The notes beneath the pieces are model-generated. The model saw only the letters and a program-made list of their open reading frames with translations, was not told the DNA's origin and searched no databases. Positions 1 to 33,612 of a stretch of 33,612 nucleotides of DNA are shown piece after piece; within the stretch, counting starts at the first letter, position 1; the number at the start of each line of letters is the position of its first letter. The translations under genes were made by a program, and so were the position numbers. The stretch is from Candidatus Zixiibacteriota bacterium (lineage in GTDB: Bacteria > Zixibacteria > MSB-5A5 > GN15 > FEB-12): contig JAJRTA010000129.1 in the NCBI GenBank assembly GCA_024278515.1, positions 1-33,612 on the forward strand. Reading direction: 5' to 3'.

Positions 1-2
1 AT

Positions 3-362
3 TTCATATTGCCCGGGTTCGAACCGAACGTACTGGGGTTTATCAAGTCGGCCGACCTGCTGGTCAATCCTTCGTACTCGGAAGGACTGCCCAATGTCGT
101 TCTTGAAGCTATGGCCGTCGGGGTCCCGGTACTGGCAACGGCGGTGGGGGGTGTACCGGAACTGATCGAGTCCGGTAAATCGGGACTGCTGGTACCATCG
201 GGAGATCATGCTGCCATGACCCACGGCCTGTTGAGCATAGCCGAGGAAGTACCCACGAGAAAACGACTGGCCGAACAGGCGCGAAAAGTAGTAGAGACCG
301 ATTTCAGCTTCGAACGCCAGGCTGTGAAACTGACCAGAATCTATGAGGAGATGGCGGCGTGA
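3..362 (+). CDS. Glycosyltransferase family 4, C-terminal part (5' truncated by window)
   Basis: This is the C-terminal Rossmann half of a GT-B glycosyltransferase (Glycos_transf_1 type), which transfers a sugar from a nucleotide-sugar donor onto a glycan or lipid acceptor at the cytoplasmic side of the membrane. The frame is open to the left edge, so the true start lies outside the window. Visible motifs are the ADLLVNPSYSEGLPNVVLEAMA segment, which contains the family EX7E motif (E in SEGLP, E in VLEAMA) that binds the donor nucleotide-sugar, and the following GVPVLAT / GGVPELI strand-loop pairs. The stop overlaps the GTG start of the next glycosyltransferase by 4 nt, so the two are probably translationally coupled. 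Acceptor and donor cannot be told from the sequence. Confidence 0.93.
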   Translation, partial: FILPGFEPNVLGFIKSADLLVNPSYSEGLPNVVLEAMAVGVPVLATAVGGVPELIESGKSGLLVPSGDHAAMTHGLLSIAEEVPTRKRLAEQARKVVETDFSFERQAVKLTRIYEEMAA

Positions 363-1522
363 TCAACATCGCTTATGTCATCGACACTATCCATTCCCCG
401 TACGCGGGGACCGAAAAACAGTTGCTGGCCATTATCAGACTTCTTGACCGCAGCAGGTTTCAGCCTCACCTGGTCTGTCTGCGCTCGAGCGATTGGCTCA
501 GAGAGACCGACGATGGTTGTCCGGTCGAGATTTTGAACTTCGGATCATTATTGTCAACAGAGTTTTTTACCTGTCGAAAACACTTCGTACGCTTCTGCAG
601 AGATAACAAAATTGATATTGTCCAGACTTTTTTCCGTGACGGTAACCTTGCCGGTACTTTATGGGCACAAAAAGCTCATGTGCCGGTGATTATCGCCAGC
701 CGCAGAAATATCGGGGGAGGTTACTGGCACAATCGGCGCGAAATAGCGATTCTCAGATATCTGAGGCGGTACGTCAGTCAGTATATCGCCAATTCCGAAG
801 CCGCGGCGAATGAAACACACATGGTGGAAAAAGTCGACCGTGACCGCATCAGTGTAATCGGCAACGGTCTCGATGTGGACGACTTTTCCCCGCCGACACC
901 GGAACAGAAAAAAAGGATCAAAGAAGCATACGGATTTTCCGAAGACAATATGGTTATCGGCGCCGTCGCCAATCTGCGACCGGTTAAGAACCTTGAATTC
1001 CTGATTCGCGCAGCCGACCTGATAATTGAAAGCTACCCGGAAGCCCGGTTTGTGGTTCTCGGTGAAGGTCACTTTCGTCATGAACTCGAAGACCTGATAC
1101 ACACACTGGGGCTGGGCGATAAGTTCCGTTTGCCGGGAAGTACGAATAACGTTGCGCGTGATTTGGCCGGGCTGGATATAGCCGTGTTGTGTTCTCATCG
1201 GGAAAGCCTTTCCAATTCGCTGATGGAGTACATGGCGATGGGACTTCCGACGGTTGCCTCCGATGTCGGCGGCAATCGTGAGTTGATTTCGGACGACAAG
1301 ATCGGCTTTATTTATCCGCCGGATGATACGACAACATTTGTGAGATATGTTTCAACATTACTGGAGAAACCAAACCTGCGCGAGCAAGTCGGTCGGGCCG
1401 CTCGTGAATATGCCGCGAACAGGTTCTCTTATCGTACCATGATCGAGCAACACGAAAAACTGTACGCGTCATTGGTCCCGATGAACGCTTCAGGACAGCC
1501 CAAACGCGCGGAATTGTCATGA
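359..1522 (+). CDS. Glycosyltransferase family 4 (GT-B fold)
   Basis: A 387-residue GT-B glycosyltransferase of normal family length. The N-terminal acceptor domain opens with INIAYVIDTIHSPYAGTEKQ, a classical first strand followed by a GT4 loop. The donor domain holds AVANLRPVKNLEFLI (strand and helix after the hinge) and HRESLSNSLMEYMAMG, giving the EX7E motif at about E282 and E290, then VASDVGGNRELI. It has no signal peptide and is probably cytoplasmic or membrane-associated. The GTG start overlaps the upstream stop (GTGA) and its own stop overlaps the next ATG (ATGA), so it is the middle gene of a three-gene transferase run. It probably builds a surface polysaccharide or lipid-linked glycan. 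The specific sugar is unknown. Confidence 0.93.
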   Translation: MINIAYVIDTIHSPYAGTEKQLLAIIRLLDRSRFQPHLVCLRSSDWLRETDDGCPVEILNFGSLLSTEFFTCRKHFVRFCRDNKIDIVQTFFRDGNLAGTLWAQKAHVPVIIASRRNIGGGYWHNRREIAILRYLRRYVSQYIANSEAAANETHMVEKVDRDRISVIGNGLDVDDFSPPTPEQKKRIKEAYGFSEDNMVIGAVANLRPVKNLEFLIRAADLIIESYPEARFVVLGEGHFRHELEDLIHTLGLGDKFRLPGSTNNVARDLAGLDIAVLCSHRESLSNSLMEYMAMGLPTVASDVGGNRELISDDKIGFIYPPDDTTTFVRYVSTLLEKPNLREQVGRAAREYAANRFSYRTMIEQHEKLYASLVPMNASGQPKRAELS

Positions 1523-2832
1523 GTATTGTCAAACGACTAAAGTATCGATTTAACGATTTTGCGCGTTTCAACCCCGGCTGCCGCTGGATAGCGGCAAGTC
1601 TGATCAGTATGCGTGATCGGATCGCCACGGCAAACGACGCCACCTCCTGCGCCCGCTCGGTCGAAAACCTGGCCAAAGCGGCTCGAATTTGCCCGACAAC
1701 CATAAAGCTCCATAATCTTGAGAAACGCATCCGCCGTCGTGTCGCTCGGATGGACCCTGCTCAGCTTGACTGGGACGCAATCTTCCCTCACAGCAAACCC
1801 CGCGAGATTCGCAAGGCTGTTATTCTCAAACCGCCGATTTCAGAGAAAGAAAAGGGTGTGCTGTTTATCGCCTTTGAGGATCACTGGCTGCGATTGCTTC
1901 GTTATGTCGACCTTCAGGCGCTGCAACACAAGTATCATCTGGTGCTTGCCCCGACCTGGTCTCCCCCGCATGATCTGCCCATGACACTCGCCGCTCGAAT
2001 GTGGCCGGGGAAACTGTTCAATATCATGAGCGCGGTTGCCGACAAAGATGATTTCGCGCGGCTGGCTGACAATCTTGTAAGTATCCCCCTGATATCTTCG
2101 AACTGGGTCAACCCGGAGATTTTTGCCGGTGATCCTCCTGCCACCAGGGAATACGACATTGTCATGCTGGCTAATTTCGCTGTTTACAAGCGGCACTGGC
2201 TGATGTTTGACGTGCTCTCAAGAATGCCTGAGGGTACCCGCCTGTTGCTTCTGGGACGGGGCTGGGAAGGCCGCTCGGCGGAGACGATCATGGAAGAGGC
2301 GTGTATTTTCGGGTGCGCCGACAAGGTCACGATAAAGGAAGGTTTGTCCGATTCAGAGATGATCCAAGCGATAAAATCGGCCAAAGTCGGGCTGATATTC
2401 TCCGGCAATGAAGGGGCCTGTGTGGCGGTTGTCGAGATGATGTTCGCCGGTATCCCGGTGGGGCTGTTCGAAGACGCAATTATCGGGTCCAAAGCATTCG
2501 TGAATGAGCATACCGGCAAACTCCTGTCCCGCGCCAACGTAGTCAGCGAACTCAACGAGTTTATTGCCAGCTATCATACTTACGCGCCTCGTCAATGGGT
2601 GCTTGATAACGGCGTGTCCTATGTCAAAAGCACGGAGACGCTGGACGCGGCAATCCGTAAAAATGTCCTGAAAATGGGCGAAGAGTGGACCGTCGATATC
2701 CACCAGCACCAGTGGCGACCCAACCCGACCTATCTCACCGAAGCTATCTGTAAACAGATGCGGCCATTCTACGATCAATTCGAGCAGGAGTTCGGGATCC
2801 CCCTGATCACCGCCGGTGTCAACGATTCATAG
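1519..2832 (+). CDS. Divergent GT-B glycosyltransferase-like protein
   Basis: A 437-residue protein whose N-terminal ~115 residues are basic and resemble nothing I recognise. The rest looks like a divergent GT-B transferase: a first Rossmann strand GVLFIAFEDHW, a central YDIVMLANFAVYKRHW segment, LLLLGRGWEG at the start of the donor domain, and FSGNEGACVAVVEMMFAG, which carries EX7E at about E298 and E306. The order of motifs and the overlap (ATGA) with the preceding family-4 enzyme support a role in the same glycan pathway. The long C-terminal extension after HTGKLLSR is less typical. It ends the cluster: a 333-nt gap follows before the next gene. Fold confident, specificity unknown. Confidence 0.8.
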   Translation: MSIVKRLKYRFNDFARFNPGCRWIAASLISMRDRIATANDATSCARSVENLAKAARICPTTIKLHNLEKRIRRRVARMDPAQLDWDAIFPHSKPREIRKAVILKPPISEKEKGVLFIAFEDHWLRLLRYVDLQALQHKYHLVLAPTWSPPHDLPMTLAARMWPGKLFNIMSAVADKDDFARLADNLVSIPLISSNWVNPEIFAGDPPATREYDIVMLANFAVYKRHWLMFDVLSRMPEGTRLLLLGRGWEGRSAETIMEEACIFGCADKVTIKEGLSDSEMIQAIKSAKVGLIFSGNEGACVAVVEMMFAGIPVGLFEDAIIGSKAFVNEHTGKLLSRANVVSELNEFIASYHTYAPRQWVLDNGVSYVKSTETLDAAIRKNVLKMGEEWTVDIHQHQWRPNPTYLTEAICKQMRPFYDQFEQEFGIPLITAGVNDS

Positions 2833-3165
2833 CTACTCCGCCTGTTCAATCCTCAACAGTGCTCATCCTTTGACCACAGAGACAACCGGCTGATCCGCAG
2901 CCAGTTACCTCAGCACCCTGAAAATCAGCTTTATTTGTTTACAGTTATGGGCTGAAAAGCTGTTTGTTATGTCCGATGGACAACTACTCAAGTGGCTAAT
3001 GTTAAGACTATTATGGAAACTGTTCAAAGATACCTCTTTTGGAACGGTTTTTGTTGTTTTTAGGGCGGCTGAAGTAGTATAAAGACAGGTAAAGTGCCGA
3101 TAATCTGGATTTGAAGAGAATCTTCGGTACATGCCGAAAAGGTTGAACCAGGAAGAGGGAAATTC
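2833..3165. other. Intergenic region upstream of the large secreted protein
   Basis: A 333-nt gap with no convincing gene on either strand. It is visibly AT-richer than the flanking genes. No strong terminator stem for the glycosyltransferase cluster is obvious. The right end holds a candidate promoter and a good ribosome binding site (GAAGAGGG, about 6 nt before the ATG at 3166). The short minus-strand reading frames here have no recognisable content. Confidence 0.5.
3054..3083 (+). promoter_or_regulatory. Candidate sigma-70-type promoter for the 1172-aa secreted protein
   Basis: TTGTTT (3054-3059) and TATAAA (3078-3083) are separated by 18 nt. The -10 is a good match and the -35 matches only TTG. 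Transcription would start about 75 nt before the ATG. Weak evidence, based on consensus only. Confidence 0.3.
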
Positions 3166-6100
3166 ATGGATACCAGGCACAGAAAAATGTTGGAATTGCG
3201 AAACAGATTGTTATTGTCGGCGATGATTGTCATCGCCCTGTTGTTCAGTGTCGGTCCGATTGCGGGACAGGACCTGACGCCCAGTGTCAATTACTTTAAT
3301 TTCGACTATGGCGCGGTACCTACATCCGATGAGATCGATTCGATCCTGGCCGGTCGTTATGAAGCGCTGGTAACCGACAAATCCTACGGCTGGGGTTATT
3401 CGGACAAGTACAACGACTTCATTCGCTACGACCCCGACCTTGAGATTTATGTCTATGTCGATTTCAGCAACGTCCACACTTCCTCGGCGGATCTACCCCA
3501 AATCAATGAAGTGGTCGGCCCCCTGATGCAGGCGGCCGGAGTTGATCCGGAAAACATGTACTGGCACGCTCGTGACTACACTCCGACCAGTTGGGGCGCT
3601 TATACCGGATACAGTACGAATGTAGAAGGTTCGAGACTTCGTACTTACGGCGATACACGGATATTGATCAACAACACCAACGACGCCTTCAGGCGTTTCT
3701 TTATCGAGGCCTATGCCGACAGCATCAAAAACAAACATGCGGCTACCCGTAATTTTGAAATCACCGGGCTTTGGTTCGATAACATGGGCATGCCACAGAC
3801 CTGCGGAGTGTCCAGTACCGACCCGGGCCGTTACATGTATGAAAACACGCTCGGCGTAAACGCCCAGTTCGGAGGCGAAAGCTGGTCGCCGTGGCACGCG
3901 GCATATAGAGACACTGTACTGCTGAAGTACCTGGGACTCCTTGCCGAAAGTCTGCTCACCCGTACCGGCCTGCGCCTGAATGTCAACTCAATCGGCTGGG
4001 GATATGGCCTCGGTGATGCGTATTCATACGGCTATCGCCCGGAGTATTTTGATCCCTCGATAAGCGGGCCGGTTTCCCGTGAACACGAATTTTCCGGCAC
4101 TCCCTACGGCAGCGCGATCGCTTTTTATCCCGGCCCGACCAACGGCGCAACCAGCATTGACAGCGCCACCGCGGCCGCTCACTATTACCCGGGGACTATG
4201 TATCAGGGGATGGTAGCCTGCTCACAGGCGGATGTAGAGCATTGGTTCAATCCCTCTCACAGCCCTGATCCGTACGGTTTCAACAAATGGCACTACGATG
4301 GATTAGCCCTCTACTACCTCTGGCGGAGCCGCACAACTTATCTGAGTTTCTCCAATGACCCGGGCGATAACGGTTCTTTGAACTGGCTGGACGGCGGAGC
4401 TTCGGGCGGCCGTTGTGTTCACGCCGGTATGCCGGGCGACAGTTGCTACTGGCTGGACGCCCTCGGGGAGCGGGTCGGACGTGACGGTGATGACCCGGCC
4501 TGGGATGAGGACACGGTTCGATGGTACGCGGCCTCGGTAACCTGCAATGAGTGTATGATCACGGAAGGCGCCGGCAAAGATAACGTCGGCCAGAACTGGG
4601 TTGTCTTTATGCGCCGCTGGAACGGTGACGACGGCTTCAAGTATATGGTTCTGTCCCGTCCGATGTCCAGTTATCAAACAGTGTTCGACAACAGTAATGC
4701 TCCGGCTATTCCTCTGCTTGACGGCCCCTGGCAGAAAATGGATTTCGACGGTAACTGGGGCCCCCCGCAATCGACCGATGCTTTCCGCAACGGTGAAGGA
4801 GCCATTTACCGCAAAGCGATGACAGGAGGATGCGTGTCACCGCCAGACGCGCCTACCCTAGCCGCTCCCGGAAACGGCGCTCCGGCCGGGACATACCGGC
4901 CAAGTCTGTGTGTATACAATCCACCTCCGGTGGCCGGGTGTGATAATCCTGTAGTCTATACTTTCGAGCTGTATCTTGACCCGGATCTGACAGTGAGTGC
5001 CATGTCGCCGGTCACCATCGGTGAACAGACAACCACCACCTGCTGGACTCCTCTGTCGAATCTCGATGCGGGTCGTACATACTATTGGCGGGCACGAGCC
5101 AACAACGGAGCTTTCACTTCCGCCTGGGCGGGACCGTTTTCATTCTCCACCCCCAACACCCCTCCGCCGGTGCCGGTACCGATAGCCCCGGCCGACAACG
5201 ATACGGTGGCCACTTTTCGCCCTCTCCTTTCGATCACTCAGGGAGAGGATCCCAACGCCACCCCGGTACTGTGTGAGTTTGTAGTATCGAAATTTGGTGA
5301 TCTTTCCTCACCAGTCACCACCGGTCTGGTATTACGTTCCGGCAACCAGGTCGACTGGGCGGTACCGATCAATCTCGAAAACGGCGTCGTCTACTACTGG
5401 GCGGCGCGGGCGACCGATTACATAGACTATTCCAACTGGAGCACCGCGTTTTCATTCCAGGTCGAACTTTCCGGCAACAGTCCGCCATCACCGCCGACGA
5501 TTCAAAGTCCGGCTGATGGTGACTCGACATCGCTATTGACTCCTACTCTGACCGTTTTGAACAGCACCGACCCGGACAACGACCCGCTGACTTACAGTTT
5601 CGAAGTTTACGACGCCGGTATGACGGTACTGCTTGCCTCGGCCAACGGGATTTCGTCAGGCGCAACCACCACATCGTACACGCTTCAGGACAACCTGGTG
5701 GCCGGACAGCAGTTCTGCTGGCGGGCTCGCTCCTTCGATGGTGTCAGCTTCTCGGACTGGAGCGACTCGGCTATATTTACGGTTACAGCCGACGACGGGG
5801 TAAACTACCCCCCTACGCTGCCGACCCACTACCTGCCCAACGACGGCGCATCCATCAGCGGTGAAACGATCGAACTGGTGATCAACAACTCTGTCGATCC
5901 TGACGGTGATTCGATCTTCTATGATTTCTTTATTTACACTCAGGCTTCTATGGATGGGCTGGTCGGAGCGGTGCGCAATTACCCGGAGGAACCGGGCGGC
6001 CAGACAAGCGTGCCCCTGCCGTTTACCCCGGTCAACGGTCAGATGTACTATTGGCGCGTCGGCGCCAATGACCGGGTCAACTGGACCGAGTTCACTATCG

Positions 6101-6684
6101 CCACCTCGTTCCGCTATGTCAACCTGGCCACCGATGCTGATGCCTATGTCCCTGCTGCTGATGAACCTCCCAACGGTGGCGTTGTTCAGAGCAACCGCCC
6201 GACCCTGACGGCAAAGAATATCACCGACCCGGGACCGCACCAGTACTATTTCGATGTCTCCACCGACTCTGCATTTGTCTTTTCGGTTACTTCATCCGAG
6301 CCGGTCGATCAGGACCCGGATGGATACACGGAATGGACCGTTGATACACGTCTTGAATCGGGCGAAACTTATTATTGGCGGGTAAAGGCTGACGACAATG
6401 AGTATTCGGCGGTATCAAGTTTCACTATCGGCTCCGATATTTATGCCTCACCGAACCCGGTATCGTTCTCCAGAGGTGAGGTCATCACGTTTCATCTGTC
6501 GGATGAGCCGGTTGATCTATTGATCCAGACTGTCTCAGGCGAACCAGTAAGAATCGAGAGAAAACTCTCCGGCGAATGGGTGTGGGACGGGCGCAACGCC
6601 GCCGGACACAGAGTCGCGGCTGGTGTCTATTCATGGTTCATCCGAAACGGAAAAGCCAACGGCAAAATAATCGTCAAACCATGA
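3166..6684 (+). CDS. Large secreted protein: hydrolase-like N-terminus, five Fn3-like repeats, FlgD-like C-terminal domain
   Basis: 1172 residues. Residues 1-35 form a signal peptide (basic start, LLLSAMIVIALLF core, likely cleavage after GPIAG). Residues ~40-550 form one large aromatic-rich domain (YVYVDFSN, YWHARDY, GLWFDNMGMP, LNVNSIGWGYG) that resembles a TIM-barrel glycoside hydrolase-like fold, but I cannot place it in a named family. Five beta-sandwich repeats follow at about 557, 665, 769, 879 and 992. Each opens with proline-rich P-A/N-D/G-G and has a late YYWRARA or YYWRVKA strand, typical of Fn3/Ig-like modules. Residues ~1091-1172 (SPNPVSF... WDGRNAAGHRVAAGVYSW) are a FlgD-like domain of the type used as a C-terminal sorting or anchoring domain in FCB bacteria. 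The start is set by GAAGAGGG six bases upstream. It is probably a surface or secreted carbohydrate-active protein. Enzyme activity is inference. Confidence 0.85.
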   Translation: MDTRHRKMLELRNRLLLSAMIVIALLFSVGPIAGQDLTPSVNYFNFDYGAVPTSDEIDSILAGRYEALVTDKSYGWGYSDKYNDFIRYDPDLEIYVYVDFSNVHTSSADLPQINEVVGPLMQAAGVDPENMYWHARDYTPTSWGAYTGYSTNVEGSRLRTYGDTRILINNTNDAFRRFFIEAYADSIKNKHAATRNFEITGLWFDNMGMPQTCGVSSTDPGRYMYENTLGVNAQFGGESWSPWHAAYRDTVLLKYLGLLAESLLTRTGLRLNVNSIGWGYGLGDAYSYGYRPEYFDPSISGPVSREHEFSGTPYGSAIAFYPGPTNGATSIDSATAAAHYYPGTMYQGMVACSQADVEHWFNPSHSPDPYGFNKWHYDGLALYYLWRSRTTYLSFSNDPGDNGSLNWLDGGASGGRCVHAGMPGDSCYWLDALGERVGRDGDDPAWDEDTVRWYAASVTCNECMITEGAGKDNVGQNWVVFMRRWNGDDGFKYMVLSRPMSSYQTVFDNSNAPAIPLLDGPWQKMDFDGNWGPPQSTDAFRNGEGAIYRKAMTGGCVSPPDAPTLAAPGNGAPAGTYRPSLCVYNPPPVAGCDNPVVYTFELYLDPDLTVSAMSPVTIGEQTTTTCWTPLSNLDAGRTYYWRARANNGAFTSAWAGPFSFSTPNTPPPVPVPIAPADNDTVATFRPLLSITQGEDPNATPVLCEFVVSKFGDLSSPVTTGLVLRSGNQVDWAVPINLENGVVYYWAARATDYIDYSNWSTAFSFQVELSGNSPPSPPTIQSPADGDSTSLLTPTLTVLNSTDPDNDPLTYSFEVYDAGMTVLLASANGISSGATTTSYTLQDNLVAGQQFCWRARSFDGVSFSDWSDSAIFTVTADDGVNYPPTLPTHYLPNDGASISGETIELVINNSVDPDGDSIFYDFFIYTQASMDGLVGAVRNYPEEPGGQTSVPLPFTPVNGQMYYWRVGANDRVNWTEFTIATSFRYVNLATDADAYVPAADEPPNGGVVQSNRPTLTAKNITDPGPHQYYFDVSTDSAFVFSVTSSEPVDQDPDGYTEWTVDTRLESGETYYWRVKADDNEYSAVSSFTIGSDIYASPNPVSFSRGEVITFHLSDEPVDLLIQTVSGEPVRIERKLSGEWVWDGRNAAGHRVAAGVYSWFIRNGKANGKIIVKP

Positions 6685-6713
6685 TTTAAGTCTTCCTGAA
6701 ACTCCCCCTTCTT

Positions 6714-6748
6714 AAAACAGCCGTCCGGTCAAACCGGGCGGCTGTTTT
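6714..6748. terminator. Bidirectional intrinsic terminator
   Basis: AAAACAGCCGTCCGG (6714-6728), loop TCAAA, CCGGGCGGCTGTTTT (6734-6748): a 15-bp stem with one G-T wobble, flanked by T-runs in both directions. It lies between convergent genes and can serve both. Confidence 0.9.
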
Positions 6749-6768
6749 ATTTCAGATTGTGACCGGGA

Positions 6769-7569
6769 TTAATCCGAATACCACCAACCGGGCAGTACGA
6801 GTCGAGACATCTCCGTGGTGTTGTCACTGTCCAGCGGATGAGGGAACTCCGTAGCGAACGATCGGGATTTCACTCTGTCATTTCTCAGGAAAGTTATCTC
6901 AACAACCCGCGGAATCTCAAGGCCGTTCTTTTTCAACGAACCCATAAAGTTGTTCGGGTGAATATGAACACAGGTATGGGTTTGTAAAATCTTAGCATAG
7001 GCGCTCGAGGCCAGCTCAAAGAACGGCCTGCTCCAGAGAACATCGAGTTGATGGAACTCACCGGTTATGATCCGGAACCGCTTCATCGTAGTCCTGCTGA
7101 GGCTCAGAAAAGTCTCGTACTCGTAGTTCTCAATATCAATCTGCAACAGGAGATCGGAAGTCGTCCCCGGCAGCGAGGTTTCCACCCAGTCGTCGATGGT
7201 CATAAAATCATCAGAGGTGGTCGCTCCCACGAATTTCTTGATAAAACTGAACTTTTCATGTTCCACGCTGGGACCAGCGACCGACTTGTCGGCCAGGAAC
7301 ACCTTCATGCCGCGCTCGGCACACTCTTTTTCAAACTCCGAGATTCCGGCAACTCCGGGAGAAAAACAGGCTTCGATACCATCCAGATCATCAGGCACCA
7401 GGTAGCCGCCGTCCCCCTCGGGGCCGATGCGAATCAAATCAATACCGGGAGATATCGGACGAAGTTTGCGAATCAACTTCACCAACTCGTCTTTCCCGGT
7501 CAACGCGGTCGGATACGCTCCTCCCAACCCGAGGAAGTCGATAGCGAGTTTCTTGATGAATTGTCTCAT
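6769..7569 (-). CDS. FkbM-like SAM-dependent methyltransferase
   Basis: About 266 residues, resembling the FkbM-type methyltransferase superfamily (small-molecule or sugar O-methylation, often of glycans). Supporting motifs are LIRIGPEGDGGYLVPDD near residue 45, which is common at the start of this fold, ACFSPGVAGISEFEKECAE as the SAM-binding loop and helix, FLADKS as the following acidic strand, and LLLQIDIENYEYE, the counterpart of the KIDVEGxE motif. I choose the ATG at 7569 because AGGTGG lies about 8 nt upstream. A GTG four codons earlier (7581) overlaps that SD and is less likely. It stands alone on the minus strand, convergent with the large secreted protein. Substrate unknown, and a link to the nearby glycan clusters is only suggested by position. 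Confidence 0.75.
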   Translation of the reverse strand: MRQFIKKLAIDFLGLGGAYPTALTGKDELVKLIRKLRPISPGIDLIRIGPEGDGGYLVPDDLDGIEACFSPGVAGISEFEKECAERGMKVFLADKSVAGPSVEHEKFSFIKKFVGATTSDDFMTIDDWVETSLPGTTSDLLLQIDIENYEYETFLSLSRTTMKRFRIITGEFHQLDVLWSRPFFELASSAYAKILQTHTCVHIHPNNFMGSLKKNGLEIPRVVEITFLRNDRVKSRSFATEFPHPLDSDNTTEMSRLVLPGWWYSD

Positions 7570-7706
7570 TGCCGAGTCCACCTGTCATAACTTGCGAGTT
7601 TTTATCACGGTACTAATATGGCGCCGTTTAGTCAATTTTTTACTCAAGAAAAACTGTTAGCCGCCTCATTACTCGTTTATCGACAATAATCCCTATAACT
7701 TTGAAC

Positions 7707-7735
7707 TTGAACCGGATGTAAAACGTACAGATATT
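7707..7735 (+). promoter_or_regulatory. Candidate promoter for the M50 protease gene
   Basis: TTGAAC (7707-7712), 17-nt spacer, GATATT (7730-7735), about 26 nt upstream of the ATG at 7761. It lies in the divergent gap between the methyltransferase and the protease. Consensus match only. Confidence 0.4.
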
Positions 7736-7760
7736 GGCGCAACAATGATTGCGAGAAACA

Positions 7761-8387
7761 ATGTTTGGTGAAGATTTTATACAACAGGCCATTCTGGCCG
7801 CGCCGGTGATTCTTTTCGCCCTGACCGTACATGAATACTTTCACGCCTGGACCGCTTTGCGGTTTGGGGATACGACGGCGCGCGATATGGGCCGACTGAC
7901 ATTGAACCCGATGGCTCACCTGAGTTTGATGGGAACAGCGATGTTTGTACTTTCATCGTTCCGTTTCGGGTGGGCCAAGCCGGTGCCGGTCAACCTGATG
8001 AATGTCCGTGGCAATATTCGGGTGGCAGATTTCTGGATTTCCGCCGCCGGTCCTATATCGAACATGGGCCTGGCCTTTATCTTCGGCTCTTTTCTGAGGA
8101 TCATCATGTTTATGGGTGCTCCGGTGCCGGAGGTTGTATTCAATTTTCTGTTATTGTCGGTTATCATTAATGTCTCGCTCGCCTTCTTTAATCTGCTGCC
8201 GATGTATCCTCTTGACGGTTCGCATATTCTCAGGAATATTCTTCCTCCCCGTTATGAAGAAGCGATTATGCGTTTCGAACGGTTTGCTCCGTTTATACTC
8301 CTGCTTTTGATTATTACAGGCTCCTTCGGTTATATTTTAGGACCGGTAGTCGGACTGTTTGTTTTTTTATTCTCCGGAATCGGGTGA
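7761..8387 (+). CDS. Site-2-protease-family (M50) membrane metalloprotease
   Basis: About 208 residues, a minimal M50B-type intramembrane zinc protease. The first hydrophobic helix contains the zinc motif HEYFH (HEXXH) about 25 residues from the start, followed by a FGDTTARDMGRLTLNP loop. A later helix has NLLPMYPLDGSHI, the NxxPxxxLDG motif that supplies the third zinc ligand. Four to five hydrophobic segments are visible and there is no PDZ domain, as in the short rhizobial/actinobacterial-type S2P group. I take the ATG at 7761. A TTG four codons upstream (7749) is possible. It would cleave transmembrane substrates in the inner membrane, but the substrate is unknown. The stop overlaps the start of the next lipoprotein gene by one base, so the two are co-transcribed. 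Confidence 0.9.
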   Translation: MFGEDFIQQAILAAPVILFALTVHEYFHAWTALRFGDTTARDMGRLTLNPMAHLSLMGTAMFVLSSFRFGWAKPVPVNLMNVRGNIRVADFWISAAGPISNMGLAFIFGSFLRIIMFMGAPVPEVVFNFLLLSVIINVSLAFFNLLPMYPLDGSHILRNILPPRYEEAIMRFERFAPFILLLLIITGSFGYILGPVVGLFVFLFSGIG

Positions 8388-9082
8388 TGAAATTGAACCG
8401 GTTCGCCTTCACGCTGGCAACAGCATCTTTTCTGACAGGCGTTTATGGCTGCGGGCCGAAATTCAGCGCTGATCCGACAGTAAATGAATATGCCGCATCA
8501 GACCCCGGGGGGAAAATACGTGTGGAAGCCTACCTGTATGATGCCAAAATCAGGCGGGATGGAAAGCCGACATCGTTACGCCTCGAACTTTACCAGACCG
8601 ACTCGCTGGTTGGTCTCAGCGCCCGTGGATATCTAGGTAAAGGCGTATTGAAAGGACGACTGACTGCTGACAGTCTCGAAGCCTACTTTCCGGCCGGCGA
8701 TGAATACCTGTATGAATCGATACAGGATTTGTTGAAAGGCGGTGCGTGCAACTACGAAATCGGCAATATAGATTTCCCTGAGTTGCTGAAGACGCTTCCC
8801 GACCGACTTGACCTGGGCGCCACTCAGATCGCTCGCGCCGAAACAGAAAACAACTCCGACAAACAACCGGAGTTTGTGATAACCTGGCCGGACTGCCGGT
8901 GGCGGCTGGAAGTGAGTTACCGGCTTCGCAACAACTCCTACCGGCTTTATACACTATTTTTCGACAACGGCGACAAGATCACGTTCACCGCCAGACTGCG
9001 CGCCTATCGCCCTTCCGCCAAAATAAGCCGCGAGAAGTTCGAACCGGCGACAGGACCGGAGACAGTTCGTATAACCCCTTAA
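8387..9082 (+). CDS. Putative lipoprotein (LolB/DUF4292-like in outline)
   Basis: About 231 residues. The N-terminus (MKLNRFAFTLATASFLTGVYGC) is a lipoprotein signal with a near-canonical lipobox VYGC, so the mature protein would start at a lipidated cysteine. The rest is predicted beta-rich (IRVEAYLYDAKIRR, SLRLELYQTDSLVGLSARG, YFPAGDEYLYESIQDLL) with alternating strands like LolB/DUF4292 lipid-binding lipoproteins. That resemblance is inference from pattern, not a recognised motif. The ATG at 8387 shares its A with the upstream TGA. It sits between the M50 protease and the MsbA-type exporter, consistent with an envelope function. Confidence 0.65.
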   Translation: MKLNRFAFTLATASFLTGVYGCGPKFSADPTVNEYAASDPGGKIRVEAYLYDAKIRRDGKPTSLRLELYQTDSLVGLSARGYLGKGVLKGRLTADSLEAYFPAGDEYLYESIQDLLKGGACNYEIGNIDFPELLKTLPDRLDLGATQIARAETENNSDKQPEFVITWPDCRWRLEVSYRLRNNSYRLYTLFFDNGDKITFTARLRAYRPSAKISREKFEPATGPETVRITP

Positions 9083-9102
9083 AACCGCATGGCTTCTACG
9101 AG

Positions 9103-9131
9103 TTGACTTGGGCTCGTGATTGTGGCATATT
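9103..9131 (+). promoter_or_regulatory. Candidate promoter for the exporter/LPS-core operon
   Basis: TTGACT (9103-9108), 17-nt spacer, CATATT (9126-9131), about 30 nt before the ATG at 9162. The -35 matches 5 of 6 consensus bases and the -10 matches 4 of 6. Confidence 0.45.
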
Positions 9132-9161
9132 TCAGTTTATGCGCAATTTTGGTGAAAACTT

Positions 9162-11114
9162 ATGACTCTGTACCGGCGTACATTTTCGATCCTCAGGCCG
9201 TATGTAAAACAACTGGTCACGGCCTCGGTTTCAGCGGCGATTCATGCCTTGTTGTCAGGCCTTATGGTCTGGATGGCCGGACCGCTTCTGATGACCCTGT
9301 TCCAGATGCAGTCCGGTCCGGCACTTGAAAACAGCGAGTCGGCGATACACTCGTCAGTTACACCGGGAAAAGATACGCCGATTGACTCGGAACTTATCGG
9401 CGGTGTGACCTCTGGAATTGAAGGCGTTCGCGCCTGGATGAAAGGCTGGGTGCAGGACCTCGTTCAGGCTGAGACACGCCGTGACACTCTGTTCAACTTC
9501 TGTTGGTTGATCCTGCTGATTGCCTTCGGCAAGAACCTGTTCAATTACCTGCAGGGCTGGTTCATGGCATTCGTGCAGCAATCGGTGGTGCGCAATCTCA
9601 GGGACAGACTGTTTGAAAAGTATCAGCGGCTGTCGCTCGACTATTTTCATCGCCGCCGCACCGGACAGGTTATTTCCCGTGTCACCAACGACGTAGTCGT
9701 ATTGAACGAATCGGTCGATATCGGTTTCAATCATCTGGTCGCCGATACTATTATGGCCCTGACTTTCTTCGCCTTCCTGATAATCCTGAGCTGGAAACTG
9801 ACCCTGCTGGCCATGATCGTCCTGCCGGTTGTCTTTGGTTTCATCTGGTTTGTCGGCAAAACTCTCCGTCGTTATTCCGAGCGAACCCAGCAGCGTATGG
9901 CCGATGTGAATTCCGTTCTCGAAGAGGCCATAAATAATACGCGAATTGTCAAAGCGTTTTCGATGGAGAAATTCGAGACTGCAAAGTTCCTGCGCACGAC
10001 CCGTGAATATTTTCGTTCTCTGCTTCGTATGACCCGCATCCGCCATCTGGCCTCGCCTATTAACGATATTCTGATAAGTATCGCCGGTGTGACGATCCTG
10101 ATGTATGCCGGGTCGAGAATCATCACCGGCGCCGGCGAGCTTGACGCAGGCGACTTCATGACGTTTGTCATCGCCATGTTCGCCATGATCAAGCCGGTGA
10201 AATCGCTGAGCCAGATCCACATAAAACTTCAGGAAGGCCTGGCCGCCGCGGAACGGATTTTCCGCGTGCTGGATGCCGAGGAAAAAATTGTCGACCCGCC
10301 CAATCCGAAACGGATCGAAATTTTCTCGGACCGCATCAGTTATCGTAACGTCGAGTTCGCCTACAACCCGGGAGAACCGGTGCTTCGTGATATTTCCTTC
10401 GATATACGATTGGGCGAAGTAGTCGCAATCGTCGGGCCGTCGGGCGCAGGCAAATCAACATTGCTTGACCTTCTACCCCGTTTCTATGATCCGCAGAAGG
10501 GACAGATCACAATCGACGGTATAAACATCGCCGAACTGTCACTTGCTTCGTTGCGCGGCCTGATGGGGATTGTTACGCAGGAGACATTTTTATTCAATGA
10601 TACTATCTACAACAACATTGCCTACGGTCTCACCGATATTTCCCGGGACAGCGTCGTGGAAGCGGCCCGTATGGCCAACGCCGACCGATTTATTCGCGAG
10701 TTCGAAAATGACTACGACACGCTGGTCGGCAACCGTGGCGTTATGCTCTCAGGCGGGCAACGTCAGCGTCTGGCTATCGCTCGCGCCTTGTTGAAAAACC
10801 CGCAGATACTGATTTTCGATGAAGCCACTTCAGCCCTCGACACCGAGTCGGAACTGCTTGTACAGGAGGCCATCAGCCGATTGATGAAAAACCGTACCAC
10901 CCTGGTGGTCGCGCACAGATTGTCAACGATTGTCAATGCCGACCGCATCGTGGTAATAGAAAACGGACAATTAATCGAAGAAGGACACCATGAGGAGCTT
11001 CTTGAAGCTCGTGGTCTGTATCACCGCTTGTACATGATGCAATTCAAAAACGGCGAAAGCGTTCCCCGTCCTGATCCCGATCAACAAGCAGTCACACAGG
11101 AGGACCGGCCCTGA
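9162..11114 (+). CDS. MsbA-type lipid exporter ABC transporter (fused permease-ATPase)
   Basis: 650 residues, the normal arrangement of a half-transporter that works as a homodimer. The N-terminal ~330 residues hold six hydrophobic segments with the ABC exporter signature RDRLFEKYQRLSLDYFHRRRTGQ. The C-terminal ATPase has Walker A GPSGAGKST (about residue 425), Q-loop GIVTQETFLFN, ABC signature LSGGQRQRLAIARALL (about 530), Walker B ILIFDEATSALD (about 551) and H-loop VVAHRLST. A ~75-residue insertion between the first two membrane segments (ENSESAIHSSVTPGKD and onward) is a little longer than in E. coli MsbA. It heads a run of sugar transferases, which supports flipping of lipid A-core or another glycolipid across the inner membrane. 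The stop shares one base with the next ATG. Confidence 0.92.
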   Translation: MTLYRRTFSILRPYVKQLVTASVSAAIHALLSGLMVWMAGPLLMTLFQMQSGPALENSESAIHSSVTPGKDTPIDSELIGGVTSGIEGVRAWMKGWVQDLVQAETRRDTLFNFCWLILLIAFGKNLFNYLQGWFMAFVQQSVVRNLRDRLFEKYQRLSLDYFHRRRTGQVISRVTNDVVVLNESVDIGFNHLVADTIMALTFFAFLIILSWKLTLLAMIVLPVVFGFIWFVGKTLRRYSERTQQRMADVNSVLEEAINNTRIVKAFSMEKFETAKFLRTTREYFRSLLRMTRIRHLASPINDILISIAGVTILMYAGSRIITGAGELDAGDFMTFVIAMFAMIKPVKSLSQIHIKLQEGLAAAERIFRVLDAEEKIVDPPNPKRIEIFSDRISYRNVEFAYNPGEPVLRDISFDIRLGEVVAIVGPSGAGKSTLLDLLPRFYDPQKGQITIDGINIAELSLASLRGLMGIVTQETFLFNDTIYNNIAYGLTDISRDSVVEAARMANADRFIREFENDYDTLVGNRGVMLSGGQRQRLAIARALLKNPQILIFDEATSALDTESELLVQEAISRLMKNRTTLVVAHRLSTIVNADRIVVIENGQLIEEGHHEELLEARGLYHRLYMMQFKNGESVPRPDPDQQAVTQEDRP

Positions 11115-12253
11115 TGCCTCCCGCGTTGGTAAAAAAGACTGAGCTTGGATTCAAGAAGTTCCTGCACCGGTTGTTCGGTCTCATACTGGGCAAAGGCGAC
11201 AGATCGAAAATCCCGGTACGCAGCAAGAATATCAGATCTGTTCTTATACTCAGACCCGACAAGCTCGGGGATATGATAACAACCGTGCCGACCGCCCATG
11301 CCCTCAGGGAGAAGTTCCCGCTGGTCAGAATTGAGATTATCGCCTCACCGTTGAACAGGCAACTGGTCGACAACGATCCCTGCTTTGATGCCGTGCATAT
11401 TTATCGCAAGAACATTTTCCATGACCTGCCTCTGATATGGCGTCTTCGCAGAGAACAGTTCGACATTATTTTTGACCCCATCTGTCACGACTCGGTTACC
11501 GGGCTGCTCTTATCGAAGCTGATCAGCAATAATTCCGTGCTTGCCGCCGCGCGTAAACTGGAGCTGAGTTCTTTTTACGACTACTGCGAACCGTACCAGC
11601 CTGACGGTGAAGAACACAACATCGATAACAGCCTGTTGCTGTTTAATGTGCTGGGGATAGCGCCTGAGAGTATCGATCCGTTTCGACCTGTATATCTGCC
11701 CGACGCGTGCAAGCGAAAAGCTGATGAATTCATGGCCGCGCTCGAGGCCGATCGTTCATTTCTCATAGGCATAAACATATCCGCGGGAAGTCCCACCCGG
11801 AGCCTGGCGTCATCGAAATATGCGGCCTTGATCGATCGGATACTACGCGAAGATCCCCGGGCGCAGGTAGTAGTAGTATGTACAATGGCTGATCGGGATA
11901 TTGGCCTGGAATTGACCGAAGGCCGGGGGCCACAGGTCCGTATCGTACCGGAAGGTCTGTCGTTGCTGGAAGCAGCGGCGATTATTGGAAGATTCGACCT
12001 GTTTATCTCCCCGGACACATCGCTAATCCACATGGCGCGTCTGATGAAAGTACCGGTGGTCGGACTTTACTGCAGTCATAAACGTAATTATCATTTCTGG
12101 AAACCGTACCGTCAGGAACATGGCTCAGTGCTTTCGTCACATCCGGGACATATCCATGACATAGAAGCAGATGAAATATACGAAGAACTTATGAAATTGA
12201 CAGCGCAGGAGTACCCGGAAGGTACGGGGCGGATAGTGTCATCGCGGCGGTAA
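11114..12253 (+). CDS. Glycosyltransferase family 9 (heptosyltransferase-like)
   Basis: 379 residues of GT9 (ADP-heptose:LPS heptosyltransferase family), a GT-B enzyme that adds core sugars at the cytoplasmic face. The family opening is SVLILRPDKLGDMITTVPTAHAL (about residue 38), matching the RxDxxGDxxxxxP motif. The donor-side signature is FDLFISPDTSLIHMARLMKVPVVGLYC (about residue 295), the usual SxDSGxxHxA-type loop with a Thr. The GINISAG segment replaces the usual HPGA. The start has AGGAGG 10 nt upstream and one-base overlap with the ABC transporter. Sugar not determined, and family membership is clear. Confidence 0.9.
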   Translation: MPPALVKKTELGFKKFLHRLFGLILGKGDRSKIPVRSKNIRSVLILRPDKLGDMITTVPTAHALREKFPLVRIEIIASPLNRQLVDNDPCFDAVHIYRKNIFHDLPLIWRLRREQFDIIFDPICHDSVTGLLLSKLISNNSVLAAARKLELSSFYDYCEPYQPDGEEHNIDNSLLLFNVLGIAPESIDPFRPVYLPDACKRKADEFMAALEADRSFLIGINISAGSPTRSLASSKYAALIDRILREDPRAQVVVVCTMADRDIGLELTEGRGPQVRIVPEGLSLLEAAAIIGRFDLFISPDTSLIHMARLMKVPVVGLYCSHKRNYHFWKPYRQEHGSVLSSHPGHIHDIEADEIYEELMKLTAQEYPEGTGRIVSSRR

Positions 12254-12256
12254 TTT

Positions 12257-13078
<822 letters not shown>

Positions 13079-13080
13079 AT

Positions 13081-14118
13081 ATGCCGAAGATTTTGGATCT
13101 CCGTCCGGGAGACCGTATCTTAATCAGTCGCACCGACAGGCTGGGGGATCTTATCCTGGCCCTGCCGTTTGTCGAAACGCTCAAATGTCGTTATCCGGAG
13201 TGTCACATTGAAGTACTCGCGTCGCTGTACGCTTCACCGATACTTGAGAATAACAATCGTATCGACGGCATCGTGCGGGTGCTCAATCAACAGCTCGTGA
13301 CCGATCGTTTATACAAAAAAGATCTCCTGCAGAAGATAAAGAAGTCCAACTACCATGTCGTAGTGGCCCTGTACCCTGAACGTCACATTTGCCAGCTTTT
13401 CCATAAAGCGGCCATCCCGGACCGGATCGGCACGGCCGGCAGGTTTCATTCGGTTTTCTTCAATCACCGGCTCCTGCACAGCCGCAAGTCGAACAAAAAA
13501 CATGAATGCGAATATAACCTCGATTTTCTGAAATTCTTTCGAGACGGTGATACGGTTCGTATGCCGGTGGTCTATCCGCGTGATAAAGAGCTGGCCAACG
13601 CGCGCCGTATCCTGAAAGAGGCGGGAGTCGTGGACAGGTTTGTGGTGATCCATCCCGGATCGGGAGGTTCGGCTGAGCGATGGCCGCTTGACAGATTTCT
13701 CGAATTGTATTCAGCTTTGGAAAAACGCGGTTTGCAGGTAGTAATTTCCGGTTCGGAAAACGAAGGTGAGATGATCGACAGTCGCTCGCGGGAACTGGGC
13801 TTGAAAGTACGACGAATTACCGGCGACACCGATTTACGCACCCTCGCCGCCGCCCTGTCGCTGGCCGATGTGGTTGTGGCTAACTCCACCGGCCCGCTGC
13901 ACCTCGCTGTCGCAGTGGGAACCAAAGTAGTCGGATTGTATCCCGGCAAGGCTGTTATGTCGCCGGCCCGCTGGGGACCGCTGGGCGAACATGACCGGGT
14001 TCTGGTCCCGACATCGAAAGAATGCACCTGCTCCCCTAACGAATGCACCTGTATGTTGACGATAACAGTAGAGAAAGTAGCGTCCGAAGTTGCACAACTT
14101 TTTGACAAGGCAGGATGA
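13081..14118 (+). CDS. Glycosyltransferase family 9 (heptosyltransferase-like), second copy
   Basis: 345 residues. It opens with ILISRTDRLGDLILALPFVETL, the RxDxxGD motif of heptosyltransferases. VIHPGSGGSAERWPLDRF is the canonical HPGxG...KRWP-type donor loop, and VANSTGPLHLAVAVGTKVVGLYP is the (S/T)xGPxHxAxAxG signature. It is closer to the canonical family than the copy at 11114. The C-terminal segment has an unusual cysteine pattern, CTC x5 CTC, after the last core helix. The AAAGAGA upstream could be the SD. It is the last transferase of the operon. The next gene (rel) begins about 16 nt downstream. Confidence 0.92.
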   Translation: MPKILDLRPGDRILISRTDRLGDLILALPFVETLKCRYPECHIEVLASLYASPILENNNRIDGIVRVLNQQLVTDRLYKKDLLQKIKKSNYHVVVALYPERHICQLFHKAAIPDRIGTAGRFHSVFFNHRLLHSRKSNKKHECEYNLDFLKFFRDGDTVRMPVVYPRDKELANARRILKEAGVVDRFVVIHPGSGGSAERWPLDRFLELYSALEKRGLQVVISGSENEGEMIDSRSRELGLKVRRITGDTDLRTLAAALSLADVVVANSTGPLHLAVAVGTKVVGLYPGKAVMSPARWGPLGEHDRVLVPTSKECTCSPNECTCMLTITVEKVASEVAQLFDKAG

Positions 14119-14134
14119 AAAGAAATCCAGTTCC

Positions 14135-16273
14135 ATGAATCTGGCCGAGTTTATCATCCATATCGAATCGCTGAACGCCAACATCAATATCGAATTGATC
14201 AGAAAGGCGTATGAGTTCAGCGACCGGGCTCATGCCGGACAAACACGCTCGTCGGGTGAGCCATACGTGGAACACTGCCTTGAAGTGGCCTTCATCCTGG
14301 CCGAACAGCACATGGACTCGACTACTCTGGCCGCCGGCCTGTTGCACGACGTAGTCGAAGACACCGATACGACCATTGACCGGTTGCGCGAAGAGTTCAA
14401 CGATGAAGTAGCCGAGCTGGTCGACGGCGTCACCAAACTTTCGAGCATGAAGTTTTCATCGCGTGAAGAACAGCAGGTTGAGTATTTCCGCAAGATGCTT
14501 CTCACCATGGCCAGGGATATCCGGGTTATCCTGATCAAACTGGCCGACCGCCTCCACAACATGCGTACTCTCGAACACGTATCCGAGAAACGCCAGAAAC
14601 GGATCGCCCAGGAGACACGTGATGTTTACTGTCCGCTGGCGCACCGCTTCGGTATCCACAAAGTCAAGATGGAGCTTGAGGATCTGTCGCTGAAATTTCT
14701 CGAGAAAGATATTTACAACGAGCTGAAAAAGCGGATCAACGAAACGCGGGAGGAACGCGAAGAACATATCGCCCGCCTCGTGGCTCCTATCCGGGCCGAA
14801 CTCGAGAAGAATCATATCCCCGCAGAAGTTTACGGGCGAGCCAAGCACCTCGATTCCATCCACCGCAAGATCAAGATCAGGCGCGTACCGTTCGATGAAA
14901 TCTTCGATCTTTTCGCCATTCGGATCATCACCGACACCGAACGGGACTGCTATCATACCATGGGCATCCTTCACTCCATGTGGAAACCGGTGCCGAACCG
15001 TTTTCATGACTATATCGCCAACCCGAAACCGAACGGATACCGGTCGTTGCATACAACAGTTTTCGGCCCCGACAACCGTCCGGTGGAAATTCAGATAAGA
15101 ACGCACCAGATGCACCATGTCGCGGAAAACGGTATTGCGGCGCACTGGCTGTACAAAGAAGGACGGCAACAGTTGTCCAAGTCGGACCGTCAGATGATCT
15201 GGCTGCGTGATGTACTCGAATGGCAAAAAGAGATGACCAACCCGGCGGATTTCCTTGAGTATCTCAAAATTGATCTCTATTCCGAAGATATCTTTGTCTT
15301 TACCCCGAAACAAAGGCTCGTTCATCTGCCCAAGGGATCAACGCCGCTCGATTTCGCCTTTCAGATCCATACTGAAATCGGCATTCACTGCGCAGGCGCC
15401 AAGATCAACGGCCGCCTGCAACCGTTATCGACCGAGCTGAACTCTGGTGACACTGTCGAGATAATCACGAACCCGCGTCGTACGCCCTCACATGACTGGC
15501 TGAAACTGGTCAAATCTTCAACCGCCCGGGCCAAAATACGCCGCTGGCTCAACCAGGCCGGATTTGAACAGTCGGTGGCGCTTGGTAAAGAGATGGTGGA
15601 ACGAAAGCTCAAAGAGATGCGACTCAAAATGCCGTCTAACGATGAACTGCAGGGATATGCCGAAAAACTTAACAAAAAATCGGTCGAGGACCTGTTCGCG
15701 TCCATCGGCAACGGCTCTATGAACCGCGCCCCGCTGATAAACCTGATCCAGCCGGAACCGGAGAAAAAAACCACCGGTCTGGTAGGCAAAGTAATAGACC
15801 GCCTGCGGGGATCGAAAGGTATCCGGGTGCACGGGATGTCCGATATGATGTTCAGATTCGCCGGATGTTGCCAACCGTTACCGGGGGAGGATATCATCGG
15901 GTTCATCACGCGTGGCCGGGGCGTTACGGTACACCGGGCCGACTGCGAAAGCGCCCGCTACCTGCAAGGTCAGTTCCCGGAACGGCGGATCGATGTGAGC
16001 TGGGATGCGGACAAAAGCCAGTCGTTTATCGTCGAGGTCGATCTGGTCGTCGAAGATCGCAAGAATATCCTTCGGGACATTACACAGGCAGTCGCGGATA
16101 TAGACACCAACGTACGCGCCGCGGAAATGCGGGCCACCGATACTGCGGCAACAGGTAAATTTGTAATCGAAGTGGCCAGTCTTTCACATCTCAACCGGAT
16201 AATCGAAAAGATGCGTCAGGTCAAAGGGGTCATCTCTGTTCTCAGATCTAAAGGGCGGGATTTCGAACAGTAG
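14135..16273 (+). CDS. rel: Bifunctional (p)ppGpp synthetase/hydrolase, Rel/SpoT family
   Basis: About 712 residues with the complete RSH layout. The HD hydrolase domain (EPYVEHCLEV with H47, GLLHDVVEDT with H71-D72, and KLADRLHNMRTL) appears intact. The RelA/SpoT synthetase domain starts near residue 233 (YGRAKHLDSIHRK, FDEIFDLFAIRII, ANPKPNGYRSLHT, VEIQIRT). A TGS domain is near 385 (FVFTPKQRLVHLPKGSTPLDFAF). A zinc/CC segment is near 576 (FAGCCQPLPG). A C-terminal ACT domain runs from about 629. Because both catalytic regions look complete, it should both make and degrade (p)ppGpp. I start it at the ATG at 14135. An upstream TTG at 14090 would overlap the previous gene by 29 nt. Its position after the glycan operon may link transcription, with no terminator seen between. 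Confidence 0.95.
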   Translation: MNLAEFIIHIESLNANINIELIRKAYEFSDRAHAGQTRSSGEPYVEHCLEVAFILAEQHMDSTTLAAGLLHDVVEDTDTTIDRLREEFNDEVAELVDGVTKLSSMKFSSREEQQVEYFRKMLLTMARDIRVILIKLADRLHNMRTLEHVSEKRQKRIAQETRDVYCPLAHRFGIHKVKMELEDLSLKFLEKDIYNELKKRINETREEREEHIARLVAPIRAELEKNHIPAEVYGRAKHLDSIHRKIKIRRVPFDEIFDLFAIRIITDTERDCYHTMGILHSMWKPVPNRFHDYIANPKPNGYRSLHTTVFGPDNRPVEIQIRTHQMHHVAENGIAAHWLYKEGRQQLSKSDRQMIWLRDVLEWQKEMTNPADFLEYLKIDLYSEDIFVFTPKQRLVHLPKGSTPLDFAFQIHTEIGIHCAGAKINGRLQPLSTELNSGDTVEIITNPRRTPSHDWLKLVKSSTARAKIRRWLNQAGFEQSVALGKEMVERKLKEMRLKMPSNDELQGYAEKLNKKSVEDLFASIGNGSMNRAPLINLIQPEPEKKTTGLVGKVIDRLRGSKGIRVHGMSDMMFRFAGCCQPLPGEDIIGFITRGRGVTVHRADCESARYLQGQFPERRIDVSWDADKSQSFIVEVDLVVEDRKNILRDITQAVADIDTNVRAAEMRATDTAATGKFVIEVASLSHLNRIIEKMRQVKGVISVLRSKGRDFEQ

Positions 16274-16291
16274 AATTATCTCCTCTTTCAC

Positions 16292-18031
16292 CTAATCCAC
16301 AAAATGCACATTCAGACTGAGCGTGTCGGCTCCGCGCACGACAACGATTTCAACTGAGTCCCCTTTGCGAAATTTGCCGAGAGCCCCCATGTAGTCGTAT
16401 ATATCTCCGATACCGGTCTCCCCCATTTTTATGATAATATCACCGGTCAGAATACCGGCCCTTTCCCCCGGACGGTCGGCGGAAACACCGTCGACTTTCA
16501 GCCCTTTGACTTCGGCGGCAAAATCGGGCACGATCCCGAGCGAGACAGTATAGCTGCCGCGACCCCGACGACCATCAGACCGGGTCTTCTGAAAAGTCAG
16601 CGATCCGCCGACGCGATCAAAATGCGACAAGACCTTCGTCACCAAACCGGTCACATTGACAATTCCTTCCGGATCGATCTTTTCAATATCGTCGGTTGGG
16701 CGATGATAATCCGAATGAGCGCCGGTAAACAAGAACAACGATGGTATCCGCCGGTTATAGAATGCGGTATGATCAGACGCGCCGATACCGGATTCCCGCG
16801 ATATTAGCTTGAACTTGTCGCAGGTCAGTGAATCGAAATACGGTTTGAACTCAGCAGCCGACCCGGTACCAAAAATTATCAATCCCTCCTGCTCTTTCAG
16901 ACGGCCGATCATGTCCATGTTCACCATCATCCTTACAGCGTTTGAATCTATTGTCATGTTCCCTGCGAAATACGATGACCCGAGAATCCCGGCCTCCTCG
17001 CCGGTGAACCCGATAAACAGCATCGAGTAATGGAGCCGGTCCTTAACGGCCGAGTAATACCGGGCCAGTTCCAGCAATGCGGCGACACCGGATGCGTTGT
17101 CGTCGGCCCCGTTGTGAATCATCGGCTCGTCACCACGATACAGGGATACATCCGTGCCAAATCCGAGATGGTCATAATGCGCCCCGATTATTACAGTCGT
17201 ATCGTTACCGGTCGGTAAATAGCCAACAACGTTATAAGCAGTGTCACGAACTTTCTCCAGATCGGTCCGGCCTGAAACCATGTTGATATCAGGCGATGAA
17301 ATATCCAGCCCGAGCCGCTCCATTCCGGAACGACGCAGGTACACTACCGGCACATCTTTGGGGTTTACCTGTGAAGAGCTGATTTTCGGAGGAGTATCAT
17401 CCATATCAGGAGGTGCAATAAAGAAAACACCTGATGCTTCCTGTTCAATTGCCGTATTGATTTTTGAGATCATCGAGCCGTAACCGTCGAGCTTCACCTG
17501 CGCGGAGTCACTTTTGAGTGAGTCCGGCAAAACCGGAGTATATCTCCTGATCAGCACCGCCTTACCGGCTACATCAAGCCCCTCGTAATCATTTATCTTT
17601 AACGGTTCTTCTTCCGCGATAATTCCATATCCGACATCGATCACCTCATCGAATGTAAACGAGAGAGAGCCGGAATACGGCAGAGGGATAAACTCTTTAC
17701 CCATCTTCATCGGTTTGCCGTTAACGATAAGAGAATTGTTTTCTCCCGGTTTGATCGTTTTGGTAAATTCGAACGGTTGCAGGTATCCGTCGGTCCCGCG
17801 TGGTTCAAGCCCTGCCCGCTCAAAAACTTTCTGAATATAGTACGCCGCTTTCAGCTCACCCGGTTCGCCTACCCGGCGTCCTTCCAGGGAGTCGTCAGCC
17901 AACACTTCGATATGCCGGTAAACAGAATCAGCGCTGATTACATATTCAGCCCGAACCAATGGCACCATGAACAAGAGACCGGCCAGAATAACACCGATGG
18001 CCGCGAATAATTGGAAGCAACGGAATTTCAT
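16292..18031 (-). CDS. Secreted M28-family aminopeptidase with PA-like insert and C-terminal PDZ domain
   Basis: 579 residues. Residues 1-28 are a signal peptide (hydrophobic core then VRA, cleavage likely before EYV). An inserted PA-like domain covers about 130-250. The M28 catalytic core has all the co-catalytic zinc ligands: AHYDHLG (H285), GADDNASG (D310), FTGEEAG (E345 catalytic, E346 ligand), VNMDMIGR (D373) and HSDYH (H443). Residues about 490-579 form a PDZ domain (LGIVPDF, GVSADRPGERAGILTGDIIIKMG), as in several FCB-group exported M28 peptidases. The ATG is preceded by a strong AAGGAG five bases upstream. It would release N-terminal amino acids from peptides outside the cytoplasm. 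It is convergent with rel across an 18-nt gap. Confidence 0.95.
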   Translation of the reverse strand: MKFRCFQLFAAIGVILAGLLFMVPLVRAEYVISADSVYRHIEVLADDSLEGRRVGEPGELKAAYYIQKVFERAGLEPRGTDGYLQPFEFTKTIKPGENNSLIVNGKPMKMGKEFIPLPYSGSLSFTFDEVIDVGYGIIAEEEPLKINDYEGLDVAGKAVLIRRYTPVLPDSLKSDSAQVKLDGYGSMISKINTAIEQEASGVFFIAPPDMDDTPPKISSSQVNPKDVPVVYLRRSGMERLGLDISSPDINMVSGRTDLEKVRDTAYNVVGYLPTGNDTTVIIGAHYDHLGFGTDVSLYRGDEPMIHNGADDNASGVAALLELARYYSAVKDRLHYSMLFIGFTGEEAGILGSSYFAGNMTIDSNAVRMMVNMDMIGRLKEQEGLIIFGTGSAAEFKPYFDSLTCDKFKLISRESGIGASDHTAFYNRRIPSLFLFTGAHSDYHRPTDDIEKIDPEGIVNVTGLVTKVLSHFDRVGGSLTFQKTRSDGRRGRGSYTVSLGIVPDFAAEVKGLKVDGVSADRPGERAGILTGDIIIKMGETGIGDIYDYMGALGKFRKGDSVEIVVVRGADTLSLNVHFVD

Positions 18032-18063
18032 CTTGTCTCCTTAATAAACGTAAAACGTATATT

Positions 18064-18086
18064 TCGCCTGTCACCTTATCAGGCGA
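18064..18086 (-). promoter_or_regulatory. Small hairpin in the predicted 5' UTR of the M28 gene
   Basis: TCGCCTG (18064-18070) and CAGGCGA (18080-18086) form a 7-bp stem with a 9-nt loop. It starts within a few bases of the predicted transcription start and ends about 20 nt before the Shine-Dalgarno. It could affect mRNA stability or be a protein-binding site. Function not shown. Confidence 0.35.
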
Positions 18087-18096
18087 CGAGATGTAT

Positions 18097-18125
18097 AATA
18101 TATCCGGGAGTGAACGTCGTGTCAG
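18097..18125 (-). promoter_or_regulatory. Promoter of the M28 peptidase gene
   Basis: On the minus strand CTGACA (18120-18125), 17-nt spacer, TATATT (18097-18102). Each hexamer differs from consensus at one base and the spacer is ideal. Transcription would begin near 18090, leaving a leader of about 60 nt. Confidence 0.6.
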
Positions 18126-18229
18126 GTTTGAAAGTTGTGATCAACAGCAAGAAATTGATTGCCCTTAATCGGAAACCGACCGTTCTTACCTTAACGACAT
18201 AGCCTTAGATAACTCGAAAGAGGTTTGAT

Positions 18230-18796
18230 GTGAGTAATTCCATGACTACAACCGGCAAAGCCGGTTCCACCACAGTTAAAGACAGCCTGACCATAGCCGG
18301 AGTAATATTATTTGTAGTTCTGGGGTACATAGTCTGGCAACTGGCCCGGTCGACAGATCAACCGGAGACCGCCGGTTTTCATCCTGAATTAGGCGGCGGC
18401 AATATGGACCAGGCTATGGCAGCCCTGGCCGACCTCCCGGAAGACTTCGAGACCCTGGTCCAGATGGGCAACCAGTTTATGGATAACCGCAACTATGCTG
18501 TGGCGGCTGAGATCTACAAACGGGCGCTGGCTCAAAAAGAAGTGGCCAATATCCGGGTCGACTACGGCGCTTGTCTTCATGCCATGGGACTGGACCTGCG
18601 GGCCCTTGAAGAGTTCCGCACCGTACTGGCCCAGGAGCCGACCCACGCCATCGCTAATTTCAATATGGGCATTGTCTTTTCAGGTCAGCATATGGCGGAT
18701 TCAGCCATATTTTATTTCAACAAATATCTCGAGCTGGAGCCGGATGGTCGCGCCGCTCCCACCGCCCGTCAGTACCTGCAGGAGTTAGGTGGATAG
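18230..18796 (+). CDS. Membrane-anchored tetratricopeptide-repeat protein
   Basis: 188 residues. After a short polar N-terminus, residues ~21-41 (LTIAGVILFVVLGYIVWQLA) form one membrane helix, followed by an acidic linker and two or three TPR-like repeats: VQMGNQFMDNRNYAVAAEIYKRAL, RVDYGACLHAMGLDLRALEEF and ANFNMGIVFSGQHMADSAIFY, each with the W/L-G-Y-A-P helix-turn-helix spacing. The GTG start is chosen because AAAGAGG sits 6 nt upstream. The last 8 nt overlap the GTG start of the metal permease, so the two are translated together. It probably sits at the inner membrane with the TPR domain outside and acts as a scaffold. The partner is unknown and the permease is the obvious candidate. Confidence 0.82.
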   Translation: MSNSMTTTGKAGSTTVKDSLTIAGVILFVVLGYIVWQLARSTDQPETAGFHPELGGGNMDQAMAALADLPEDFETLVQMGNQFMDNRNYAVAAEIYKRALAQKEVANIRVDYGACLHAMGLDLRALEEFRTVLAQEPTHAIANFNMGIVFSGQHMADSAIFYFNKYLELEPDGRAAPTARQYLQELGG

Positions 18797-19880
18797 CTTT
18801 TTTCAGTTCGCAATCAACTGGAGTGCCGCAATTTGGGACATGATTCTCGACTCCGCCTTACTCCTGTTGATCGGTCTCGGACTGGCGGGGCTGTTGCGGG
18901 TTGTTCTTAGCGAAAACAAAATCAACCGTTTCCTTAAAGGTTCCGGTCCCGGACCGGTATTCAAGGCGGCCCTGATCGGGGTTCCTCTGCCGTTGTGTTC
19001 ATGTTCGGTCCTGCCGGTAGCTCACCAGATGCGACGCTCCGGTATCAGCCGCGGCGGAACAGTTGCTTTTCTGATCTCCACCCCGGAATCGGGGGTTGAT
19101 TCCATCGCATTGACATATAGTCTGCTGGACCCGGTTATGACCGTGGCCCGTCCGGTCACCGCTTTTCTGACTGCTTTTACCGCCGGCCTGGTGGAGAACA
19201 GAATTGATCCGGGAGTCGATGACAACGTCAGCTTACAGGCTCCGACTGTATCGGATTGTTGCTCAACTTCTTGTGGATGTGAGACGACCTCTACCGAACA
19301 GTCTGCCTCATTATTACAGCGGATGTGGTCGGGGCTGAAATACGCCTATACCGATCTTCTGAATGATCTGGCCGTCTATCTGGTGATAGGATACTTACTG
19401 GCCGGACTGATCTCGGCTGTCTGGGGACCGGAAGCAGGTGGTTTGCCGGAAGTGTTGAGAACCGGCTGGGGGTCTTATATCGGTGCAATAGTAGTTGGTC
19501 TGCCGCTCTATATCTGCGCCGTTTCCTCCACGCCTCTGGCCGCAGCCTTGTTTATGGCCGGTTTCTCGCCGGGCGCGACGCTGTTATTCCTGATGGTCGG
19601 CCCGGCTACGAACATAGCATCCCTGGTTGTGGTCGGTAAGATTCTCAAAGGCTGGGCGGTAGTCCGGTATCTCCTGGCGATTGTTCTGGTATCGTTGGCG
19701 GTTGCTGTTATACTGGATTTCATCTACCTGCTGTTCAGACTTGATCCGACCAACTACGGTTCAGCGGTTGCTGATACCGGCTCGTTCGGCTGGGTGCATT
19801 CGATATCCGCTGTACTGCTGACGTTTGCAATAATCTGGTATTCCCTGAATGCTGTCATGCGACGTTTGTTCAGTTCATAG
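18789..19880 (+). CDS. SO_0444-type Cu/Zn efflux permease (DUF318/ArsP_1 superfamily)
   Basis: 363 residues with about eight hydrophobic segments in two blocks. Both blocks carry the family signatures: GVPLPLCSCSVLPVAHQMRRSG (C70, C72) in the first, GLPLYICAVSSTPLAAALFMAG in the second, plus ISTPESGVDS and MVGPATNIASL. Between the blocks is a polar cytoplasmic loop with the cluster DCCSTSCGC (C157, C158, C162, C164), a likely metal-binding loop as in this family. The role in copper/zinc efflux is known for the Shewanella namesake and inferred here. GTG start overlaps the TPR gene by 8 nt and has AGGAG nearby. No dedicated metal regulator is visible next to it. Confidence 0.88.
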   Translation: MDSFFQFAINWSAAIWDMILDSALLLLIGLGLAGLLRVVLSENKINRFLKGSGPGPVFKAALIGVPLPLCSCSVLPVAHQMRRSGISRGGTVAFLISTPESGVDSIALTYSLLDPVMTVARPVTAFLTAFTAGLVENRIDPGVDDNVSLQAPTVSDCCSTSCGCETTSTEQSASLLQRMWSGLKYAYTDLLNDLAVYLVIGYLLAGLISAVWGPEAGGLPEVLRTGWGSYIGAIVVGLPLYICAVSSTPLAAALFMAGFSPGATLLFLMVGPATNIASLVVVGKILKGWAVVRYLLAIVLVSLAVAVILDFIYLLFRLDPTNYGSAVADTGSFGWVHSISAVLLTFAIIWYSLNAVMRRLFSS

Positions 19881-19903
19881 ACCACAAACACATCCTTTTT
19901 TCA

Positions 19904-19940
19904 CTGGCATAGAGCAAGCCCAGTCGCCATAATTATATCT
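19904..19940 (+). promoter_or_regulatory. Candidate promoter for comF giving a nearly leaderless transcript
   Basis: CTGGCA (19904-19909), 18-nt spacer, CATAAT (19928-19933), only 7 nt before the ATG at 19941. No SD-like purine run precedes that ATG. Confidence 0.35.
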
Positions 19941-20654
19941 ATGCAACATGGTGAAACGACAACAGACAGTTGGGTTCGTCCGTTATGGGATTTTATTTAC
20001 CCTCCTCTGTGCCTGGGCTGCGGCGATTTCTGCAAGCAGAGTATTCAGGTCTGTGAGAAATGTCAGAGAGCTTTGATACTTAACGAACATCCCGTCTGCC
20101 TGAGCTGTTTTTCAGTTCTTGGTTCAAGTTCCTCCTGCTCGATGTGCGTACGGCAGGCGTTGCCCTTATACGCGCTTGGTGATTACGCCCCACCTCTCAG
20201 AGAAATAATTCTCCAGTTCAAGTTCAAGGGGATCACGAAACCGGCCGGATGGCTGGCGGCATTGCTTGATGAACAGTTCGGTGACCGCCTGAAACAACTC
20301 AAACCATTCGTGCTGGTACCGGTACCATTACATCCGAGCCGTGAAAATTACCGCGGCTACAATCAATCGACCCTGCTGGCAGAGCAACTCGGCCCCCTCC
20401 TGAAAGTACCTATAAACGAACAACTGATCAAACGTGTGGAAAAACGTCGACCGCAGGCAAAGCTCAGTATGAAACAGAGAAAGAAGAACATCCGGGGAGT
20501 GTTTCGATCGTCTCCCTCGGAAGAAAGAACACAACGGCTGATCCTTCTCGACGACGTTGTCACCAGCGGCGCCACAGCGACAGAGGCGGCAAACAGTCTG
20601 CGTGCAGCGGGACATGATGTAATCGCGGTAGTATCGCTGGCCCACGGACGGTAG
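19941..20654 (+). CDS. comF: ComF-family phosphoribosyltransferase-like protein
   Basis: 237 residues with the usual ComF plan. The N-terminal zinc-ribbon-like part has CxxC pairs (CLGCGDFC, VCEKCQ, VCLSCF, CSMC). The middle has the typical YAPPLREIILQFKFKG segment, and the C-terminal phosphoribosyltransferase domain has VPVPLHPSRENYRGYNQS and the PRPP loop LILLDDVVTSGAT. ComF proteins are linked to natural DNA uptake in Bacillus and Haemophilus but are widespread in non-competent bacteria, so competence is not implied. It is followed directly, with 6 nt between, by a XerD-like recombinase. A good SD is missing. Confidence 0.93.
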   Translation: MQHGETTTDSWVRPLWDFIYPPLCLGCGDFCKQSIQVCEKCQRALILNEHPVCLSCFSVLGSSSSCSMCVRQALPLYALGDYAPPLREIILQFKFKGITKPAGWLAALLDEQFGDRLKQLKPFVLVPVPLHPSRENYRGYNQSTLLAEQLGPLLKVPINEQLIKRVEKRRPQAKLSMKQRKKNIRGVFRSSPSEERTQRLILLDDVVTSGATATEAANSLRAAGHDVIAVVSLAHGR

Positions 20655-20660
20655 TTGATT

Positions 20661-21560
20661 ATGGATGTGAAACAGTTGATTGACGACTACCTGCACCACC
20701 TGAAACTGGAGCGTGCTCTGTCCGACAACACGATTAGTTCGTACCGCCGCGACCTGCAGGAACTAATCGAAACAACCAGCTTGAACGATATCGGCAAGCT
20801 AACCAATGAAACCGCCCGCCGCTTCCTGACTTACCTGACCAGTTCATCACAGAAACCCTCGACAATCGCCCGCAAGATTTCCTCGGCCAAACAGTTTGGA
20901 AACTGGTTGGCCGAAAAAGGCGCGTTGCCGCAGAATCCGTTCGCCGGACTGTCGGCGCCGCGAATCGCCCGCTATCATCCCTCATATCTGTCGCCTGAAG
21001 AAGTAAAACTGATTATAGAATCGATCGACACTTATACCCATCAGGGCCGTAGAGACCGGGCGATGCTTGAGCTTCTGTACGGCTCCGGGCTGAGAGTGTC
21101 GGAGTTGCTCAAACTCAGGGAAAGTGAGATCGAGTTCGAAGCCGGTTTTATCCGTGTAATCGGGAAAGGCAACAAGCAGCGGCTGGCCCCGCTGGGCGAT
21201 ATGGCCGCGCAGGCGCTCCACAACTACCTTGAGAACCGCCCGGAATCCGACCAGAAGTCCGCTTGTCTGTTCACGAATAATCAGGGGAAACCGCTTTCCC
21301 GGATCGGCTTCTGGAAAATAATCAAACGGGTCACGGCCCGGGCCGGTATTGCTAAGTCGGTGTCTCCACACACCTTCCGCCATTCCTTCGCCACCCACCT
21401 GCTTGACGGCGGAGCCGATCTGAGATTGGTGCAAGAAATGCTCGGTCATGCCGATATATCTACAACACAGATATATACCACGCTTGACCGGGAATACTTG
21501 ATTGCAGAGCACAAAAAATACCATCCTCGAGAATTGGCCCGGCCCAAAAACGGCCGATGA
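20661..21560 (+). CDS. xerD: Tyrosine recombinase XerD-like
   Basis: 299 residues, the exact size of XerC/XerD. The N-terminal SAM-like core-binding domain (LIDDYLHHLKLERALSDNTISSYRRDL) is followed by the catalytic domain. The full catalytic set is present: R145 (GSGLRVSEL), K172 (GKGNK), H237 and R240 (HTFRHSF), H263 (LGHADIS) and nucleophile Y272 (IYTT). The tail AEHKKYHPRE is the XerD-type end, so the more likely role is chromosome dimer resolution at dif with a partner XerC elsewhere. No dif-like site or integrase neighbours are seen. I use the ATG at 20661. A TTG two codons earlier is also open. Confidence 0.93.
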   Translation: MDVKQLIDDYLHHLKLERALSDNTISSYRRDLQELIETTSLNDIGKLTNETARRFLTYLTSSSQKPSTIARKISSAKQFGNWLAEKGALPQNPFAGLSAPRIARYHPSYLSPEEVKLIIESIDTYTHQGRRDRAMLELLYGSGLRVSELLKLRESEIEFEAGFIRVIGKGNKQRLAPLGDMAAQALHNYLENRPESDQKSACLFTNNQGKPLSRIGFWKIIKRVTARAGIAKSVSPHTFRHSFATHLLDGGADLRLVQEMLGHADISTTQIYTTLDREYLIAEHKKYHPRELARPKNGR

Positions 21561-22500
21561 TCAGCCTCGTACGATCTACCGTTTTGCTTTGAAGCAGTCC
21601 GGCTTTAATCTCGATTTTCATTTCGAGATGTTATATCGACCGGTCGAAACCAACTTTTATTATTTCGAAGATTTCGAAGAGCTGGTGACTATTTGCCGCC
21701 GGTATGAGATTGATGCCATCATAATCGGCGGCGCCGGTGACTTTTCACAGGCCATTGAGCTGGTACGCGATATCAAGCTCAATATTTTTCTCGCCATTAT
21801 CCCGGTAGTCCTGTATCACCCCGACCCGGATGACGCCACGATTCTTGCCGCTTATGAAAACGGAGCGGAGGATTTTATTTATGGTGACTGGAAAAACCGT
21901 TTGGTACAGGTTCGAGTTCGCCGTCTCCTCGAACGCAGTCAGCGGGATCTCTCGATCAACCCCTCGTCTCATCTGCCGGGACCGGCGATAATCGAAAACG
22001 AACTCGCCCGTCAGATCAACAAGCAGATCGAGTTCGCCGTCTGTTACGCCGACCTTGACAATTTCAAAGCGTATAACGACTACTACGGCTACTACAAAGG
22101 AGATAAAGTCATCCGCCTGACCGCCAGGGTAGTCAAAGACACCGTGTTCGATCTTTGTCGGGAAGGCTTTGTCGGCCATATTGCCGGTGACGACTTTATT
22201 ATTATTATACCGGTCGACATGGTCGAACCGATCTGCAAAGGGATCATCAAGACTTTTGATTCTCTTATCCCCTTCCGCTATGCCGAGAAAGACCGTGAAC
22301 GCGGTCATATCGAGACCACCAACCGTCGCGGAGAAGTGGAGAAGTTCCCCCTGTTGACGATTTCCATTGCCGTGGTGGTCAACAACAACGGCAAGTTCGG
22401 GCATGTGGGCGAACTGTCTAAAATGCTGGCTGATCTCAAAACCGCCACCAAGCAAAAAGAAGGCTCCAACTTCATGGTTGAGCGGCGGCGCAAGTATTAA
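21502..22500 (+). CDS. Degenerate receiver-GGDEF protein
   Basis: 332 residues if started at TTG 21502, inside the xerD 3' end. ATG at residue 43 (21628) is a later option. Residues ~22-145 have the spacing of a response-regulator receiver (AIIIGGAGD, PVVLYHPDPDDATI, AAYENGAEDFIYGDWKNRLVQVRVRRLLER), but the phosphoacceptor Asp is replaced by Gly and the conserved Lys is missing. Residues ~153-332 are a GGDEF domain (SSHLPGPAIIENEL, FAVCYADLDNFKAYNDYYGYYKGDKVI, FVGHIAGDDF). The active loop reads AGDDF at 228-232 and the upstream RxxD inhibitory site is absent. It may be a weak diguanylate cyclase, a GTP/c-di-GMP sensor or inactive. It is the third gene of the comF-xerD operon. Confidence 0.85.
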   Translation: MQSTKNTILENWPGPKTADDQPRTIYRFALKQSGFNLDFHFEMLYRPVETNFYYFEDFEELVTICRRYEIDAIIIGGAGDFSQAIELVRDIKLNIFLAIIPVVLYHPDPDDATILAAYENGAEDFIYGDWKNRLVQVRVRRLLERSQRDLSINPSSHLPGPAIIENELARQINKQIEFAVCYADLDNFKAYNDYYGYYKGDKVIRLTARVVKDTVFDLCREGFVGHIAGDDFIIIIPVDMVEPICKGIIKTFDSLIPFRYAEKDRERGHIETTNRRGEVEKFPLLTISIAVVVNNNGKFGHVGELSKMLADLKTATKQKEGSNFMVERRRKY

Positions 22501-22961
22501 GGCCGACATCAGGATCACCAGTTTACCCATCCGCACCCGGCCGTCGGGGAACTCCACCGTCCAGTAATGCAAGCCCGAGTAGTCGTGATAAAGGACAGAG
22601 CTGGTCCCCTGACATAAAGGCGACATCATACCGGCATGACAGGAAGTTAGGGTAAACGGACAGAATCGTCAACTTTCTCGACAGAGGATACTTCTACCAC
22701 GTACGAATCATCATCTACCGTGGAGGACGAGAGTCCACCACGCATAAAATCAATATGAGTAAGCCTCGTAATTCATGGTCTCACCGCGGCTATTAAACTA
22801 TACTGACATTTGATCTCCCCGCAACGCTGCTGCCATTGCCAAAAAAGATGAATGTAGTCTGATTTGGCCATTTTCTTCTCAATGTTTAGCCTTCCCTGCC
22901 GAAGGAAACTATATGATGACCTTATTAGAGTAGCAAACCACAGAAAGAGGATCGAAACATC
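22501..22961. other. Gene-free stretch between the GGDEF gene and the two-CW gene
   Basis: 461 nt without a convincing complete gene. No strong terminator stem is obvious after 22500. On the minus strand about 22629-22500 encodes a plausible protein-like phrase (SGLHYWTVEFPDGRVRMGKL) in the frame that continues as a shadow of the GGDEF gene; this may be a remnant. The right end has a good SD for the next gene. I see no RNA gene or repeat. Confidence 0.5.
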
Positions 22962-23255
22962 ATGAAGCAGAACTGCTGGGAAATCAAGCAATGCGGACGG
23001 GAACCGGGCGGCGCCAAAGCCCACGAAATGGGGGTTTGCGTTGCGGCCAAAGACAAAACATTCGATGGAATCAACAACGGCAAGTACGGTGGCCGTGTCT
23101 GCTGGGCTGTTGCCGGAACTCTATGCGGCGGGAAAATCCAGGGGTCTTTCACCGAAAAACAATTATCCTGCATGTCCTGTGATGTTTACAAGCAGATAAA
23201 AACCGAAGAGGGCTCTCAATTTGTCCTGAAACCTCAGAGCCAGACTACAACCTGA
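22962..23255 (+). CDS. Small two-CW domain cysteine-rich protein
   Basis: 97 residues with seven cysteines. It begins MKQNCWEIKQCGREPGG and later has GGRVCWAVAGTLCGG and SCMSC, which is the two-CW domain found in short proteins and at the ends of some regulators in delta-proteobacteria and FCB bacteria. The paired C-W motifs and the final CxxC suggest metal or Fe-S binding (C5, C11, C26, C47, C55, C70, C73). No signal peptide or membrane helix, so cytoplasmic. The ATG has AAAGAGG about 10 nt upstream. A strong terminator follows, so it is a single-gene unit. Function of the family is not known to me. Confidence 0.85.
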   Translation: MKQNCWEIKQCGREPGGAKAHEMGVCVAAKDKTFDGINNGKYGGRVCWAVAGTLCGGKIQGSFTEKQLSCMSCDVYKQIKTEEGSQFVLKPQSQTTT

Positions 23256-23287
23256 CAGAACGCTCCGTTTTCAGGTTTTGTATTGCC

Positions 23288-23326
23288 AAACCACCGGTCA
23301 TTACCAATGATCGGTGGTTTAATTTT
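23288..23326 (+). terminator. Intrinsic terminator after the two-CW gene
   Basis: AAACCACCGGTCATT (23288-23302), loop ACC, AATGATCGGTGGTTT (23306-23320): a 15-bp stem with one wobble, followed by AATTTTAA. The A/T ends on both sides could also let it serve the minus-strand gene starting beyond 23411. Confidence 0.85.
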
Positions 23327-23410
23327 AATGATGATGTCAACCTGAAAAAAGGAAAGTCATGCTCTGCCCCAAACCAAATGAAAACTGATGTAACTCCACC
23401 TGCAACCGGT

Positions 23411-23950
23411 TCATAGTTCGGCGACTATCCTGACCGGTAAACCGGTCGCGTTTTCGATATTCATGGGCAGGCAATAAATCTTGAATACCGGCTCTGTCAG
23501 CAGGTGAAGATTATTCAGATTCTCAACGACATAGATATCATGCCGCAGTAGATACTTATCAACCTCGCTGTGTTTTTCGCTTCTTACCAGTCCGGGAGCA
23601 TCGATACCAATCATATTGATTTTTCTGGAGATCAGATAGTCGATAGCTGCTTGTGACAGCTCCGGCGAGTCTCCGAAATACTCTTTGTCGGGATATTGTT
23701 CACTCAGCCAGTCGGTTCTGATTATTACAAAATCGCCATGCTCAATAGTTGGCAGGTCTTCAGGTTCAATTGCCCGCCCCCTGACATGAGAGACATCAAC
23801 CAGCCTGCCGGTACTGATGAACCTCTTCAACTCAATGTGCACAGATGGTCTTTTGTCAAGATGGGTCCCCATGTGACCATACTTAGCCGCCGGGCTATGG
23901 GACAAGAAAGGATTGTCTTCGGAGACAGGTAGAGTTAAATCTACTAACAT
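23411..23950 (-). CDS. Cyclase-family (kynurenine formamidase-like) metal hydrolase
   Basis: About 179 residues from the ATG at 23950, where the domain begins (MLVDLTLPVSEDNP); TTG at 23977 is a longer option without a good SD. The metal motif HMGTHLDKR corresponds to HxGTHxDxP of the cyclase/formamidase family (PF04199), although the usual Pro after Asp is shifted by one (DKRP). GDFVIIRTDW and IGIDAPGL are the second conserved strands, and VVENLNNL ends the fold. Family members hydrolyse N-formylkynurenine, isatin and related amides, or are of unknown use. No kynurenine-pathway gene is nearby, so the substrate is open. Minus strand, upstream of nothing obvious. Confidence 0.88.
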   Translation of the reverse strand: MLVDLTLPVSEDNPFLSHSPAAKYGHMGTHLDKRPSVHIELKRFISTGRLVDVSHVRGRAIEPEDLPTIEHGDFVIIRTDWLSEQYPDKEYFGDSPELSQAAIDYLISRKINMIGIDAPGLVRSEKHSEVDKYLLRHDIYVVENLNNLHLLTEPVFKIYCLPMNIENATGLPVRIVAEL

Positions 23951-24072
23951 ATTATTGTAACCGGCATACTCATTCAACCTGTCGACATTCGACCAATTTT
24001 ACTAAGTGCCCTGAAGATTTCCTGATAATAACCAGACACTGCCGAACTGACTCCATCATTCAAATAAAAAAA

Positions 24073-24146
24073 TACCCCCGGCAGGACTCGAACCTGCTAC
24101 CCTCTGCTTAGAAGGCAGATGCTCTATCCGGATGAGCTACGGGGGC
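24073..24146 (-). tRNA. tRNA-Arg (anticodon TCT)
   Basis: Minus-strand cloverleaf of 74 nt: acceptor GCCCCCG/CGGGGGT (G1-T72 wobble), D arm AGCTC...AGAGC, anticodon stem TCTGC/GCAGA with loop CTTCTAA (anticodon TCT), T arm GCAGG TTCGAGT CCTGC and discriminator A. CCA is not encoded; a run of seven T follows at once and probably terminates it. Confidence 0.97.
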
Positions 24147-24173
24147 ATTATAATTACCCTTGTTGTCAGGCCA

Positions 24174-24404
24174 CTATTTGCCTGCATCGCACAAATCAAG
24201 ATAGGTGCAGGATAAACAGTTTGCAACGTTAAAATCCTTCAGGGCTTTTCTGTTCAGGTGGTTGCATCCGATCTCGAACCATTCCCTTATCAACTTTTCT
24301 CCGTCTTTCCCCCGGATCAACAGGAGGTGACCTTTCAGCTTCCGAGTCCCACCCGTGCGAAAAATCGGCTTGTCTCGACCTTCGCAATCTCGTAACTTGA
24401 ACAC
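24174..24404 (-). CDS. Small hypothetical protein with C-terminal cysteine cluster
   Basis: 76 residues from a GTG start, the only start before an upstream stop. I recognise no family. The middle is basic (RKLKGHLLLIRGKDGEK) and the end is NCLSCTYLDLCD, a CxxC plus Cys group that could bind metal. There is no visible SD. It lies 27 nt upstream of the tRNA on the same strand, so it could be transcribed with it. It may be a genuine small gene, but chance is not excluded. Confidence 0.4.
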   Translation of the reverse strand: MFKLRDCEGRDKPIFRTGGTRKLKGHLLLIRGKDGEKLIREWFEIGCNHLNRKALKDFNVANCLSCTYLDLCDAGK

Positions 24405-24452
24405 TACTGAAAACTGAAGCTATGACCTTCGCATCTCATACCGGAGGAGATA

Positions 24453-26459
24453 ATGAATCGATTCTCATCCCCGGTGGTCATGCTCGCTTTGCTGTTGTGC
24501 TTTCTGTTGGGAGCCTACAGCTCGGCGACCGCCGCCTACCCTGCCCCCAAAGAGATTGAACAAACCTTAAAAGAGCTGGCCGACCGGAATAAGAACGATG
24601 CCACGCTGATCGAACTGGCACGAACGCCCGGCGACAGACCGGTCCACCTGCTGGAACTGGGCGCAAAAAACGCCAATCTCCCCGCGATAATGGTAGTCGC
24701 CAACATGGAAGGTGACAGTCCAATGGGCAGTTCAGCCGCGCTTGACCTGGCCCGGCTGTTGTTGACCGACTGGAAAGATGAACTGGCGGTCCATCGCTGG
24801 TATATCATTCCCTGCGGTAATCCGGACGGCTACGCGCGATATTTCGAACGCCCCTTGACCGGCTCCACCGTTAACGACAGTCCGTTCAACGCGGACAAAG
24901 ACGACGCCACCGATGAGGACGGTCCTGATGACCTGAACGGTGACGGGTATATTACAAAAATGCGGCAGGTTCACCCGGAAGGTAACTGGGTGGAGGTGGC
25001 CGATAATCCGATCCTGATGCGCAAAGTCGACCGTAAGAAAGGCGAGGTCGGCAAGTACCGGTTGTACGAAGAGGGAATCGACAACGACGGCGACGGTCGG
25101 ATCAACGAAGACGGACCGGGCGGCGTAAACCCCGGACATAATTTCCCGCACAATTTCCGCCACTTCACCGAGACTGACGGCCCCTGGTCGGCCAGTGAGA
25201 ATGAGTCGCAGGCCATCCTGCGTTACTGCTTCGATCATCCGGAAATCGCCATGGCCGTTACATTCGGCCGCTCCAACAGCCTGAAGAGTGTTCCGGAGAG
25301 TAATCGTCGTGCTGAGGCCGGTGGCAGTAAGTTCAAACTGCCCAAACGTTGGGCCAGACGTATGGGGATTGATCCCGAGAAGGAATTCGCGATGAGTGAA
25401 CTTCTGCCGATGGCGCGTGATTTTACCGGCTACAAAGAACTCACGGAGGATATGCTTTTGCAATGGCTTGATGCCGGCGCCAAAGTCAATCCGGACAAGA
25501 ACGATATCGGATACTGGAAAGAGATCAGCGAGCGTTTCAACGATTTCCTTAAAGAAAATGACCTTGACGGCAAAGCGCTCGACGCTCCCGGTTTCTCCAA
25601 CGGCTCGTTCGAGGAATGGGCATATTACCAGTACGGTGTGCCCAGCTTCAGTTTGAACTTCTGGACATTACCCGAACCCGAGAAAGCTCAAGAAGAAAAG
25701 AAAACAGACGATTCCACGCTGACTCTGGATCAGCTTGAGAAAATGTCCGCCGAGGAAGTTATCGCGCTCGGTGAAGAAAAAATCGCTGCTTTTCTGAAGA
25801 CACAAAATGCTCCCGCACAGTATACCGCCGCTATGGTCATAAAAGGACTCGAAGGAGGAATGATCACACCCCGGCGGATGGCTGAAATGATGCGAAAATC
25901 CGGAAAAGATGATGAAGGCGGGGCGGATGAAAAAGACGAAGCGCTGTTCAGCTTCAATCCCGACGCTTTTGTCGCCTGGCAGGAATACAATCACCCTACC
26001 CTCGGAAAGGTCGAGATTGGCGGCATGATCCCGACATCGGATCATACACCGCCGTTCGACACAGCCGCTGAGAGGATATCCAAACAACTTCCTTTTTTGA
26101 AGAACCTCGCCTCACTCCTTCCTCGCCTTGTCATCAAAAAGGTTGAGCTGACCCGCCGCAGTTCGGGAGTATGGTTTGTCGAGACCTGGATAGGCAACGA
26201 GGGTTTCCTGCCGTACCCCACTCATCAGGGGAAACGATGTCAGCGACCCGCCCCGGCAGTTGTGACAATCAGCGGAAAGCCGGCCGACTTTCTCGAAGGA
26301 CGGCCTCGTCAGCCGCTTGGTCTGCTTGAAGGCAGCGGCGGAGTGGAAAAATTAAGCTGGTTGTTACGTGCGCGTGACGGCAGTAATGTGACAATCAAAG
26401 TGAGTAGTTTCTCCGCCGGTTCGGACGAGAAAGTGGTATCGCTCAAGGAGGCCAACTGA
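24453..26459 (+). CDS. Secreted M14 carboxypeptidase-like pseudoenzyme with Ca-loop insertion
   Basis: 668 residues with signal peptide (LALLLCFLLGAYSSATAA). It aligns along its length with the M14 zinc carboxypeptidase encoded next door, but the active site is lost. Where the partner has zinc ligands H94 and E97 (IHGNE), it has E86 and S89 (MEGDS). The third ligand H289 becomes G272 (VTFGR), the substrate Asn-Arg pair is not kept, and the general base E361 becomes N402 (SLNFW). Residues ~145-225 carry aspartate-rich DxDxDG-like loops (DKDDATDEDG, DLNGDGYI, IDNDGDGRINEDG). A charged ~100-residue helical insert (about 405-500) has no counterpart. SD GGAGGAGAT precedes the ATG. It may be a binding or regulatory partner of the active enzyme, which overlaps its stop by one base. 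Confidence 0.85.
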   Translation: MNRFSSPVVMLALLLCFLLGAYSSATAAYPAPKEIEQTLKELADRNKNDATLIELARTPGDRPVHLLELGAKNANLPAIMVVANMEGDSPMGSSAALDLARLLLTDWKDELAVHRWYIIPCGNPDGYARYFERPLTGSTVNDSPFNADKDDATDEDGPDDLNGDGYITKMRQVHPEGNWVEVADNPILMRKVDRKKGEVGKYRLYEEGIDNDGDGRINEDGPGGVNPGHNFPHNFRHFTETDGPWSASENESQAILRYCFDHPEIAMAVTFGRSNSLKSVPESNRRAEAGGSKFKLPKRWARRMGIDPEKEFAMSELLPMARDFTGYKELTEDMLLQWLDAGAKVNPDKNDIGYWKEISERFNDFLKENDLDGKALDAPGFSNGSFEEWAYYQYGVPSFSLNFWTLPEPEKAQEEKKTDDSTLTLDQLEKMSAEEVIALGEEKIAAFLKTQNAPAQYTAAMVIKGLEGGMITPRRMAEMMRKSGKDDEGGADEKDEALFSFNPDAFVAWQEYNHPTLGKVEIGGMIPTSDHTPPFDTAAERISKQLPFLKNLASLLPRLVIKKVELTRRSSGVWFVETWIGNEGFLPYPTHQGKRCQRPAPAVVTISGKPADFLEGRPRQPLGLLEGSGGVEKLSWLLRARDGSNVTIKVSSFSAGSDEKVVSLKEAN

Positions 26460-26461
26460 TG
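26445..26461 (+). promoter_or_regulatory. Strong ribosome binding site for the second M14 gene
   Basis: AAGGAGG (26445-26451) and 7 nt later ATG (26459), inside the end of the preceding gene. It fixes the start and indicates independent or coupled re-initiation. Confidence 0.85.
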
Positions 26462-28195
26462 AAAACACTGTGCGTTCTTTTTATTAGCACTCTGCTGGTG
26501 GTTTCCACAGTTACCGCAACTAAAACCGCCAAAGTGTACTTGTCGTTTGATCACTATTACGACGGGCCGGAACTGGTCAGCAGTTTCGAGCGGCTCAACG
26601 CCGCCTATCCGAACCTGACTGAATTGAGAGTAATAGGTACCTCCGAGGAAGGTCGTGATATTCACCTTTTCACTATCAACAACAAAAAGACCGGCAAAGA
26701 CACCGACAAGCCGGGGATCTATGTCGACGGCACCATTCACGGCAACGAGATCCAGGCGGCCGAGGTATGCCTCTACCTTGCGTGGTATCTTCTGACCAAC
26801 TACGACACCAACAAATCGATAAGGGAACTGGTGGACACACGCGCGTTCTATATCATTCCTGTGGTCAATGTCGATCATCGCTGGAGGTTCTTTTCCGAAG
26901 CCGGTGGGTACAATATCGGACGTACGGCGATGGTTCCGTACGATGACGACCGCGACGGTCTGGCCGACGAGGACCCGCCCGATGACATCGACGGCGATGG
27001 TGAGATACTCAGCATGAGAGTGGCCGACCCTTTCGGCGGCTGGAAAACCAGCCCGGATGATCCGCGTGTTATGATAAGAGTCGAACCGGGTGAGATCGGT
27101 GAATGGCGCAGGCTCGGCAGTGAAGGGATCGACAATGACGGCGACGGGCGGCTCAATGAGGACGGTCCCGGCTATCTGGACATGAACCGTAACTACGGTT
27201 TCAAGTGGCAACCGCCCTACGTGCAGTCCGGCGCCGGTGATTTCCCGATGTCATCCAAACCGACCAGGGCCATAGCCGATTTTGTGGTCACCAAACCGAA
27301 TATCTGTTTCAATTTCGCTTTCCATAACTCCGGCGGTATGTGGGTGCGCGGGCCAGGTTCCAAGCTGGCCGGATTTTACCCGCCTGCGGATGTGAAAGTG
27401 TACGATTTCCTCGGACACGAAGGCGAAAAAATCACTCCGGGGTACGAATACATCATCGGCGGACAGGATATGTATACCACGCATGGAGATTTTGATGAGT
27501 GGATGTACTCGAACAACGGAATATATGGATTCGTAGGTGAGCTTTTTATGAGCGAACAGGAACGATATCGACGCAAGGAGCCAAAGAACAAAACCAAAGA
27601 CGAAGACGAGTTTGCGTATTTCGGCGGTACTGCGGGCGAGGAACGTCAGAAGTTCTCCGACAACCTGACCCAGGGTGAAATGTTCAAGCCGTGGAAGAAA
27701 TTCAACCATCCCCAGTTCGGCGAAGTGGAAATCGGCGGCTGGCGGACATTTACCACCCGTATGCCGCCGCCGTTCATGATCCTTGAGATGGTGCACCGAA
27801 ACGCTTCAATGGTGATTTTCACCGCTCGTCATGTGCCGGAGGTTTCCCTCGAGCTGATTGATGTTACCGATCTCGGCGGCGGACTCAAAAGGGTGCGCGT
27901 GCGGGCCAGCAATCCAAACGCCATCCCCTCCCTGTCGCATAATGCCATCCGACGTAATATCTACCGCAAGGATATTCTTCGGATAGAAGGGGTCGAGGTT
28001 GTCTCCGGCGGCATAATAAATGACCGTTTTCTCAATCGTGTCGATGCGGTAGAGCACCGCCCGCACATGATTTTCACCTCCATCCCTTCCTTCGGGAAAA
28101 GAGAAGTGCAGTGGATAGTGAAAGGAAAGGGGAAGGCCAAAGTTACCTACGAAGCGGTAAAGGCGGCCGACCGGGAACTTACAATCGACCTGTAA
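26459..28195 (+). CDS. Secreted M14 zinc carboxypeptidase with Ca-loop insertion
   Basis: 578 residues with a signal peptide (LCVLFISTLLVVSTVTA). The M14 active site is complete: zinc ligands H94 and E97 (TIHGNEIQ) and H289 (NFAFHNSG), substrate-carboxylate Asn-Arg at N243-R244 (DMNRNYG), and catalytic base E361 (FVGELF). Between the first zinc motif and the Asn-Arg pair, residues ~160-237 hold DDDRDGLADED, DDIDGDGEI and IDNDGDGRLNEDG, acidic loops that look calcium-binding as in other large FCB-group M14 proteins. The C-terminal ~200 residues are a beta-rich extension. It would trim C-terminal residues of peptides outside the cytoplasm. The tandem upstream gene is an inactive-looking paralogue. 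A terminator follows. Confidence 0.92.
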   Translation: MKTLCVLFISTLLVVSTVTATKTAKVYLSFDHYYDGPELVSSFERLNAAYPNLTELRVIGTSEEGRDIHLFTINNKKTGKDTDKPGIYVDGTIHGNEIQAAEVCLYLAWYLLTNYDTNKSIRELVDTRAFYIIPVVNVDHRWRFFSEAGGYNIGRTAMVPYDDDRDGLADEDPPDDIDGDGEILSMRVADPFGGWKTSPDDPRVMIRVEPGEIGEWRRLGSEGIDNDGDGRLNEDGPGYLDMNRNYGFKWQPPYVQSGAGDFPMSSKPTRAIADFVVTKPNICFNFAFHNSGGMWVRGPGSKLAGFYPPADVKVYDFLGHEGEKITPGYEYIIGGQDMYTTHGDFDEWMYSNNGIYGFVGELFMSEQERYRRKEPKNKTKDEDEFAYFGGTAGEERQKFSDNLTQGEMFKPWKKFNHPQFGEVEIGGWRTFTTRMPPPFMILEMVHRNASMVIFTARHVPEVSLELIDVTDLGGGLKRVRVRASNPNAIPSLSHNAIRRNIYRKDILRIEGVEVVSGGIINDRFLNRVDAVEHRPHMIFTSIPSFGKREVQWIVKGKGKAKVTYEAVKAADRELTIDL

Positions 28196-28214
28196 CCGGG
28201 TAAATAGCTGATGT

Positions 28215-28247
28215 AAAAAAGCGGACGCATTTTGTGTCCGCTTTTTT
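28215..28247. terminator. Bidirectional intrinsic terminator
   Basis: AAAAAAGCGGACGCA (28215-28229), loop TTT, TGTGTCCGCTTTTTT (28233-28247): 15-bp stem with one G-T wobble and T-runs in both directions, between convergent genes. Confidence 0.9.
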
Positions 28248-28268
28248 GTATCACCTCGGGGGGAAATG

Positions 28269-30305
28269 CTATTGTGGAATCGTTATAACCGACATCTCTT
28301 CGGCGACCTGCATAAACGCCCGCAAACGGTTCTGCATGAATCTCAACTGTTCGGATTCCTCCTGAGACAAGTCGCGACGGCCACCACCAAGCGAATCTAT
28401 TGCATACAAAGCCGCCTGACGACCCAGCCATTCCATGTAATAGTAATCCCCGGTTATCAAGCCGATAGCTTCACCGGCATTGAACGCGGCGAATCCGGAA
28501 TCATCCGGTTGCAGATTGAACAGGTCTCTCCCCCAGCTTTGGTGCCTATACTTTCCACCAAGCAAACCAAGCAGAGTGGGGACAATGTCTGTCTGAGAGC
28601 CGACAGTTTCAACCGTTTCACCTCTCGCGATCACGCCTGAAGGACCCAGGATCAACATCGGTATACGGAATGTCTCCGGATCAAGCACCAGCCTGCCGCC
28701 GAGGCGACGACCATGATCGGCGGTCAGCACCACTATCGTGCTGTCGAGCAAACCGGACTCTTCGATGTGACTTAAGAACTTCTCGAGAGCGTAGTCGGCA
28801 TATAGCTGAGCGTTGAATATCTTCGAGCTGTCGGAATTATCGAAGAACATACGCACCGAAGAATCAGGCAGATCGTATGGCTCATGGTTTGACAGGGTCA
28901 GCACGGTCATCTGAAACGGACGAGGCAAAGAATCAAGAACTTTGTTGACACGGTCAAACAGAAAATGATCCGGCACTCCCCATTTGGAAAACTTTTGTCC
29001 GCCGGGGAAATCATCCTCACCGATAAAGCGGTCATACTTTTTACCGGTAAAAAAACCTTCTATATTATCGAAAGCGAGATCACCGCCATAGACAAACAGG
29101 TTATAGTACCCACGCTCGTGCAAAATCTCCGAGATGGTCAAAAAAGGATGCGGGGCATCATAGCGGCCGACAATACTGCGACCAGGAATCGATGGATACG
29201 CACCAAGCACTGCCGTCATCCCGAAACTCGTTCGTATGCCGCAGGCGTAGAAACGGGTAAACAGGGTCCCTTTCTCCGACGCGGCGTCGAAATGCGGCGT
29301 AAGATCATGAACCGATCCCAGCGCACCGGTATTGCGAGCCGACCAACTCTCAAGCAGAACGATTATAACATTCAGGTTCATAATATCAGGAGAGGATCGG
29401 CTGGTCGAAAAACGCTTCAGGCTTTGTTCGGGAGCGAGCCACTCATCGCTTTCCTGATAGAGCATGACCTGAACAGTATCAAGCGCGTCCGAAGACTCAA
29501 TGAACGGGAATCGTTCCGATTCCGACATGACCGATAACCTCAAGTCACCGTCACGTTCGGTATAGTTGCGCGCTAAAGTGTAGACACCGTTTAGTGAAAG
29601 TTGGTTGATAAAGTCGTTTTGACTGAAATAGGCCGCGCCCCAGTCGATCGGCGCCAGTCCGACTCTCCCCCGGATACCGAGAAAAAAGAGAGCGAAAAAG
29701 ACAGTCATCCAAACCGCCTGCCCGATCCATGAATAACGATGAACCCTCTTCGCGATGGAGCCTGCAAGTCGTACCAACAGGAAACCAAAGGCAACGGTCA
29801 GAACAAGCCAGATAATGACAGACACCCAAAAACCGGGCACGGTGGAAACCAGGTACCAGACCTCGTCGGTGGTGTTGAGATACTCGTAGGCCATAAAATT
29901 CAGGTGAGACCCAAATGTTTCGTAGAAACGGATATCGATCATCAGAAGAATAAACTGCAAAGAAAAAATCAATGTCAGGTATCCGACAACAGACCATCGC
30001 ACCGGCCGATTGGCCAAACTGACCCAGGGGCCGAACAATAGAATCGGAAGCAGACTATACAGAATTGTAATCTGATCAAACCGGATGCCGACGGCAAACG
30101 CTGTAAGTATTTCCCCCGGACCGGCCCCCGAGATTTCATCCCTGAAGTATATGAGAAAAGCTAACCGGAACAGAGCATAACAAATCAGCGCCAGCAGGTA
30201 GCAGGCTATGATAAATAAATACGGATAAGACAGCCTCCACCATCGAGCGGCCTTTCCGACTCCTGTTGTGATGTTTGTCACATTGGGAATAAACGCCGCG
30301 AACAT
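28269..30305 (-). CDS. LTA-synthase-like membrane phosphoglycerol/phosphoethanolamine transferase
   Basis: 678 residues. Five hydrophobic segments lie in the first ~210 residues (for example YPYLFIIACYLLALICYAL and WVSVIIWLVLTVAFGFLL). The extracytoplasmic sulfatase-fold domain follows from ~310. It has the LtaS-type site: metal E319 (VLLESWS), nucleophile T359 (CGIRTSFGMTAV), D446-H447 (WGVPDHF), H474 (LSNHEPYDLP) and a final TADHGRRLGG. Enzymes of this group transfer phosphoglycerol or related groups to membrane glycolipids or glucans in Gram-negatives. LTA itself is not expected here. The ATG has no good SD, so the exact start is less sure. Convergent with the M14 gene. Confidence 0.88.
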   Translation of the reverse strand: MFAAFIPNVTNITTGVGKAARWWRLSYPYLFIIACYLLALICYALFRLAFLIYFRDEISGAGPGEILTAFAVGIRFDQITILYSLLPILLFGPWVSLANRPVRWSVVGYLTLIFSLQFILLMIDIRFYETFGSHLNFMAYEYLNTTDEVWYLVSTVPGFWVSVIIWLVLTVAFGFLLVRLAGSIAKRVHRYSWIGQAVWMTVFFALFFLGIRGRVGLAPIDWGAAYFSQNDFINQLSLNGVYTLARNYTERDGDLRLSVMSESERFPFIESSDALDTVQVMLYQESDEWLAPEQSLKRFSTSRSSPDIMNLNVIIVLLESWSARNTGALGSVHDLTPHFDAASEKGTLFTRFYACGIRTSFGMTAVLGAYPSIPGRSIVGRYDAPHPFLTISEILHERGYYNLFVYGGDLAFDNIEGFFTGKKYDRFIGEDDFPGGQKFSKWGVPDHFLFDRVNKVLDSLPRPFQMTVLTLSNHEPYDLPDSSVRMFFDNSDSSKIFNAQLYADYALEKFLSHIEESGLLDSTIVVLTADHGRRLGGRLVLDPETFRIPMLILGPSGVIARGETVETVGSQTDIVPTLLGLLGGKYRHQSWGRDLFNLQPDDSGFAAFNAGEAIGLITGDYYYMEWLGRQAALYAIDSLGGGRRDLSQEESEQLRFMQNRLRAFMQVAEEMSVITIPQ

Positions 30306-30378
30306 ACTATGTCAAGAAGCTGCTGACCCTGCCGGCGGTATCCATAAAACTTGCGGATCAATGCAAAGGTAGGTATGA

Positions 30379-30699
30379 CTACGCGTCTTCAACGACAACC
30401 GCAGTACCGTAGGCCAAAAGTTCGGCCGCACCCTGCATTACCGCCGATGTCGAGTAACGGACCATTATGATGGCGTTGGCTCCTTTGGACTGAGCGTCAT
30501 CGACCATTCGGTCAAACGCCTGCTCACGCGCCTCGGCCATCAACTTGGTGTACTCGACCACCTCTCCCCCCACGATATTACGAAAAAACGCTCCGATATC
30601 ACGTCCGACATGACGGGCACGGATCGTATTCCCTTTCACCAGACCTATCGTTTTGACAATTCTTTTACCGGCAATATGCTCACAACTTGTTACGATCAT
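30379..30699 (-). CDS. YbjQ/UPF0145-family protein
   Basis: 106 residues, the usual length for this family of small oligomeric proteins of unknown function (sometimes called heavy-metal-binding domain). It shows the family's two signatures: an early strand and helix (IVTSCEHIAGKRI, VKTIGLVKGNTIRARHVGRD) and the central helix followed by AIIMVRYSTS and AYGTAVVVED. No signal or membrane helix, so cytoplasmic. It overlaps the anti-sigma gene by 4 nt (ATGA) and so is part of the sigma operon, which is an unusual partner for it. Confidence 0.88.
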   Translation of the reverse strand: MIVTSCEHIAGKRIVKTIGLVKGNTIRARHVGRDIGAFFRNIVGGEVVEYTKLMAEAREQAFDRMVDDAQSKGANAIIMVRYSTSAVMQGAAELLAYGTAVVVEDA

Positions 30700-31139
30700 T
30701 TTATAACCTCTTTGTAGCGGGTTCGGTTATAGGCAAAAAGCCTTTCCCGGATATATGACACAAGCAGAATTATAAAGCCGACCCCACCCGCAGTAACACC
30801 AATTTTGACCCAGAGCGGTATTTGGGAATCGACATAAAGCTCCCTCATTACTTCGTACAGGCCGAAACAGAGTAGAATGATCGCACCGAGCGAAAGCAGG
30901 ATCCAGCCGAACCCGCGCTCGGTTTTGCGATAGATCGACTGCCAGTAGTTATCCCATACCTCGTCGGGCAGATCCGCGTATTGCATAACCCCGGTTACCT
31001 CCTGAAGTCTTTTGAATTCTTCCAGCTCCGCTCGAAGCTCAGGGTCCTGAGCCAGGGCGGCCTCAAAAGCCTGCCTTTCCTCATCCGACAGCTCGCCGTC
31101 GACATAGCCGGCCAGCATTTCGCGCCTATTTTTCACCAT
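30696..31139 (-). CDS. Membrane anti-sigma factor (zinc-less)
   Basis: 147 residues. The N-terminal ~75 residues have the helical shape of an anti-sigma domain (LAGYVDGELSDEERQAFEAAL, ELRAELEEFKRLQEV) but lack the HxxxCxxC of ZAS proteins, so it would bind sigma without zinc. Two membrane helices follow (GWILLSLGAIILLCFGLYEV and WVKIGVTAGGVGFIILLVSYI) with a short basic tail, a topology that differs from single-pass RseA types. It overlaps the ECF sigma gene by 14 nt and YbjQ by 4 nt. The overlap makes a sigma/anti-sigma pair likely. The signal it senses is unknown. Confidence 0.82.
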   Translation of the reverse strand: MVKNRREMLAGYVDGELSDEERQAFEAALAQDPELRAELEEFKRLQEVTGVMQYADLPDEVWDNYWQSIYRKTERGFGWILLSLGAIILLCFGLYEVMRELYVDSQIPLWVKIGVTAGGVGFIILLVSYIRERLFAYNRTRYKEVIK

Positions 31140-31680
31140 TTTTGAGCCTCATCAGGCCCGCCAACTTTTTGCGAGCATAGTAGAGTCGTGACATCACCGT
31201 TCCTTTGGGAATTGACAAAAGCTGAGCTATCTCATCGTACGACATCCCCCGAAAATGCTGGAGCATGATTATTTCGCGATCTTCAAACGACAGCTCTTTA
31301 AGCGCCTGCCTGAGATCAGCAACCTTCTCCTTGTTGATCACCGCCGCCTCCGGGGTACGGTTATCCACAAGAAGCCACGAAACATCATCCAGGTCAACCA
31401 TCCTGTTCTCACGGCGCGACCGGCGACGAAGCCACGTCCGGCTCAGGTTGGCGATAATCGTATAGAACCAGGGCTGGAATGGCTGTTTCTCATCGTAGGT
31501 GGAAGCCGAACGGTAGACCCTCAGAAATGCTTCCTGTGAGATATCGAAGGCGTCGTCTTTGTTGCCGACCAGGCCCAGGGCAATACGAAAAGCGGTCTTC
31601 TTATGACGTTCGACCAACTCGGCAAACGCTTTCTTGTCACCTTTTCTGATTTCTGTCACCAGAGCCATGTCGGTATCCAT
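31126..31680 (-). CDS. ECF-type RNA polymerase sigma factor
   Basis: About 184 residues, the size of group-4 sigma factors. Region 2 spans ~5-75 (MALVTEIRKGDKKAFAELVERH, DAFDISQEAFLRVYRS, YDEKQPFQPWFYTIIANLSRTWLRRR). Region 4 is from ~120 (LRQALKELSFEDREIIMLQHFRGMSYDEIAQLLSIPKGTVMSRLYYARKKL) with a clear helix-turn-helix. I start it at the ATG at 31680, preceded by GAAGGG about 12 nt upstream; ATG 31707 and TTG 31716 are alternatives. It should direct transcription in response to an envelope or stress signal released by the overlapping anti-sigma factor. Typical ECF promoters cannot be located with confidence here. Confidence 0.93.
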   Translation of the reverse strand: MDTDMALVTEIRKGDKKAFAELVERHKKTAFRIALGLVGNKDDAFDISQEAFLRVYRSASTYDEKQPFQPWFYTIIANLSRTWLRRRSRRENRMVDLDDVSWLLVDNRTPEAAVINKEKVADLRQALKELSFEDREIIMLQHFRGMSYDEIAQLLSIPKGTVMSRLYYARKKLAGLMRLKNGEK

Positions 31681-31771
31681 CGTTTTGTCGTTCCCTTCTG
31701 AGATCATACTCAGCAAATTGGGGAATATTCAAACAGTCGGGCAAGTTTTTTTGAGAAAGCTTCCTGGTTCG

Positions 31772-31800
31772 TTGACAAATAATATCACGTTATGTTTTAT
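31772..31800 (+). promoter_or_regulatory. Candidate promoter for the STAS-HATPase gene
   Basis: TTGACA (31772-31777) is a perfect -35; 17 nt later TTTTAT (31795-31800) matches 4 of 6 -10 positions. It lies in the divergent 173-nt gap with the sigma operon, about 54 nt before the ATG at 31854. Confidence 0.5.
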
Positions 31801-31853
31801 AGTGGGGTTTGGCTCCGTCACTTGCAGTCTGAGTCAGGATAATATAAAGAAAG

Positions 31854-33146
31854 ATGAACAGAAAGAATAGAAACCACAAGTCGCGGTCCGGGCATGGGGT
31901 GCATCGCCTGAATGTAAAGCGAGCAGACAATTATATTTCTATATTATCCCTGGCACATCCTAAAGCGGTGAGTGATTTCCTGAGAGTACTCAAGTATGCT
32001 GTAAACAAACTCGGCTACGAAGAATTAACTTTGTACGTAGGCCCGGAAGTCAGGGTGTTTCCCAATGCCTGCGTCCCAATGGCTGCCATCGTGGATTATT
32101 TCCGATCCGATGGAGTCGAGATAACCGTAGAAAATGAATCAGATTATCTGAACCTTGCACATTTCGATAAACCTTTGGAAGCCAGACAGGATATCATCGA
32201 TCAATCATCTGAGTGCCTTTCCAGAGTATGGAAGTTTAATGACGCTATCGGTGTTCACCGATTGAGCGATGCTTTTATCGACAACCTCAGCCATCGAGTT
32301 GAGTGTGAGAAAGGCGTTATCGAGTCATTCGGATGGTGCTTAAGCGAAATAATGGACAATGTTCTTCAGCACGCCGACACATCGGAAGGTTTCATTATGG
32401 TTCAGATTCATCGTGAACACCCTCGGGTAGCTATTTGCCTCGCAGATACAGGGATTGGGATATTCAACTCTCTGCGCAAAACTGAGTATAAACCCAAAAC
32501 CCACGTCGATGCAATAACCCTGGCCCTGAAGGAGGGTGTGACTAGAGATAAATCCAGTCACCAGGGAAACGGTTTATGGGGCTTGTTTCGTATAGTTCTG
32601 GCAAACTCCGGACGAATGACAATAACCAGCGGCCACGGATCTTTAATAATACGCGAGACCGGCAAGATAGATAATTACGAGAAACTGCCAATCATCGACC
32701 GCCAACATGAAGGAACCATTGTGGACTTTCAGTTGGATACGAACAGCCCGATAGACCTCCCGAAAGCACTGGGTGGATACAAACCGATTAACCTGCAACT
32801 TGAAGCGCATGAACTGGATAATAACGAACATAGAGTCTCGGTAACAGAACATGCTGAAGGGACCGGTACACGTATTGCCGCTGAGCGACTACGGAATCAC
32901 ATTGTCAACCTGATCTCTCAAGGGGCTTCCCGTATTGTCCTGGATTTTGAAGGAATAGGCGTAATCTCGTCAAGTTTTGCAGACGAGTTGGTTGGTAAAC
33001 TGGTCATCAAGTACGGCTTCTACCACTATCAGAAACTGATACTTCTTACGGGAGTATCGGATATTGTACAGACTATCCTGCACAGGTCGATTGCCCAGAG
33101 AATGATGCAGAGCATCAACGACCCGGATGGAATTGACGACCAATAG
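31854..33146 (+). CDS. STAS-like / HATPase / STAS-like (DUF4325) regulator
   Basis: 430 residues. Residues ~26-92 have STAS-like alternation (YEELTLYVGPEVRVFPNACVPMAAIVDYFRSDG). Residues ~155-265 are a GHKL ATPase: N-box SEIMDNVLQHA (E165, N169), G1 box LADTGIGI (D198), G2 box GNGLWGL (238-243). Residues ~335-425 are a DUF4325/STAS-like domain (RIVLDFEGIGVISSSFADEL), with Ser 372-374 where SpoIIAA-type antagonists carry the phosphoserine. This joins, in one chain, the anti-sigma kinase and antagonist folds of partner switches. It is transcribed away from an ECF/anti-sigma operon. The gene looks AT-richer than its neighbours, hinting at transfer. ATG with AAGAAAG upstream. Confidence 0.82.
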   Translation: MNRKNRNHKSRSGHGVHRLNVKRADNYISILSLAHPKAVSDFLRVLKYAVNKLGYEELTLYVGPEVRVFPNACVPMAAIVDYFRSDGVEITVENESDYLNLAHFDKPLEARQDIIDQSSECLSRVWKFNDAIGVHRLSDAFIDNLSHRVECEKGVIESFGWCLSEIMDNVLQHADTSEGFIMVQIHREHPRVAICLADTGIGIFNSLRKTEYKPKTHVDAITLALKEGVTRDKSSHQGNGLWGLFRIVLANSGRMTITSGHGSLIIRETGKIDNYEKLPIIDRQHEGTIVDFQLDTNSPIDLPKALGGYKPINLQLEAHELDNNEHRVSVTEHAEGTGTRIAAERLRNHIVNLISQGASRIVLDFEGIGVISSSFADELVGKLVIKYGFYHYQKLILLTGVSDIVQTILHRSIAQRMMQSINDPDGIDDQ

Positions 33147-33187
33147 CCTGCCTCTGACTTTTTCTCACCCTGGGGGGTTGCCTGCCC

Positions 33188-33220
33188 AAAAAAAACAGGC
33201 CTGACTTTGAAAGTCAGGCC
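33188..33220 (-). terminator. Intrinsic terminator for the dockerin-like protein gene
   Basis: Palindrome GGCCTGACTTTGAAAGTCAG (33198-33217 and onward to 33220) forms a stem of about 9 bp; on the minus strand it is followed by eight T (33188-33195). It lies about 40 nt after the stop at 33260. Confidence 0.85.
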
Positions 33221-33259
33221 CGTGAAGCTAACAGAAAGGTCGGCTCTGTCGAAAGCCGA

Positions 33260-33612
33260 TCATTTGACCGCCTGCGAACAGGTCGGCGCGGGGCCGCTGT
33301 TGAACATGTAGTCAACCAGCAGAACCAGGTCGGCGATATCGATTTCACCGGTCCCGTCAAGATCGGCCGCCGCCAAAAACGGCGGAGGCGGACCGCTGTT
33401 AAACATGTAGTCGACCAGGTACACCAGGTCGGCAATGTCCAGGTCCGGACTACCGCTGGCGTTGATATCCCCGCAATACCAGCCTTCGGTAATGGCAAAG
33501 GTGAATTGCTGATCATCAGAACTGCCGGTAATATCGACAACCGTAGCGGTGAAAGTGATTGTTTGCTGAATCGGTGGTGTCCCGGAAATAATACCATCCG
33601 AAGACAAGCTCA
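33260..33612 (-). CDS. C-terminal end of a secreted protein with He_PIG-like Ig domain and two dockerin-like repeats (truncated)
   Basis: About 117 residues are visible. The frame is open to the right edge, so the start is outside. The first part, SLSSDGIISGTPP...TVVDITGS, is the end of a He_PIG-type Ig module (LPPGLSLSSDGxISGTP is the family phrase). It is followed by CGDINASGSPDLDIADLVYLV and DLDGTGEIDIADLVLLV, two dockerin-like calcium loops each ended by DYMFNSGPxP. This tail is common in Zixibacteria-type genomes on many secreted proteins and is the strongest taxonomic hint in the window. Its job is probably attachment or display, but no cohesin is seen here. Confidence 0.88.
   Translation of the reverse strand, partial: SLSSDGIISGTPPIQQTITFTATVVDITGSSDDQQFTFAITEGWYCGDINASGSPDLDIADLVYLVDYMFNSGPPPPFLAAADLDGTGEIDIADLVLLVDYMFNSGPAPTCSQAVK
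33287..33472 (-). repeat. Two tandem dockerin-like repeat units
   Basis: Units at about 33383-33472 and 33287-33364 (minus strand) encode nearly the same 25-30 residues and are also similar at DNA level, for example CATGTAGTC(A/G)ACCAG in each on the plus strand. They are protein-coding duplications, not mobile repeats. Confidence 0.8.

Follow-up and report, generated by a model that had tools for sequence, protein, structure and literature searches.

Two overlapping genes in the window, the 33,612-nucleotide stretch of Candidatus Zixiibacteriota DNA analysed here, encode a predicted exported M14 carboxypeptidase (P2) and, directly upstream, a sister protein whose catalytic positions are substituted (P1). 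Sequence comparison suggests that this dead P1 is a functional partner of P2 and not a decaying gene. The reading we lean towards is that P1 and P2 are an obligate, co-translated and exported enzyme/pseudoenzyme pair forming a heteromer, with P1 binding, presenting or gating peptide, or stabilising P2. That P1 is an inactive paralogue, retained and translated together with the active enzyme, had been proposed in an earlier note on this DNA, and the comparison across genomes bears this out: catalytic positions are substituted in 16 of 16 P1 homologues, and the two genes are coupled in 15 of 15 pairs.

P1 and P2 are adjacent members of the M14 family

Both proteins match Pfam family PF00246 (Peptidase_M14) above its cut-off of 21.6 bits, P1 with 57.3 and P2 with 132.3 bits. 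This was the sole Pfam family above cut-off for either protein, with no membership in the TldD/E or M16 families, and a search of NCBIfam matched neither P1 nor P2. Comparison of P1 with P2 by BLASTP gave 30% identity over 273 aa (E=1e-22) and profile-profile alignment a probability of 100% (E=2e-49) over 513 columns, in line with the earlier observation that the two can be aligned along most of their length. By sequence, they are full-length M14 paralogues, homologous over nearly their entire length. A profile of P1 homologues (A1) matched solved carboxypeptidases at E=9e-8, and a profile of P2 orthologues (A2) matched carboxypeptidase T (3qnv) at E=1.5e-22; the alignment of P2 with carboxypeptidase T and with CPA/CPB enzymes extends from the zinc motif through the second half of the site to E270. 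A signal peptide-like stretch stands at the start of both P1 and P2, and both are predicted to be exported. Single-chain AlphaFold2 models built from four sequences were poor (mean pLDDT 51 and 39).

Searching the host genome with P1 as query returned P1 and P2 as the sole matches. The genes overlap by a single base within TGATG, the P1 stop TGA occupying 26457-26459 and the P2 ATG starting at 26459 (Table 1); the adjacency and one-base overlap noted earlier were confirmed, with exact coordinates. Because the flanking genes on both sides lie on the opposite strand, the P1-P2 transcription unit is predicted to consist of the two genes alone. Elsewhere in the window, open reading frames for a XerC/D-type tyrosine recombinase and a GGDEF-domain protein overlap by about 60 bases (20655-22497, plus strand), and an ABC exporter, three glycosyltransferases and a RelA/SpoT homologue follow in series, resembling an envelope polysaccharide cluster (9162-16270, plus strand).

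Table 1 Features of the P1-P2 locus, in positions of the window
Feature	Position	Strand	Basis
tRNA-Arg (anticodon TCT), immediately 5' of P1	24072-24147	-	
P1 ribosome-binding site GGAGGAG, ahead of ATG 24453	24443..24449	+	sequence
P1, exported (predicted) M14 pseudo-carboxypeptidase, 668 aa	24453..26459	+	sequence, Pfam, alignments
P1 parts: signal peptide (residues ~1-28); dead M14 domain containing a conserved pair of D-rich loops; C-terminal domain (residues 505-668)			
P1 D-rich loops	24888..25112	+	alignment
P2 translational coupling element: AAGGAGG in final P1 codons, then TGATG	26445..26461	+	
P2, exported (predicted) M14 carboxypeptidase, 578 aa	26459..28195	+	sequence, Pfam, alignments
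Sulfatase-domain membrane protein, LTA synthase-like layout, convergent with P1-P2	28272-30305	-	

Catalytic residues are intact in P2 and substituted throughout the P1 clade

In P2, the zinc ligands H94, E97 and H289 (H69, E72 and H196 in CPA numbering, used for all catalytic positions) are intact, together with R155 (R127), N243-R244 (N144-R145), Y339 (Y248) and E361 (E270). P1 carries E86, S89 and G272 in the columns of the zinc ligands H69, E72 and H196, N141 at R127, G228-H229 at N144-R145, N402 at E270 and a small residue (S/T/A/I) at Y248. The residues named in the earlier note were correct for P2 (all of the above except R155 and Y339) and for P1 (E86, S89, G272 and N402); the P1 losses corresponding to R155 and Y339 extend its list. 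The residue set of M14 metallocarboxypeptidases (HxxE plus H, E270, R127, N144-R145 and Y248) is invariant wherever readable, being kept in all 16 P2 sequences, and from its family P2 would be a zinc carboxypeptidase. It has D346 at CPA position 255, which we take to be the arrangement of B-type enzymes and which suggests a preference for C-terminal Lys/Arg.

The search for P1 covered 132 Zixiibacteriota genomes and 39 genomes of a second phylum, reached via L032, and found 16 P1 sequences, 13 in Zixiibacteriota (one of them a contig-end fragment) and three in the second phylum. Their catalytic positions are substituted wherever readable, with variation at R145, where four copies belonging to no particular clade have R. 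Where readable, N144 and H196 are replaced by G without exception, E270 by D or N, H69 by E, D or T, and E72 by S, C, Y or A. A situation in which homologues keep the zinc ligands and only the copy in the window is changed was not found among the 16; by this comparison, the catalytic residues were already lost in the ancestor of the P1 clade and the copy in the window is not the odd one out. P1 combines catalytic-domain homology with loss of the catalytic residues in 16 sequences from two phyla, the hallmarks of an M14 pseudopeptidase. Judged by these residues it is unable to form an M14 zinc site or the catalytic apparatus, and from its family it would have no carboxypeptidase activity. A more distant P1 candidate, L052 (G106), was set aside: its resemblance is limited to the C-terminal domain, the middle being masked.

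That P1 has acquired another catalytic site or metal site in exchange is very unlikely. Residues H174, H233, N275, D351, E249 and E251 are invariant and specific to P1, as such a gain might leave them, but histidines that are both specific to P1 and invariant in all its sequences are few, and the acids of the old site do not covary, as the varied replacements of E72 illustrate. Two concrete candidates were rejected. For a replacement metal site formed by E86 and D/N402, the H69 position is T in two second-phylum genomes while the E270 position stays D; for a P1-specific HxxxH motif (H233, H237), invariant in 13 sequences, the spacing is broken in L119 and L093.

The P1 cleft is conserved despite the loss of catalysis

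The extra length of P1, described earlier as a single charged insert of ~100 residues, consists of two segments. The first (residues ~286-380), which precedes the E270 strand, is shared by every full-length P1; the second (~410-500), a charged linker, is mostly absent from second-phylum P1. The conserved full length and signal peptide of that description stand. Across both clades, 37 residues are invariant and identical. Acids or Asn from the two D-rich loops make up about one third of these residues; in the loops, D148, D150, E155, D156, D160, D164, D210, D212, D214, N218, E219 and D220 are invariant in the P1 and P2 clades. The loops give a weak match to EF-hand_5 (Pfam), below the cut-off, and probably bind calcium. 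Another 20 residues are invariant within each clade yet different between P1 and P2, among them the positions R127 (N in P1), N144 (G in P1) and H196 (G in P1). In terms of majority identity, the pseudo-active site of P1 (72% for residues 231-285 and 80% for 381-407) and its D-rich loops (77%) are better conserved than the C-terminal domain (64%) and the extra segments (61 and 56%). Because the cleft is among the best-kept parts of P1 despite the loss of catalysis, this pattern suggests that the non-catalytic cleft binds something.

The same pattern bears on another reading, which we consider unlikely: that P1 serves P2 as a dedicated chaperone for its folding or as an inhibitor, being made ahead of P2 from their common transcript and holding it inactive or stable until export, with no catalytic part. 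The fixed order of P1 before P2 and their coupled translation would suit such a role, as would the organisation of P2, whose M14 domain starts right behind the signal peptide with no obvious propeptide. Nevertheless, the best-conserved region of P1 is its own pseudo-active-site cleft and not a tail able to block P2, and no prodomain-like element was found. Full-length homologous paralogues, moreover, are rarely chaperones only.

P1 is followed by P2 across genomes

Wherever the 3' flank of P1 could be read, in 15 genes, P2 comes directly next and overlaps P1 by 1 or 4 nt, and P1 and close P2 orthologues co-occur in the same 12 of the 132 Zixiibacteriota genomes, so that the pairing is conserved beyond the window. 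The homologous active and inactive genes share one predicted transcription unit in each of the 15 pairs; the P1 stop is always TGA, its junction with the P2 start reads either TGATG or ATGA, and the last P1 codons contain an SD-like sequence, in most cases AAGGAGG or GGAGG. The conserved ending of P1, LKGG or LKEG, coincides in all pairs with the AAGGAGG ribosome-binding site for P2 (26445-26456 in the window). Since the SD-like sequence falls in these last codons, the ending is at least partly a ribosome-binding site, and its conservation in the protein may reflect the RNA signal. Translation of the two genes is coupled by these sequence signals, and P1 without P2 was never found where this could be checked.

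The apparent exceptions, G098 and G088, are both located at contig ends and, being cut there, do not break the pairing rule. G098 contains the start of a P1. In G088, L035 (1-2426) contains a distant P2 (40% identity) and, upstream of it, the C-terminal end of a P1-like protein truncated by the contig end, the two being separated by a gap of ~39 nt with no overlap; this locus is possibly an early-branching pair. When flanks were compared for conserved neighbours that might hint at the substrate, none was common to the whole set beyond P1 and P2, and the conserved unit is therefore the P1-P2 pair itself.

These data also weigh on the possibility that P1 is an independent extracellular binding protein for peptides or matrix, like AEBP1/CPX, and merely co-expressed with P2. 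Co-translation equally fits a role of P1 that involves no contact with P2, P1 carries a signal peptide of its own along with a domain-like extra segment, and eukaryotic M14 pseudopeptidases bind matrix proteins (PMC11266112). Independence of this kind is nonetheless improbable in view of the inseparability of P1 from P2 in all 15 pairs and of a stop/start coupling that is kept across two phyla despite differing flanks.

Phylogeny and selection

A tree of 41 sequences, including 12 other M14 proteins from both phyla, recovers the pseudo clade (support 100/100), the active clade (99/94) and P1 and P2 jointly against the 12 other M14 proteins (100/99), each set apart from the rest of the tree by one branch. 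A long stem (1.65) leads to the pseudo clade, in keeping with a loss of catalytic constraint; the program warned of long branches meeting at this stem, and the exact position of the root is less certain than that each clade is a unit. By this tree, P1 stems from a single ancient duplication. Between the window and its nearest relative, pN is 0.14 and pS 0.73 (near saturation) for P1, and 0.11 and 0.76, respectively, for P2. By its pattern of divergence P1 is under strong purifying selection, and is so in two phyla, the reach beyond Zixiibacteriota being three genomes of one other phylum. P1 is the faster evolving protein, its distances amounting to ~1.6 times those of P2. Distances of P1 and P2 correlate (r=0.84, Mantel p=1e-4), which on its own reflects co-inheritance only, as expected for any co-inherited genes.

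Loss of the catalytic residues and faster evolution are also what a decaying duplicate would display. Decay is, however, extremely improbable for a gene that has zero internal stops in any copy and 15 intact full-length copies, and that combines strong purifying selection with one ancient origin and conserved replacements.

A model for the pair and its relation to known systems

In the heteromer that we favour, the locus would be a self-contained two-gene unit of an exported carboxypeptidase, P2, and its obligate dead sister, P1. Both proteins would assemble outside the cytoplasm at a fixed ratio. P2 alone would cleave, probably taking off C-terminal basic residues, and the remodelled pseudo-active-site cleft of P1, with its invariant Gly for H196 and N144, would, together with the extra segment, serve to bind or gate the peptide or else to stabilise P2. 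A narrower version, in which the pseudo-carboxypeptidase of a bacterial M14 heteromer captures or gates peptide C-termini and so sets the specificity of the exported carboxypeptidase, is possible rather than probable.

The roles of animal and fungal M14 pseudopeptidases are hard to pin down and their active partner, if any, is uncertain (PMC11266112). For P1-P2, stop/start coupling names the partner in the genome, so that what a dead carboxypeptidase does can be tested directly on two moderately sized proteins. The pair would also constitute a specific exported (predicted) peptidase system for the uncultured Zixiibacteriota.

Compared with carboxypeptidase T and funnelin-type M14 enzymes (MEROPS M14), P2 is alike in keeping all catalytic positions and differs by two D-rich insertions and by an additional domain at the C-terminus, whereas P1 lacks the catalytic positions. 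In its logic, P1-P2 would be comparable to several established systems. TldD and TldE of E. coli, an active protein and its dead homologue, form one peptidase that needs both of them and in which TldD alone holds metal (PMC5810440); their fold and family are unrelated to those of P1 and P2, which are predicted exported M14 proteins in a putative complex. Homologous active and zinc-less subunits likewise make up MPP alpha/beta and the bacterial M16B peptidases, the latter encoded by a two-gene operon (PMC11266112), although these belong to family M16 and not M14. Within M14, AEBP1/ACLP, CPXM1, CPXM2 and Ecm14 are secreted pseudoenzymes of long evolutionary retention (PMC11266112 and PMC7706225); they are eukaryotic, have other extra domains and are not known to be co-translated with an active paralogue. 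The M14 pseudopeptidases named in the available review text, four vertebrate and one characterised in yeast, are eukaryotic cases only (PMC11266112). Our literature search, with most subscription papers outside its scope and thus weak as evidence, found no bacterial M14 active/pseudo pair. Operon-encoded enzyme/pseudoenzyme peptidase pairs are already known, and the bacterial M14 version appears to be new. The precedent within M14 is carboxypeptidase D, in whose domain III, an M14 pseudo-domain, almost every active-site residue is replaced and which has been proposed to act by presenting substrates to the active sister domains (PMC11266112); there the domains stand in tandem in one eukaryotic chain, whereas P1 and P2 are separate, co-translated bacterial proteins. 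If P1 does set the specificity of P2, the two would be the first two-gene active/pseudo pair in M14, and P1 would be the prokaryotic equivalent, acting in trans, of the pseudo-domain in carboxypeptidase D.
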